IMG/VR virus record: IMGVR_UViG_3300024430_000002
Location: 1-48,183 of that record
Length of the DNA stretch: 48,183 nt
Origin: a virus
Strand: one strand, 5' to 3'
Shown here: in pieces, positions 1 to 48,183 of the stretch
How the letters are laid out: each line of letters opens with the position of its first letter
How positions within the stretch are numbered: the stretch's first letter is position 1
Program-made: the position numbers and the translations under genes
Notes under the pieces: generated by a model
What the model was told of the DNA's origin: nothing
What the model saw: only the letters and a program-made list of their open reading frames with translations
The model's database searches: none

Positions 1-221
1 GTGCCGTTGGGCTGTTCCGACGCCATTCACTGCGGCTGGTGGCGTGGGGTGGCGGTCGTGGTCATCGCGGGCCTCCTGGGAAGGCAGTGGGGGGTTGGCG
101 GAGGCCAGGGGGTGACGAAGACCACCCTTTGGGGTGGCGTCGCGGCGCTCGGCTCGTGGCAGCCTGCGCGTTGCCGTGGCGTCCCGTTGGCCTCCTAAAG
201 CAGACGGGGCGCTGCGGCGCT
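1..221. other. non-coding left end with weak hairpin
   Basis: I see no convincing gene here. The leftward late operon ends at the tail gene stop (222-224). Downstream of it, positions 122-137 form a perfect 6-bp stem (CCACCC/GGGTGG) with loop TTTG. No T-run follows on the minus strand, so a terminator role is only a possibility. If the genome is circular, this stretch would also lie upstream of the rightmost leftward gene and could hold its promoter. I could not find a clear one. Confidence 0.4.
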
Positions 222-1838
222 CTAAAGGTTCGCTGCCGCCAGGGCGCCGATGATGCGCTCGACCCACGGGCCGAGCGTGCTCGGCGGACCCTGAAAGTTG
301 ATCGTCACCGACGACGGAGAGCCACCGTCACCGTGCGTGTACTCCGTGCTCTCCACGAGCCACACCTGCTCCGACGGCAAGTCGCTGATGATGCACCGGT
401 CGCCCGCCCGCACCTTGTACACCGGCTGCTGGATGCCGCGGCGGTCACGGATCGTCCCGCGCTTCACCGCTCGGCCCGGCCCGTTCGGCCGCTGCGCCTC
501 CGCCAACGCCACGCGGCCGAGTTGGATCGCGTCCGCCTGCGTCTGCAACGGCAGCGACAACTCGATCGTCTTGACGATCCCCGCCCGGTTCGCCGGGTTC
601 GACGCGCTCAAATCCCTGAGTTCCACGTGATCCTGGGGAAGCAGCGTTTTCGTCACGCCGTCCGCGGCGTCCGTGAACGTCACCTCGATCCCGTTCGCGA
701 CGCCCTCCGCCGACAGGCCCTGCTCGTCAAGCTCGGTGCCGAAGTCGGTGGTGCGAAGCTCCCAGTCCCAGTCCGTGTAGTCCGGCGGCCCGAAGTGGAC
801 GGTGCCGCCCTCCCAGCACTCAAGGCCCCACTCGTGGAACTTGTTGACGGTCAGCATCGCGTCGTACGGGTGCGTGCGCTCGAGGAACACGAGATGCCCG
901 ATGGGGTATGTCGTCTGCCGCACCCCGCCCGGGTTGAGCATCGGGCAGTACGTGTTGATGATCCACCGGATGACGTCGGAGGCGTACACGCCGCTGATGG
1001 CGCCGCCGGGGAACGAGAGCGGGAGGTTGTGGTCGCCGTACACCGCGACGCTGTTCAAACGGCGGTGCTGCCCGGCTGCGGCGCCTGTCCCACCGTTGAG
1101 CGTGTTGCCGACGCTATCGACCTGGTACCAGATCGCGTTCGTGTACGCGCCGACGTCGACGACTTGGAGGTCGCCGTTCGTGACGTCGGAGACGAGGATC
1201 GTGTCGCCGGTGCCTGACGCGTTCTCGGCTTTGCGCCATGTCGCCGTCCACCCGGTGAACGTGCCCTGCGCCGCGGCGGAGTACGCGAACTTGTGGATCT
1301 TGCAGCCGGTCGGGGCGAGGTACCAGAGTTCCCCGACTGTGCGCGGGTTGCCGATCGTCGAGCCGGCGGGGATGTTGACGATGGCGCCGGCGCGGTCGCG
1401 GCTGAACTGGAGGTCGCCGAGGCTGCGCCCGGCGTTCGCGAGGACGGCTTTGCGGTCGAGGGTCATGTCCTGCCAGTGGTTCGCGTCGCGGTCCACGAAG
1501 ATCTGGCTGAACTTCTGGTCGCGGGCGTTCGCCATGAGCCCCGCGGCGTTCACGGTCTGCGTGTGCGTCTGCGCGACCGACCGGGGGTTCGCTTCGACGC
1601 GGCCTTCCCACGCGATGCTGCCGTCGTCGGCGACGACGCGAAGGATGCCGTACGGGAGGGTGTCTGCGTCCTGGTCGGTGATGTGGCGCGGCAGCGCGCA
1701 CGAGAACGCTTTGAACCCGTCGAAGCGCTGAGTGCCGAACGAGATGCCTTGGGGTCGGTTGCGGGCTTCGCGGGAGTCGGACGCCCACCGGTACCGTCGG
1801 CCGTCGGTGGATTCGATTTCGACGTGCAGCGACGACAT
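222..1838 (-). CDS. minor tail protein, last gene of tail operon
   Basis: 538 aa. No motif gives a precise function. The N-terminus (after MSSLHVEIESTDGRRYRW) and the mixed beta-rich body resemble the minor tail/baseplate proteins that follow the distal tail protein in phages of Gram-positive hosts. It is the last leftward gene of the tail module, directly downstream of another large tail protein. The ATG at 1838 is preceded on the minus strand by a GGAGG ribosome site in the spacer that also carries the promoter of the divergent small gene at 1872. Role in the tail tip is inferred from position and size. Confidence 0.7.
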   Translation of the reverse strand: MSSLHVEIESTDGRRYRWASDSREARNRPQGISFGTQRFDGFKAFSCALPRHITDQDADTLPYGILRVVADDGSIAWEGRVEANPRSVAQTHTQTVNAAGLMANARDQKFSQIFVDRDANHWQDMTLDRKAVLANAGRSLGDLQFSRDRAGAIVNIPAGSTIGNPRTVGELWYLAPTGCKIHKFAYSAAAQGTFTGWTATWRKAENASGTGDTILVSDVTNGDLQVVDVGAYTNAIWYQVDSVGNTLNGGTGAAAGQHRRLNSVAVYGDHNLPLSFPGGAISGVYASDVIRWIINTYCPMLNPGGVRQTTYPIGHLVFLERTHPYDAMLTVNKFHEWGLECWEGGTVHFGPPDYTDWDWELRTTDFGTELDEQGLSAEGVANGIEVTFTDAADGVTKTLLPQDHVELRDLSASNPANRAGIVKTIELSLPLQTQADAIQLGRVALAEAQRPNGPGRAVKRGTIRDRRGIQQPVYKVRAGDRCIISDLPSEQVWLVESTEYTHGDGGSPSSVTINFQGPPSTLGPWVERIIGALAAANL

Positions 1839-1858
1839 TCAGCCTCCGGGGCCGGTGC

Positions 1859-1864
1859 GATACT
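1859..1864 (+). promoter_or_regulatory. -10 box (GATACT) for leaderless moron
   Basis: GATACT matches TATAAT at four of six positions and lies exactly 7 bases before the ATG at 1872, so the transcript would start at or next to the start codon. The same GATACT-N7-ATG arrangement precedes two other rightward genes at 4260 and 12853. No clear -35 box is visible. Confidence 0.5.
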
Positions 1865-1871
1865 GCGGGGC

Positions 1872-2150
1872 ATGAGCGACGACGATCCGCGCGCGCGCTA
1901 CTGCGACCACTGCGGCGCTCCGCCTGGCGAGTCGTGCGTTACTCCAGGTGGCTTCGAGATGCCGCCGCACATCGCTCGACGACTGCCGCCCGAGTGGCCG
2001 TACTTGGCCGTGGCCGTGACACCCACCGTGCATGCTGGGTGCATGCAGGTTCTCGATGAGGTCCGGCAAGCCATTGAGCAGCGCGACTACTCCGGCGCCC
2101 TCGTGATGATCGAGCAGGCGTTGGCAGCGACGCTATGCCGCGAGGCTTAG
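1872..2150 (+). CDS. small zinc-binding-like moron protein
   Basis: 92 aa, read rightward between two leftward tail genes. The N-terminus carries CDHCGAPPGESC, a C-x2-C...C arrangement of a short zinc ribbon like those in small actinophage proteins. The rest is predicted helical. There is no Shine-Dalgarno site. The ATG is chosen because a GATACT box sits 7 bases upstream. The 3' end overlaps the convergent tail gene by 18 bases. Function unknown. Its orientation and private promoter suggest a moron expressed apart from the late genes. Confidence 0.65.
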   Translation: MSDDDPRARYCDHCGAPPGESCVTPGGFEMPPHIARRLPPEWPYLAVAVTPTVHAGCMQVLDEVRQAIEQRDYSGALVMIEQALAATLCREA

Positions 2151-4223
2151 CGACTCGATCCCCACCGAGGACCACGGGACCAGTAGGTGCCGACTGCGGT
2201 ACGACACCGACAATTGAAGCTGATCGGTCGTCGACCCGCCCGAGCCACCCGCGTCAAGGTCATCCCGTGTCGCCCGGACGGCGATTCGCGTGATCCGCCC
2301 CGAATCCCCCGCCGGTTGAAGCCGCAGGAAAGCGCCGCGGTACATCGGCGGGCTCCCCGCCGCCGCGCCCGACAAGCTGACCGTGCGGACCCCCGACGAC
2401 CCGACCACGAGCGACCGGAGCGGGTGCATCACCACCGGCGGCGCCGTCAACTGGCTAGCGGAGAAGTAGTCGTACTGGCGTTGCCCCGTCGTGTTCCCCG
2501 CGTCATACAACCCGATCCGGCCCGACGCGAGCGCGCCGCCCGCCGCGAGCACCGGATCCGTGCCCTCCCACAGCAGCGCCCCGTTCAAAAACGTCTGCCA
2601 CAAGCCCGTCTCGAACGCGGTCAGCGCGACCGTGTTGAACACCGCCGACCGGTTCATCCCCGCCTGAATCACCGTCTCCGTCCCAGCGACCTTCTTCATC
2701 AGCTGGTACGCCGGGTTGCCGCCCGTGTACACGAACGCCAGCCAGTTGCTCGTGTCGACGTACCGGCAGAGCACCCCGGCGCGGAACGTCCCCGTCTCCG
2801 AGCACTGCACGCTCGACTGCACCAGCACGTTCGAGTACGTGCCGGTGTGAGCGAGCGCGTAGCGGCCGGCGAGCGCGTCGTTCGCGGACCTGGTCGCGAC
2901 GATGTTCGACCCGACGACGGCGACGGTGAAGTCAGTCGCGTTTCCCGCCCCCGCCCACGTCCCCCCCGTGGGGAGCGGCGTCGTCTTCCCCGTCAGGGCG
3001 CCCGCGGTGTGCTGGTCGAACGAGTCGAACGCGGCCGCGAGCGACGTCTCGGAGCCGCTGGCGACGGCGCGGGCCTTCCCGTACCCGTCGGAGATCGGGA
3101 ACACCGTCACGTAGTCCACGACCGCCTGCGCGGACCCGGTGGAGCTCGTGAGGTTGCGGGCGTCGATGCGGACGTTCCATGTCTGCGTCGCGGCGCCCGG
3201 CGGGATCGTGACGGAGCCGAGCACGATCTCGTTGAGAGCCGAGGAGACCTGCGACTGCACCCAGCCTTCTTTCGGGAACCCGTACGCGGTGTCGCCGATG
3301 CGGTACGCGGCCCGGAACTCGGTGCCGGGCTGGTTGGAGTACACGCGCGCTTTGATCAGGAACTTCCCGACGTGCGCGAGCGCCGGTGTCGCGCACACCG
3401 CGGTCTCCGCGCCGCCGTACACGATCGCGAGGATCACGCTCGGGGAGGCCGCGTTCGGGTCGTACGCCGCGCCCTGCGTCGCCCCCGTCCCCGAGTACCC
3501 GGCGGTGACGAGCTGGTCTGAGTCGTAGACGATCGGCGTCGCGGGGTTGTAATGCTCCGATTCGGCGCCCCACTCCACGTACCGGCGGGCCTGCCCCGAA
3601 AGGTCGGTGATGGTGAGCGTCGCGTCGGCGGGAAGGTCGCCCTCGACGTTCGGGACCTCGATCTGCCCGACGGGGCCGGTGACGGTGACGGGGCCGACGG
3701 TCACCTCGTCCCCGAGCCCGCCGGGGGCGCACGTGAGCGTCAGCGCGATCCGGCTGACGTTCCCGACCATCAGCAGGTGGTCGACGGGGCGTTCGGTGAT
3801 CTCGCCCCACTGCACCGTGAACTCGAGGCTGTCGGTCCGCCCGGCGGGCGTCCAGATGAGCGGGAGGCCACCGCCGGTGCTGGCGTGAACCTGTTCGGCG
3901 CGCTGGAGCTTGTTGACGATGAGCTGGGTGAGGAAGTCGGTCTGGTCGCGGCTGTCGCCGAGCGCGTCGACGACGATGGTGCACACGCCGTTCTCGTGCA
4001 GCGCGGGGCGGGCGAGGATCGCGCCGTTCGCGTCAGCCCCGGTGATCTCTTCGAGCCGCTTGCGCGGGATCGGCGACGCGAACTCTTCGATGCCGTAGTT
4101 GACGTGGTCGTTGAGGTCGAGCCCGTCGAGGACGACCCCTTCGAGGGTGGAGACTTCGGTGGGGGTCTCGGCGGGGGCGGTGACGACGAGGCCGCTGACG
4201 ATGCTGTCTGAACTCTCAGGCAT
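2133..4223 (-). CDS. minor tail protein with lectin-like domains
   Basis: 696 aa. The first ~210 residues look like a tail-tip/distal-tail module (conserved block around SPIPRKRLEEI and QTDFLTQLIVNKLQ). About 215-375 reads as a beta-sandwich of carbohydrate-binding type. About 380-590 resembles a concanavalin/LamG-like jelly roll (YVDTSNWLAFVY, RIGLYDAG). Such domains in siphovirus tails usually contact host glycans. The ATG at 4223 has GGAGG 8 bases upstream. The gene lies in the leftward tail operon between a large fibre gene and the last tail gene. The domain calls come from residue pattern only. Confidence 0.7.
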   Translation of the reverse strand: MPESSDSIVSGLVVTAPAETPTEVSTLEGVVLDGLDLNDHVNYGIEEFASPIPRKRLEEITGADANGAILARPALHENGVCTIVVDALGDSRDQTDFLTQLIVNKLQRAEQVHASTGGGLPLIWTPAGRTDSLEFTVQWGEITERPVDHLLMVGNVSRIALTLTCAPGGLGDEVTVGPVTVTGPVGQIEVPNVEGDLPADATLTITDLSGQARRYVEWGAESEHYNPATPIVYDSDQLVTAGYSGTGATQGAAYDPNAASPSVILAIVYGGAETAVCATPALAHVGKFLIKARVYSNQPGTEFRAAYRIGDTAYGFPKEGWVQSQVSSALNEIVLGSVTIPPGAATQTWNVRIDARNLTSSTGSAQAVVDYVTVFPISDGYGKARAVASGSETSLAAAFDSFDQHTAGALTGKTTPLPTGGTWAGAGNATDFTVAVVGSNIVATRSANDALAGRYALAHTGTYSNVLVQSSVQCSETGTFRAGVLCRYVDTSNWLAFVYTGGNPAYQLMKKVAGTETVIQAGMNRSAVFNTVALTAFETGLWQTFLNGALLWEGTDPVLAAGGALASGRIGLYDAGNTTGQRQYDYFSASQLTAPPVVMHPLRSLVVGSSGVRTVSLSGAAAGSPPMYRGAFLRLQPAGDSGRITRIAVRATRDDLDAGGSGGSTTDQLQLSVSYRSRHLLVPWSSVGIESLSLAA

Positions 4224-4246
4224 TCAGCGGCCTCCGGGACGGGTGC

Positions 4247-4252
4247 GATACT
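4247..4252 (+). promoter_or_regulatory. -10 box (GATACT) for leaderless moron
   Basis: GATACT followed by GCGGCGC and then the ATG at 4260. The surrounding spacer is close to a copy of the one at 1839-1875: both read TTCAG, CCTCCGGG, GGTGCGATACTGCGG, then ATGAG. In both, the CCTCCGG segment is also the ribosome site of the leftward neighbour read on the other strand. Confidence 0.5.
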
Positions 4253-4259
4253 GCGGCGC

Positions 4260-4520
4260 ATGAGCCGCGACTACCACGACGAAGTCGTGCAGCAGATTCG
4301 CCGTTCGCTGCCGGAGTTCGCGGAGCGAAACCGGATCAAGCTGTCGGAACAAGTGATGGACAACCTCGCGATGTGGGTAGCCAGCGCGGCGCCACGTGGG
4401 CTCGCAAAGGTCACGTGCACGGGTCGGCTGCCTCAGCCTTCAGACGGGTCTTGGGCGTGCGCCTGCACCGGGGCATGCAGCAAGTGGGTCCGAGTGACCC
4501 AAGAAGCGCCCGACGACTAG
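4260..4520 (+). CDS. hypothetical moron protein
   Basis: 86 aa, rightward in the leftward tail operon. The N-terminal half is helical and polar (VVQQIRRSLPEFAERNRIKL). The C-terminal half has a Cys cluster (CTGRL, CACTGACSKW) suggesting a small metal site. The start has a GATACT box 7 bases upstream and no ribosome site. The stop shares the tetranucleotide CTAG with the stop of the convergent gene at 4517, so the two genes end on the same bases. No family recognised. Confidence 0.6.
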   Translation: MSRDYHDEVVQQIRRSLPEFAERNRIKLSEQVMDNLAMWVASAAPRGLAKVTCTGRLPQPSDGSWACACTGACSKWVRVTQEAPDD

Positions 4521-4723
4521 CCCGCTCTCGCTACTCCGCCGAACGGGACGCGCACGAGCACGCCCTGATCGTCCACATCCGCCACCACACCGGCGCCGGA
4601 CACCGTGACCGTCTCGCCGCGCTGCGGCGCCCAGTCGACGCTCTGATCCTCACGGTCGGGCTTCACGGGCGGCACGACGACCGTCACCCACTCGATGTGC
4701 TCGGGATCGGGGCTCTCGGGCAT
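4517..4723 (-). CDS. hypothetical small tail-operon protein
   Basis: 68 aa. It starts with MPESPDPEH, similar to the MPESSDS start of the tail protein at 4223. It is rich in Val and Asp and probably beta (WVTVVVPP, TVSGAGVVADV). The ATG at 4723 overlaps the stop of the upstream gene by one base (TGATG), so translation is probably coupled. Longer upstream readings lie in the frame opposite the neighbouring gene and look non-coding. It probably encodes a minor tail or assembly component. No family recognised. Confidence 0.6.
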   Translation of the reverse strand: MPESPDPEHIEWVTVVVPPVKPDREDQSVDWAPQRGETVTVSGAGVVADVDDQGVLVRVPFGGVARAG

Positions 4724-4989
4724 CAGCGGACCCTCGCGGCCTGCGGCACGAGCCGGATCTCGTACTCCGCGATCGACACGTCCGGGTCCGGCCCCGCCCC
4801 GGACCCGGTGCCCGGCCAGATCAGCCGATAGCGGCCCGCTTCGGGAGTGGGGTTCGCCGCGGCGAGCCACTGGTTGATGGCGTTGTCGGGATTGTCGTCC
4901 GCATCGACGTCATCGAACAGCAGCACCCACGCCTGAGTCCGGCCGTTGACGGGTTGGATGCTGGTGAGGCGTTCCACGTCGTAGATCAC
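4723..4989 (-). CDS. hypothetical small tail-operon protein
   Basis: 88 aa. GTG start at 4989 with GGAGG 5 bases upstream. Mixed acidic sequence with a WVLLFDDVDADDN segment and no recognisable domain. It is coupled to the following 68-aa gene and sits between the large fibre gene and the lectin-like tail protein. Function unknown. Membership of the tail operon is the only clue. Confidence 0.6.
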   Translation of the reverse strand: MIYDVERLTSIQPVNGRTQAWVLLFDDVDADDNPDNAINQWLAAANPTPEAGRYRLIWPGTGSGAGPDPDVSIAEYEIRLVPQAARVR

Positions 4990-5009
4990 TGGGCCTCCGT
5001 GCTAGGTGC

Positions 5010-5015
5010 GAAGAT
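5010..5015 (+). promoter_or_regulatory. weak -10-like box before SLOG gene
   Basis: GAAGAT lies 7 bases before the ATG at 5023, the same spacing as the GATACT boxes of the other rightward genes, but it matches TATAAT at only three positions. Listed because the spacing is conserved. On its own it would not be called. Confidence 0.25.
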
Positions 5016-5022
5016 GGCGGGC

Positions 5023-5397
5023 ATGAAGGTTCTTGTCTGCGGCTCCCGAGAGTGGATCGACTACCCCGCCGTACGCGACCGCCTCGCGCGGCTCCCCGGA
5101 GACACGGAGATCATCCACGGGGGCGCATCCGGAGCCGACTTCTGGGCGAAACTCTCCGCGCGGCACCTGGGCCTTCCCGAGCAGGCGTTCCCCGCCGACT
5201 GGCGAACGCACGGCAAGCGCGCGGGCATCCTCCGGAACCTTCAGATGCTCGACGAGTGCCCCGACCTCGTGATCGCGTTCCAGGTCAACGGGTCGCGCGG
5301 CACACAGCACACCATCGACGAAGCCCGCCGCCGCGGCATCCCCGTCGAAGTGCACACGCCCTCGGGCTACGGCCTGAACGACCGGACCGTGGCCTGA
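5023..5397 (+). CDS. SLOG-fold nucleotide-binding protein (DUF2493-like)
   Basis: 124 aa. The pattern is typical of the YspA/DUF2493 branch of the SLOG superfamily: MKVLVCGSREW at the N-terminus, HGGASGAD at 32-39, then ADW..HGKRAGILRN..M, and T..A...GIPVEV near the end. SLOG proteins bind nucleotides or nucleotide-derived ligands. In phages the role is unknown. The ATG at 5023 is preferred over 5014 because the family starts with MKVLVCGSR. The gene is rightward inside the leftward tail operon and overlaps the fibre gene tail-to-tail by 31 bases. Probably a moron. Confidence 0.85.
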   Translation: MKVLVCGSREWIDYPAVRDRLARLPGDTEIIHGGASGADFWAKLSARHLGLPEQAFPADWRTHGKRAGILRNLQMLDECPDLVIAFQVNGSRGTQHTIDEARRRGIPVEVHTPSGYGLNDRTVA

Positions 5398-8300
5398 TAC
5401 GACCCCGGGTCAATCTCGACAGCCGCCTGCAACTTCCCCGACGGCAGCAGCGTCCCGCTGCCCGCCCACGACGGCGACGACGGGAACGACCCCGCCCCCG
5501 TCACGCGAATGTAGATCCGGTACTCCGTGATGCCCTGGTTCGCCGGAGCGGGGTTCCACTGCATCGTGATCAGCCCCTCTCCCGCCGTGCCGATCACCCC
5601 CGTCAGCGCGGTCTGCGTCGCGACGGGTCTTGCTTCCACGTACTCCGGGGAAGCCGCCGCGGGATCGGACAGCTGGGAGTTGGTGTTCTTCGCGCGGACA
5701 CGCAGGTACGTCGTCGACCCGACCGTCAGCCCGGTCACCGTCTTCGACGTCGTGTTGCTCGTCGAGTTCTGCGACCACGTCGTGGTGTCCGTGCTCGTCT
5801 CGATGACGTACGGCTCCGTCGCGTGCAGCGACGGCCCGGTGCTCGCGGTCCACGTGAGGTCCGCCGCCCCGGCCGCCGTGACGTTGGTCACGGCGAGGTT
5901 CTGCGGCGCGGCGGGGATGCCGCCGGTGCCGGGGTCGGTGAACACGTAGACGCTCGACGCCGGCGCGTCGCTCGTGGTGACCGTCGTGCCGGTGATCGCG
6001 GTCTGATCCGCGCCGTTGCCGGTCAGGTCCGTCACGCTCGTCCCCACCGCGGACTGGTTGAACTCCCAGCCCCCCGACGGGCCGAGCGCGAGATACGTGC
6101 TCTTCGAGCCGCCGTCGAGCGCCTCGAACTGCGAGTCAGACAGAGCGGTGCCGTTGAAGATGTACGCGAACCCGATCTTGCCGTTGAAGAAGTTCGCGGC
6201 GAGGCTTGAGCCGAACACGACGCGGCCACCCGCGAAGCTCGCCTGGTTGGCGACGGCGGTCGCCATGTCCGCGTGCGTCCACGCCCCCGCCTTGTAGACG
6301 TGCCCTCTCGGCGCGACTGACCCGGAGGCTTTGGAGAACGCGACGATCACCCAGCCGTCGGCCTGCTGCACGTTCGTCCCGGCCGCGGACGCCAGCGCAT
6401 TCGAGTTGGTGCCCCAGATGACGCCGGGCCGGCCGGGGTTCGTGTCCGCGATGAAGATCCCGACCTGCACCGCGGTCCCCGCGGAGTTCTCGATGACCAT
6501 GAGCGGGCCCCAGATGCTGTCGGCGTCCTTGCGGCAGCCGACGATCATCGTCCACGCCCCGGTGAGGTTGTTGTTGCCGAGGCTCGCGATGATCCGGTCG
6601 TCGGTCCCGTCGAAATCCCGGGTGGGAGTCGTCGCCCCCGCGCTGTTGACGACCAGCGTCGAGGTGCGCGTGATGTTCGAGAGGTTCGCGTCCGCCGGGT
6701 CGACGGTGACCGTCGCGTTGTACGTCCCCGCGGTCAGGCCGCTGGTGTTGTAAGCCTGCGTGACGGTCGTGCCCGTCGTGGACGCGGTGCCCGAGGAGCC
6801 GCCGCCGCCGGCGGTGCGCAGGAACGGGACGCCGCCGCCACTGTGGACGCTGGTGCCGGTGATCGAGGTTTGCGTCGACCCGCCGACCGCGTCGGTGACG
6901 GCGGTCGCGGTGCTCGCCTGGTCGAGCGGGAACACCTTGGCGCCGTTGCCGCTGGTGAACCCGGCGGCCGCGAGCGTGGCGAGCGTCACCAGCCCGCTCG
7001 AGACCATCAGCTCCCGGTTGGCTTGGGAGACGACGATCGGCACGACGCCGCACACCGCGATCTCCCCGGGCCAAAGCGTCGTGCCGGTACCCGTCGTCGC
7101 GTTGCCGATAGTGAGGTCCGTCGGCGTGAACGCCGTCCGGTTGACCGACCCCGTGCCGTGATTCCACGTCCCGGCCGTGAAGTCGTACATCGAGCCGATG
7201 ATCGCGCCGGGCGACCCACTCGCTTTCGACGCGACGAGCAGCACCCACGTCGACGGTGTCTGCTTGACGGCGCTGTCGAGGCCCTGCCCGCCCGCAGTGT
7301 TGTCCCAGTACGCGACCGCCCAGTCCGCGTTGTCGCCGGAGCGCAGGAAGTACTGCGGTGTCGCGCCGGCGGACAAGCCGATCGGGGAGGCGTCCACGTT
7401 CTGGTTCTTGCGGACGAGCGCGAAGAACGTGCCGCCGTTCGACGTCAGGCCGTCGAGCGTCATCACGATCCGGTCGTCGACGCGATCGAACGTCCGCGCG
7501 TACGTCCCGGTCCCGCCGCCCCCGGCGACGGTGACGGTGAGCCACGACGCGTCATCGGAGACGGTGAAGTCGGCGTTCCCCGCCGCTGACCCGGTGTTCG
7601 TGACGGTGAACGTCGTGTTCGCGGGGTTCGCGCCGCCCGCCGTCGCGGTCTGCGACGGCAGCGTGGAGACGGTGAGGATCGCCGCGACGCCCGGGGTCGC
7701 CGACGCGAACTCCGCCGGGCCTCCCCACGACGCGTAGTTCCCGGCCTGCCCGACGCTCTGACGGAAGAAGTACTGGCGGCCGTTCGTGAGCCCCGTCACC
7801 TGGTAGGTCGTGGTGTTCAACGGGATCGCGAGGTCCACCGGCGTGTTCGGGGTGAACGCCTCCCCCGTCGTCAGCGTGGAGTCCGCGTAGTACAGCTGGC
7901 GGGTGTCGCCGGCGAGCGCGCCGGTGACGTCACCGAGGTTCAGGTTCACGACGCCGTCGCCGACGCTCACCACCACCGGCGTGTCCGCATCCCGCGTAGT
8001 ACCCCCACCACCGCCGCCGCCGCCGGTGGTGGTGCCCATGACTTCCGCGCGGGTGGTGGCGACGATCATGTTCGCGAAGTAGTTGCTTCGCGCGAAGTTC
8101 ACCGTCGCGGCGTAGATCCCGAACTTCAGGTACGCGTCGCTCCGGTTGGCGTAGATGAGGCCGCCCGCGCCGGTGTTCGCGCCGCTGTCACCGGGCGCCC
8201 GCCAGTCCGTGTCATTGACGACCTGGACGCCGTCGACCCACACTTCGACGCGGGCGCTGCCGGTGCGCCCCGCGACGCACCCGAACACGATCCGCCGCCA

Positions 8301-8759
8301 CGACGTGCTCGTGGAAGCGAGCAGGTAGTTCTCCGTGCCGCGGGAGTCGATCCGCAGGCCGCCGCCGCGCTCGTTGGAGTTCCACGTCATCGCGAGCGGC
8401 GGGCCGCCCGTCCCGCCGTTCTTGAACTGGTGGCTCGCGCCCCACGGCTGCCCGCCGTAACCCGACGTCCGGAAGTCGAACCCGTACCAGATCGTCTGCC
8501 CGACGGTGATGTTCGGGACGTTCGGCTCGAACTCGCACCGCGCGCTGCCCTCATCCGACACGTACCCCGCGGGGACGTGGCAGTGCAGCGCCTTCCCGAT
8601 CGTCGCGTCGGTGATGACCTCGATGTACGGGCCGCCCGCGCGAATGTTGTGCGGGGTGCTCTTGAGGCCGGGGAGCGCGGGCCGCGTGCTGTTGTTGAGG
8701 TCGGGCGCGCGAGTGCCGTTCGCGACGTTCGCCCAGTTCGGTGCTACGAGTACGGTCAA
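5367..8759 (-). CDS. large multidomain tail fibre protein
   Basis: 1130 aa, the longest tail protein here. Domains by pattern: 1-240, a polysaccharide-lyase/heparinase-like jelly roll (GYVSDEGSARCEFEP, TIWYGFDFRTS). Then a Gly-rich linker (243-254) and a fibronectin-III-like domain (~260-355). ~360-415 and ~650-705 are the two halves of a BACON-like domain, separated by a LamG-like domain (~420-640). A second LamG-like domain lies at ~713-930, followed by two fibronectin-III-like domains to the end. It probably binds, and may trim, host surface glycans. The start is TTG, supported by GGGAG 6 bases upstream. Confidence 0.8.
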   Translation of the reverse strand: MTVLVAPNWANVANGTRAPDLNNSTRPALPGLKSTPHNIRAGGPYIEVITDATIGKALHCHVPAGYVSDEGSARCEFEPNVPNITVGQTIWYGFDFRTSGYGGQPWGASHQFKNGGTGGPPLAMTWNSNERGGGLRIDSRGTENYLLASTSTSWRRIVFGCVAGRTGSARVEVWVDGVQVVNDTDWRAPGDSGANTGAGGLIYANRSDAYLKFGIYAATVNFARSNYFANMIVATTRAEVMGTTTGGGGGGGGTTRDADTPVVVSVGDGVVNLNLGDVTGALAGDTRQLYYADSTLTTGEAFTPNTPVDLAIPLNTTTYQVTGLTNGRQYFFRQSVGQAGNYASWGGPAEFASATPGVAAILTVSTLPSQTATAGGANPANTTFTVTNTGSAAGNADFTVSDDASWLTVTVAGGGGTGTYARTFDRVDDRIVMTLDGLTSNGGTFFALVRKNQNVDASPIGLSAGATPQYFLRSGDNADWAVAYWDNTAGGQGLDSAVKQTPSTWVLLVASKASGSPGAIIGSMYDFTAGTWNHGTGSVNRTAFTPTDLTIGNATTGTGTTLWPGEIAVCGVVPIVVSQANRELMVSSGLVTLATLAAAGFTSGNGAKVFPLDQASTATAVTDAVGGSTQTSITGTSVHSGGGVPFLRTAGGGGSSGTASTTGTTVTQAYNTSGLTAGTYNATVTVDPADANLSNITRTSTLVVNSAGATTPTRDFDGTDDRIIASLGNNNLTGAWTMIVGCRKDADSIWGPLMVIENSAGTAVQVGIFIADTNPGRPGVIWGTNSNALASAAGTNVQQADGWVIVAFSKASGSVAPRGHVYKAGAWTHADMATAVANQASFAGGRVVFGSSLAANFFNGKIGFAYIFNGTALSDSQFEALDGGSKSTYLALGPSGGWEFNQSAVGTSVTDLTGNGADQTAITGTTVTTSDAPASSVYVFTDPGTGGIPAAPQNLAVTNVTAAGAADLTWTASTGPSLHATEPYVIETSTDTTTWSQNSTSNTTSKTVTGLTVGSTTYLRVRAKNTNSQLSDPAAASPEYVEARPVATQTALTGVIGTAGEGLITMQWNPAPANQGITEYRIYIRVTGAGSFPSSPSWAGSGTLLPSGKLQAAVEIDPGSYQATVRSFRP

Positions 8760-8784
8760 ACCGGGCTCCCGGTGGGCCGAGTGT

Positions 8785-8790
8785 CACAAT
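8785..8790 (+). promoter_or_regulatory. -10-like box (CACAAT) for leaderless moron
   Basis: CACAAT matches TATAAT at four of six positions and lies 6 bases before the ATG at 8797. This fits the leaderless arrangement of the other rightward genes embedded in the tail operon. Confidence 0.4.
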
Positions 8791-8796
8791 CACGGC

Positions 8797-9057
8797 ATGC
8801 CTGACAGCGAGCCGAAGCATCTGACGGCGAAGTCCACGTTCCAGACGGCGTATGGGACGTGCCGCCTCTACGACCTGACGGCGGACGACAGGACCGCGGC
8901 GATCTACATGGAGTCGATGGACCGCGTTCTCGTCGGCGCGACCGACCCGGTGGCCGTGTCGCAAGTTCCGATCGCGTCGCGGGACGCGTACGTGCGGTCC
9001 CTGCTCACCGAAGTGCCCGACGAGCAGCTGCGGCGCGGCTGGATCGTCGTGGAGTAG
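8797..9057 (+). CDS. hypothetical moron protein
   Basis: 86 aa, rightward between the fibre and tape measure genes. Begins MPDSEPKHLT and ends LRRGWIVVE. No domain recognised. There is no ribosome site. The start is chosen from the CACAAT box 6 bases upstream. The stop (9055-9057) directly abuts the stop of the convergent tape measure gene, so the gene exactly fills its gap. Probably a moron. Confidence 0.6.
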   Translation: MPDSEPKHLTAKSTFQTAYGTCRLYDLTADDRTAAIYMESMDRVLVGATDPVAVSQVPIASRDAYVRSLLTEVPDEQLRRGWIVVE

Positions 9058-12000
9058 TTACTGGCGCGGGGGGAGCGACGAGATGCCGCTCCCGGCCGTC
9101 GCGACACGCGCGGTGATGCCGCGGCCGAACTCGCCCGCGAGCACGTCAGCCGTCATGCGGATCGCCTCGCGGCCGCTGACGTTCATCACCTGCTGGTGAA
9201 TCTCGTTCTGTCGCTTCAGTTCCTCGCGGAACCCCGCTAGCTCATCCGCAAGGCGCTGCTGGATCTCCGCCTGCCGACGGCGCTCCTCCGTCTCCTGAGC
9301 CATCGCGTCGCGAAACGACTTCAGCTGGTCCCGCGCGCCCTTGAGTCCCTGGATCGCCTCAATGTCATCGCGCGGATCCGCGGTGTTCTCCGCCTGCCTC
9401 AGCCGCTCCTCTTCAAGCGCGACGCGCGCTTCCGTAGCGGCGATATCGTCATCGATCGCGTCCGTCAACGACGCCCGGGCGATAGCGAGATCGTTGAAGT
9501 CGAACGCGGTCGGTATCGCCGCAGCGATCGCGTCCTTCAACTGCGTGACGGCTTCGCCGGCCTGGCGGAACGCGTCGATCGCCTGCGTGATCTCATCCAC
9601 GTTTCCGCGGCCGCGGGCCACTGCGAGTTCCTGCCCGCGAACGTTCAGGAGGTTCTCCGCGGCGGTGAGGTCATCCCCGAGGTCGGGGGTGAGCGTGGCC
9701 TCCGCGATTCCGAGCGTCGCGAGCCCGGCGGGAGTCGGGCCCGCCGCTCCCGCGTTGATGTCCGTGCTGAGGGACTGGTCCTCGCCGACGAGCTGCGCGA
9801 GTTCCTGCGTGAGCCGCAGACGCGTGCCCGCCCGGAGCGGCCCCTTCAGCGCCCTGCGGATCTTCTGGATGCGCTGACGAACCGCGTTGCGGCGAGCATT
9901 CTGAGCTGCCGCGAGGCGCGCCGGGTCCTCCCCGGCTTCCGCGATGGCGAGGTCCGTCTGCGCCATCGCCATCTCGAACCACGCCGGGGACCCCCACGCC
10001 CCTGGCATCCCGGCGTGGCCGCCGCGCGTCGACGTCGCGGTCGCGCCCGGGTCCATGTTCCGCGGGCCGCCCGCGACGATCCCGGACACCGACGTCGGCC
10101 GGACGATCTGGACTTGATTTCTGGCGGCGGGGCTGCCACCCCCGGCCACCCCACCGCCACTGCCAGCCATGCCGCCCCGCATGCCGCCCACAGCAGCGCG
10201 CGCACGACTGATGAAGTTTCGCCACGGGCCATCCGACCCGCTGCCGTCAGGCCCCGTGTACGCCGTCCACGGCGACCACCCGCCCGCCTGCGCCCACACG
10301 CGATGCGCCGCGCTCGCCGCGACCATCGGGTTCGACAGGTTCATCCCGCGCGCCCACGGGTGCGCCTTCGTGTTGATCTGCCACATCCCGCGGGAGTCCT
10401 CCGCGTCAGTGACAAGACGCGCGCTGTTGCGGTACCCCGACTCCGGGCCCGCGATCGCCACAGCGGTGACGAGGTCGTCGCCCTGCCAGTACCGGCTCGC
10501 GGCGGCCACCGCCTCGCCGATGCCGTCACCGGTACGTGGCCGACGGTGGCCCGTCCCGTCGCCGGACCCGATGTAACCGACGTGGACGTGGTCGTAATGG
10601 TCGCTCGCGACGCCCTGGTCGTAGATCGGCCCGGGGATCGGCGTTAGCTGCCCGTTCTTCACGCCCACGCCGAGCGGCGTGTAGATCAACTCCGCGAGCC
10701 GGCCGCGCGACGTACGCAGCAGCGTCTTCGCGAACGCGGCCATCCCCGCCGGGGGGCCACCCATGTCGATCGCGTCGCCCGTGGCGTGCAGCGACCTGTT
10801 CCCGCTTGACGTGATCGCTCCGGGGCGCAGCCCGCCCTGCGGCGTGACCGCGAGCCCGAAGCGAGCGCCCAGCGCCGCGAACGGCCGGAGATCGGCATCC
10901 GCGCCGTTCAGGTTCCCGCCGAATCCGCCGCCCGGAGGAAGCAGGCCCCCGCCGATGCCGCGGACGACGTGGCCGATACCGTCGCCGACGCCCAGGAAGT
11001 TCCCGACGCCCTCGAGCGCCCCGCCGACAGCGCCCTTCACCGCGTCCGCGATCGCCCCCGGCGCCGCCTTCACGCCCGCGACGATGCCGCGGACAATCGC
11101 AGAGCCGACCGCCTTCGCCGCGTTCAGCGCCGCCGGAACAACCTTCGACACTGACTCGCGCATCGCGTCGATGAGCCCGCCCGCGATGCTCCGGAACGCT
11201 CGCAGCGCGCCGCGGCCGATGTCCTTGAAGCCCTCCCAGACGCGCGCCCAGTCGCCGTTGATCAGGCCCGTGACGATCCGGATCACGCCGCGGATCGCGG
11301 TGATGATCCCCTCCGCGACACCGCGAATCACCGGGAGCACGCCGCGGACGACCGGCACGATGACGTCCTCGAACACGTTCCGGAAGAACCTGCCGAGGTT
11401 CCGGGCCGCTTGGATGACCGCGTCGATGTCCTCGGCGTTGCGCGCCCGGAAACGCTGGATCGCCGCGATCATGTCCCGCGCCGTGTCACCCACCACGCCG
11501 GACACGCGACGGATCGGACCGGCTAGCTGCCCCGCCTTGTCCACGAGGTTCACGAGCCCGGTCGCGGCGCGCGCGAGCACGGGCGTGAAGTGCGTGCCGA
11601 CGACCTCGCCGAGGTTCTCCGACGCGACACTCGCGCGGTCCAGCGACCCCGCCGTGGTGCGCCCGTACGCCTCCGCCTGACCCGCGAACTTCTGCTGCAC
11701 CGCGGCGAGCGCTTCCTGCGCGGTCGCGCCCTCCTCGACGACCACGCCGTACCGCGACAGCGCCGAGGTCTGCCCCGCCGCGACCTTCGCGACAAGCTGA
11801 CCGGCCTTCGCGACATCCAACCCGCGCGCCCGCGCGATGTCCGCAGCAATCGCGTTCAACCGGAGCGCCTGGTTGACGTCGCCCGTGACGCGAACGATGT
11901 TCGTGAACGAGTCCTGGAGATCCTCGTCGTCCAGCCCGCTCAGGTTCGAGTGCGCCTGGATGACCCGGTCGATCTGCGCGCGATGCTGGTCGAACGAGAT

Positions 12001-12258
12001 GTTGCTCGCGCGCAACTGCGCAACCAGGCGAGCCTGCGACTTCTCCGACTCGATCGCCGCCTCAGCCGCCTTCTTCAAGCCGCCGAGCGCCGCGGCGCCC
12101 GCTGCTGCGCCCGCGACAGCGAACCCCTTCGCGAGATTCGCGCCGTAGCGCTTCATGCGGCCCTCGGACCGGGACGCCTCCTTGTCGACGCGGTCGAACG
12201 CGCGGCTCAGGCCCTTCGGGTCACCCGTGATGACAACTTGGAGGGCGCGTGTCGCCAC
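9058..12258 (-). CDS. tape measure protein with M15-like and SLT domains
   Basis: 1066 aa. It has helical N- and C-terminal parts with a hydrophobic central stretch (~280-410), as in siphovirus tape measure proteins that set tail length and open the envelope. Two wall-hydrolase domains are embedded. An M15/VanY-like metallopeptidase lies at ~455-565 (H491, D495/D498 in HATGDAID; D556-H557-x-H559 in DHYDHVHV). A lytic-transglycosylase-like domain lies at ~580-690 (E606 in PESGYR, then SRGMWQIN). The C-terminal ~140 residues are coiled coil and resemble the protein at 29924-30541. GTG start at 12258, right after the chaperone frameshift product. Confidence 0.93.
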   Translation of the reverse strand: MATRALQVVITGDPKGLSRAFDRVDKEASRSEGRMKRYGANLAKGFAVAGAAAGAAALGGLKKAAEAAIESEKSQARLVAQLRASNISFDQHRAQIDRVIQAHSNLSGLDDEDLQDSFTNIVRVTGDVNQALRLNAIAADIARARGLDVAKAGQLVAKVAAGQTSALSRYGVVVEEGATAQEALAAVQQKFAGQAEAYGRTTAGSLDRASVASENLGEVVGTHFTPVLARAATGLVNLVDKAGQLAGPIRRVSGVVGDTARDMIAAIQRFRARNAEDIDAVIQAARNLGRFFRNVFEDVIVPVVRGVLPVIRGVAEGIITAIRGVIRIVTGLINGDWARVWEGFKDIGRGALRAFRSIAGGLIDAMRESVSKVVPAALNAAKAVGSAIVRGIVAGVKAAPGAIADAVKGAVGGALEGVGNFLGVGDGIGHVVRGIGGGLLPPGGGFGGNLNGADADLRPFAALGARFGLAVTPQGGLRPGAITSSGNRSLHATGDAIDMGGPPAGMAAFAKTLLRTSRGRLAELIYTPLGVGVKNGQLTPIPGPIYDQGVASDHYDHVHVGYIGSGDGTGHRRPRTGDGIGEAVAAASRYWQGDDLVTAVAIAGPESGYRNSARLVTDAEDSRGMWQINTKAHPWARGMNLSNPMVAASAAHRVWAQAGGWSPWTAYTGPDGSGSDGPWRNFISRARAAVGGMRGGMAGSGGGVAGGGSPAARNQVQIVRPTSVSGIVAGGPRNMDPGATATSTRGGHAGMPGAWGSPAWFEMAMAQTDLAIAEAGEDPARLAAAQNARRNAVRQRIQKIRRALKGPLRAGTRLRLTQELAQLVGEDQSLSTDINAGAAGPTPAGLATLGIAEATLTPDLGDDLTAAENLLNVRGQELAVARGRGNVDEITQAIDAFRQAGEAVTQLKDAIAAAIPTAFDFNDLAIARASLTDAIDDDIAATEARVALEEERLRQAENTADPRDDIEAIQGLKGARDQLKSFRDAMAQETEERRRQAEIQQRLADELAGFREELKRQNEIHQQVMNVSGREAIRMTADVLAGEFGRGITARVATAGSGISSLPPRQ

Positions 12259-12261
12259 CGG

Positions 12262-12414
12262 CTACTCCCGTTCAAGGTCGGCGGCCAAGTGCCGCAGAAG
12301 ATTGTCCAGCTGCCACGCCGGCCGCTCGTACAGCGCCTCGCGCGTCTTGATCCCGAAGTACCGCTCGAGGAGGTAGAGCTCTTGGAGGTCGCCCCGGGTC
12401 AGGCGGTAGGGGGG
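12262..12414 (-). CDS. tail assembly chaperone, -1 frameshift extension (gpT-like)
   Basis: This is the C-terminal part of the longer chaperone form, reached by -1 slippage from the upstream frame. Just after the slip site it reads YRLTRGDLQELYLLERYFGI and ends LAADLERE, immediately before the tape measure start. This is the classic G/GT layout, in which a small fraction of ribosomes makes the fusion that coats the tape measure during tail assembly. The frame stays open upstream to 12495, but the coding-like sequence begins near the slip site. No independent start or ribosome site is visible. Confidence 0.75.
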   Translation of the reverse strand, partial: PPYRLTRGDLQELYLLERYFGIKTREALYERPAWQLDNLLRHLAADLERE

Positions 12415-12773
12415 CGGTCGGCCTCGACCGACTTCTCCTGGATCGCGTCGAAGAACGGGCGCAACAGGCCGACGGAGAGCTCGTCGGCGTCCCACTTCTC
12501 CAGTACGAGCGCCTTCGCGTCCGGGGCTCCGTTGGTCGGCTCGAGCAGCGCCGAGAACGCATCGCCGAACCCGACGACCATCTCCGTAGTGTCGGCGTCG
12601 TCGTCGTCCTTCTTGACGAACGCGTTGAGGAGTACCTGCGCGCGCTGAAGCTTCGCTTGGACGCTCTTGGTCACCGACCGCACGCGGTACTCGTGCCCGA
12701 ACACTTCGACGAGCGGCCGTTCCGGACCGCTCGCGCCGCCCAGCGTCAGCACTGGCGCGTTCTTCTTCGCCAT
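12399..12773 (-). CDS. tail assembly chaperone (gpG-like)
   Basis: 124 aa. Small acidic protein directly upstream of the tape measure (MAKKNAPVLTLGG...VKKDDDDADTTEMV). Position, size and an overlapping downstream frame identify it as the first tail assembly chaperone. The ATG at 12773 has GGAAGGA a few bases upstream. Zero-frame translation stops at 12399. A CCCCCCT heptamer shortly before that stop allows -1 frameshifting into the downstream frame. Longer upstream readings cross the divergent promoter region and are rejected. Confidence 0.8.
   Translation of the reverse strand: MAKKNAPVLTLGGASGPERPLVEVFGHEYRVRSVTKSVQAKLQRAQVLLNAFVKKDDDDADTTEMVVGFGDAFSALLEPTNGAPDAKALVLEKWDADELSVGLLRPFFDAIQEKSVEADRPPTA
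12408..12414 (-). other. -1 ribosomal slippery site CCCCCCT
   Basis: Read on the minus strand, the zero-frame codons CCC CCT preceded by C give the N-NNW-WWH-type heptamer CCCCCCT. Slipping back one base gives CCC CCC and continues TAC CGC into the T-like frame (residues Y-R-L-T). It sits four codons before the zero-frame stop codon, the usual place in siphovirus chaperone pairs. Confidence 0.7.
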
Positions 12774-12798
12774 AGGGTTCCTTCCGGTGGGGGTGGCT

Positions 12799-12820
12799 AC
12801 ATCACCCCTACGGGTGATGT
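12799..12820. promoter_or_regulatory. perfect 9-bp inverted repeat between divergent genes
   Basis: ACATCACCC, loop CTAC, then GGGTGATGT form an exact 9-bp inverted repeat. It lies between the leftward chaperone start (12773) and the rightward gene at 12853, about 20 bases upstream of that gene's -10 box. It could be an operator or an RNA hairpin. There is no T-run for a terminator. Confidence 0.4.
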
Positions 12821-12839
12821 CCTGCTTGACAGGCCGCGC

Positions 12840-12845
12840 GATACT
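12840..12845 (+). promoter_or_regulatory. -10 box (GATACT) for leaderless moron
   Basis: GATACT, then GGGAGTC, then the ATG at 12853: the same box and the same 7-base gap as at 1859 and 4247. A TTGACA lies only 8 bases upstream of the box, too close to act as its -35. Confidence 0.5.
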
Positions 12846-12852
12846 GGGAGTC

Positions 12853-13161
12853 ATGACCACCCCCAGCACCGACATCGAGCCTGCCGTCCTCGAACCGCAC
12901 GACCGCAAAGCGATCCTCGCTGACGAGGTGTCGCGGCGAGTCGCTCGCGGCGGCCGCGTCGAAGTCCAGACCGACTACCAGGCGATCATCGTCAGCGGCC
13001 GACGCGTCAACCACCTGCTGCACCTGATCCTGAGCGTGCTCACCATCGGCGCGTGGGCGCTGCTCATATGGCTGCCGCTCGCGATCTTCGGCGGGGAGAA
13101 GCGCTACGCCGTCACGGTCGACCGGTTCGGCAACATCACGACCGCGAAGGGCCGCGGCTAA
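12853..13161 (+). CDS. small actinobacterial-type membrane protein (moron)
   Basis: 102 aa. Residues ~55-80 form one or two close membrane segments (HLILSVLTIGAWALLIWLPL), followed by a short IFGGEKRYAVTVD tail. From memory this matches a small membrane-protein family widespread in Actinobacteria and their phages: variable N-terminus, VNHLLHLIL and GGEKR...VDRFGN motifs. Its function is unknown. The start is set by the GATACT box 7 bases upstream. The 3' end overlaps the convergent gene by 4 bases. If expressed in the lysogen, it could alter the host envelope. Confidence 0.75.
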   Translation: MTTPSTDIEPAVLEPHDRKAILADEVSRRVARGGRVEVQTDYQAIIVSGRRVNHLLHLILSVLTIGAWALLIWLPLAIFGGEKRYAVTVDRFGNITTAKGRG

Positions 13162-13556
13162 CGCCAGCCGTGGCGTCTCGCGAGCCCATCGACGCCGTCG
13201 CCGATCTCGTCCACTACGCGATCCGCTTCCCGCGCCGCCGCCTTCGTCACAACCTCACGACGTGGGAAAGTGATCTCCGCCCCGCGCGGCCGGATCGTGC
13301 CGCCGTACTCGATCACGGGCGCGTACGGGAGCCGCGAGGTGACACCGGCGATGTTCCCTCGCGTGAACGGCCGGTAGGAGCCGGCTAGCGTCCCGGACTG
13401 GCGGGGCGCCGTGCGTGACGCCTCCGCAGCCACGCGACCGACGGCGCTCTTGATGACCTGATTGACCTCGCGAGGGAGAGCCCGGTCGATGCTGCGAAGG
13501 TCGCGCCGGAACTCGGCGAGCCCTTCGATGTGGACATTGACGTCGTCGCGGGCCAC
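13158..13556 (-). CDS. HK97 gp10-like neck/tail completion protein
   Basis: 132 aa, GTG start. The pattern fits the HK97-gp10 family: IEGLAEFRRDL near the start, SRTAPRQSGTLAGSYR in the middle, then YAPVIEYGG. These proteins act at the head-tail joint or tail end. Here it follows the tail tube gene, whereas in many phages it precedes it. The stop overlaps the rightward gene at 12853-13161 by 4 bases. Confidence 0.75.
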   Translation of the reverse strand: MARDDVNVHIEGLAEFRRDLRSIDRALPREVNQVIKSAVGRVAAEASRTAPRQSGTLAGSYRPFTRGNIAGVTSRLPYAPVIEYGGTIRPRGAEITFPRREVVTKAAAREADRVVDEIGDGVDGLARRHGWR

Positions 13557-13560
13557 GGCC

Positions 13561-14562
13561 TCACCAAGCCGCGCTATCGCTCGACTTATAGATCGCCTGC
13601 CACGGCGGGTTCGTGCCGTCGTCGCGCGCGACCCACGGAATGTCGACCGCGAGCATCTCCGGCCCCGACACCTGCGGGCTCGAGCCGCGCAACTGGATCG
13701 CGGAGAACGTGTTCGTGAACGTCGGGTACTCCGTCCCGACGATCGCGACCGGGTGCGTGAACGTCACGACGAGCGCCGCGAACGCGCCCGAGCAGAACAG
13801 GTCGTAATACGTCTCGTCGTACCACTCCCCCGAGAACGTGCCCGCCACCGTCGCGAGGCCGTTCGGGACGGGGTCCGCGATCGTCCCGCCGCTACCGAGG
13901 AACCGGCGGATCGCGCGAGGCTGCTCCCACGTCCAGTTCAGGCTCGTGATCGCCGCTGCCGGGGTCGCGTTCAACGTCAGCGTCACATCCGAGTGCGCCC
14001 ACGTCGACGTCCCCGACACGTACGTCGCCGAAGCGAGCGCCGCGCCCGCCGGCGTCGTCGTCGGGTTCGTCTCGTCCTTCGCGACCCAGTTGAACGTGCT
14101 CTGAAGGCCGCCGCCGACCTCCATGCTGAACGCGGCGGACTGCAACCGCGCACCCGGGTACGTGAACGGCGTGTCGACGCCCTGCGTCGTCGGCTTGTTG
14201 ATCTGAAGCGTCGCGCTCTTGGTCGGGACGCTCGCGCCGATGTTGAACGTGCTGTTGTACGCGATCGTCGACGCGACCTGCACCGGCGTGATCGTTCCCG
14301 CGACCATCTGGTCGAGGAAGAACCCGCCCTTCTTCGTCGGGAACGGCAGCGACGTGTCGCCCGCGACGTTCCGGCCCGTCTGCCGCGTCGTACCGGACGG
14401 CTGGAAGGTGCGCCCGGCGCGCAGCGTCTCCGGCTCGTAGTACTCGTTCTCCCGCGACAGCGACTCGCTCGAGTACTCGAAGAAGGTGTCGACCGTGACG
14501 GCCGTGCCCCACGCTGATTCTTTCTTGGCGCCGAACTGACTTCCGAGACCGCTGGAGGCCAT
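13561..14562 (-). CDS. major tail tube protein
   Basis: 333 aa. The N-terminus GLGSQFGAKKESAWGTAVT is typical of siphovirus tail tube proteins, and the body is beta-rich with many Thr/Ser/Gly. Between the small neck genes and the chaperone pair, it is in the expected slot. The ATG at 14562 follows the previous stop (TAG-ATG) with AGGAG just upstream. It forms the hollow tube through which DNA passes. Confidence 0.88.
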   Translation of the reverse strand: MASSGLGSQFGAKKESAWGTAVTVDTFFEYSSESLSRENEYYEPETLRAGRTFQPSGTTRQTGRNVAGDTSLPFPTKKGGFFLDQMVAGTITPVQVASTIAYNSTFNIGASVPTKSATLQINKPTTQGVDTPFTYPGARLQSAAFSMEVGGGLQSTFNWVAKDETNPTTTPAGAALASATYVSGTSTWAHSDVTLTLNATPAAAITSLNWTWEQPRAIRRFLGSGGTIADPVPNGLATVAGTFSGEWYDETYYDLFCSGAFAALVVTFTHPVAIVGTEYPTFTNTFSAIQLRGSSPQVSGPEMLAVDIPWVARDDGTNPPWQAIYKSSDSAAW

Positions 14563-14817
14563 CTACTCCTCACCGTCCTTCGAGGTGGCGCCGGTCGCGG
14601 CGCCGGTCGCGCGCTTGTACTCGGTCCACACGTCCGCCTGGGCGAGCAGGCCGTCCCGGAAGTCGGGGGGAACCTTGCGACCGTCGATCTCCATCGGGAG
14701 CTCGCCGCCATGGTCGACGTGGGTGTGGATGAACTCGCCTTCGGCGATGGGGATGCTGAGGTCCACGCCGGTTAGGGGCGCGGCAGGGCCGGCCAGTTTG
14801 GCCCGCTTCTCGCTCAT
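14563..14817 (-). CDS. hypothetical small tail-region protein
   Basis: 84 aa. Short acidic protein (VDLSIPIAEGEFIHTHVDHG; ends TSKDGEE). GGGAGG lies 8 bases before the ATG at 14817. The longer upstream reading lacks coding character. It sits between a tail-terminator-like gene and the tail tube gene. It may be a small chaperone or tail component. No family recognised. Confidence 0.6.
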   Translation of the reverse strand: MSEKRAKLAGPAAPLTGVDLSIPIAEGEFIHTHVDHGGELPMEIDGRKVPPDFRDGLLAQADVWTEYKRATGAATGATSKDGEE

Positions 14818-14843
14818 GTGACGCCCTCCCGGGGCGGGTTGGG

Positions 14844-15287
14844 TTAGTAGTCGTTCGACAGGCAGGTGATCGCGCCGGAGAATGCGCTCTGCCACTTCGA
14901 TGGCGCGTACACGCCGTTACCTTGACGGCCCGTGAGCCCCGTCACTTGCCGCACGGTGTTGTTCAGCGTCGGGTTCGCTTTGATCGCGAGTTCGAGGTCT
15001 TCGTAGAGGTTCCACGCAACTTCTTCCGGTGTGCGTGAGTCATCGCCTGTTTCGATTACGACGATGCTGAACCCGATGCGAAACGTGAGCCGACGACCTC
15101 GCGCGCCGAGACTCGCCCAGCCATCCTCCGGCACTTCGACGGCCTCCCACCAGAACGCGTCCCCTGTATGGGACACGTCCTCGGTCTCGGTCGGCGGCGC
15201 GTCGCGGAACTCGACGTAGTTCCACGCCGGGCGCGCGTCAAGGATCGCGCGGAGCGCATCCTTCGCGGCGAGCACCGGATGAGCCAT
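14844..15287 (-). CDS. tail terminator-like protein
   Basis: 147 aa. Begins MAHPVLAAKDALRAILDARP and has an alpha-beta pattern with LTFRIGFSIVVIET in the middle and PEEVAWNLYEDLELAI later. Size, pattern and position before the tail tube fit tail-terminator/minor neck proteins that cap the tail tube. The ATG overlaps the previous stop (TGATG). Confidence 0.6.
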   Translation of the reverse strand: MAHPVLAAKDALRAILDARPAWNYVEFRDAPPTETEDVSHTGDAFWWEAVEVPEDGWASLGARGRRLTFRIGFSIVVIETGDDSRTPEEVAWNLYEDLELAIKANPTLNNTVRQVTGLTGRQGNGVYAPSKWQSAFSGAITCLSNDY

Positions 15288-16138
15288 CAGGCGATCCCGA
15301 CCTTCAGGGTGCGGCGCTGAACCCAGCTATCGACACTCGGAACGCCCCAGATGCTGCCGCCGCGCCCCGGCACGGAGAGCACGGCCGTCAAGCCGGTGTC
15401 AGGGCTCGACACCTGGGTCGTGCGGTCATCGACCGGCCCGGACTGCAACCATGTCTTGGCGAGCAGAAGCGCGTTCTGCCGCGCCTCCGGCTCCGGCGCC
15501 GCGAGCCCGTGCTCGTAGGCGATGACGACCGCCTGACTGGCGCTGTAGCGGCCAGGGAGGTACGCGTACCCGTTGCCTTGCAGGACCGTGCCCGTCATCA
15601 GCACGCCATCGACTGTGAGACTGCGGATCGCGGACACGTACGGGTACGCCGGCTGGAAGACGTACCCGTTGACGCGATCCACGTCGACGACCTCGCGCGC
15701 ATACCGCGGCACGAGCGCGAACCCAAGCTCGCGCTCCAGCGCATCCTCCACGGTGGTTCGCATCGCGGTGAGCTCTGCCGTGGAGAACCTGTCGCCCAAA
15801 GTCGCGCCGCGCTCCAGCTTGATGCCCTTCAGTTCAGCGAGGGTGAATACGAATCCGCCTGCGACCTCCACGACGTCGCGGTAGGTCTGCGCGTGCCCGC
15901 CGACCGTCGCGGTCCACGTCACGTCGAGCGTGTCGAGCATCGTGTTCGCGCCCGCGGCGACGGTGATGCTCCACGTCCCGGCTTCCGGCTCGTCCGTAAC
16001 GCTGCCCGTGGTGACGGTCGCGCCGTCTGACCGGCGCACGACCGCGACCGTCGGGGTGCCCGACGGGTCGGCGGCGACGCCGTCGCTGGTGAACGTCTTT
16101 CGCAGCGTGAACGACCGGTTGACGACGACGCGCTCCAT
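15287..16138 (-). CDS. head-tail connector/adaptor-like protein
   Basis: 283 aa. The C-terminal ~170 residues (TLAELKGIKLERGATLGDR, ALERELGFALVPRYAREVV, LLLAKTWLQSGPVDDR) resemble head-tail adaptor proteins of phages of Gram-positive hosts. The N-terminal ~100 residues form a beta domain (TVAVVRRSDGATV, TWSITV). The internal ATG at 16138 is chosen because the sequence before it is Arg/His-rich shadow of the upstream gene. It marks the passage from head to tail genes. Confidence 0.65.
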   Translation of the reverse strand: MERVVVNRSFTLRKTFTSDGVAADPSGTPTVAVVRRSDGATVTTGSVTDEPEAGTWSITVAAGANTMLDTLDVTWTATVGGHAQTYRDVVEVAGGFVFTLAELKGIKLERGATLGDRFSTAELTAMRTTVEDALERELGFALVPRYAREVVDVDRVNGYVFQPAYPYVSAIRSLTVDGVLMTGTVLQGNGYAYLPGRYSASQAVVIAYEHGLAAPEPEARQNALLLAKTWLQSGPVDDRTTQVSSPDTGLTAVLSVPGRGGSIWGVPSVDSWVQRRTLKVGIA

Positions 16139-16143
16139 CGGCT

Positions 16144-16650
16144 CTACGGGGCGGTGTCGAACGCCGACGAGATCGTGAAGCTGTCGTTGCTCGCGCCGGC
16201 ACCTGCGGTCACGGTGCGGCGCAACCACAGGCCCTTGAACTGGCCGGCGGGGATCGTGCCGATGCTCAGGCCGGCGCCTTCCGTCGCGGGCTCGGTGAAC
16301 GACGGGCCGGACGGCGCGGTGTTCTCGTTCGCGATCGTCTCCATCTGCGTGTTGACTGCTTCGTCGGCGAGCGCGATGGCGATCTGCGTGCCGGTGTCGG
16401 CGGTGTTCGCGCTCAGCCACACGACGGTGTTCTCGGCGGAGACGTTCCCGGCGTTGTAGAGGTAGACGCCGCGGTACTCGGTGTCGCCGGCCTGCTCCTC
16501 GGCGCCGGACACGTCGTCGAACAGGCTGTTCGCGGTCGCGGCCTCGGGGACGATCCCGCCGGCCTGCGTGCTGCGCGCGCCGCCGAGCGCGGCGTTCGGG
16601 TTCGTGTTCGTCGTCCCGCCGGACAGGTGAAGTTCAAGGTCTGCGGCCAT
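16144..16650 (-). CDS. virion-associated protein, possibly head decoration
   Basis: 168 aa. Starts MAADLELHLSGGTTNTNPNA. Has DTEYRGVYLYN and AENTVVWLSANT. This reads like small beta-sandwich virion proteins encoded between capsid and connector genes in several siphoviruses. GGAGA lies ~10 bases before the ATG. Role (head decoration or fibre base) is inferred from position only. Confidence 0.55.
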   Translation of the reverse strand: MAADLELHLSGGTTNTNPNAALGGARSTQAGGIVPEAATANSLFDDVSGAEEQAGDTEYRGVYLYNAGNVSAENTVVWLSANTADTGTQIAIALADEAVNTQMETIANENTAPSGPSFTEPATEGAGLSIGTIPAGQFKGLWLRRTVTAGAGASNDSFTISSAFDTAP

Positions 16651-16673
16651 CGGTGTCTCCTGCTAGCTGGGGG

Positions 16674-18683
16674 CTACTCCGGCGCTCCGACCGCGGTCAG
16701 TGCTTCCGGCGCGGTCACGGTGAGGCTGCTGTCGTCGGTGCGGGACGCGCCGGTCGCGTCCGCGGTGATCGCCGTCAGGCCGGCTTCGAGGTGCCCGACC
16801 GTGGAGATGAACGCCAGGACCGCGTAGGTGGACTCCCACGCCGTGGCGGGACGCGCGAGCACCACGTACGCGGACGTCCACGCTGCCGCGCCGCGATGAT
16901 GCGTGACGTACAGGGACGCCCATGACACCGGGGTGCGGACGCGGACGGTGTACGCGCTCGCCCACGCGGTGGTCGCGCGGCCGGCGACGCCGTAGCTGCT
17001 CGCCCACGCCGCGGTGACGTGTCCCGCGACGCCGTAGCTGGTCGCCCATCCCGCGGTGAGCCGGGCGTCCGCGGTGTACGTCGACGCCCACGCGACGGTG
17101 GCGCGCGTGCGCGTCGTGTACGTGGATTCCCACGCCGCGGTGACGTGCGCGTGGACGACGTACGTGCTCGCCCATGACGTGGCGCCCGCGCCGAGCACTT
17201 CGACGTCGTAGGAGGACTGCCACGTCGCCGTGACGCGCGCCCGCGCCACATACGTGCTCGTCCACGCGGCGCTTTCGCGGCTGGCGGTGACGTACGTCGA
17301 CGCCCACGACGCCGCGAGCCGGGCGTGCGTGACGTACGTCGACGCCCACGCGGTGGTCGCCCGGGCGCGCGTGACGTAGGTCGACGCCCACGAGGCTTCG
17401 GCGCGGCCCTCGACCCCGTAGGAGGACTGCCATGCCGCGGTGAGCCGGGCGCCCGTGCGGTACGTGCTCGCCCACGCGGCCGCGAGTCGCGCTCGAGCGA
17501 CGTACGTGCTCGCCCACGCGCTGGCCGCGCGCGCCTTCGTGACGTAGGAGGACTGCCAGGACGCTTGCGCGCGTCCCTTGACGGTGTAGGTCGACGCCCA
17601 CGACGTGGCGTGGTGCGCGCGCGCGAGGTAGCTGCTCGACCACGACGCCTGGGTGCGCGTCTTGGTCGTGTACGACGACGCCCATGCCGCGCCCGCGCCA
17701 GCCCGCACGATGTAACTGCTCTGCCACGACGTGGCGAGGCGAGCCTTGGTCCGGTAGGAGGACTGCCACGCGACCGTCTGATGGCTCTTGGCCGTGTAGG
17801 AGGACTGCCACGACGCGACGGCGCGCGTTTTCGTGACGTACGTGCTCGACCACGCCGCCGCCGCGTAGTCTTTGGCGACGTACGACGACTGCCACGACCG
17901 GGACTGATGGTCGTTCGTGACGTAGGAGGACTGCCAGGACGTGGTGACGCGAGTCGCGCCTCCGCCGCCGACGCCGAGCAGCGAGACCTGGAACGCCGCC
18001 CAGTCCTGCGAGCTCGTGGAGGTCGCGCCCTCGGTGATCGCCGCCGCGGCCGCCTGCACCTGATCGGCGACCGTGACGACCATCGTGCCGCCGAGGTAGT
18101 CCTGCTCTCGGACGTTCAACGCCCCGTCGTCCGGCGTGATCGTGTCCGTCGAAGACCGGTCGATCAGCCACGCCGTCACGACCGTCGCGCCATCCTCCGA
18201 CGGCGTGATCGACGGGCCCGTGAACGACGTGCCCGCCGCGCCCGACACCGCTACCGTCGCATCGTCGAACGCGGCATCCTGGTAGGCGAGCACCACGGCG
18301 CCCTGATCCACCGCGCTCGCGAACGACCACGAGGCGAGCGTGCTCGACGCGGCGTCCGTGCTGTCCGCGGTCTTCCCGAACAGCCACGCCGTGAAGTCGA
18401 CGGCGTCCGCCTCGGCGAGCTCCGTCCACCCGCTCGGCGGCGTGCTCAGCGCGATGCTCGAGCTGTTGCTGAGGATGATCAGCAGCAGCTCGTCGCCGGC
18501 CTCGAGACCGGCGGGCTTCGGGACGTCGCTCGCGGCGGCCGCCTCGACCCCTGAGCTCGCCTTGGACCGGAACGTCGCGGTTCCGCCGCCGCCGCCTTCC
18601 TCCGGCTGGGCGGGCGGCTTGACGAGCCGCGAGCCGAGTAGTGGTTCGCTAGGTGCCCCCGGGACGGGGTAGCGCAGCGCCAT
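16674..18683 (-). CDS. 27-fold 14-residue W-x-S-x-Y repeat virion protein
   Basis: 669 aa. Residues ~1-35 are a Pro/Gly-rich leader. ~36-240 is a beta-sandwich-like domain (ELLLIILSNSSS, TVVTAWLIDR, DWAAFQVSLL) seen in simpler form in the gene at 19186. Residues 249-625 are 27 tandem copies of a 14-residue unit, consensus (S/A)W(Q/A)S(S/T)Y(V/T)(T/A)(K/R)(A/T)R(A/L)(A/T)(A/S). Copy 18 has two extra residues. The last ~44 residues are non-repetitive. Located among accessory virion genes, it is probably a head or tail fibre. GGGAGG lies 6 bases before the ATG. I do not know this repeat family. Confidence 0.8.
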   Translation of the reverse strand: MALRYPVPGAPSEPLLGSRLVKPPAQPEEGGGGGTATFRSKASSGVEAAAASDVPKPAGLEAGDELLLIILSNSSSIALSTPPSGWTELAEADAVDFTAWLFGKTADSTDAASSTLASWSFASAVDQGAVVLAYQDAAFDDATVAVSGAAGTSFTGPSITPSEDGATVVTAWLIDRSSTDTITPDDGALNVREQDYLGGTMVVTVADQVQAAAAAITEGATSTSSQDWAAFQVSLLGVGGGGATRVTTSWQSSYVTNDHQSRSWQSSYVAKDYAAAAWSSTYVTKTRAVASWQSSYTAKSHQTVAWQSSYRTKARLATSWQSSYIVRAGAGAAWASSYTTKTRTQASWSSSYLARAHHATSWASTYTVKGRAQASWQSSYVTKARAASAWASTYVARARLAAAWASTYRTGARLTAAWQSSYGVEGRAEASWASTYVTRARATTAWASTYVTHARLAASWASTYVTASRESAAWTSTYVARARVTATWQSSYDVEVLGAGATSWASTYVVHAHVTAAWESTYTTRTRATVAWASTYTADARLTAGWATSYGVAGHVTAAWASSYGVAGRATTAWASAYTVRVRTPVSWASLYVTHHRGAAAWTSAYVVLARPATAWESTYAVLAFISTVGHLEAGLTAITADATGASRTDDSSLTVTAPEALTAVGAPE
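16809..17939 (-). repeat. 42-bp tandem repeat array (27 units)
   Basis: DNA basis of the W-x-S-x-Y repeats: period 42 bp over ~1.13 kb, with one 48-bp unit. Units are clearly diverged at DNA level, while W at position 2, S at 4 and Y at 6 are kept in all copies except the third (S to T) in one unit. This suggests an old array held by selection on the protein rather than a recent expansion. Confidence 0.9.
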
Positions 18684-18742
18684 TCGCTACCTCCCTCACC
18701 GCCCACGGACGGCGCACACGACCGCGCCGCGCCGCGGATCAC

Positions 18743-19186
18743 TCACTCGTCCCAAATGAGCGAGTAGCGGCAGATTTGTCCCGTGCCGCTCGGGACGTAC
18801 AACCCGAGACCGTTGCTCGTGCCGACCGGGCACGTAACGCCGACGTCGTTGTGGAACGTCCAGATGACGCCGTCTCCGATCGCCGCGCCCATCACTTTGG
18901 ATGGTCCGACGTTCACGATCGTCGGCGCGACGGTGTGGCCCGCGAACCCGGTCACTGACGCGGCGGTGCCCGTCGCGTCGTAGTTGGCTTCGGTGAGCGC
19001 CGCGCCCTGCGTGCCCGTTGTCGTCAGCCGGCAGAGGGAGACGACGAACCCGCCGGTCGCGGTCGTGTTGAACACGTGCACTTCGCGAAGCCGCGGGTTG
19101 ACGGTCGCGCTGCTGTAGATCGAGACGAACGGCAGTGTCGCCGACCCGGCGATCGTGGCGGTCCCGTCGATCGAGTATCGACCCAT
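18743..19186 (-). CDS. hypothetical virion protein
   Basis: 147 aa, mostly beta. Starts MGRYSIDGTATIAG. Has LREVHVFNTTATGGFVVSL and ends CRYSLIWDE. The pattern is like small structural proteins with a jelly-roll-type fold, but no family is recognised. The ATG overlaps the upstream stop (TGATG), so it is translated together with the 248-aa protein. Probably an accessory capsid or fibre component. Confidence 0.6.
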   Translation of the reverse strand: MGRYSIDGTATIAGSATLPFVSIYSSATVNPRLREVHVFNTTATGGFVVSLCRLTTTGTQGAALTEANYDATGTAASVTGFAGHTVAPTIVNVGPSKVMGAAIGDGVIWTFHNDVGVTCPVGTSNGLGLYVPSGTGQICRYSLIWDE

Positions 19187-19932
19187 CAGCGTGCTCCCAT
19201 GTACGGGGCCAGAGTCAAGTTCGGGATTGCTGCCGCTCCGCCGCCGGCGTCAGGGATCAGCGTCCACATGCGGCCTGCCCGGGTCACCGTCGCCGACGTC
19301 AAGTTGCTGAACGTGCACGAGCCGTTGCTCGTGTTGTTGTAGGCGTAGCACGTCAGCTGGTCGCCGCCGTTGGTGTTGTCGTAGTCGGTCGCGCATTTCA
19401 CGAACCCGGATGCGACCGTCGACTCGCCGGTGGAGTCGTCGCTGCGCGTGCCGACCGCGAGATGCAACTCGCCCGCGTTGAGCGCCGCGGGCGCCAGGAT
19501 CGTGCCGATGATCGTGCTCGACGTGGACGACGTGCCGTAGTTCGCGCCGGACGTGCCGAACGGCGTGGTTGTGTCGACGTCCGTGAACGCGAGCGCCCTG
19601 ACCGACCCGGAATGACCACTCGTCCCGGTCGTGCCGCCCGTGAACGTGACCGACGGCATCGCCATCGACGGGGAGTCCGCGAACTTGTAGAACAGCTTGA
19701 TGTACTGCCGTGGGCTGGACGTCGTCGACGCGACGTCCGGGTGCGCGGACCAGCCCGCGGTGGATGTCGTGATGCCCGAGTCCGTCGCGGTCGTGTTCGC
19801 CGTGTCCCACGACGCGACCACGATGACGAGGTCGCCCGTCTCCATGCCGGCCGGCGCCGACGGGGTAACGGACGCGGGGCTTGTCGTGCCGGCGGCCTGC
19901 GGGGTACCTACGCTGCGGAACCCGACCGCCAT
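19186..19932 (-). CDS. virion protein with domain shared with repeat protein
   Basis: 248 aa. MAVGFRSVGTPQAAG opens a beta domain with MEtGDLVIVVASWDTANTT and AGWSAHPD. The same layout (E-A/T-G-D-hydrophobic strand, later PPSGWTEL) appears at residues ~60-90 of the W-x-S-x-Y repeat protein, so the two share a domain. Probably the stand-alone form of a surface-exposed virion domain. The ribosome site is AGGAG ~11 bases upstream. Confidence 0.6.
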   Translation of the reverse strand: MAVGFRSVGTPQAAGTTSPASVTPSAPAGMETGDLVIVVASWDTANTTATDSGITTSTAGWSAHPDVASTTSSPRQYIKLFYKFADSPSMAMPSVTFTGGTTGTSGHSGSVRALAFTDVDTTTPFGTSGANYGTSSTSSTIIGTILAPAALNAGELHLAVGTRSDDSTGESTVASGFVKCATDYDNTNGGDQLTCYAYNNTSNGSCTFSNLTSATVTRAGRMWTLIPDAGGGAAAIPNLTLAPYMGAR

Positions 19933-19944
19933 CTCAGACCGCTC

Positions 19945-20076
19945 CTACCTCGCCTTCCACCGGCGCTCGAGGTTCCTGCTCCAGCAGTGACAGCCGTCGT
20001 GATCGCGGACGTTCACGCAGCGGCGGCCGAACAGCGTGAGGAGTCGGTGCCGCCACCGGAAAGCGCAGCGCTTCAC
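19945..20076 (-). CDS. very small basic Cys/His protein
   Basis: 43 aa. GTG start overlaps the upstream stop (GTGA). Strongly basic, with RCVNVRDHDGCHCWSRN (Cys/His cluster) and many Arg. Ends WKAR before TAG. It fills the gap between two virion genes exactly, with coupling at its 5' end, which supports it as a real gene. Function unknown. Confidence 0.5.
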   Translation of the reverse strand: MKRCAFRWRHRLLTLFGRRCVNVRDHDGCHCWSRNLERRWKAR

Positions 20077-20531
20077 AGCGGCGCCAGCTCGGTCGCGGTA
20101 CCGGAGATCGACCTGAGCGCCACCCAGGAACCGGGTCCCGCGGCGCCGATGTTGACCATGAACCAGAACGTCTGCGGCTCGGCGTACTGAAACTCCGCCA
20201 CGACGGTCGGGAACCTGAGCCTGGTCCCCCTGTTCGCGTTCGCGCCGGCGGCGCTTTCCATGCGGAACTCCGCCGCGGTGTTCATCGACGGGCGAGCGTC
20301 GATGTAGCCGAACGCGATCATGTCCAGCGTTGCCTGCGGCGTGTACGCGTCGACCGTGACGTCCATCGTGACGTTGAACCGCACCGGGTCCGCCGACCCG
20401 AGCCCGAGCGCCGTGCGCGCCTGCCCCCACACCTGTGCGGCCTGTGCGGACGTGATCAATTGGACGGCGTTGTCCTCGGTCCCCGGGTAGTCGAACCGGG
20501 TGACCGTGTTCCATGTGAAGTTGACTGGCAC
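20073..20531 (-). CDS. hypothetical virion protein
   Basis: 152 aa with a GTG start (VPVNFTWNTVTRF). Beta-rich: FNVTMDVTVDAYTPQ, QTFWFMVNIGAAGPGSW. The frame is open further upstream, but those residues are Pro/Arg-rich and non-coding in character. No good ribosome site precedes the GTG. An 11-codon out-of-frame ORF with a strong GGAG site lies just upstream (20540-20575), so the true start is uncertain. Likely a structural protein of the accessory head/fibre block. Confidence 0.55.
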   Translation of the reverse strand: MPVNFTWNTVTRFDYPGTEDNAVQLITSAQAAQVWGQARTALGLGSADPVRFNVTMDVTVDAYTPQATLDMIAFGYIDARPSMNTAAEFRMESAAGANANRGTRLRFPTVVAEFQYAEPQTFWFMVNIGAAGPGSWVALRSISGTATELAPL

Positions 20532-20644
20532 CGTGCTACGAGCGGGGTGTGCGGGTGGCGGGGAGCGGCATTCGGCTCTCCTACGTTGTGGGGTGGCGGG
20601 CCGCCCCGCCCCAAGCACGAGGCGGCCACGCCACTCGGTGGGAA

Positions 20645-20872
20645 CTACTGCTGGGCGCCGCGCAGCTCGCCGGGCGCGGCCGTGGCCTGCTCCACCCGGG
20701 GCCGCTGCCGGTCCGCCTCGAGCGGCTTGAACAGGTCCGGCCGAGCGCGAACGACCGGGTCATCCGCGTTGAAAATCTCGTTCGGGCTCAGCACCACGGC
20801 CTCGCCGGCGTGATCGAACGTGCACGCCTCGCGGGGCCGGACGAACCCGGAAGTGGCGGAAGAGCGCGGCAT
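20645..20872 (-). CDS. hypothetical small head-region protein
   Basis: 75 aa. MPRSSATSGFVRPREACTF... then VLSPNEIFNADDPVVRARPD and LFKPLEADRQRPRVEQ. Small proteins with a DDPVV..RPDLF segment lie near capsid genes in several actinophages, with unknown role. The ATG at 20872 overlaps the stop of the gene before it (TGATG). Confidence 0.65.
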   Translation of the reverse strand: MPRSSATSGFVRPREACTFDHAGEAVVLSPNEIFNADDPVVRARPDLFKPLEADRQRPRVEQATAAPGELRGAQQ

Positions 20873-21054
20873 CACTCGTCCACCTCCATCAGAGCAGCGC
20901 GGCCCTTGACGAGCGCGGATCGACCCAGCATCGTGGCGAGAGCGTCATCCTCAGCGAGCCGTTCCTGCGCGGTGATGATGCGTGGTGACCGCAGCATTGA
21001 TCGCGCGATCCTGATCTCCACTGTGACGTAGTCCGTCGCGGTGTCGGTGCTCAT
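20872..21054 (-). CDS. hypothetical small protein
   Basis: 60 aa, helical, charged (ITAQERLAEDDALATMLGRS). The ATG at 21054 is taken because the upstream reading is shadow of the next gene. It is coupled to the following 75-aa gene. No family recognised. Part of the accessory head block. Confidence 0.6.
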   Translation of the reverse strand: MSTDTATDYVTVEIRIARSMLRSPRIITAQERLAEDDALATMLGRSALVKGRAALMEVDE

Positions 21055-21077
21055 GCTACTCCAGTCTTTGCGGTCGC

Positions 21078-21416
21078 TTACGCCGTGGTGCCGGCGTCCT
21101 TCAGGACGGTCGTGGTGTGCGCCGTGAACGCGTTCGTGGCGTGCGTGTTGCGCACCCTGAATCGGCACCAGCGAGCCTTGCCGGTGATCTGCGCCGGCGC
21201 GCCCGCGGTCGTAGTGATCGTGTCGGTGGTCATCGTGGTCGACCCGCCGTCGCGCGACCAGTCCACCTCGAACACGTACGTGCCGCCCGTGTTCGTGCGG
21301 GTGACCTCGGTGACCGGGGTCTGCTTGCCGATGTCGAACCACGTCGACACCGAGTTGCCGAGCGCTGCGACGAGCGTCGTGTCGGTCCACAGCGGCACCA
21401 TCATCTCGCGACTCAT
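21078..21416 (-). CDS. hypothetical virion protein, possible head decoration
   Basis: 112 aa, beta-rich and Thr-rich (TGGTYVFEVDWSRDGGST, GKARWCRFRVRNTHATN). One small compact beta domain, like capsid decoration or fibre-base proteins. GGAGG lies ~10 bases upstream of the ATG. It follows the capsid gene cluster. Function inferred from position. Confidence 0.55.
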   Translation of the reverse strand: MSREMMVPLWTDTTLVAALGNSVSTWFDIGKQTPVTEVTRTNTGGTYVFEVDWSRDGGSTTMTTDTITTTAGAPAQITGKARWCRFRVRNTHATNAFTAHTTTVLKDAGTTA

Positions 21417-21484
21417 GCGTCAGGCCCTCCACGGGGGCGGGACCCCGCGCGACCGGTGAGGGTCGCGCGGGGCCGGTGAACGGG

Positions 21485-21856
21485 TCAGGACTCGTCGGCG
21501 TAGCCCCAGCGGCGCGCAGCGCGCTCCCGCGCGTAGCGCTCGCCGCGCTCCGTGTCGTTCGACACGCCCGCGACCTTCTTCAGCGCGCCGCCGGACGGCG
21601 TGTCGAGCGCGTTCGGGGACTCCTCGGCGGCCTTGGCCTTCGCCTGGGCCTCCTTCTGCTGGTCCTCCGCCGTCATCGCGTCCTTCATCGCCTTCTGCAC
21701 CGGGTCCTTGTCCGGCAGGTCCTCCGCGAGCCGGCGCAGCTCACGCGGCGTCGACGGGCCGAGGGACGCGGTCTTGTCGTCGGTCTTGACGTCCGGCTGG
21801 ACGTTCTGGAGGGACACGCCGGTCGTCTCGGCCGGGTCCTTCGCCTTCTCAGCCAT
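21485..21856 (-). CDS. hypothetical charged head protein
   Basis: 123 aa, very charged and Ala/Glu/Lys-rich with a helical middle (RRLAEDLPDKDPVQKAMKDA, QQKEAQAKAKAAEE). Ends in an Arg-rich tail. Composition resembles small scaffolding or capsid-associated proteins, but the capsid protein here has its own scaffold-like N-terminus. ATG at 21856 with AAGGAG upstream. The homing endonuclease gene overlaps its first 8 bases. Confidence 0.6.
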   Translation of the reverse strand: MAEKAKDPAETTGVSLQNVQPDVKTDDKTASLGPSTPRELRRLAEDLPDKDPVQKAMKDAMTAEDQQKEAQAKAKAAEESPNALDTPSGGALKKVAGVSNDTERGERYARERAARRWGYADES

Positions 21857-22652
21857 GATCGGCTCCTTGTCGTTCAGCGAGAGCGGCTCGTACCGCTTCC
21901 GGGTAGTTCTCCACGACAAACGCGACGAGGTCCACAACGCGCTGCCCTGGAAGTTGTGGCTTGACCCACAGTTCGAGATTCTCCGGGCGGTTGTCATCCC
22001 GGATGCCGTTCTTGTGATGCGGCGTCTCGCCCGGCAATAGTGGACGACCGAGCATCTGCTCCATGACGATGCGGTGAACGGCCTCGCCGCGGTCGTAGAG
22101 ATAGCCCGCCTTGGACTTGACGATGCCCGGCTTACGCAACAAGCCGGGAGGCCCGACCTCGCCAGTTGAGAGAAGCCGCTGGTAATGCATGTTGCATAGA
22201 CCACGAGCGAAGTACTTGCGCGAACAGCCGTCAACCGAACAGAGGTCAACATCACGACGGGCTTTCCCGGGCTCACGCCGCATGGGCGGCGCGTCCATAT
22301 TCAAGCCCTTGCGACGCCGATGGCGATGTAGCGCGCAGAGTCCTTGCGATTGTCGTTCGCGGGTACAGCCTGGGTGAGAACACTCGTGTCCTTGCGCTGG
22401 CTGCCTGCGCACATCCATGTCTTGACCAGCGAGCCGACGGCGGTGATGCGTTTGGCACATGCCATCGGCGAGACCCGGCATCGCCGTCCGGTCGCAGCCG
22501 GGATAACTGCATGTCTGACGCACGCGCCGCGACCATGCAGCGATCCGACACTCCGGCGTGCAGAAGCGCTGGTCGTTTCGGTGCCGTGGCGTGAACTCCC
22601 GTCCGCAGCCCTCGCACGGACGAGGACTGCGGACCTGCGGGGACTTGGGCAT
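21849..22652 (-). CDS. HNH homing endonuclease with zinc-finger array
   Basis: 267 aa. Four Cys/His zinc modules make up the first ~150 residues (CEGCGREF..CTPECR; CSYPGCDR...CQTHH; CSHPGCTR...CALHRHR; CSVDGCSR...CNMHYQR). An HNH_3-type nuclease domain follows (HRIVMEQMLGRPLLPGETPH, HKNGIRDDNRPENLELW). This is the layout of free-standing homing endonucleases. It sits between capsid-region genes and overlaps the next gene by 8 bases. Its base composition is less GC-rich than its neighbours, with more A/T at third positions, consistent with a mobile gene. Confidence 0.85.
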   Translation of the reverse strand: MPKSPQVRSPRPCEGCGREFTPRHRNDQRFCTPECRIAAWSRRVRQTCSYPGCDRTAMPGLADGMCQTHHRRRLAGQDMDVRRQPAQGHECSHPGCTRERQSQGLCALHRHRRRKGLNMDAPPMRREPGKARRDVDLCSVDGCSRKYFARGLCNMHYQRLLSTGEVGPPGLLRKPGIVKSKAGYLYDRGEAVHRIVMEQMLGRPLLPGETPHHKNGIRDDNRPENLELWVKPQLPGQRVVDLVAFVVENYPEAVRAALAERQGADHG

Positions 22653-22679
22653 CCCCGCAGTATATTGGAGTTCCGGTTG

Positions 22680-24149
22680 TTAGGTTGTGCCCGTCAGCGC
22701 CCTGAAAGCGTTGGCGTCGAGGACCTTCGCGCCGTTGCGCCAGTAGCAGTACAAGCCCCTTTCGCCGGTGGGCCGGCGGTTCGCGCCCATGAGGTGCGGG
22801 ATGAAGTCGACGGTGAGGCCGACGCGGTCGACGATCAGGTACCGGCTGAAGTCGCCGAACACGGCGATCTTCGTCCCGTTCGCGATCGTCTCCGCCATCT
22901 CCGACGCCTCGAACACCGGGTAGCCGAGCAGCCGCGCGGCGGTGCCCTCCTGGAGTGAGTCGACCCAGATCGCCGCCGAGGACCCGACGGTGTCGAACTG
23001 CCGGAACCGGTCGAGGATCGCGACGTCCGCCAGGAACGCGGCGCGACCGCTGTTGCGGTACCGCGGCGGCAGCGCGTTCTTCAGCGCGTACAGGTTCGCG
23101 AGCGTGACCGTCAGGCCCGTCGCCGCCGCGACCGTCGTCGTCGCCCCGGTCAGGACGCCGAACGGCTCGTTGGTGCCGCTGCCGGAGACGAACTTGCCGG
23201 CCTCGAGCGTGTCCTTCGCGTCCCGGAACAGCTCCGTCATGTCCTCCTGGAGGCTGCCCCAGTCCTGCCCGATCTCGATCGAGAACGGAACGAACGCGTG
23301 CGCGCGCTCGGCACTCACGGTCGGCTGCGCGAGCGTCGGCGAGTTGTCCGTCGCCTCCGTCGCCTCAGCGACGTAGGACGCGGTGATGCCGGCGGACGTG
23401 ATGCCGCGCCACTCGTCCGTCGTGATCTGCCGAACGCGACTGATCGACCGGATCGGGTTGACGACCCCGTTGCTCGTGTTCAGGATCGTCGTGTCGAGCT
23501 CGAACGGGACCGCGTAGCCGCCGCTCGCGGCGGTCAGTGACATGGCGCGGTAGGCGAACTGGCCCGCCGCCCACGCCTGCTGCTCCTGCCGATCCATCAT
23601 CGCCGAGTCGCGCGTAGCGAGCCACTTGACGAACGCCCGCTTGTACGCCGGCGACCCGACCGACAGCAGGTACCGGGCGAACCGGCCGTCGGGGCTGTCG
23701 GTCTTGCGCAGGAGCGCCTCGATCCGGCCCTTGGACCGCGAGGCGTCATCGAACGTGTCGATCTCGGCGATCTCCGCGTCCTCGACGGCTCGGAGCGCGC
23801 GCTCTCGCAGCTCCCTGCCCTGCTGCTGCGGGTTCGACACCGACGCGCGCACGGTCGCGAGGTCGAAGATGTCCTCGCCGCGGACCGCGCTCGCCGGGGC
23901 GGTGTGGAACGACACGCCGCTCTCGCGGTTGGCGGGCTGCTCCGCGAGCTCGGCGATCCGCCGCTCGCGCTTGTCGATCTGCGCGACGGTGCGCTCGTTC
24001 TCGTCGATCCGGGCGTTGCGGTCCGCCCACTCCTTGCCGTGATCGGACTCGGGGTCGAGGTACTGGCCCTGGTACTCCGAGTCGATCTCGCGGATACGTG
24101 CCTTGTCCTCGTCGATCTCGTCGAGGATCTCTTCCTTCGTACGTGCCAT
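22680..24149 (-). CDS. major capsid protein (HK97 fold)
   Basis: 489 aa. The first ~120 residues are a charged coiled coil (MARTKEEILDEIDEDKARI), the scaffold-like delta domain normally removed by the protease. The rest is an HK97-type capsid protein: GGYAVPFELDTTILN, RAHAFVPFSIEIGQDW, EAGKFVSGSGTNEPFG, YLIVDRVGLTVDFIPHL. The gene lies just downstream of the protease. The ATG at 24149 is chosen by the helical start and a GAGGAGG site upstream. The protein builds the icosahedral shell. Confidence 0.93.
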   Translation of the reverse strand: MARTKEEILDEIDEDKARIREIDSEYQGQYLDPESDHGKEWADRNARIDENERTVAQIDKRERRIAELAEQPANRESGVSFHTAPASAVRGEDIFDLATVRASVSNPQQQGRELRERALRAVEDAEIAEIDTFDDASRSKGRIEALLRKTDSPDGRFARYLLSVGSPAYKRAFVKWLATRDSAMMDRQEQQAWAAGQFAYRAMSLTAASGGYAVPFELDTTILNTSNGVVNPIRSISRVRQITTDEWRGITSAGITASYVAEATEATDNSPTLAQPTVSAERAHAFVPFSIEIGQDWGSLQEDMTELFRDAKDTLEAGKFVSGSGTNEPFGVLTGATTTVAAATGLTVTLANLYALKNALPPRYRNSGRAAFLADVAILDRFRQFDTVGSSAAIWVDSLQEGTAARLLGYPVFEASEMAETIANGTKIAVFGDFSRYLIVDRVGLTVDFIPHLMGANRRPTGERGLYCYWRNGAKVLDANAFRALTGTT

Positions 24150-24169
24150 TGTGGTGAGCCCTCCTCGGC

Positions 24170-24961
24170 TCAGAGCGCCCACGAGGGGCGGCCGTCGTGC
24201 TCGGTGAGGCCGTAGCGGCCCATGGGGGTGGGGTCGCGGCGCTCCTGACCCGAGGTGCCCTCGCGGGCGGCGTCGGTGCGGGAGGGTGCGGTGTCCTGCG
24301 GTGCCACGCGCAGCGCGGCCTGGAAGATGTCAGCGGTGGTGATGAGGTCGCGCGCACGGGCCGGGTTGCGCTTGAGCCACTCGAACAGGAACTCGTCGGT
24401 GAGCGACCGGACGCCCGGCGTCGTGTTCGCGTACGCCGGGAACGTCACGGGACCGAACTCGTGGAGACGGATCTCCTTGATTGACCGCTCCGCGATCCCG
24501 GCGGGGTTGTGGTCGGAGACGCCGGGCTCCTCGACGAACTCCTCGCGCATGACCTCCATGCGGAACGACTGGCCGTACTGGCCGGCACGGAGGCCCTCCA
24601 TGACGATGTCGGGCAGCCCATCGAACAGGCGCGACTCGTGGTAAGCGCCCTCTTCGTCTTCGCGGAGCTCCTGCGGCTCCGCGATCGGCCGATCGCGGAG
24701 TTCCGGGTCGCGTCCGTGCTGGAAGAGGACGCGGATCTGGTCGCGGCGCTCACGGAACGTCTTGCGGAACGCGCCGGGGACGATGCGCTCCATGAAGTGC
24801 CCTTCGAACCACGAGTCGATCTCCGTCCACTCGTCAAAGCGGGCGAAGTGGCCGAACAGGATCGGCCGAGGGTCGTCGTCGCCGTCGTCTGCACGGAACC
24901 GCACGGCCGGCGGAACGGCACGGATGATGTCCCGCGGCGGGCGGGAGTTCTGCTCGCTCAC
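24170..24961 (-). CDS. HK97-type prohead protease
   Basis: 263 aa, GTG start. Serine protease of the prohead-protease family: FGHFARFDEW, GHFMERIVPGAF, VLFQHGRDPE (catalytic His of this family), GLRAGQYGQSFRME (Ser), then RLHEFGPVTFPAYANT. It cleaves the capsid N-terminal domain during maturation. It has the usual place between portal and capsid genes. The C-terminal ~60 residues are low-complexity and probably self-cleaved. Confidence 0.92.
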   Translation of the reverse strand: MSEQNSRPPRDIIRAVPPAVRFRADDGDDDPRPILFGHFARFDEWTEIDSWFEGHFMERIVPGAFRKTFRERRDQIRVLFQHGRDPELRDRPIAEPQELREDEEGAYHESRLFDGLPDIVMEGLRAGQYGQSFRMEVMREEFVEEPGVSDHNPAGIAERSIKEIRLHEFGPVTFPAYANTTPGVRSLTDEFLFEWLKRNPARARDLITTADIFQAALRVAPQDTAPSRTDAAREGTSGQERRDPTPMGRYGLTEHDGRPSWAL

Positions 24962-24975
24962 GAGGAACGCTCCTC

Positions 24976-26361
24976 CTACGAGGTTGATGCGGGCAAGATC
25001 GGCTGCCCGTTGCCGTTGCCGTTGATCGACGGCGCCGCCGGCGCGTCCTCCGCGCCCGGCTTCTGCAACTGCACACTGAACAGGCCGGTGTGCTTGAGCA
25101 TCGACATGTCGCCGTTCATCACCGCGGCGACCGCCGACTCCGACGTGAATCCCTCCCGGACCAGCGCGGCGATCGTGTTCGCCTGCATCTGCTGGATCTC
25201 GGCCTCGTCCTTCATGTCCTCCTGAAGGAACGGGATGTCACGGTCGTCGTACCACAAAAGCGCGTCCGGCGGGGTGTCCACGATCGTCTGGAGCGACCCG
25301 GCCATGTTCCGCCACAACGGCCGCATCGTCAGGTCGGCGAACGCGCGCCGCGCCTGCCCGTAGTTCGAGTACGTCGCGGACTCGAGGCCCTCGCTGAACC
25401 CCGCGATGATCGGCGGCACTCTCGCCGCCGCGCAGATCCGTGTCTCGCCGGCTCCCTGCGTCGCTTTGAAGTCCAGTTGCCGCAGGTCGGTGCCGACCAC
25501 CTTCACGTCAGCACCGCGGGACAGAAACAGGGTCTTGAACGCGTTGGCGGGGCCCTCGTGCCCGGAGCGGAAGATGTCGACCCACCGCTTGAAGTTCTCG
25601 TTGTTCAGCTTCCCTTCGGGGTCGAGCGTGACGACGTACCCGAGGTTCGCGCCGTTCTGAAAGAACTGCCGCTTGTGCATCGTCGCCGCGCCGTCGCCGA
25701 GAACGTCATCGATGATCGGCGACAGCCACGACATGCCGCGGAACTTCGCGTCCGGATCCGGCAGCGGCGCGAAATGACACACCGCCTCCGGGAGCAGCAT
25801 CACCGGGTCCTCCCCGGACCCTGGGCCGCCCGGCTCGTACACGTACCCCGCGAGCTCCGTGTCGATCTCGGACCCGGTGCGGGACCCGCTGACGATCGTC
25901 ACCCAGTCCGGGCGGAGCCGGCGGATCGTAGTGCCGCGGCGGACCGCGAAGAAGTTCCCGGCGAGGTCGACGTCGAGAATCGCGCGCGTCAGCAGGTCGC
26001 CGGTGGTCGCGTTCTCCCACGGTTCCTCGAGGATCGCGAGCGCCTGCGTGCCGAACAGGTCGCCGGGCCGGCCGTCCCTGAGCCGCCGGAACTGAAACCG
26101 CGCCTCGCTGAACAGCAGTTGCCGAGCGGCGATGCACGCGAACACGACGCCGTTGCGCTTGTAGACACCCTCGACGTACCCGCGGAAGTTTGCTTCGGCG
26201 TTCTCGCCGGGCTGCCCGGCGCCGCCGCCGGAGCCGAGGATGAACGGGTACCCGGTGCCGTTGAACGTGAAGTACGACGCCCACTCATCGAGCGACAAGG
26301 GGAGCGTCGCGCCGCCGCGCTCAGGTTGACGGTTGAGGAGGCTGCGGATGAGGTTCGCCAC
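24976..26361 (-). CDS. portal protein (HK97 family)
   Basis: 461 aa. Recognised from the HK97-portal pattern: FACIAARQLLFSEARFQF, LEEPWENATTGDLLTRAIL, LAGNFFAVRRG, GMSWLSPIIDDV, ETRICAAARVPPIIAGF and QARRAFADLTMRPL. It forms the dodecameric ring through which DNA is packaged and ejected. GTG start overlaps the previous stop by one base (TAGTG) with GGAGG upstream. Confidence 0.92.
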   Translation of the reverse strand: MANLIRSLLNRQPERGGATLPLSLDEWASYFTFNGTGYPFILGSGGGAGQPGENAEANFRGYVEGVYKRNGVVFACIAARQLLFSEARFQFRRLRDGRPGDLFGTQALAILEEPWENATTGDLLTRAILDVDLAGNFFAVRRGTTIRRLRPDWVTIVSGSRTGSEIDTELAGYVYEPGGPGSGEDPVMLLPEAVCHFAPLPDPDAKFRGMSWLSPIIDDVLGDGAATMHKRQFFQNGANLGYVVTLDPEGKLNNENFKRWVDIFRSGHEGPANAFKTLFLSRGADVKVVGTDLRQLDFKATQGAGETRICAAARVPPIIAGFSEGLESATYSNYGQARRAFADLTMRPLWRNMAGSLQTIVDTPPDALLWYDDRDIPFLQEDMKDEAEIQQMQANTIAALVREGFTSESAVAAVMNGDMSMLKHTGLFSVQLQKPGAEDAPAAPSINGNGNGQPILPASTS

Positions 26362-26525
26362 TACTGCCTCCGGTCAACATCGACCCCTAGCAGGCCGTAG
26401 AGCACCATCCCCGCGCCCGCCATGATCGCCACGTAGCCATCGGGAACACCGAGCACGTCGGCGACCCCGGTGAGCGCCAGGATCGCGCCCAGGAAGATGA
26501 ACGTGAACGCGGTCAGTCGGCCCAC
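26361..26525 (-). CDS. small two-segment membrane protein
   Basis: 54 aa from a GTG inside the end of the terminase gene. Two hydrophobic segments (FTFIFLGAILALTGVADVL; YVAIMAGAGMVLYGLLGV) separated by a short turn, ending DVDRRQ. Such small hairpin membrane proteins can be holins, but this one lies between terminase and portal, where small membrane proteins of unknown role also occur. The exact start is uncertain. The frame upstream is shadow of terminase. Confidence 0.5.
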   Translation of the reverse strand: MGRLTAFTFIFLGAILALTGVADVLGVPDGYVAIMAGAGMVLYGLLGVDVDRRQ

Positions 26526-27985
26526 GCGAAACACGGCTCCCCGGTCGCGGTCTTGTTCTTCGCGCCCCACAGCGCGCCCGTGCAAGCCACCAGCGGCGTG
26601 ATGTCCACGCTCGACGACTTCCGGGACCACGCCCACGCTTCCTCGAGCTCGCGCTTCGCCGCGCCCTTCAGCGCCGACACCATCTCAGCCGTCCCGAGAT
26701 GCCGCAGCGTCCGCTGATCGACCGCGTCGTAGAACAGGCCGCACGCCTCCACCGTCTCAGCCGCCGTCAGGCCCTCCGGGTACACGCCCTCGCTCTCGAG
26801 GTCCGTCACCAGCGACCCGGCCGCCTTGCCCGTGTACAGCACCGCCGCGGGCGCGTGCTTCTCCACGAGCCCCTTCAGCCGCGCCGGAACCCAGCCCGTG
26901 CCGCGCTTGTGTTCCACGACCTCCACGTGCGACAGCCCGTCGTCGCGCATACCGGCGACCGCGATAGCCGCGCCCGACCGGTCCGGTGCCACGTCGAAGA
27001 AGAACACGACCGGGTCCGTCGGCTCCGACTGCGGGTCCATGAGCGACAGCCACGACCTCACGCTGATCACCGAGCCGTCCTCGCCGCTCACGCGCGGCCA
27101 GTCACCGACACCAAGGAGCTCCACCGCGAACGTGCGGCGATCCATCGACTCGAACTCCTGGAGCATGTAGCCCGCGTCGATCCTGATCCCCAGCGCCGGG
27201 TTCGCCTGCGCCCACACCGCCGGGTCCGTCAGCGCCGACTCCGGGATCTCGTTCGGGTGCTCAAACGGCGGCGACCAGCCGAAGTACGCCAAGCCCTGCA
27301 CCTCACCCCGCACGGCCTGCTCGCGGACGCGAGAGAACACCACGCCGTGCTCCATCTCCTCCTGATCGACCGCGGAGCCCGTGTACCACACCTGCGGATT
27401 CGGGATGGCCCGCAACGTCGGGAACAGCGCGCCGTGCATCGCCTCCGGGATGTGCATCGCCTCGTCGAGAATCACGCAGTCCGCCGTGAACCCGCGGCCG
27501 CCGCCCTTCGTGCGCGTCTTGTAACGCAACGCCCGGCCGTCCTTCAGGTACACGCCCTCCTGGCCGTGCGACCGCTTGACCGTCTTCACGCGCTTCCACA
27601 GCTCCGGGCAGCCCTCCAGCAGCGCCGCCATCCGCTCGAGCGCCTGCTCAGCCGTCGCGAACTCGTGCGCCGAGTGAATGATCAGCCGCTCACCGAGAAG
27701 AAACAAGCCGGCGAGCTCGCGGGCCTCCAGAAGACCGCCCTTGCCGTTCTGGCGCGGCACCTCCACGCCGACGCGGCGAGCCGCCCACTTGCCGTCCGCG
27801 CGCTCCCCCAGCGCGTTCACCAGCACGAACCGCTGCCAGTCATCCATGAACAAGCCCGCCATCGCGGCGAGCTCGCACGCCTCGTCGCCCGTCGACGCGG
27901 CGAACTCAGGAACGTGCAGAATCCTGGGCCGCTGCGCCCCGAGCACGACGGGCGGCTCGGCGAGCGGCGAGGTCATCGAGACCAT
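26513..27985 (-). CDS. terminase large subunit
   Basis: 490 aa. ATPase domain with Walker A EVPRQNGKG and Walker B CVILDEAM, motif TGSAVDQEE, and a C-terminal RNaseH-like nuclease domain (VFFFDVAPDRSGAAIAVAG with its acidic residue; VLYTGKAAGSLVTDLE). It pumps DNA into the prohead. AAGGAG precedes the ATG at 27985, which is preferred over the ATG at 27976. The start overlaps the small subunit gene by 80 bases. Confidence 0.95.
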   Translation of the reverse strand: MVSMTSPLAEPPVVLGAQRPRILHVPEFAASTGDEACELAAMAGLFMDDWQRFVLVNALGERADGKWAARRVGVEVPRQNGKGGLLEARELAGLFLLGERLIIHSAHEFATAEQALERMAALLEGCPELWKRVKTVKRSHGQEGVYLKDGRALRYKTRTKGGGRGFTADCVILDEAMHIPEAMHGALFPTLRAIPNPQVWYTGSAVDQEEMEHGVVFSRVREQAVRGEVQGLAYFGWSPPFEHPNEIPESALTDPAVWAQANPALGIRIDAGYMLQEFESMDRRTFAVELLGVGDWPRVSGEDGSVISVRSWLSLMDPQSEPTDPVVFFFDVAPDRSGAAIAVAGMRDDGLSHVEVVEHKRGTGWVPARLKGLVEKHAPAAVLYTGKAAGSLVTDLESEGVYPEGLTAAETVEACGLFYDAVDQRTLRHLGTAEMVSALKGAAKRELEEAWAWSRKSSSVDITPLVACTGALWGAKNKTATGEPCFAWAD

Positions 27986-28187
27986 CGTTCTCCTTCTCCG
28001 CCGGCGCCACAGCCTCCAGCTCGCGCAGCACATCGACCAGCGCCTTCGCCGCCATACTCTTCGACGTCAGCGACGACGCGCCGTCAAGACCGTCCGCCAG
28101 CACCGCCGCGGTCGCCGCTAGCACCGCCTCGCGGTCGCGCCGCTCCACCGCCCTGCGCACCGACGCACCCGCCTTACGTGCCGACAT
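27906..28187 (-). CDS. terminase small subunit-like protein
   Basis: 93 aa. Helical: ASVRRAVERRDREAVLAATA, then SMAAKALVDVLRELEAVAP, ending Arg/Ala-rich. Small size, position directly before the large terminase gene and an 80-base overlap with it indicate the DNA-recognition subunit of packaging. GGAGG 8 bases before the ATG at 28187. No sequence motif proves it. Confidence 0.65.
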   Translation of the reverse strand: MSARKAGASVRRAVERRDREAVLAATAAVLADGLDGASSLTSKSMAAKALVDVLRELEAVAPAEKENDGLDDLAARRAARRARGAAAQDSARS

Positions 28188-28374
28188 GACCGCGCCTCCA
28201 CAACTCCGGCGGCGGTGAGCACGCACAACGAGGCCCGCCGGTCGGATGGCCCTGCTCGACCCACCAGCACACCACGCGCGGCTCATTCCCCGCAAGCGGA
28301 CACACGCGAACGCCATCACGCAGGAACGCGTCGTCGCGGCGCGGCACCTCAGGCACAACGCGCGAATCCGCCAT
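28174..28374 (-). CDS. hypothetical small protein
   Basis: 66 aa. Contains CPLAGNEPRVVCWWVEQGHP...CACS, a possible metal site. The ATG at 28374 has GGGAG just upstream and overlaps the HNH stop by one base. The gene ends inside the start of the small terminase gene. Function unknown. Confidence 0.5.
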   Translation of the reverse strand: MADSRVVPEVPRRDDAFLRDGVRVCPLAGNEPRVVCWWVEQGHPTGGPRCACSPPPELWRRGHVGT

Positions 28375-28619
28375 CACCACTCCCGCGAAGAACGGCGCTT
28401 CCGGCCCGAAGTCGCCCGATTACACGCCGCGTGCTCAGGACCCATGTACCGCGACCGATCCTCATCCGCATGCCCCAAATCCCACGGCTCGCCCGGAGCA
28501 ATCACCCGCGAACACCGCCAACACACCACGCCGCCCAACGCCACCTCACGCGCCCAACGCCGACGCAACCGCCGATGCGCCGCGCCATACCCGTGCTCCA
28601 CCGTCCCACCCCAAGGCAC
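28374..28619 (-). CDS. packaging-associated HNH endonuclease
   Basis: 81 aa, GTG start. A minimal HNH/treble-clef nuclease: VCWRCSRVI then WDLGHADEDRSRYMGPEHAA and CNRA. This form (W-D-L-G-H...Y-x-GPEH-x-x-CN) is encoded next to terminase in many HK97-like phages and is needed for DNA packaging there. Here it lies upstream of the small terminase subunit. Confidence 0.85.
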   Translation of the reverse strand: MPWGGTVEHGYGAAHRRLRRRWAREVALGGVVCWRCSRVIAPGEPWDLGHADEDRSRYMGPEHAACNRATSGRKRRSSREW

Positions 28620-28669
28620 GGCCTACACGCCCCGGAGAGGGAAATCGCGACTGGCGGGGTGAAGCGCTC

Positions 28670-29203
28670 TCATCGTGTTCTCGAGGGGTCCCTGCCCCCC
28701 TCCCCTGGGGTGTTGGCCCGGATCTTGGGTTTGGCTTGGGGCCGCGTGCCGGTCATGCGGCATCGGGGGCAGCCGATCCATGTGGTTCGGCCGGTGGCGC
28801 TGACGACTTCGCGGACTGTGCCCCAGCCTCGGCATCGGGGGCAGGGGTTGGGTCGGGGTTGGTCTCGCCAGTGGGTTTGTCCGCCGGTGAGGACGGTGAC
28901 GGTGCGCATGGTTTGGCTTGGGGTGGTCGCTCGTGCTTTGCCCGTCGCGAGTGGGGGGATGGTTGTTGATTGGACAGCGGCGTGGCGGAGTTGTTCCGCG
29001 AGGTCGCGCAGGGTCGACTCGTCGTTCCGGGTCGCCTCGTGTGCTTGCTCGTCGAGTTCGGCGCAACGTCTGACTGCGAGGGTGAGCGCCCGTGTCGCAG
29101 CGATCATGGCTTGGATGTCGCCGCTCTCGTGCGCTTCGCGGAGCTGCTGTTCGCGGGCGCGCTTGATCTCCTCGGCGCGCTCGTGATCGTCTGTGGGATG
29201 CAT
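28670..29203 (-). CDS. coiled-coil/zinc-ribbon protein
   Basis: 177 aa. Residues 1-~85 are a charged helix (AEEIKRAREQQLREAHESGD; RRCAELDEQAHEATRNDEST). The second half has a DnaJ-like C-x2-C-x-G-x-G ... C-x2-C zinc ribbon (CPRCRGWGTVREV, GCPRCRMTGT). It ends Pro/Arg-rich. It lies just ahead of the packaging genes. Function unknown. Confidence 0.65.
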   Translation of the reverse strand: MHPTDDHERAEEIKRAREQQLREAHESGDIQAMIAATRALTLAVRRCAELDEQAHEATRNDESTLRDLAEQLRHAAVQSTTIPPLATGKARATTPSQTMRTVTVLTGGQTHWRDQPRPNPCPRCRGWGTVREVVSATGRTTWIGCPRCRMTGTRPQAKPKIRANTPGEGGRDPSRTR

Positions 29204-29227
29204 CAGGCCGCCCTTCGCGCCGGGTGA

Positions 29228-29488
29228 CTAGTCCGGCAGGCGGCCTGAGCAGCGATGGACAGGGGAGCCAGGAGGCTTCCTGCCGCCACTCATGTTACCG
29301 GTGCCGCTCGCTGCGTCGGTGAGACGCGCCCGCTCGGCCTTGAGCTGCACCAGAGTCATGCCGCGGAGGCGGTCTCGATAAGCCGCAAGACCATCAATGT
29401 TCACCGGACGATCTTTGAGGATGTTCGCGATGGTGGTCGCGAGGTCGTCAGCGTTTATCGGGCGTATGGGTCGATGCTGCGGTGGCAT
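29228..29488 (-). CDS. hypothetical small protein
   Basis: 86 aa. The N-terminal half is coding-like (ADDLATTIANILKDRPVNID, RDRLRGMTLVQLKAERARL). The C-terminus is low complexity. No ribosome site is evident. Function unknown. Confidence 0.5.
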   Translation of the reverse strand: MPPQHRPIRPINADDLATTIANILKDRPVNIDGLAAYRDRLRGMTLVQLKAERARLTDAASGTGNMSGGRKPPGSPVHRCSGRLPD

Positions 29489-29515
29489 GAGCGGGCGTGG
29501 TGGGCGGATGGCTCT

Positions 29516-29689
29516 CTAGAGCGTTGGGCTGGTTCGCACCCAGCTCCACATGACCTCAACGTCGCCGTTGCAGGTGAAGGTCCCGAGTGGTATTTCGCCT
29601 TCGAACTGGTCGAGATCGTCGATCGTGGCGCTCCACACAAGCTCGTCCGTGGCAGTATCGAAGACCGCGATTTCGACTTCCAGCGCCAT
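29516..29689 (-). CDS. hypothetical 57-aa acidic protein
   Basis: 57 aa, below common gene-calling cut-offs. MALEVEIAVFDTATDELVWS, then IDDLDQFEGEIPLG, ends WVRTSPTL. Alternating beta pattern and high GC at third positions support coding. AAGGA lies ~11 bases upstream and overlaps the end of the preceding gene. Function unknown. Confidence 0.55.
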   Translation of the reverse strand: MALEVEIAVFDTATDELVWSATIDDLDQFEGEIPLGTFTCNGDVEVMWSWVRTSPTL

Positions 29690-29695
29690 CGCCAG

Positions 29696-29920
29696 CTATT
29701 CCTTGCCGTTGACGACCGATGTGGTGGTCGCGCACCTGGGAGAGTGGACTTGCTGCGCGAAGACGTGGTGGCCCGAGCGGTGCGCCTCACGTCGGTCGCG
29801 GCGACACCGGAGGCGCACAGGGCGAATCGCGCCCGCTCGCCCGAGGATGTAGTCCAGTTCCCCTTGCCCTTTCGGCACGGCAAAGTAGAACGTCGGGCAC
29901 CCGCAGCTTCCGTGCTTCAC
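29696..29920 (-). CDS. hypothetical Cys/His-containing protein
   Basis: 74 aa, GTG start preceded by GAGGAG, which is itself the last codons of the upstream gene. KHGSCGCPTFYFAVPKGQGE is followed by an Arg-rich, His-rich tail (RDRREAHRSGHHVF). Possibly a small nucleic-acid-binding protein. No family recognised. Confidence 0.5.
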   Translation of the reverse strand: MKHGSCGCPTFYFAVPKGQGELDYILGRAGAIRPVRLRCRRDRREAHRSGHHVFAQQVHSPRCATTTSVVNGKE

Positions 29921-29923
29921 CGC

Positions 29924-30541
29924 TTACTCCTCGGTGCCCTTGACGACCATGTCGTAATGGGAAGGACAGAGAGCCGCTCCCTCCTCGGGGCGCTTGGTCG
30001 GGCGGGGCGCGTACGCCTTGAGGTCGGTCTTGCCTGTGCACCGCTCCCCTGCGTGAACATACTCACAGGTTCCGTCTGCCTGGGCGATTACGGCTTTGGT
30101 CCATGCGGGGTCGTCGTCGGGGCGCTTGGTCTCGACGGTCTTGGAGGTGGGATCCGGCGCGACGGGCACCAGGCGACCGGGGCCTAGGACACCATGATGA
30201 TCACGCCCATGCCCCCGGAGTTCGAGGCGCGAGGTGATGCGGCCGCCGATCTCGCCGCTGACGAGGTCGGCGAGCGTCCGGACTACTTCTCGGCCGCTGA
30301 TCGCGACGACGCGCTCGTGGATGTCGTTCTGGCGCTTCATCTCGGCGCGGAGTTCCTCGAGCTGCCGCTCGAGACGACGCTGGAACGCGGCGATGTCGTC
30401 CTCAAGGGCGTCGGTGAGTTCGGCCTCAGCGACGCGCAACTCCCTGTAGCTGGCGCCGAGGGTTATGGGGATGCCGAGGCCGGCGAGCATGGCGCGGCTG
30501 AAGTCGCCGGGGTGGATGCGGTCCTGCCACTCGCTGCTCAC
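29924..30541 (-). CDS. tape-measure C-terminus paralogue fused to Cys-rich tail
   Basis: 205 aa, GTG start. Residues ~35-115 match the C-terminal end of the tape measure protein: LTDALEDDIAA (tape measure LTDAIDDDIAA), then EMKRQNDIHERVVAISGREV (tape measure ELKRQNEIHQQVMNVSGREA) and a shared GE-x-G-x-x-IT-x-R ending. The tape measure has an extra coiled-coil stretch between the two blocks. The last ~70 residues are unrelated and carry CEYVHAGERC...ALCPSHYD, an HNH-like zinc scaffold without a clear HNH triad. It could compete with, or mimic, the tape measure tail. Confidence 0.65.
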   Translation of the reverse strand: MSSEWQDRIHPGDFSRAMLAGLGIPITLGASYRELRVAEAELTDALEDDIAAFQRRLERQLEELRAEMKRQNDIHERVVAISGREVVRTLADLVSGEIGGRITSRLELRGHGRDHHGVLGPGRLVPVAPDPTSKTVETKRPDDDPAWTKAVIAQADGTCEYVHAGERCTGKTDLKAYAPRPTKRPEEGAALCPSHYDMVVKGTEE

Positions 30542-30591
30542 AGCGCCCTCACGATCAGCACGATGACGACGTCGATGGTGACTGCGGCCAT
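30538..30591 (-). CDS. 17-aa hydrophobic micro-protein
   Basis: MAAVTIDVVIVLIVRAL: almost entirely hydrophobic with one Asp and a terminal Arg. GGGAG is 5 bases before the ATG, and the stop overlaps the next GTG start. It sits between a 37-aa membrane protein and the tape-measure-like gene. It may be a membrane peptide, or only a coupling leader for the next gene. Confidence 0.35.
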   Translation of the reverse strand: MAAVTIDVVIVLIVRAL

Positions 30592-30601
30592 GGGTGCTCC
30601 C

Positions 30602-30715
30602 TTAGAAGGCGTGGCAGACGAGGTAGCCGAGGCTGAAGCCGAGGAAGAACACGGCGGTGCCGAGGAACGCGAGCGTGCCGCCGGGCGGCGGTGTGGGCGG
30701 GGACTTCTGGCTCAT
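30602..30715 (-). CDS. 37-aa single-span membrane protein, holin candidate
   Basis: Short Pro-rich N-terminus (MSQKSPPTPPPGGT), then one strong membrane segment (LAFLGTAVFFLGFSLGYLVC), and a 3-residue tail. GAGGG 7 bases before the ATG. It is the first gene of the leftward late block, divergent from the rightward cassette at 30787. Size and topology would allow a pinholin-like role. No sequence family supports this. Confidence 0.5.
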   Translation of the reverse strand: MSQKSPPTPPPGGTLAFLGTAVFFLGFSLGYLVCHAF

Positions 30716-30751
30716 GTCACGCCCTCGTGTCCGAGCAAGGACAGGGACTAC

Positions 30752-30780
30752 TTGACACCGTAAGACGTACGTCGTATATT
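30752..30780 (+). promoter_or_regulatory. strong sigma70-type promoter with palindromic operator
   Basis: TTGACA (30752-30757), 17-base spacer, TATATT (30775-30780): nearly perfect consensus. The spacer contains the exact 10-bp palindrome GACGTACGTC (30764-30773), well placed for a repressor. The ATG at 30787 is only 6 bases after the -10 box, so the mRNA is probably leaderless. The same palindrome also occurs by codon chance at 17289 and 17331 in the repeat gene. Confidence 0.8.
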
Positions 30781-30786
30781 TGTCCT

Positions 30787-30966
30787 ATGACCAACGCGCA
30801 GCAGATTCGAGTCGAGACCTACAGGCTCACCACCCGCAGCGGCCGCCACATCCGCAAGGCCACCAAGGTCGTCTTCCCCGACGGCTACGAGATCCGGTTC
30901 ACCGAGCGCATGAGCAAGCGCGAGGCACTGCGCCAGGCCGCGAAGCTCCCGGTCGACAATGTCTGA
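30787..30966 (+). CDS. hypothetical 59-aa basic protein
   Basis: First gene of the rightward cassette. It starts 6 bases after a TATATT -10 box with no ribosome site. Basic alpha-beta sequence (VETYRLTTRSGRHIRKATKV; FPDGYEIRFTERMSKREALR). Overlaps the next gene by 8 bases. Function unknown. Being under a strong, probably repressed promoter, it is likely regulatory or early. Confidence 0.75.
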   Translation: MTNAQQIRVETYRLTTRSGRHIRKATKVVFPDGYEIRFTERMSKREALRQAAKLPVDNV

Positions 30967-31174
30967 CTCAGTCGCCCTCCCCCGCGACGAGCTAGAACAG
31001 ATCGAGTGCGCGTTGTCGAGGACGATCAGGCATCTAATCGCGTTCGCCGACACCAAGCCGTACCCCGACGATCCGCGCTGGTCCCCCTGGACGCGCTTCC
31101 AAAAGCCGCTCGCCGATAGGTGCAGCGCAGCGCGAGATCTAGTGAGGGCTCACCTTGCCGAAGACGCGACGTGA
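30959..31174 (+). CDS. hypothetical 71-aa helical protein
   Basis: Helical, starts MSDSVALPRDELEQIECALS, with WSPWTRFQKPLADRCSAARD toward the end. The stop overlaps the next start (TGATG). Second gene of the rightward cassette. No family recognised. Confidence 0.7.
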   Translation: MSDSVALPRDELEQIECALSRTIRHLIAFADTKPYPDDPRWSPWTRFQKPLADRCSAARDLVRAHLAEDAT

Positions 31175-31392
31175 TGCCCGACACGATCACGTTCCGCGTT
31201 CGCCCGGAGGAGCGCGCCGGCCTTGAGCGGCGCGCAGCCGAGGCGGGGCAGTCGCTCAGCGACTACATCCGTACGACGTTGGTCCTGCGCGAGCAGGCAC
31301 CAGACTTCAGCGCGCGTCTGAACGAGCACGGACGCACCTTGTTCGACCACGAGCGGCGCCTCGCGCGCCTAGAGGAGATGGCAGGGCTATGA
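31174..31392 (+). CDS. ribbon-helix-helix DNA-binding protein
   Basis: 72 aa. MPDTITFRVRPEERAGLERR then AAEAGQSLSDYIRTTLVLRE is the ribbon-helix-helix fold of CopG/Arc/MobC-type proteins: a beta strand with alternating polar residues and two helices. The rest is a short coiled coil (FDHERRLARLEEMAGL), likely for oligomerisation. Such proteins bind palindromic operators as dimers. The natural target would be the palindrome in the cassette promoter (inference). Confidence 0.75.
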   Translation: MPDTITFRVRPEERAGLERRAAEAGQSLSDYIRTTLVLREQAPDFSARLNEHGRTLFDHERRLARLEEMAGL

Positions 31393-31634
31393 GGAAGACC
31401 TACATCGCGAACGCGTGGGTCAAGGTCACGGCCGACTCCGACGAGGAAGCAGTCAAGAAGTTTGAGGCGCTGTTCCCGGACTTCTGCATGGACCTAAGCG
31501 ATGGCGTCGAGTTGCTTGTCGCCGACGGAGCGTGGGACGAAGTCGACGAAGTCGATGACGGGCCCGAGTGCATCTGCCCGCCGGATCTCATCGCACGGGG
31601 CGGCTTCAAGGGCGGGTGTCCGGTCCATGCCTGA
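31389..31634 (+). CDS. hypothetical acidic protein with C-terminal Cys cluster
   Basis: 81 aa. An N-terminal alpha-beta part (YIANAWVKVTADSDEEAVKK), an acidic middle (WDEVDEVDDGPE), and a CICPPDLIARGGFKGGCPVH tail that may bind zinc. Overlaps its upstream neighbour by 4 bases (ATGA) and the next gene by 8. Confidence 0.7.
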   Translation: MRKTYIANAWVKVTADSDEEAVKKFEALFPDFCMDLSDGVELLVADGAWDEVDEVDDGPECICPPDLIARGGFKGGCPVHA

Positions 31635-31827
31635 ACGTGGCGGAGACGCCCACATGGAACGTCTCGCGATCCGGATGCTCTACAAGGTCTGTCCCGCAAA
31701 GGACGCGCACTCCCACAAGACGGGGGTCTGGAACGTTGAGGACGACCACTGCCCGCAATGTGGCATCACCCGCTCGGACTTCGACCGCTTCATCGTGGGC
31801 AATGACGGCAAGCCAGATGTGAGCTAG
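31627..31827 (+). CDS. hypothetical zinc-ribbon protein
   Basis: 66 aa. Last gene of the rightward cassette. Has VCPAKDAHSHKTGVWNVEDD and HCPQCGITRSDFDRF, a C...H/CPxC site. The start at 31627 gives the 8-base overlap seen elsewhere in the cassette. The ATG at 31654 is an alternative. The stop shares CTAG with the stop of the convergent gene at 31824. Confidence 0.65.
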   Translation: MPERGGDAHMERLAIRMLYKVCPAKDAHSHKTGVWNVEDDHCPQCGITRSDFDRFIVGNDGKPDVS

Positions 31828-32039
31828 CGTCGCTCCTGGACGTCCACTCCGAGTTCCTGAGCCTTGCGCTTGAAGATCGCCACATCGGTCGCGCACGAGC
31901 CGCAGTAGTGCTCAAGCGTGTTCGTCGCGACCGCCTGGTGGTACTGGCGCAGGACGCGAGCGAGGAGATCGGCGAGCGCGTCAGCGCGATGCTCGTGGCT
32001 TGTGCGATGGGACCGACGCCGGAAGGTATCCATACCCAT
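31824..32039 (-). CDS. hypothetical small protein with CxxC
   Basis: 71 aa. Helical (HRADALADLLARVLRQYHQA) with YCGSCATDVAIFKRKAQELG near the end. It is the last leftward gene of this chain, ending tail-to-tail with the rightward cassette on a shared CTAG. The start could also be the ATG at 32033. GAGAGG lies 9 bases upstream of the first ATG. Confidence 0.6.
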   Translation of the reverse strand: MGMDTFRRRSHRTSHEHRADALADLLARVLRQYHQAVATNTLEHYCGSCATDVAIFKRKAQELGVDVQERR

Positions 32040-32064
32040 CTAGCCGTACCTCTCGCCCGATTTC

Positions 32065-32118
32065 TTACATCTGCGCGACGTTCTCCCCGTAGACGTCGTG
32101 CAGGGATGTTCGACTCAC
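32065..32118 (-). CDS. 17-aa micro-ORF
   Basis: VSRTSLHDVYGENVAQM, with a GTG start overlapping the upstream stop (GTGA), as at many junctions in this region. It may be a remnant or a coupling peptide. Listed because of the overlap pattern only. Confidence 0.25.
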   Translation of the reverse strand: MSRTSLHDVYGENVAQM

Positions 32119-32330
32119 GACCTCTGCCAGGACAAAGCGCGCCTATGAAGCTCCCCGGCGCGGCGGCGTAGCCGCGTGAGTCGCGGCTCGTACCCGACGA
32201 CGGCGGACGCGAGAGCGACGCAGTACGCGTAGTCGCCGCGTTCGCGCGCGAGTTCGATCTTGCGGCGGAGCATCGCTTCGCGGGCCTGTTTGGATTGGCG
32301 GGCGTACCCCGCCCACGGCTCAGCTCTCAC
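32115..32330 (-). CDS. hypothetical basic helical protein
   Basis: 71 aa, GTG start. Helical and basic (YARQSKQAREAMLRRKIELA; RERGDYAYCVALASAVVGYE; Arg-rich end). Overlaps the upstream gene by 11 bases. No family recognised. Confidence 0.6.
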   Translation of the reverse strand: MRAEPWAGYARQSKQAREAMLRRKIELARERGDYAYCVALASAVVGYEPRLTRLRRRAGELHRRALSWQRS

Positions 32331-32604
32331 GGTTCGGCTCCCACACCCTCATCCACGTCCATCGGCGCCCCAGGTCAAGTTCACGGCGAACTCGATGGTG
32401 CCCGTCGAGCAGAGCAACTCGGCCGTCAGGGAGACGGACCCCATGCGAATAGATATCCCCCGAATGGGAGCGCCACCAGCAACGGTGCTTGCTCGCGACG
32501 AAGTCGGGGTTCGTGTCGTGCGACGGGACGACGTCGGCGAGCAGGACTCTCCGGGGCGGGAGGAGCATCCATTCTGCCGTGCACGCCGGGGGTTCATCCG
32601 CCAC
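32320..32604 (-). CDS. ParB/sulfiredoxin-like small protein
   Basis: 94 aa, GTG start. Contains RLPDGRVALLDGHHRVRREL, where DGHHR is the core of the ParB/Srx nucleotide-binding fold, followed by a final strand (WTWMRVWE). This is the N-terminal ParB domain only, without the DNA-binding part. In phages such proteins may be nucleases or CTP-binding regulators. The role here is unknown. Starts 11 bases inside the upstream gene. Confidence 0.6.
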   Translation of the reverse strand: MADEPPACTAEWMLLPPRRVLLADVVPSHDTNPDFVASKHRCWWRSHSGDIYSHGVRLPDGRVALLDGHHRVRRELDLGRRWTWMRVWEPNRES

Positions 32605-32770
32605 GGCCTCGCAGAAACGCCCGGACGAGTTCGATCTGCTCCTCCCAGTGGTGGCGCATCCCCGGTTCGCTCGGGGCCCGTTTGGTGAGAAGCCGACGGC
32701 GCCACTGCCGCCACTTGAAGCTCCAGCAGAGCGGGATGATGCGACGCGGGTACTTCTTGGCGGTGGTCAT
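32594..32770 (-). CDS. hypothetical very basic Trp-rich protein
   Basis: 58 aa. MTTAKKYPRRIIPLCWSFKW then RQWRRRLLTKRAPSEPGMRH, ending LRGRGG. Strong positive charge and several Trp suggest a nucleic-acid or membrane-surface binder. Below common length cut-offs but with clear coding character and overlaps. No family recognised. Confidence 0.55.
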   Translation of the reverse strand: MTTAKKYPRRIIPLCWSFKWRQWRRRLLTKRAPSEPGMRHHWEEQIELVRAFLRGRGG

Positions 32771-32776
32771 CGAGCG

Positions 32777-33037
32777 CTACTCATCGTCGCCGTCCGGTTG
32801 CCACGCCGGGTCGTACAACACGTTGAAGAACATGCCCTGCACGTCCCAGCGGTGAAGGCCCTCGTCCTCGTCGCCGGCGTCACCTGAGACGAGGTGCAGC
32901 CACCGGTTGCCGTCCGGCGCCATCCACTCCACGACAGCCGCGTACTTCGTGACGATCGCCTCCGCGAGTTCCTCGTCGGCCGCTTGGCCTTCCCGCTGGA
33001 GCGCACCACGAAGGTCCGCTTTGCGTTCGCTACCCAT
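32777..33037 (-). CDS. hypothetical protein
   Basis: 86 aa. Helical start (SERKADLRGALQREGQAADE), then VVEWMAPDGNRWLHLVSGDA and an acidic WDVQGMFFNVLYDP tail. The ATG at 33037 is chosen because the preceding residues are shadow of the next gene. 8-base overlap with its upstream neighbour. Function unknown. Confidence 0.6.
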   Translation of the reverse strand: MGSERKADLRGALQREGQAADEELAEAIVTKYAAVVEWMAPDGNRWLHLVSGDAGDEDEGLHRWDVQGMFFNVLYDPAWQPDGDDE

Positions 33038-33197
33038 TCGGCACCAGCCCAGCGCGAAGGAACACAAGGTACGTCTCGAGGAACCGCTGCTCGTCAAGCA
33101 GCTCGTCGTACCGGGCGCCCGGGTCGGTGACGCGAAGCTCGGCGGTGACTTCGGTGAGGCGTTGCTCGCACCCGTGGATGCGTTGCTGAGTGAGCAT
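33030..33197 (-). CDS. hypothetical 55-aa coiled-coil protein
   Basis: MLTQQRIHGCEQRLTEVTAE then a helical second half (DELLDEQRFLETYLVFLRAG). GGGGGAG 5 bases before the ATG. First gene after the only long gap in this arm. Too short for usual callers, but ribosome site and codon use support it. Confidence 0.6.
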   Translation of the reverse strand: MLTQQRIHGCEQRLTEVTAELRVTDPGARYDELLDEQRFLETYLVFLRAGLVPNG

Positions 33198-33524
33198 CAC
33201 GGCTCCCCCCAGGGGGCGCGAGGGATATGCGGTGTCCGCTAATCCGCGGGCAAGCCCCGGGCCAAACCGTTCTCACCGGCCCGACCCGAGGCAAACCCAA
33301 CGAAAGGGGACGCCGTGGAGTCACACGGCCCCCGCCGCGCCGCCGAGCGACGCGGTTCTTCCGCCCAGTGGCGCGGGCGCTTTTCGGGGACGCGGAGTAC
33401 GCGCGGTCGATGTCCGTGACCCTCGATGTCCGTCCCTTCGTGGCCTGGTGGCCGGGTCACGGTGTGAGAGTCAACCGCCGGCGAGTGCCGCTCGCGGCAC
33501 ATAGTACCCACACATCGGACGGCT
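33198..33524. other. 327-bp gap without a clear gene
   Basis: The open frames here have mixed third-position bases and no good ribosome site. Positions 33485-33500 form a perfect 6-bp stem (GTGCCG/CGGCAC) with loop CTCG, just after the leftward gene ending at 33525. A TACTAT (minus strand, 33501-33506) could be a -10 box but has no good -35. The region may hold a leftward promoter for the genes from 33197 down. Confidence 0.4.
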
Positions 33525-34412
33525 CTATGCAGCGTCGCGGTAAGCGATGGTTTCGACGCGTTCGACTTGCCGCAGCACGGCCGCTTCGGAGCGCTTTCCC
33601 TGCGCGTGCTCGCGAGCGTACTTCCGGGCAAGCCGTAGTTCGTCGTGAACGTCCACGTGGTTCATTCGGGCGGCTTCCCGCGCGCGGCGCATGCGCTCCT
33701 CCGCGTCGAGCAGCTCGCGGGCTTGCCGCTCAGCACTCTCTCGTTCGGCACGCGCCTTACCGTGACGTTTCTCGGCGCCGAGCCGCCACCGCTTGTCGAG
33801 CTGGCTGGTGAACACGACGGGCGGCTCCCCGGGCATCGCCGCCGCCGGTGACGTCACGTACCCGAGCATGGAACCGCCCGGCCGGTCGGTCGGCGCGAGG
33901 TACTGGTCGATGTCGTGCGCCGCGGTGACGTGCAGCGTCCACGCTTCCCGCAGCGACCACCGGTACCGGTACCGAGCGAGCGCGAACTCCGTCAGCGCCT
34001 CGCGGATGTCGTCGTCGGCCTCCCCGAGCTCGCGGAGGATGATCTCCTGCCCGTCGAGCCACGCGCGGTCGTGGCGCTGCACCCACGCCACCTCGAACGC
34101 GGTCGGGGACGGGTAGCCCTCCATGCCCGCCTGCTCGGCGGTGAGATGCCCGAGCGGGCCGCGGTCGACGCGATGCACCGTGACGGTGACGTGGCACGCG
34201 ATGTCGTACGCGCGGCGGCCCTCTTTGACGGTGGGGGTGACGCCGGCGAGGGTGACCGGCTGGCCTGCGGCGGGGTGGAAGGGTTTGCTGTCGCCGCGTT
34301 TGGCTGGGGGGAGCGGGTGGCGCAGGAGTCTGCGGTCGACGGGGACGCGGAGGGTGCTGGCGGCGCCGCGGGCGATGGCTCGAGCGATGTGCGCCGGCAC
34401 GTTCGTGCTCAT
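33525..34412 (-). CDS. ASCH/PUA-like domain protein with coiled-coil tail
   Basis: 295 aa. The first ~135 residues fit phage ASCH-domain proteins: VKEGRRAYDIACHVTVTVHR, DRGPLGHLTAEQAGMEGYPS, FEVAWVQRHDRAWL, the pattern in which a valine-rich strand is followed by L..lT.e.A..EGy.....F...W. ASCH domains bind RNA or nucleotides. The C-terminal ~80 residues form a charged helix (ARELLDAEERMRRAREAARM). ATG at 34412 overlaps the previous stop by 4 bases. Confidence 0.55.
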   Translation of the reverse strand: MSTNVPAHIARAIARGAASTLRVPVDRRLLRHPLPPAKRGDSKPFHPAAGQPVTLAGVTPTVKEGRRAYDIACHVTVTVHRVDRGPLGHLTAEQAGMEGYPSPTAFEVAWVQRHDRAWLDGQEIILRELGEADDDIREALTEFALARYRYRWSLREAWTLHVTAAHDIDQYLAPTDRPGGSMLGYVTSPAAAMPGEPPVVFTSQLDKRWRLGAEKRHGKARAERESAERQARELLDAEERMRRAREAARMNHVDVHDELRLARKYAREHAQGKRSEAAVLRQVERVETIAYRDAA

Positions 34413-34606
34413 GGCGCGGGCTCCGGGGGAGGGACGGGCGTGCAGATCGGACACGGAACGTCGTAGAAGCGACCGCAACACTCGCACCGCCGCTTGCCGA
34501 CCGCCGTGATGCCGTACTTCTTCCAGAAGACCTCGCCTTGGGGCGGCGGGCAGATGGCGCCCCCGTGGCTGCACTCGCTCTTTCCATACGGTGGCTTAGC
34601 GGGCAT
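34409..34606 (-). CDS. zinc-ribbon protein
   Basis: 65 aa. A first Cys/His pair (CSHGGAICPP) and CECCGRFYDVPCPICTP make a small zinc ribbon. FWKKYGITAVGKRRCECCGR looks DNA- or RNA-binding. The start ATGCCCGCTAA overlaps the previous stop by 11 bases, the same junction sequence as at 34811. Confidence 0.6.
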   Translation of the reverse strand: MPAKPPYGKSECSHGGAICPPPQGEVFWKKYGITAVGKRRCECCGRFYDVPCPICTPVPPPEPAP

Positions 34607-34811
34607 TGCGCGCGATCTCGACACCGATGCATCCCCATTCACCGCCGATGCCGAAGCGGACGAACACCACGCCTCGGACGAGAAAGAGACGTGTGGGGTC
34701 GCTCCCGTCCCGCTCATCGCGAGGAATCCACATCGCGAACGGTTCCACCCTACGCCCGCTCTCCGCCACTCCGTCCCCTTCGGTCATCGGTGTCGCCTGG
34801 TTAGCGGGCAT
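34596..34811 (-). CDS. hypothetical beta-rich protein
   Basis: 71 aa. After MPANQATPMTEGDGVAESG it has RVEPFAMWIPRDERDG and strands LFLVRGVVFVRFGIGG / WGCIGVEIARN. The start at 34811 is preferred because it uses the ATGCCCGCTAA junction also found at 34606. The ATG at 34787 (MTEGDG) is the alternative. Function unknown. Confidence 0.5.
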   Translation of the reverse strand: MPANQATPMTEGDGVAESGRRVEPFAMWIPRDERDGSDPTRLFLVRGVVFVRFGIGGEWGCIGVEIARNAR

Positions 34812-34875
34812 GGGCCGTCTTCTCATCCCAACGCGCAGCGACCTCGCCCGCTCTCCGCCACTCCGTCCCGGTCAT
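34801..34875 (-). CDS. 24-aa micro-ORF
   Basis: MTGTEWRRAGEVAARWDEKT then AHAR. ATGA overlap with the upstream gene and the repeated junction at its 3' end. Its 5' part is a DNA copy of the start of the next gene (25 identical bases, 34753-34777 and 34845-34869). Either a micro-protein or a duplicated fragment. Confidence 0.35.
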   Translation of the reverse strand: MTGTEWRRAGEVAARWDEKTAHAR

Positions 34876-35018
34876 CCTCCAGTCGCCCTTCTGTCCATCG
34901 CACCACACTGTCGGCACCAACGAACATGAAACGGCGTACCGAACACGTTCTCCCACACTCGCGGGTCCCATGGTCCCCACGAGTGTCCGTGCAACCAGCA
35001 CGCGAGGCGACTGCTCAT
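34872..35018 (-). CDS. hypothetical 48-aa zinc-site protein
   Basis: MSSRLACWLHGHSWGPWDPR then FHVRWCRQCGAMDRRATGG: a C..H-x-H and C-x2-C pair, with several Trp. This small form (LxCxLHGH ... WCRQCGxM) recurs in actinophages. Function unknown. ATGA overlaps on both sides. An alternative frame over the same DNA (MARTPGM...) lacks these features. Confidence 0.6.
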   Translation of the reverse strand: MSSRLACWLHGHSWGPWDPRVWENVFGTPFHVRWCRQCGAMDRRATGG

Positions 35019-35176
35019 GGCGTTGGCTCCTCAGAAAGGACGCAGACGAGCCAGCCGACATGCCCGGCGTTCTCGCCACAGACGCACTTGTCCTGGCTCG
35101 CCGCCACCCGCAGACGAGCAGCCAGCTCGACGATGCCCACCGACTCCGTCTTTCCGGAAGGCGGGTTATGAGTCAT
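35015..35176 (-). CDS. hypothetical 53-aa Cys-containing protein
   Basis: MTHNPPSGKTESVGIVELAA, then KCVCGENAGHVGWLVCVLSE. C-x-C...C suggests a metal site. It carries GAGGAG near its end, serving as the ribosome site of the following gene. Overlaps neighbours by 11 and 4 bases. Confidence 0.5.
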   Translation of the reverse strand: MTHNPPSGKTESVGIVELAARLRVAASQDKCVCGENAGHVGWLVCVLSEEPTP

Positions 35177-35351
35177 CGCGCGGCCTCGTGTATCCGCACC
35201 ACCGGCAGTAGGCGCGAGCGAACGGGTGATCCGGCGCCTTGACCATCGCGCCCTTGCGCTGACATGACGGGCACTTGCGGCGCTCGGCGCTGCGGACCTT
35301 CGCTGCGCGCTGGTTGGCGGTGTCGTAGCGTCCTGCTGCGTCTCTCGGCAT
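35166..35351 (-). CDS. zinc-ribbon protein
   Basis: 61 aa. Basic N-terminus (MPRDAAGRYDTANQRAAKVR), then CPSCQRKG...CRWCGYTRPRDDS, a classic C-x2-C...C-x2-C ribbon. Probably binds nucleic acid. The start is the internal ATG at 35351, two bases after the stop of a preceding micro-ORF. Confidence 0.6.
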   Translation of the reverse strand: MPRDAAGRYDTANQRAAKVRSAERRKCPSCQRKGAMVKAPDHPFARAYCRWCGYTRPRDDS

Positions 35352-35353
35352 GG

Positions 35354-35446
35354 TCAGATAAGCCGCGAGCGACCCCGGTTGTGACACGAGCATGTCCGCG
35401 CTCGGACACGACGCCTCATACCCGCCATCCCGTCCCCTTCGGTCAT
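35354..35446 (-). CDS. 30-aa basic micro-ORF
   Basis: MTEGDGMAGMRRRVRARTCS then an Arg-rich end. The first codons repeat the MTEGDG start seen at 34787. AAGGAG lies 8 bases before the ATG. May be a micro-protein or a copied start fragment. Confidence 0.35.
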   Translation of the reverse strand: MTEGDGMAGMRRRVRARTCSCHNRGRSRLI

Positions 35447-35481
35447 CGGTGCGGCTCCTTCCTCGGGGGCTCCACGATCAC
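35443..35481 (-). CDS. 12-aa micro-ORF VIVEPPRKEPHR
   Basis: GTG start overlaps the upstream stop (GTGA), and its stop overlaps the next ATG (ATGA). The same VIVEPPRKE string ends the 47-aa gene at 35636. It contains the AAGGAG that serves the next start, so it may exist to couple translation rather than make a protein. Confidence 0.25.
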   Translation of the reverse strand: MIVEPPRKEPHR

Positions 35482-35639
35482 GACGCCACCGCCCAAGCTG
35501 CCATGGCAGGCACAGCAAGCGCAGTCCCGATCACGAGCCAATCCCGTACGAATCCCCGCTCCGGACCATCCGCGTGGGCAGCTACCCCGGCCATCAACGC
35601 CAGGCCGTAGACACACAGCAACACGAACCACCAACTCAC
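35478..35639 (-). CDS. 53-aa two-segment membrane protein
   Basis: GTG start (VSWWFVLLCVYGLALMAGVA), short loop with HADGPERGFVRDW, second segment LVIGTALAVPAMAAWAVAS. Two hydrophobic helices with a short loop: holin-like topology, but it lies in the early arm, so a superinfection or membrane-regulation role is as likely. GTGA overlap upstream and AAGGAG before the start. Confidence 0.5.
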   Translation of the reverse strand: MSWWFVLLCVYGLALMAGVAAHADGPERGFVRDWLVIGTALAVPAMAAWAVAS

Positions 35640-35779
35640 GGGGTCTCCTTCCTCGGAGGCTCGACGATCACGAGCTTTCCTCGGTTCAGCGCCTCCGCGA
35701 TCCGGACGGCGCGCGAGAGTTGCGCCCGCGAGTAGAGCGACGGGCGCGCGAGAGTGTCGACGCGGACGGGATCAGGCAT
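35636..35779 (-). CDS. hypothetical 47-aa protein
   Basis: MPDPVRVDTLARPSLYSRAQ, then SRAVRIAEALNRGKLVIVEP. Resembles a small helix-turn helix but is too short to assign. Ends VEPPRKETP, a string repeated at 35443. Overlaps the genes on both sides. Confidence 0.5.
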   Translation of the reverse strand: MPDPVRVDTLARPSLYSRAQLSRAVRIAEALNRGKLVIVEPPRKETP

Positions 35780-36011
35780 CGCGCTTGCTCCACTCGCGTC
35801 GCAGGATCGGCCACCAGAACGACGCACACAGCACGTCGATACAAGCCCCGGCGTAGTCCCAGGAGTCGGCCACGCCGGTCCCCATCTCGATGATGTTCCA
35901 CGAAAGGGATAGACAGGCGAGCATGAAGAGCCCCAGCGCGATCTTGCCCAGGGGCGACAACGGCCGCTTGCGGCGGCGCCTTGCTCGCGGCAGCGCAACA
36001 GCCCTGGTCAT
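35772..36011 (-). CDS. hypothetical membrane protein
   Basis: 79 aa. Very basic N-terminus (RARRRRKRPLSPLG), one clear membrane segment (KIALGLFMLACLSLSWNII), a second amphipathic stretch (YAGACIDVLCASFWWPI), then a charged tail. Probably anchored with the N-terminus inside. GGAGGAGG before the ATG at 36011, which overlaps the previous stop (ATGA). Function unknown. Confidence 0.55.
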   Translation of the reverse strand: MTRAVALPRARRRRKRPLSPLGKIALGLFMLACLSLSWNIIEMGTGVADSWDYAGACIDVLCASFWWPILRREWSKRDA

Positions 36012-36214
36012 GCCTCCTCCTTGCCCACGTTGCCCCCGAAGGTGGGCAGCCGCTGCCCATGCCGTGACCCCGAGCCGCACGGCCGGATGGCCGCGAGCCC
36101 GCATTCCTCCGTGGCTCGGCGCGGCGGCTCGCAGCCCGGCGCAGCACGCCGCAGCGTGGCCGGCGGAGCACCCCCGGAAGGACAGAAACCGCGCTGTAGA
36201 GCGGCGTTAGGCAC
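36008..36214 (-). CDS. hypothetical low-complexity protein
   Basis: 68 aa from the GTG at 36214, placed so as to overlap the upstream stop. Pro/Gly/Arg-rich (RGFCPSGGAPPATLRRAAPG). No domain. A ~40-base part of its DNA is similar to the gene at 36707. Could be a decayed copy rather than a functional gene. Confidence 0.35.
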   Translation of the reverse strand: MPNAALQRGFCPSGGAPPATLRRAAPGCEPPRRATEECGLAAIRPCGSGSRHGQRLPTFGGNVGKEEA

Positions 36215-36710
36215 CGCTGCCCCCGTCGGTTCCCCCGAGGTCAGCCCTGAGTCGTGCGACCACCGGGATCGGTCCTGCACGACCGGCACCGGACCGCTCG
36301 GGCGTCAGGGCTATCCACCCCGACGTGTTGCCGTAGGTGGCGCAGCCGTGCTCGCATTCGTCGCCGGGCCAGTAGCAACCACTCCAGTGCCCCTTGTGAA
36401 CCGGGCACTTTTGGGTGCGCAGCGACTCGTCGGCGTAGATCAGCCGCCACAACAGGTGCGACTTGAAGCGCCACTGGTTGAGTAGCCGCAGGCCGTCACG
36501 GACCGTCGCAGCCGCCTCAACCGACGCGAACGGGCCGCATACGCATCCGTACTCGGGTTGATGGTCCTCGATGGCCTGGTTGAGACCATCGGCGTAGCTC
36601 GCGAGGCGTTCGCAGTAGTGCGACACCGGACGGACCGGCTCGCCGTAGTGCTGCTCCATGACTGCGCGCGCTCGGCGCACATCTTCAGGCTCGGGTAGCC
36701 GATCACTCAC
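36207..36710 (-). CDS. hypothetical Cys/His-rich protein
   Basis: 167 aa, GTG start with AGGAGG upstream. Helical first half (DVRRARAVMEQHYGEPVRPV; LASYADGLNQAIEDHQPEYG). Scattered Cys/His in the second (GCVCGP; CPVHKGHWSGCYWPGDECEH), possibly two metal sites. The longer upstream reading is a different frame over the 37-aa gene at 36707. No family recognised. Confidence 0.6.
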   Translation of the reverse strand: MSDRLPEPEDVRRARAVMEQHYGEPVRPVSHYCERLASYADGLNQAIEDHQPEYGCVCGPFASVEAAATVRDGLRLLNQWRFKSHLLWRLIYADESLRTQKCPVHKGHWSGCYWPGDECEHGCATYGNTSGWIALTPERSGAGRAGPIPVVARLRADLGGTDGGSGA

Positions 36711-36820
36711 GTCGCTTTCCTCCTCACGCTCAGGTCGACCACAGCCGCCGGTGGAGCACCCCCGGCAGGAACCGCGCCTGCCGCCGTCGGCTGAGAAGAG
36801 TTCGGAAGTTCCACGATCAC
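36707..36820 (-). CDS. 37-aa Ala/Pro-rich micro-ORF
   Basis: VIVELPNSSQPTAAGAVPAG then GAPPAAVVDLSVRRKAT. GTGA overlaps at both ends fit the gene chain exactly. Shares a ~35-base segment (GGAGCACCCCCGG core) with 36155-36195 and the VIVE-P start with 35443 and 35636. Function unknown. Confidence 0.4.
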   Translation of the reverse strand: MIVELPNSSQPTAAGAVPAGGAPPAAVVDLSVRRKAT

Positions 36821-37590
36821 GCGAAGTGCTTGACGGTGCCAGGGAGGGCATCGCTCAATGAGCGCGCACTGACCATCTGCCGAGCCTTGCTATAGGCGCG
36901 CGATTCCATCTCTGATCGCGCCGCTTCTATATCCCACCGGCTCCGCAATGGCGTTAGGCCCGCTGCGCTTACGGCAGCCACCCAACTCCCGTAGTCGCGA
37001 ATGAACACGAAAGCCGAACATGATCCTGGTGGCCGAGTTCTCCGCCACTCGTTCAAGGATGGGGCGCGCCCGCCGTGCGCTGCTGCCCATGCCCGCATGG
37101 CAGGTAGGTAGTCAGCCGCGAACAGGCGCGGCTCGGGGCCTCGCGTTCGTCCTTTCAGGGGGCTAGGAATGGACATCTTGCGACCAACGTGGCGCTTCCC
37201 GAGGTTGGCGCACCAGCGGCAGTAGCGATGCTGACGGCGACTGACCGACCGCCCGCATCGCTCGCAGGTAGGGGCGGGGCGAAGCTGCGCGTAATAGCGG
37301 CGAGCGTGGGCGGGCTTCGCGAAACGGACGTGCTCTCCCTTGATCCACCCGCGATCACTCCGCGTTTGGGGTGCCCGCGGCGTTCGGAGTCCGCAGCCGC
37401 AGAGGCATTGTCCGCTGGGGTTCGGTAGCCGGCGGGCTACCGGCTGGCTACCGCGTTGCGGAGTCGCGGTTTCGGCCGGTTCCGCGACGTAACGCCAGGT
37501 TTCCCTGCTCACGCCCGAAGTCCCGGGGGCTCCAGTCGCCCCCGGTCGCTCCGAGTCACAACGCGGGGTTGAGTCGGGGAGACAGTGCAT
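36817..37590 (-). CDS. zinc-finger/HNH-repeat protein, homing-endonuclease-like
   Basis: 257 aa. A CLCGCGLRTP...GWIKGEHVRF module, then CERCGRSVSRRQHRYCRWC zinc fingers. After these, one homing-endonuclease-associated repeat: YLPAMRAWAAAHGGRAPSLN, EWRRTRPPG, then FIRDYGSWVAAVSAAGLTPL. No clear HNH catalytic motif is visible, so it may be a DNA-binding remnant of a homing endonuclease or a regulator. The start overlaps the previous stop (TAATG). Third-position composition is less GC-biased than in its neighbours, which suggests transfer. Confidence 0.65.
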   Translation of the reverse strand: MHCLPDSTPRCDSERPGATGAPGTSGVSRETWRYVAEPAETATPQRGSQPVARRLPNPSGQCLCGCGLRTPRAPQTRSDRGWIKGEHVRFAKPAHARRYYAQLRPAPTCERCGRSVSRRQHRYCRWCANLGKRHVGRKMSIPSPLKGRTRGPEPRLFAADYLPAMRAWAAAHGGRAPSLNEWRRTRPPGSCSAFVFIRDYGSWVAAVSAAGLTPLRSRWDIEAARSEMESRAYSKARQMVSARSLSDALPGTVKHFA

Positions 37591-37943
37591 TATCCCTGCT
37601 CCTGCGCAGTTTGGCTACCGTCAGGGCTACCCAACAGGCCGGTTTCCTTGCCCCACGCGACCCAGGCGTCGACCGCATCTTGGACCGTCCACTTCGCCCA
37701 GCCGTCCTCAACGACAACGGCCTCATGGTCCGGCGACTCGCCCGTGATCTCGTGCAGCATCCCGACGAGATTCATGCCACCGTCGCCACGCTCAAGCGCG
37801 CGTAGGATCGCGGGAACAGCCTCATCGCCCCGAGCATGGAGCGGCTCGTACGCAGGCATCGAACGCATGCGGTGCCAGAACGAGCACAGCATCGTGTCGT
37901 GGACATAGGCCGCCACTAGCGCGTCGTCGTACAGGTCGCTCAT
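37590..37943 (-). CDS. hypothetical acidic protein after integrase
   Basis: 117 aa. MSDLYDDALVAAYVHDTMLC, then ALERGDGGMNLVGMLHEITG and WAKWTVQDAVDAWVAWGKET. Helical, acidic. ATGA overlap with the integrase gene. No family recognised. The position next to integrase may hint at a role in lysogeny. Confidence 0.6.
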   Translation of the reverse strand: MSDLYDDALVAAYVHDTMLCSFWHRMRSMPAYEPLHARGDEAVPAILRALERGDGGMNLVGMLHEITGESPDHEAVVVEDGWAKWTVQDAVDAWVAWGKETGLLGSPDGSQTAQEQG

Positions 37944-39025
37944 GCCGTGTCCTCCCGCACCACCCGCAGCGGCCGCACACTCCCGTGCTCCGCGTACGCC
38001 TGCTTCACGCGCTCCAACGCACGCCTCCTATCCCGGTGCCCATAGAGCCGCCTGATGAGCTGACCGCCGTCGCTATGGCCGAGTTGCAACGCCACGTCCT
38101 CCGACGGTAGCTCCGCGATGTTCGTCAGCCACCAGCCCGCGAAGTGCCTCGTTGCGAGATACAGCGTCACGTCCGGCATCCCCGCCGCGCACCGCACCCG
38201 GTTCCAGTGGTGGCTGCGGCTCGACGGCGTGTACCACGCCCCGCGGACCGTCGGGAACGCCCATTCGCACTCCCGCGGCAACCGGAGCAACGCCGCGCGC
38301 GCCGGGTCCGTCAGCGCTATCTCCCGCGGCCCCTTCTTCGGCTCCGTGAACGCCCGAGCGCCGACGTTCCACTGCTCGAGCACCTGAACCCAGCCACCGG
38401 AGAAGTCGATGCGCGACCACCGGAGCGCATCGAGCTCGCCGGGGCGCATCCCCGTGTAACACGCCACCGACAGCCACGCGGCGAACGACGGCGGCGTGAG
38501 GTCCCACGCCAGTTCCAGCATCCGCGAGACCTGCTCCTGCGACGGCGGCTGCTTGCCCTCGTTGCCCTTCGCCCGCCTGATGCCGAGTTCCGCGAACGGG
38601 TTGCTCGTGACGACGCCGCGGCGCTTGGCGTCGTTGAACATCGCCCTGAGCGCGGGGACGCGCTGCTTGCGCTGCGGGTCCGCTGACAGATAGCGGTCCA
38701 CCAGTCGGGCGTCGACGTCGCTCATCCTGAGCCGGCCGTGCTGCGCCGCGAAGTCGCTGACGCGCTCGGCGTTATGACGGTTCGTGCTCGCCTTCGGCCG
38801 CGGGAAGTCCGTAACCCATCGGGCGGTGAACGACGCGACGGTCTCGGAGTCGGCGGTGCGGCCGCGACGGGTCTTCGCCTCGGCTTCGGCTTGGCGAGCT
38901 TCGCGCTTGGTGTCGAACGTGCCGGTGGCGTGCCCGGACCACGCGCCGAGCTGGCGGCGGCGCCCGACCGTCGGGTCATAGACGGTGACGGCGTAGCGGC
39001 CGTTTGGGCGCTTCTGGACGGTCAT
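37940..39025 (-). CDS. int: tyrosine recombinase (phage integrase)
   Basis: 361 aa. An N-terminal arm-binding region (RRQLGAWSGHATGTFDTKRE), a SAM-like core-binding domain (~60-125), and a catalytic domain with TGMRPGELDALRW (Arg), KKGPREI (Lys), LATRHFAGWWLTN (His/Arg box in a variant form), LQLGHSDGGQLIRRLYGH (His and the Tyr nucleophile). It would insert and excise the phage at attP/attB, so the phage is temperate. ATG overlaps the previous stop with GGGGGGAG just upstream. I could not identify attP. Confidence 0.92.
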   Translation of the reverse strand: MTVQKRPNGRYAVTVYDPTVGRRRQLGAWSGHATGTFDTKREARQAEAEAKTRRGRTADSETVASFTARWVTDFPRPKASTNRHNAERVSDFAAQHGRLRMSDVDARLVDRYLSADPQRKQRVPALRAMFNDAKRRGVVTSNPFAELGIRRAKGNEGKQPPSQEQVSRMLELAWDLTPPSFAAWLSVACYTGMRPGELDALRWSRIDFSGGWVQVLEQWNVGARAFTEPKKGPREIALTDPARAALLRLPRECEWAFPTVRGAWYTPSSRSHHWNRVRCAAGMPDVTLYLATRHFAGWWLTNIAELPSEDVALQLGHSDGGQLIRRLYGHRDRRRALERVKQAYAEHGSVRPLRVVREDTA

Positions 39026-39342
39026 TGGCTCCCCCCACCGCGGCTACCGCGCGAGTCTTGGTCCCAACCCATCCGCTCCGCGACGAGACGGCAAGCCAGT
39101 GGCGTCGGGAACCCGTCCGCGAGCATGTAGTCGGGGACGAGGAACCGGACGAGCGTGTCGGGGATCGGCTGGCCGTTGCCGTCGTAGCGGAAGAACTTGT
39201 GGACGTACGCGCGGCGGCGGTCATCGACATCGCGGGACTCGTAGATGATCGCTGGCGCTCGGTCCTCCGGGACCTTCATGCCTTCGACCGCTCGGCCCTC
39301 GTCGTCCATAGTCAGCAACTCGATGGCGTGGTTCTCGCTCAT
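39022..39342 (-). CDS. hypothetical protein
   Basis: 106 aa. MSENHAIELLTMDDEGRAVE, RAPAIIYESRDVDDRRRAYV, then LVPDYMLADGFPTPLACRLV. Mixed alpha-beta, acidic. Sits between the excisionase-like gene and the integrase. Not recognised. The upstream extension is shadow sequence. Confidence 0.6.
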   Translation of the reverse strand: MSENHAIELLTMDDEGRAVEGMKVPEDRAPAIIYESRDVDDRRRAYVHKFFRYDGNGQPIPDTLVRFLVPDYMLADGFPTPLACRLVAERMGWDQDSRGSRGGGSQ

Positions 39343-39356
39343 GCCGTGTCCTTTCC

Positions 39357-39587
39357 TCATGCGGCTCTCCGGCGGGCGCGCACCCATTGAATCGCGACGG
39401 ACGGCTTGTAGCGGGTCACGCGGAGACCCCAGCTCTCGTAGGGCATCCCTTGATCCTTCCACCGATCGATCTGCTTCGTGGACACGCCCATGAGCGCAGC
39501 GAGTTCCTGCCTCGTCACGTACCGCTCGGGCTCCGCAGTCGGGAGCGCGGCGAGCGCCCGCAGCGTGTCGGAGCGCGCGTCGCTCAC
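39357..39587 (-). CDS. excisionase-like helix-turn-helix protein
   Basis: 76 aa, GTG start. YVTRQELAALMGVSTKQIDR then WKDQGMPYESWG is the MerR-type/HTH_17 winged helix used by excisionases. A basic tail follows (KPSVAIQWVRARRRAA). With integrase two genes downstream, it is probably the directionality factor, though general regulators share this fold. Confidence 0.7.
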   Translation of the reverse strand: MSDARSDTLRALAALPTAEPERYVTRQELAALMGVSTKQIDRWKDQGMPYESWGLRVTRYKPSVAIQWVRARRRAA

Positions 39588-39709
39588 GCCGGCGTCTCCT
39601 CGCCGTACAACCGCGCGAGCGTCGTCAGCGTCTCCCCCGTCGCCTCCGACAACGCCGTGGCCTGGGTGGCTTCCGCGGTGAGGTCCCGGACGCTGCGCTC
39701 GCTGCTCAC
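39584..39709 (-). CDS. 41-aa helical protein
   Basis: VSSERSVRDLTAEATQATAL then SEATGETLTTLARLYGEETP. GTGA overlaps on both sides. Short amphipathic helices. Below common length cut-offs but fits the gene chain. Function unknown. Confidence 0.5.
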   Translation of the reverse strand: MSSERSVRDLTAEATQATALSEATGETLTTLARLYGEETPA

Positions 39710-39981
39710 GACGGGTCCTCAGGGTCGGAGCCGAGTTGCTGAACCTTGCCCATGCCATTGCATCGCGAGCAGGCGTACGTCGCGCGGTCGTCGTCGCGGT
39801 AGCACGCCTTCGGCATCCGCACGACCATCTTCGCGGTCCCGATACGTGGGTCCTCGTTGTGCGACAGCGCCCGGCAAACGGCCTCAGCCATCTCGCGACG
39901 CGGAACCACGACCCCGGGGAACACGAACATGGTCAGCGCCATCTCTGCACGCTCCACCGCGCTCTCACCGAGACCGCTCAC
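39706..39981 (-). CDS. hypothetical zinc-site protein
   Basis: 91 aa, GTG start. ALTMFVFPGVVVPRREMAEA, then RMPKACYRDDDRATYACSRC and NGMGKVQQLGSDPE. The C...C-x2-C-x-G-x-G form is like a half DnaJ zinc module, shared with several neighbours. Function unknown. Confidence 0.6.
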   Translation of the reverse strand: MSGLGESAVERAEMALTMFVFPGVVVPRREMAEAVCRALSHNEDPRIGTAKMVVRMPKACYRDDDRATYACSRCNGMGKVQQLGSDPEDPS

Positions 39982-40433
39982 GCCGCGTCCTCTCCCGTCG
40001 CGTCCGGCCACCGCCCCGCCTCCAAAGCGTGCCTGACCTGCCGCTCCGACACCGGCTCGAAATCGAACGACATCACCGTCGCGACCGCCCGAACGCTCAA
40101 CCCCTCAGCCCTCAGCGCCCGGGCACGAGCGAGCTTGAACTCCGGCGTCCGCGGCCGGCCGCCGAGCATCCTGCCGCCGCTGCGCTCCGCGCTCCGGCGC
40201 GCCTTGTGGCGACGCTGCGCCTCCATCTGCGCCTCAATGTCCAGCGTGCCGCGCAGCCACCACTTCACCGCTCCCGCCGACGGCAACGGGTCCACGCCAC
40301 GGCGAGCGAGGATACGAACGATTTCCATCGGCTTCCACCCGGCGGCGGCGAGCTCGCGGGCTTCCCGCACCGTCGAGGCGGGGTACGCGCTGACGTGGCC
40401 GTTGCTCGTGTGGCCGAGCTGGTGGACGGTCAC
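39978..40433 (-). CDS. putative DNA-binding helix-turn-helix protein
   Basis: 151 aa, GTG start. Two HTH-like stretches: VREARELAAAGWKPMEIVRI...AVKWWLRGT, and FKLARARALRAEGLSVRAVA...VSERQVRHAL, with a basic linker (QRRHKARRSAERSGGR) between them. This looks like a homeodomain-like/resolvase-type DNA binder. GTGA overlaps both sides. Confidence 0.65.
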   Translation of the reverse strand: MTVHQLGHTSNGHVSAYPASTVREARELAAAGWKPMEIVRILARRGVDPLPSAGAVKWWLRGTLDIEAQMEAQRRHKARRSAERSGGRMLGGRPRTPEFKLARARALRAEGLSVRAVATVMSFDFEPVSERQVRHALEAGRWPDATGEDAA

Positions 40434-40717
40434 GCCGCGACCTCCAAGCCGTTGCCGCCGCACTCCGGGCAGCAGCTCACCGTCCCATAGCCACCATCCA
40501 CAACCCCTTGACCCTTGCATCGCGAGCACATCCGCAGGCCCTCTGCGGCGCGGACGACATCGGCCGCAATCTCCCAGCAGACGGTGCACACGCCGTCCTC
40601 CATCCACTCCGCGCACCAGTGGTTGCGATAGCCGTGCTCGATTGCGTTGCCGAGCGCCTCGGTCGCCCGCTCGCGCGCCGCGACATCGAGCGTCAGGCTG
40701 TCCTCAGGCCCCGTCAC
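40430..40717 (-). CDS. DnaJ-like zinc-module protein
   Basis: 95 aa, GTG start. CAEWMEDGVCTVCWEIAADV, then CSRCKGQGVVDGGYGTVSCC and PECGGNGLEVAA: two C-x2-C-x-G-x-G motifs as in the DnaJ Cys-rich domain. Probably a zinc-binding adaptor. No J domain. Function unknown. Confidence 0.65.
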   Translation of the reverse strand: MTGPEDSLTLDVAARERATEALGNAIEHGYRNHWCAEWMEDGVCTVCWEIAADVVRAAEGLRMCSRCKGQGVVDGGYGTVSCCPECGGNGLEVAA

Positions 40718-40842
40718 GCCGCCTCGCCTCCCGGGAGCGCCGCGAGAAAGCCCGGGCGGCGCGGACCGAGACGCGGCCGGCGACCCACCGCGTCCAACGG
40801 CAGACCAGCCGCATGGCGGTCGTCGGCGCGGTGCACAGTCAC
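40714..40842 (-). CDS. 42-aa ORF of doubtful frame
   Basis: VTVHRADDRHAAGLPLDAVG, then Arg/Pro-rich. GTGA overlaps at both ends favour this frame. An overlapping ATG frame (MRLVCRWTRWVAGRVSVRAA) is also open over nearly the same bases. Only one is likely real. Confidence 0.3.
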   Translation of the reverse strand: MTVHRADDRHAAGLPLDAVGRRPRLGPRRPGFLAALPGGEAA

Positions 40843-41813
40843 GCCGCCTCTCCCGACACCACCGTGAGTTGCGGCTCATCCGCCACAGTGAGCGAACGGA
40901 CGAACTGCACCCGGCAGAAGTCCCGGAATTGCTTCGGCGTGCCTCCGCCGAACTGACCGACCGCCCTCGTCAGTGACTCGGGAGGCCCGTCGACACCGCA
41001 GCCTCGTGCCCATCCGGCAGCCTCCTGCTCCCAACGCTCCCTCTCGCGTTTCCTCCCCCCGCTCGGCGGGGGGCCGGGGGGGTTTAAGGTCGGGTCGGGT
41101 CGGGTCGGGTCGGGTAGTGCAGAACGTGGGCTAGATGCATCTAGCCCAGACCTAGCCCGCGGGCTAGATGCGATTTGGCCCGCGGGTAGAAGCGGCATCC
41201 CCGCGCCGTCGGGTGTGCGGTTGTTCTTGCGCAGGTTGCACCCGCGGCACGCAACGACCACATTGGCCAGCGAGTTGTCGCCGCGCGGCTCGACATGGTC
41301 ATACGTCCCGCCCGAGGAACTGCGCCGGTCACGCCAGTTCACCGCCTTGCCGCAGTAGCGGCAACGGTCTCCGTCGCGCTCCCGGATGGCAGCGATGAGC
41401 GCGCGGTCGCGTTCCAGTTCCTTGCGCTTGCGGTCCCAGGCAAGCGCGGTCTCCCGCTGCACCGAGGAGTCGTTGTACTGGAGGTAGTCGTGGACCACCC
41501 ACGCCTCCTCGCCGGCGTACGGCGACTGGAGCGCGAGCGTGTTCCCGTCGCGGTCGGTGACGGTCAACGATTCGCCCGCCGGAATGCGGTGGAACAGCTC
41601 GCAGTCCTCGAGCACCCGTAGCACCGCGTGCCGCTCCCGCGTTGTCGGCAGCTTCTCGGCGATCCACTCAGGGTCGATGAGCCCGTCCGTGTTGTGCCGC
41701 GCGCAATGCGTCACGGCCATCGCGTGCAACCCGACGGCGCGCGGGTGGCCTCGCCACGCCCGCTTGACCTTGCGGGAGTCGTCGTAGCGGTCGTCCATCT
41801 TCGCCCAGGTCAC
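40839..41813 (-). CDS. replication initiator-like protein with HNH domain and internal ori
   Basis: 324 aa, GTG start overlapping the upstream stop by 4 bases. Residues 1-~95 (WAKMDDRYDDSRKVKRAWRG, then AVTHCARHNTDGLIDPEWIA) match the N-terminal winged-helix type of phage replication proteins. ~125-195 is an HNH nuclease domain (CRYCGKAVNW, YDHVEPRGDNSLANVVVACR, GCN). Next is a Pro-rich linker over the candidate origin, then a helical C-terminus (QEAAGWARGCGV; PKQFRDFCRV). Presumed role: origin recognition, as for lambda O. The HNH insertion is unusual. Confidence 0.7.
   Translation of the reverse strand: MTWAKMDDRYDDSRKVKRAWRGHPRAVGLHAMAVTHCARHNTDGLIDPEWIAEKLPTTRERHAVLRVLEDCELFHRIPAGESLTVTDRDGNTLALQSPYAGEEAWVVHDYLQYNDSSVQRETALAWDRKRKELERDRALIAAIRERDGDRCRYCGKAVNWRDRRSSSGGTYDHVEPRGDNSLANVVVACRGCNLRKNNRTPDGAGMPLLPAGQIASSPRARSGLDASSPRSALPDPTRPDPTLNPPGPPPSGGRKRERERWEQEAAGWARGCGVDGPPESLTRAVGQFGGGTPKQFRDFCRVQFVRSLTVADEPQLTVVSGEAA
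41055..41190. other. candidate replication origin inside replication gene
   Basis: In one 130-bp stretch: an 8-bp hairpin with loop TCG (CCCCCCGC/GCGGGGGG, 41055-41073); five CGGGT copies (41091-41115) beside a TTTAA; a perfect 22-bp palindrome centred on GATGCATC (41127-41148); a perfect 16-bp palindrome CTAGCCCGCGGGCTAG (41152-41167); and a CCCGCGGG (41179-41186). GGGCTAGATGC occurs twice directly (41128, 41161) and once inverted. This is the arrangement of iterons within an initiator gene. Confidence 0.6.
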
Positions 41814-42340
41814 ATCGTCCTCCCAAAAGGCCACTGGGCGCCCTTGCGGGCGTTGCATGACGTGCACGCTGGTCGCAGGTTCGCCGGCCAGTTGCTGCCG
41901 CCGACGGCGAGCGGCTTGACGTGGTCGATGGCCGTGTATGGCGCCGTGCGGCAGATCCAGCACAGCCCGCCGTAGAACGCGACGCGCGCTGCAATCTGCG
42001 CCGCGGTCGCGTGCCCCTGTGCTCGTTCCAGCAACCGACGGCGGCGGTCCCACGGGGTCTCGCAGTACAGGATGCCGCGCTCGCGGCCAAGCGTGACACC
42101 CCCGTCAGGACGAAGCTCTACGAGCCCTACCCGAGCAAGCGATGCGACTGCGCCGCGGTCCTGGCCTTCGATGCTTGCGGCAACTTCCGCGGGAACGAGC
42201 CTCCCAGCTCGCGGCCCGAGGTAGGACAGCAGGCGAGCGAGCACGCCGACTGCCGTGTTGCCCGCTTCGATGATGGCGGGGTCCGCCCAGAGGTGGCCGT
42301 CCAGGCGGGTGCCGCGGCCGGTACGCTTGTCCTGCGTCAA
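41810..42340 (-). CDS. winged-helix/HNH protein, replication-linked
   Basis: 176 aa, TTG start with AAGGAG 7 bases upstream. Residues 1-~90 form a DNA-binding-like module (HLWADPAIIEAGNTAVGVLA, EVAASIEGQDRGAVASLARV, GLVELRPDGGV). The rest is an HNH nuclease domain: CWICRTAPYTAIDHVKPLAV, GGSNWPANLRPACTSCNARK. It shares the domain order (DNA-binding then HNH) with the next gene, so the two look like diverged tandem relatives. Probably first gene of the replication block. Confidence 0.7.
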   Translation of the reverse strand: MTQDKRTGRGTRLDGHLWADPAIIEAGNTAVGVLARLLSYLGPRAGRLVPAEVAASIEGQDRGAVASLARVGLVELRPDGGVTLGRERGILYCETPWDRRRRLLERAQGHATAAQIAARVAFYGGLCWICRTAPYTAIDHVKPLAVGGSNWPANLRPACTSCNARKGAQWPFGRTM

Positions 42341-42409
42341 GGTCCCACTCCTTGTCGCCGTGCCCCGGGCCGTTGCGAGCGGCGCCGGGGCGACTCAGTA
42401 AGTGACCGA

Positions 42410-42438
42410 ATCCTACCTGTGCACGGGAGTGAAGTCAC
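42410..42438 (-). promoter_or_regulatory. candidate promoter for replication genes
   Basis: On the minus strand, GTGACT (42433-42438) and TAGGAT (42410-42415) are separated by 17 bases. TAGGAT is a common actinobacterial -10. Transcription would start ~60 bases before the TTG of the replication-linked gene. It lies in the only sizeable gap in this part of the arm. Confidence 0.5.
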
Positions 42439-42659
42439 GCTGATTCCCCCACCTTCTCCACCCCGACTCGGAGGCACGCGCGCGTGAATTTCCCTGGCCA
42501 CATGCCAAGGAACGGGCCACCGGGCCACTCGGCAAGCCGGTCCCTCTCGCTAACCCAGAGGAACCCTCCGCCGTGGCACGTCCGGCACTCCACCGGATAG
42601 TCACCGCCCCATTCGATGCCGCCGCAGCAACCACACTCGATGCGAATCCACGCCGTCAC
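42435..42659 (-). CDS. zinc-ribbon protein
   Basis: 74 aa, GTG start. WIRIECGCCGGIEWGGDYPV, then ECRTCHGGGFLWVSERDRLA. Two C-x2-C sites, the second with G-G-G as in DnaJ modules. GTGA overlap upstream. Its end covers the -35 of the promoter at 42410. Function unknown. Confidence 0.6.
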   Translation of the reverse strand: MTAWIRIECGCCGGIEWGGDYPVECRTCHGGGFLWVSERDRLAEWPGGPFLGMWPGKFTRACLRVGVEKVGESA

Positions 42660-42892
42660 GCCCGCACCGCCCCCGACTCGGCAATCTCGCCGTACGTGAG
42701 CACGACGTCGTACGCGGCGCCGCGCGGCAGTCCGCGCAGGACCCGGCCCGTCGACCGGCCATCGCTGCCGCGGCACGCGCGGCACAAGCGGCGGATGACA
42801 TCGCGGCCGCGTTCGACATCGCGGTGCCCGCAGCCACCACAGTCGGGGCAGGTGACGAGGTCGAACTGCGCGGCGAGGTCCTCGGGCGTCAC
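42656..42892 (-). CDS. DnaJ-like zinc-module protein
   Basis: 78 aa, GTG start. TCPDCGGCGHRDVERGRDVI then RLCRACRGSDGRS: paired C-x2-C sites. The remainder is beta (AAYDVVLTYGEIAESG). One of several small zinc proteins in this arm. Function unknown. Confidence 0.6.
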   Translation of the reverse strand: MTPEDLAAQFDLVTCPDCGGCGHRDVERGRDVIRRLCRACRGSDGRSTGRVLRGLPRGAAYDVVLTYGEIAESGAVRA

Positions 42893-43056
42893 GACTGTGC
42901 TCTCCTGAGGTATGTCCCAGGACAGACGATCCGCTCGCCGTTCTCGAACTCGATGAGTCGGTTACCGCGATTGCCGTGGATGACGATGCGACAGCGACGC
43001 CCGAACCACTCGGGCCGGATGACCTTTACGCGCCACATGAGCGGGTAGTCGGTCAC
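42889..43056 (-). CDS. hypothetical 55-aa protein
   Basis: VTDYPLMWRVKVIRPEWFGR, then RCRIVIHGNRGNRLIEFENG and ERIVCPGTYLRRAQS. A small all-beta pattern, like an SH3-type barrel. GTGA overlap at both ends. High-GC third positions support coding. Confidence 0.6.
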   Translation of the reverse strand: MTDYPLMWRVKVIRPEWFGRRCRIVIHGNRGNRLIEFENGERIVCPGTYLRRAQS

Positions 43057-43331
43057 GCGCGCGCCCTCCGAAGGCGGTCCGCCGCGGCGGCGCGCTGCTC
43101 AGGAGTCAATTCCCGCTTCACCCGTGTCGACCGGAACGACACGAGACGCGCCGGAATACGGAACTGCGCCCACGCCGACTTGCCGTGGAACCCCTCGTCG
43201 AGCAGTTCGGCAGCTGGGTTCTTCTTCAGTGCGGTGATGCGTCGCCGTTGAGCTGTCCACACCGTCGCGTACTCGTCGGCATCGTTCAGGGTAACGACGG
43301 TTTCGCGCTCATACGCAGTTAGGTGGCTCAT
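43053..43331 (-). CDS. hypothetical protein
   Basis: 92 aa. MSHLTAYERETVVTLNDADE, then WTAQRRRITALKKNPAAELL, then WAQFRIPARLVSFRSTRVKR and a helical Arg/Ala tail. This layout (ITLLK..P...ev....g.....w..y.IP...v..R) recurs in phages as a small protein of unknown role. ATGA overlap upstream. Confidence 0.6.
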   Translation of the reverse strand: MSHLTAYERETVVTLNDADEYATVWTAQRRRITALKKNPAAELLDEGFHGKSAWAQFRIPARLVSFRSTRVKRELTPEQRAAAADRLRRARA

Positions 43332-43675
43332 GACTCTCTCAGCTTCAGCAGCGCGAGTAGCTCGTCAGCGGGGATGGCGACGTACCATTGCGAGCGATTG
43401 CGCCGGAAGAACACCGCCGGCAGGTCCGTCGGCCGCGCCTCGGCCTCGGCCTGCGCGATCCACGACCAAATCTCGCAGCGCTCGCGACGCTTGCACTCGA
43501 TATGCACACCGGGTGGACCGCCGATGATGTCTCCACCGCCGCCGGCCCCGCTGCGCCAGTTCCTTTGCGCGGTGGTCCATCCGTTAGCGCGGAGAAGGTC
43601 GACGACCTCACGCTCGCCACGCCCGCCCTTGCTTCTTGGGGCCGCCCGAAGCGGCACGCGGCGCTCAAGGCTCAT
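43328..43675 (-). CDS. PDDEXK-type nuclease, Holliday junction resolvase-like
   Basis: 115 aa. KGGRGEREVVDLLRANGWTT opens with the helix and Glu of the fold. GGGGDIIGGPPGVHIECKRR gives D and E-x-K of the catalytic core. Then WIAQAEAEARP and a final WYVAIPADELLAL. It matches phage VRR-NUC/RusA-analog resolvases that resolve branched DNA. Position near replication genes agrees. Confidence 0.75.
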   Translation of the reverse strand: MSLERRVPLRAAPRSKGGRGEREVVDLLRANGWTTAQRNWRSGAGGGGDIIGGPPGVHIECKRRERCEIWSWIAQAEAEARPTDLPAVFFRRNRSQWYVAIPADELLALLKLRES

Positions 43676-44085
43676 GCCTCGGGTTCCTCCTCGTCCTCAA
43701 GTGCGGCGTCCAACTCCCCCTGCGTAATCAACTCGCCGCGCCGCGCTTGCTCCATGGCGCGGTCGAGTGCCGCAGCCTCGTCGGGGTCCGCCGCGATCTC
43801 TGCGGTGATCGCAGTACCACGGCGAGCAAGGTGGTGGCGACACGACCAATGAGGATCGTTGTCGAGCATCCGCTTGCGGTTGTGCTCCCCCGCATAATCG
43901 TACGGTCTGAGCAGCACCTGTAGATGCGGTGCCATCTCACCCAAAACGGCGATGTGGGTACGGGCGTGCTCGCACTCGCCGCTGCGCTCGTATTGCTCGC
44001 AGGCACATGAGAAGTACACCGTCTTCGTTGCGGCCGTCACCATCACCCTCCTGGCGCTATCTCCGTTGTCGTGCTCGCGGCTCAT
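43672..44085 (-). CDS. SWIM-type zinc-finger protein
   Basis: 137 aa. TKTVYFSCACEQYERSGECE then HARTHIAVLGEM fits the SWIM zinc finger C-x-C-x8-C-x-H, found in DNA- and protein-binding proteins. A second Cys/His pair lies in HWSCRHHLARRG. The C-terminus is acidic and helical (DEAAALDRAMEQARRGELIT). Function unknown. Confidence 0.6.
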   Translation of the reverse strand: MSREHDNGDSARRVMVTAATKTVYFSCACEQYERSGECEHARTHIAVLGEMAPHLQVLLRPYDYAGEHNRKRMLDNDPHWSCRHHLARRGTAITAEIAADPDEAAALDRAMEQARRGELITQGELDAALEDEEEPEA

Positions 44086-44300
44086 TCCGCCGTCCCCGTG
44101 CTCGCCTCGCAGGAGAACCCGCCGCCGCCTAGCGCGTGTCCGTACATGGACGTCACGGCGCCGCAGCGGGTGCAGTGGTAGTGCCTACCGTGGTTCCAGC
44201 ACGCATCGCCGCGCGCCGGCCAGTGCTCGACGGCGATTGGCCCGCCCGGCTCGATGGCCCACCGGCCATCCACGATGCCGCCGTTGTCGAGGTTGCTCAT
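44082..44300 (-). CDS. hypothetical zinc-site protein
   Basis: 72 aa. WAIEPGGPIAVEHWPARGDA then CWNHGRHYHCTRCGAVTSMY: a C...H-x-H-C-x2-C metal site. ATGA overlaps. The upstream extension is shadow sequence. Function unknown. Confidence 0.6.
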   Translation of the reverse strand: MSNLDNGGIVDGRWAIEPGGPIAVEHWPARGDACWNHGRHYHCTRCGAVTSMYGHALGGGGFSCEASTGTAE

Positions 44301-44437
44301 GCCGACTTCGGCCCTTCCGCGTTGATGAGCGTGAGTAGCGCGCGGATGGCGCGGGCGAGTCGCTCGGACTCCCGGGTCCCGTGCTCGCGCCGGCGGGCCG
44401 CCTCGGTCGCTCGAAGCATCGTCTCGGCGCTCGGCAT
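44297..44437 (-). CDS. 46-aa helical protein
   Basis: MPSAETMLRATEAARRREHG then TRESERLARAIRALLTLINA. Charged helix, probably coiled coil. Overlaps the next gene by 4 bases and abuts the previous stop (TAG-ATG). Missed by long-ORF filters. Function unknown. Confidence 0.5.
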   Translation of the reverse strand: MPSAETMLRATEAARRREHGTRESERLARAIRALLTLINAEGPKSA

Positions 44438-44644
44438 CTACCCGGTGCATCCGTCGTGGTCGACTGCGAGCGTGGGGTCCTCCACCGGGCCTACGGCGCG
44501 GAGGCGGTCACGCACCCGCCGGAGCATCTGCTCGCGCTCGGAGTCGCGGATGGCCTGCTCGTGCCGGCGGGCGCAGTGCCGTTCGTTGCGGTGGTCCTCC
44601 GCGTCTGCGTGCACGCGAGCGGCGCGGTCTTTGTCGGTGTTCAT
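44438..44644 (-). CDS. hypothetical charged helical protein
   Basis: 68 aa. MNTDKDRAARVHADAEDHRN, then HEQAIRDSEREQMLRRVRDR. Strongly charged helix with many His/Arg/Glu. ATGA overlap upstream. Function unknown. Confidence 0.5.
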   Translation of the reverse strand: MNTDKDRAARVHADAEDHRNERHCARRHEQAIRDSEREQMLRRVRDRLRAVGPVEDPTLAVDHDGCTG

Positions 44645-45045
44645 GCGGCGCTCCGAAGTTCGGGACTCCACGACGGCTGCTGACCGGCCGCGTCGTGGCC
44701 GTGCACGAGCCGCGACCACGCGATCAGCTCGAGGACGTCCTTGCGGTCCGCGGTGTGCCGCCACGCCCGCTGCGAGGCCGCGTCGAACACGCCCTTCGCG
44801 ACGTCCCGCTCATACCGGAGCCGAGCGACGGTCTCGTCGCCGCGCGCAAGGTCCTGCGCCACTGTCCACGCGGCGCCCTCGGCGTGCACCTCCACGATGC
44901 GTTTCGCGAGCGCGAGCCGGTAGAGGCGTTCCTTCTCGGCGAGGTCCGCGGAAGCGTCGCGGACGGCTTGCTCGCCGGCCTTCTGCGCTTCGGCGGCGCG
45001 CCGCGCGGCGGCGACAGCCTCGGGGAAGTCGTATGGCTCGGTCAC
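44641..45045 (-). CDS. hypothetical phage protein, helical
   Basis: 134 aa, GTG start. AEAQKAGEQAVRDASADLAE, KERLYRLALAKRIVEVHAEG, AWTVAQDLARGDETVARLRY, ending WSPELRSAA. The LYRLALAKRI...HA.G.AW....LARG...V..LR..RD...G....A....W pattern is one seen often in early regions of actinophages. Function unknown. Confidence 0.65.
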   Translation of the reverse strand: MTEPYDFPEAVAAARRAAEAQKAGEQAVRDASADLAEKERLYRLALAKRIVEVHAEGAAWTVAQDLARGDETVARLRYERDVAKGVFDAASQRAWRHTADRKDVLELIAWSRLVHGHDAAGQQPSWSPELRSAA

Positions 45046-45476
45046 GTCGCCCCCCAGTCGTCCCAGCAGCCGCACGTCGGGATGGGCTGTCCCGGCAGCG
45101 TCATCTCGCCGTGGCGGCACTCTCGGGCGGCGTCGAACAACTCCAGCGGGTCGATGCCCTCCGTCGCCAGGTACTCGCGGTAGGCTTCCGCGAACGACAC
45201 CGGCGGCAGCGGCACGGACACGACGGGCGCCGCGGCAACGAGCGGCGCGGCGGGGCGCGGGGCGCGCGCGCGGGTTGGGACGCTGACGGCGGCCTCGTCG
45301 AACAGCGCGCCGACGGGGAGCCCGAGCGCGGCGGCGAGCTTCTCCGCGGTGCTCCGGACGGGCGTGTAATCGCTGCGTTCGAGCCGCCGGATGGTGTCTT
45401 CGCTCACGCGCGCGCGGTTCGCGAGCTCGTGCTGTGTCAGGCCGCGCTCGCGGCGAGCGGCGGCGAGAGGGGTCAC
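45042..45476 (-). CDS. XRE-family helix-turn-helix regulator
   Basis: 144 aa, GTG start. LAAARRERGLTQHELANRAR, VSEDTIRRLERSDYTPVRST, AEKLAAALGLPVGALFD is a textbook XRE/Cro HTH (residues 3-60). A Pro/Ala linker and a C-terminal part with CRHGEMTLPGQPIPTCGCW (possible metal site) follow. It may regulate early genes. It lacks a divergent promoter, so it is not clearly the lysogeny repressor. Its first ~20 bases recur at 46992 and 47970. Confidence 0.75.
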   Translation of the reverse strand: MTPLAAARRERGLTQHELANRARVSEDTIRRLERSDYTPVRSTAEKLAAALGLPVGALFDEAAVSVPTRARAPRPAAPLVAAAPVVSVPLPPVSFAEAYREYLATEGIDPLELFDAARECRHGEMTLPGQPIPTCGCWDDWGAT

Positions 45477-46021
45477 GCTGCCTCCTCCTCCAACAGTGAC
45501 TCAGTGACCGGTTCAGCAGGGAATGCGAGAGGCAGCTGCGCGCACCACGAGCGCCATGCATGCGTCACGCCATGCGTCCCTGGGAACAGGTCATCGACGG
45601 TGTCCTCGGGTACACATCCAAGGCAGTCGAAGATCCAGTAGCAGAACGCGAGCGGCTTCGCCCCCGACAAGCCCGTCTGCATCGTGATTGACTCCGCGAT
45701 GAAGTCCCGAGGTGTCTGCCGCGTCCCGTAACACGACCGGCCACCGGCCATGATCACCGGCTCCCACGCGTAGGCGGGCCAGTGATAGCGCTTCCACGCC
45801 GCGAACGGCTTCACCCACGCGAGCACCCGGTGCGGCGGGCACAAAGGCAGCAGCCAGTGGAGTTCGCCTGGGTTTGTGGACAGCGCCCACCCGTCTGGGT
45901 ATTCCTCAGCCAGCCGTTTGATGAGCGCCGGGTGGTCGACCTCCCCAGCGTAGTCCTCGTGATCCTCGTAGTGCTTGGCGGCTTGCCGCGGGTACGGCGG
46001 ATCGGCGTACGCGAACCTCAT
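45473..46021 (-). CDS. MT-A70-like DNA adenine methyltransferase
   Basis: 182 aa. MRFAYADPPYPRQAAKHYED carries the DPPY motif of N6-adenine methyltransferases. LALSTNPGELHWLLPLCP-like core strands, CPPHRVLAWVKPFAAWKRYH and VDDLFPGTHGVTHAWRSW complete the short phage form. It probably methylates phage DNA against host restriction. The start at 46021 overlaps the previous stop (ATGA). Confidence 0.75.
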   Translation of the reverse strand: MRFAYADPPYPRQAAKHYEDHEDYAGEVDHPALIKRLAEEYPDGWALSTNPGELHWLLPLCPPHRVLAWVKPFAAWKRYHWPAYAWEPVIMAGGRSCYGTRQTPRDFIAESITMQTGLSGAKPLAFCYWIFDCLGCVPEDTVDDLFPGTHGVTHAWRSWCAQLPLAFPAEPVTESLLEEEAA

Positions 46022-46593
46022 GGATCGTCCATCCTTGGCATGATTACGGAGAGGTCGATGTACGTGAAACCTGACGCGCCAGCCAGCGCGTACCCGATGC
46101 GCCCATGCGGGCGCACCACGCGATCTATCAGTGCGAACTGGCCGTTGCCACAAATACAATCCACGAGCGCATCGGCATACACGGCGTGTGCAGTCCAGGG
46201 CACCGCGATAAGGTCGAGATCATGCAGTTGGCTGCCATGTACCGCTACGGCGTAACCGCATGCGCGGGCTGTCGGGCGAATGCGCTCGAGCACACTCTCG
46301 GTGGGCGACGGATTGTCGATTGCGTGGTAGAGCCATCGTCGCCCGCCGTGCGGCAAGATCTGCTTGGACCGACCGACAAGGCCGGCGGCCCGGAGCGCTG
46401 CCAGGCGATTGTTCGCGACCTGCTCTGACACGCGGAATTCACGCGCTAGGTCACGAGCAGTCACTCGGCGTTTCTGGGCAACAAACGGCAAGGCCCCACT
46501 CTCGAGGCCAACGAGTTCAGCTCGCAAGCGCATTATGCGTGTTCGTAGACCGGCCTCGCGCATATCGTCTCTTGGCATGTCGTGTGCGCTCAC
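46018..46593 (-). CDS. winged-helix/nucleotidyltransferase-fold fusion protein
   Basis: 191 aa, GTG start. ~10-95: a winged helix (VTARDLAREFRVSEQVANNR, LAALRAAGLVGRSKQI, RRWLYHAID). ~105-190: YAVAVHGSQLHDLDLIAVPW, where HGS...D-x-D is the nucleotidyltransferase core, then PHGRIGYALAGASGFTYIDL, where a third Asp follows. The NTase part resembles a small phage protein usually found alone. The fusion resembles toxin/antitoxin-style or regulator logic. The target of any nucleotide transfer is unknown. Confidence 0.6.
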   Translation of the reverse strand: MSAHDMPRDDMREAGLRTRIMRLRAELVGLESGALPFVAQKRRVTARDLAREFRVSEQVANNRLAALRAAGLVGRSKQILPHGGRRWLYHAIDNPSPTESVLERIRPTARACGYAVAVHGSQLHDLDLIAVPWTAHAVYADALVDCICGNGQFALIDRVVRPHGRIGYALAGASGFTYIDLSVIMPRMDDP

Positions 46594-46823
46594 GCCACTT
46601 GCCCTGGTGCGCTCGACTGAACCTTGGTGGAGTAGTAGCGGCCCGCCTGCATGTCGGGCTGTCCCGGACACCGCTTGCATTCCAGCGGCGGTGGATTGCG
46701 AAACGTCTGAGAGTCGGCGTTGACAGCGATCGTCTGCCCACAGGAAAGGCACTTGTAGGCGTCGATCACTCCGCCCAGCGGCTTCGGCTTGCGCCGCGCC
46801 CAATGCCGGATGATTCCACTCAC
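46590..46823 (-). CDS. zinc-ribbon protein
   Basis: 77 aa, GTG start. Basic start (VSGIIRHWARRKPKPLGGVI), then YKCLSCGQTIAVNADSQTFR and LECKRCPGQPDM: a four-Cys ribbon. Probably binds nucleic acid. GTGA overlaps. Confidence 0.65.
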   Translation of the reverse strand: MSGIIRHWARRKPKPLGGVIDAYKCLSCGQTIAVNADSQTFRNPPPLECKRCPGQPDMQAGRYYSTKVQSSAPGQVA

Positions 46824-46945
46824 GCCGCTCGCCTCACGTCGCGCTCGACGCGGTTGTGAACAGCGCATGCACCGTCGATGGGCTTGAGCTTCCGGTACCA
46901 GCGAAGTGCCGCGTCAACCGCTGCATCGTCGGCCATGCACTCCAT
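46820..46945 (-). CDS. 41-aa WYRKLKPIDGAC protein
   Basis: MECMADDAAVDAALRWYRKL then KPIDGACAVHNRVERDVRRA. Codon use (GC-rich third positions) favours this frame. GGAG lies just upstream. The ATG at 46936 is an alternative. A second frame on the same DNA, starting GTG at 46992 (TPLAAARRR), has the GTGA overlap but poorer codon use. The segment is duplicated at 47862-47957. Confidence 0.5.
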   Translation of the reverse strand: MECMADDAAVDAALRWYRKLKPIDGACAVHNRVERDVRRAA

Positions 46946-46988
46946 TTCGCGGAACGCACGTGCCGACGACGGGCGGCGGCGAGCGGGG

Positions 46989-47288
46989 TCACGCGGCGTC
47001 CCTCCACTTCGCGCCGACACGGGCACGAACGTCGTCGGGGAAGTCGCGCTCGAAGTCCTCCATGCAAGCGAGGCAGTCACCGCCGCAATCCGTGCCGGGA
47101 TGACCGTTCTCAGCGACGCGATGGTCGACGAGTTCCCGCCCGCACGTCCGGCAGGTGCTCACACCATCGCCGCCGGGCACGGAACGTGCCGTGACCACAG
47201 CGACGAGCAGCGCCTCGGGACGCGGCCAGCCGCAGCGCCGCATCTCGGCGTACATCTTCGCGCCAGCCACGATGCGCAGTCGCTTCAC
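46989..47288 (-). CDS. hypothetical zinc-site protein
   Basis: 99 aa, GTG start. RIVAGAKMYAEMRRCGWPRP, then STCRTCGRELVDHRVAENGH and CGGDCLACMEDFERDFP. Several C-x2-C sites plus His. Similar short forms occur in actinophage early regions. GTGA overlap upstream. Function unknown. Confidence 0.6.
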   Translation of the reverse strand: MKRLRIVAGAKMYAEMRRCGWPRPEALLVAVVTARSVPGGDGVSTCRTCGRELVDHRVAENGHPGTDCGGDCLACMEDFERDFPDDVRARVGAKWRDAA

Positions 47289-47575
47289 GCCGCCGCCCTC
47301 GCGTTCGCAAGCGCCAGGACCCCCGCGAGGCGGCGCTGTGTCGCCTCAAGACGCCGGCGAGTCGCCGCGACGGCTCGCTCCACATCCTCCGCGGAGTCGA
47401 TCCAGAACGACCCGTTGCTCGCGATCGTGAGGCCGCGGCCGTCCTCGAAGATCAGCATCTTGGTGCCGGGCGAAAGGTCGCGTCGGTCTGCTGGCAGCGT
47501 GTCCAGCAGGATGCCGACGACGCGCTGGCCGATGAACGCCTCGAAGCAGGCCGGGGTGTTGGCGGTCGCGCTCAT
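47285..47575 (-). CDS. hypothetical protein
   Basis: 96 aa. FEAFIGQRVVGILLDTLPAD, GTKMLIFEDGRGLTIASNGS, FWIDSAEDVERAVAATRRRL. A small beta domain followed by a C-terminal helix. Actinophage-like small protein with no known function. ATG at 47575 overlaps the previous stop. Confidence 0.6.
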   Translation of the reverse strand: MSATANTPACFEAFIGQRVVGILLDTLPADRRDLSPGTKMLIFEDGRGLTIASNGSFWIDSAEDVERAVAATRRRLEATQRRLAGVLALANARAAA

Positions 47576-47865
47576 GCCGACGACTCCGGACTCGACGAGG
47601 GCCGGCGGCTCGTTAGGTCGGTCACGGTCGCCATCGGTTCGGGTTCTGGCTCGGGCAGAGGCGGACAGCCGGGACAGCACGGCACCGACGTGAGCCCGAT
47701 GCGCTGCCAGCAGGGGAACTCGCAGCACAGCGTCCCGTGGCCCTCGCAGAGTGGGCAGGATTCGCGTGGCCGCCCCGGTGGGCATTCGGGGCAGGGCCCG
47801 TCGCAGCGACACCTTTCGCTACCTGGTGTTACGCGCGTGCCATCGACGAAAACGGAGTTGCTCAT
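47572..47865 (-). CDS. Cys-rich protein (multiple C-x2-C motifs)
   Basis: 97 aa with 13 Cys in the first ~65 residues: CRCDGPCPECPPGRPRESCP, LCEGHGTLCCEFPCWQRIG, CCPGCPP. Probably two or three zinc clusters, the densest in this arm. The C-terminus is Pro/Glu- and Ser-rich. ATG at 47865, which overlaps the previous frame's stop (ATGA). Function unknown. Confidence 0.6.
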   Translation of the reverse strand: MSNSVFVDGTRVTPGSERCRCDGPCPECPPGRPRESCPLCEGHGTLCCEFPCWQRIGLTSVPCCPGCPPLPEPEPEPMATVTDLTSRRPSSSPESSA

Positions 47866-47957
47866 GCTGCTCGCCTCACGTCGCGCTCGACACGATTTGC
47901 CACTTGGCATGCGCCGTCGATGGGCTTGAGCTTCCGGTACCAGCGGAAGTGCCGGCG
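47862..47957 (-). pseudogene. decayed copy of the WYRKLKPIDGAC gene
   Basis: RHFRWYRKLKPIDGACQVAN then RVERDVRRAA and a stop, very like the end of the gene at 46820. One extra C in the TTCC(G)CTGG segment shifts the frame relative to that copy, and no start codon lies upstream in this frame. The ATG at 47970 opens a different frame. Confidence 0.5.
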
Positions 47958-47967
47958 GCGAGAGGGG

Positions 47968-48183
47968 TCATCGCGCGCCCCCGAGCGGGCACCTTGACCA
48001 GTAGCCGCAGAACCGCTCTGAGCACCACCAGGAGCCGGGGACGGCGCCGCCCCACACTCCGGTTTCCAGGCGCCAGTTGATTTCCGCGGCGATTCCGTAC
48101 AACCGGTCGACGAACGCGTCGAGTTGCACGTCGGTGCGGCGCGCCGGGATCACGTCCACGGCTGGCGTCTTGGTGCGAACGAG
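47968..48183 (-). CDS. hypothetical protein, 5' end may lie outside window
   Basis: At least 63 aa from a GTG at 48159, but the frame stays open to the window edge (LVRTKTPAV before the GTG), so it may be longer. DVQLDAFVDRLYGIAAEINW is helical. WWCSERFCGYWSRCPLGGAR is Cys/Trp-rich. Function unknown. Confidence 0.5.
   Translation of the reverse strand, partial: LVRTKTPAVDVIPARRTDVQLDAFVDRLYGIAAEINWRLETGVWGGAVPGSWWCSERFCGYWSRCPLGGAR

Follow-up and report, generated by a model that had tools for sequence, protein, structure and literature searches.

Beta-solenoids and phage head/neck appendages are both already known as kinds, and several described systems resemble, in one respect or another, the repeat protein considered here, P0001. 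Phage fibres are often trimers. Among phages of the Vibrio schizotequatrovirus group, represented by KVP40, about 17 aromatic 14-mers with the consensus S-Y-D-I-D-W-N-T-R-S-x-V form a C-terminal extension of gp15, and the next gene, KVP40.0353, belongs to phrog_13135, a family annotated in PHROGs as being of unknown function. Tail proteins of phrog_6079, among them that of Pseudomonas phage vB_Pae_U8, have in their N-terminal part the 14-residue Trp spacing that is also seen in the P0001 array. The head fibre of phi29 has been described as a coiled coil, and head fibres and decoration proteins have been suggested to act in host contact (PMC7602432). The alpha-helical coiled coil of the phi29-type head fibre stands in contrast to the all-beta structure predicted for the P0001 array.

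The window analysed here, i.e. the whole stretch of 48,183 nt, carries on its minus strand, in this order, genes for a terminase, a portal, an S78 protease, the major capsid protein and an HNH endonuclease, small genes, P0002, P0003, P0001, P0004 and a head-tail adaptor, beyond which lie the tail tube, tape measure and lyase/fn3 fibre genes. The relevant features are the following:

22680 to 24182, minus strand: HK97-type major capsid protein, at the upstream edge of the apparently inserted gene group
19186 to 19932, minus strand: P0002, 248 aa, no assigned function
18743 to 19186, minus strand: P0003, 147 aa, no assigned function, in the same gene run
18690 to 18694, minus strand: GGAGG Shine-Dalgarno-like sequence, 6 nt ahead of the P0001 ATG
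16674 to 18683, minus strand: P0001, repeat-protein gene, 669 aa, ATG start (open reading frame; the plus-strand translation has stops)
17949 to 18581, minus strand: P0001 N-terminal domain, residues 35-245 approximately, of the P-x-G-x-x-x-G-D ... T-P-P-x-G-W type, judged homologous to the L201 N-domain
16800 to 17939, minus strand: P0001 repeat array, residues 249-628, 27 units of 14 residues (from the motif count and the model of units 1-9)
17178 to 17225, minus strand: lone 16-residue unit of P0001, TWQSSYDVEVLGAGAT, residues 487-502
16677 to 16799, minus strand: P0001 C-terminal tail, residues 629-669, non-repeat by sequence
16144 to 16650, minus strand: P0004, 168 aa, phrog_13135 family (PHROGs E 2.6e-18), adjoining P0001
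15287 to 16138, minus strand: head-tail adaptor, phrog_442, downstream of the module (start set by inspection)

The terminase and capsid proteins are closest to those of Rhodococcus, Gordonia and mycobacterial phages (about 34-44% identity), and the host is therefore probably an actinobacterium. In the related phages Shagrat, Eyre and REQ1 at most one gene separates the capsid gene from that of the adaptor or connector, so that P0002 to P0004 look inserted into the head/neck region. The position of the P0001 gene between those of the major capsid protein and the head-tail adaptor makes a virion role likely. Elsewhere on the minus strand, the HNH endonuclease gene (21849-22652), which follows closely on that of the major capsid protein, is probably a homing endonuclease insertion, and a 1130-residue protein (5367-8759) with polysaccharide-lyase-like and fibronectin III domains is a likely tail fibre or depolymerase.

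P0001 contains exactly 27 W-x-[S/T]-x-Y motifs, spaced by 14 residues save for one spacing of 16, and its identity at a lag of 14 is 40/70. Since none of 2000 composition-preserving shuffles produced more than three such motifs, the repeat is beyond chance, and the 14-residue repeat of P0001 is real. The initial annotation, which named no strand, had arrived at the same 27 copies and the same period, although the array, which it placed at residues 249-625, extends to 628 and includes one unit of 16 residues. It had also described Trp, Ser and Tyr as fixed at positions 2, 4 and 6 of the unit, which is the case for Trp and Tyr (27/27 each) but not entirely for Ser, which is present in 26 units and replaced by Thr in one. 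The basic residues that it noted around positions 9-11 are evident: position 9 is mostly basic (Lys/Arg in 14 units, His in three), and position 11 is Arg or His in 23/27. Furthermore, pairs of units are on average 58% identical in DNA and 44% in protein, with the fixed Ser specified by TCN codons in 17 units and by AGC codons in nine, two codon families that no single synonymous change can interconvert. This combination of drifted DNA and Ser drawn from two codon families indicates, as had been suggested from the outset, that the pattern is held by selection at the protein level.

The structure prediction advised at that stage was performed with AF2, using as input units 1-9 of P0001 aligned with units 10-18, units 19-27 and two blocks from the related contig G001. 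The nine units were predicted as an all-beta structure (pLDDT 84, pTM 0.73) comprising nine strands, one per unit, of 10-12 residues each, connected by turns of 2-4 residues. In a VIA-align comparison CsgA (8enq) ranked top at Z 11.4 with an rmsd of 8.9, while SufD (5awg) was matched at Z 10.8 with an rmsd of 2.0 over 125 residues, SufD and SufB together spanning Z 10-10.8 at an rmsd of about 2 over 122-125 residues with other parallel beta-helices below them; among repeat proteins, a Z near 11 may reflect merely a common arrangement. SufB/SufD and CsgA are parallel beta-solenoids, flattened stacks of beta-strands whose fold class is like that predicted for P0001, yet they have no sequence relation to it in Pfam or PDB searches, and P0001 matched no Pfam family at E <= 1, that of the curlin repeat of curli/CsgA included. 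A Foldseek search of the model against the PDB gave no significant match (best E 0.043), and for this reason only the class, beta-solenoid, is claimed and no specific known fold; BFVD contained one good, unnamed structural match, A0A2I4PC86 (TM 0.81/0.73). Matches between the array profile and streptavidin (E of at least 0.11) were dismissed as chance. Independently of AF2, the hydrophobicity of the array has a power of 0.42 at period 2 and of 0.12 at period 3.5, and with W, S and Y left out the values are 0.45 for even and 0.05 for odd positions. The P0001 array quite probably folds as a beta-solenoid, an antiparallel sheet being the less likely arrangement; with the aromatic ladder originally envisaged, such a fold is the best reading of the all-beta model, the solenoid matches and the period-2 hydrophobicity, and the strand length and SufD-like superposition suggest two units per coil.

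Further arrays were sought with a Trp-every-14 pattern limited to GC-rich codons, which yielded many, including DLRWAVRSAVSSTL and ASAWNVRAAVTRTA, joined to domains of the beta-helix-like, Laminin-G, minor-tail and tail-terminator types. When pooled, 29 Tyr-type and 36 Trp-type arrays gave one consensus, [Y/W]0-x-[V/I]2-R3-[A/G]4-x-V6-S-A8-D-L10-A-A12-S, and the profiles of the two types match one another (p < 1e-4). The P0001 unit matched the Tyr-type profile best with its Tyr at position 0 and its Trp at position 10 (p 0.009 against permuted columns, the maximum being taken over all 14 registers), a register that also places the Lys/Arg of P0001 on the conserved R3, while the G001 unit matched the same profile with p 0.003. 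As judged from this profile alignment, it is the Tyr of P0001, and not its Trp, that is the canonical family aromatic, the Trp occupying the usual Leu position. The Trp-type arrays alone gave no significant match: an HMM built from them did not score P0001 above column-permuted controls, and a BLOSUM profile comparison with a mainly Trp-type pool gave p 0.40. Family membership therefore rests on the Tyr-type match and on gene linkage, and P0001 and G001 form a divergent subgroup, marked by an additional aromatic. The statement that no known phage fibre family has this repeat holds insofar as Pfam and NCBIfam contain no family for P0001, nor for the other module members tested; the repeat is not, however, an orphan, P0001 being a divergent member of the phrog_13135-linked arrays.

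Searching for W-x-S-x-Y alone proved misleading, since what it brings up is another repeat, found in aquatic phages and patterned in heptads. A three-unit version of the pattern occurs in at least 120 stretches of IMG/VR, and the real arrays among these matches come for the most part from aquatic-type contigs rich in AT, their units resembling SANWDSVYTSVKNT and their spacings being mostly 14, 28 or 42. Their conserved S(-3), W0, Y4 and V7 form a 3-4-3 pattern, their hydrophobicity has a power of 0.42 at period 3.5 and of 0.17 at period 2, and their repeat does not match the 14-mer family profile (p 0.35). They were rejected as relatives of P0001 on the basis of this heptad period of 3.5, as against the period of 2 in P0001; the shared W-S-Y is imposed by the search pattern, and the two kinds of array appear to be unrelated. 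The aquatic repeat is itself a large, apparently unnamed, coiled-coil-like one: L030, L084, L095, L042 and about 60 further aquatic-type viral loci encode virion-fibre-like proteins with 14-spaced units of the type S-A-N-W-D-S-V-Y-T-S-V-x-x-T, up to 53 of them, with heptad-type hydrophobicity.

The gene that follows P0001 on the same strand, P0004, belongs to phrog_13135, and members of this family are also present in G001, G013, G014, G016, KVP40, nt-1 and ValKK3, in every case near arrays and on the same strand. Relatives of P0004 were found independently in the KVP40-group Vibrio phages, and tblastn with one GC-rich array led to KVP40 and its relatives. Strong phrog_13135 matches occur in 8 of 18 array-bearing records (one record fetched via P0004 itself being left out), on the same strand and either adjoining the array or no more than about 3 kb from it, and in none of 20 comparison records, consisting of aquatic W-S-Y phages and array-free phages. 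In the reverse test, phrog_13135 relatives were fetched from IMG/VR and their neighbouring proteins scored by repeat period. A period-14 array was found at 87 of 132 distinct loci, the nearest array gene being in most cases no more than three genes from the phrog_13135 gene; the other periods from 9 to 27, which were taken as the control because single long proteins can reach the period cut-off by chance, were found at 5-20 loci, and period 28, the double, at 75. Among loci with full flanks, 58 of 72 possess a period-14 neighbour protein (4-13 of 72 for other periods), and about a fifth lack an array at the threshold used. A smaller control of 19 loci (11/19) was dropped, as most of them had been preselected by the 14-spaced Trp pattern. 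The 14-mer arrays and phrog_13135 are, with high confidence, a genomic pair. In other phages the neighbours of this module match major head, portal, terminase, head-tail adaptor, SU10 adaptor and neck/completion families.

KVP40 shares the juxtaposition of array and phrog_13135 gene seen for P0001 and P0004, but it belongs to a different phage group, its array is fused to the tail-completion protein gp15 with no separate N-domain, and the aromatic is a Trp at position 0 with no Trp at position 10. A closer arrangement is that of L201/G014 (IMG/VR 3300049259_000307), in which 15-16 Trp 14-mers come after an N-domain and a phrog_13135 gene lies only a few bases away. Sequence comparison (BLASTP 2.5e-4; phmmer 19.8 bits, shuffled maximum 4.5) identifies the N-domains of P0001 and the L201 protein as homologous, and both proteins present the domain ahead of the array; the L201 unit, S-A-W-N-V-R-A-x-V-x-x-x-x-A, differs in having no Tyr at the second aromatic site, and the gene order is reversed. 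The initial annotation had considered the domain preceding the array to be shared with the gene at 19186 (P0002), a relationship that phmmer did not establish (2.5 bits, where shuffled sequences reached up to 3.1). The AF2 model of the P0001 N-domain with six units was poor (pLDDT 39). The contig G001 (IMG/VR 3300037418_000895; L116/L144) possesses a P0001-like W-x-S-x-Y unit in 12 copies and a phrog_13135 gene whose product is 66% identical to P0004, but its array is shorter and interrupted, two genes intervene, and its N-domain has no detectable homology to that of P0001.

The only PHROGs family reported for P0001 was phrog_6079 'tail protein' (E 3e-6), which covers part of the array. The match falls at profile positions 59-178 (65-252 in the whole-record search), leaving the hub body (profile about 180-604) unmatched, and all matches to this profile lie in repeat stretches or read through past a stop. 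The phrog_6079 proteins thus differ from P0001 in their tail hub-like body, and their unit profile is not significantly similar (L158). In vB_Pae_U8 itself (L152:2483-4243), the N-terminal 110 residues of the phrog_6079 protein contain six Trp in phase at 14. Arrays of LAGWATALTGTDAT 14-mers are found at the N-terminus of the tail terminator (phrog_4204) in L163:2-802 and L208:5387-6478, the latter also matching a grass antifreeze beta-roll model (5e-7).

Taken together, we lean slightly towards P0001 being a head/neck structural protein, a beta-solenoid rod paired with P0004 and a member of the aromatic 14-mer family. We infer its coil geometry, its physical partnership with P0004, its location and its function as follows. 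The 27 units would form a flattened parallel beta-solenoid in which each unit contributes one strand and each coil takes up two units (28 residues), giving a rod of about 13 coils and roughly 65 Å. Even positions counted from the Trp (Trp, Ser, Tyr, Val/Thr, Ala, Leu/Ala, Ala) would point inward as stacked ladders, with odd positions (Ser/Thr, Lys/Arg, Arg) facing outward. To this rigid rod the phrog_13135 protein, here P0004, would be bound as a likely cap, clamp or decoration, and the carrier domain would present the array at the head or neck. The array appears to be a movable part, which stands by itself behind a small beta domain in P0001, G001 and L201, is joined to the end of gp15 in the KVP40 group and is borne by other carriers elsewhere, and its likely job in P0001 would be that of a stiff head/neck appendage or docking rod. 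A head/neck site for the P0001 module is reasonably likely, and the arrays fused to the KVP40 tail-completion protein and to the L163 and L208 tail terminators point to the neck; that the module functions as an appendage is about an even call, and a capsid-surface position or host-contact role of the array is also conceivable.

Arrays are also carried by phrog_6079 tail hub proteins and by a gpJ-like Aeromonas protein, and the G001 array gene comes after a gene for a beta-helix-like protein, as might be expected of a tail-tip or receptor-binding adhesin in which the array is a spacer displaying the N-domain to the host surface. This is nevertheless doubtful for P0001, whose gene lies in the interval from capsid to adaptor, at a distance from the tape measure gene and from the lyase/fibre genes at 5367-8759, and whose module has many head and neck genes as neighbours elsewhere. 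Alternatively, the 14-mer could be a meander strand in a trimeric antiparallel beta-prism or beta-spiral fibre, three chains packing their aromatic faces into a shaft. A meander would likewise be compatible with units that each form a long strand and are joined by short turns, the tailspike 4oj5 is among the fold matches, and trimers are frequent among phage fibres; however, the monomer folded with good confidence and its top matches are single-chain parallel beta-helices, with an rmsd of about 2.0 over nearly the whole model, and we regard such a fibre as unlikely.

An alpha-helical coiled-coil shaft with two heptads per unit, as in the aquatic W-x-S-x-Y arrays, would account for the length of 14 residues and has a precedent in the S-A-N-W-D-S-V-Y repeats with their power at 3.5, but it is very improbable for an array that has period-2 power and an all-beta model, that places Lys/Arg at +7, where a core residue would be needed, and whose family profile the aquatic repeat misses. 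We give equally little credence to a non-structural or dispensable repeat expansion with no virion role: tandem repeats do expand readily, and unit number differs among relatives, but the fixed residues within diverged DNA, the two Ser codon families and the strong pairing with phrog_13135 all argue against it.

What appeared to be an orphan repeat in a single contig marks a conserved two-gene module beside the head/neck genes of many unrelated phages, including KVP40. Whether this amounts to a widespread, unnamed two-component virion module, in which a mobile 14-mer solenoid rod and a phrog_13135 cap or decoration would form a head/neck appendage across unrelated phages, seems to us evenly poised; if rod and partner do form such an appendage, a pair of frequent unknown genes would be explained. 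A period of 14 beside phrog_13135 provides a searchable signature, and the proposal is directly testable in cultured phages, e.g. nt-1 on Vibrio natriegens. The module is undescribed in searchable papers, a literature search for a 14-residue phage repeat having returned nothing relevant. Neither P0001 nor P0002 had a tblastn match among cultured phages, and a pattern scan of GTDB for the repeat gave only low-complexity or antisense matches and no relative. A blastn match in gp24 of Arthrobacter phage Klevey was attributed to chance, as this protein has no such repeat.

Two minor observations may be added. In Aeromonas phage PhAER-6 (L276:398-4660), about 17 units of APYNLRSSVQAELV, which correspond to the 14-mer family consensus with Tyr, are located at the C-terminus of a large, probably gpJ-like protein. 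Within the window, a perfect GGTCG tandem repeat of 5.6 copies is present at 41088-41115.
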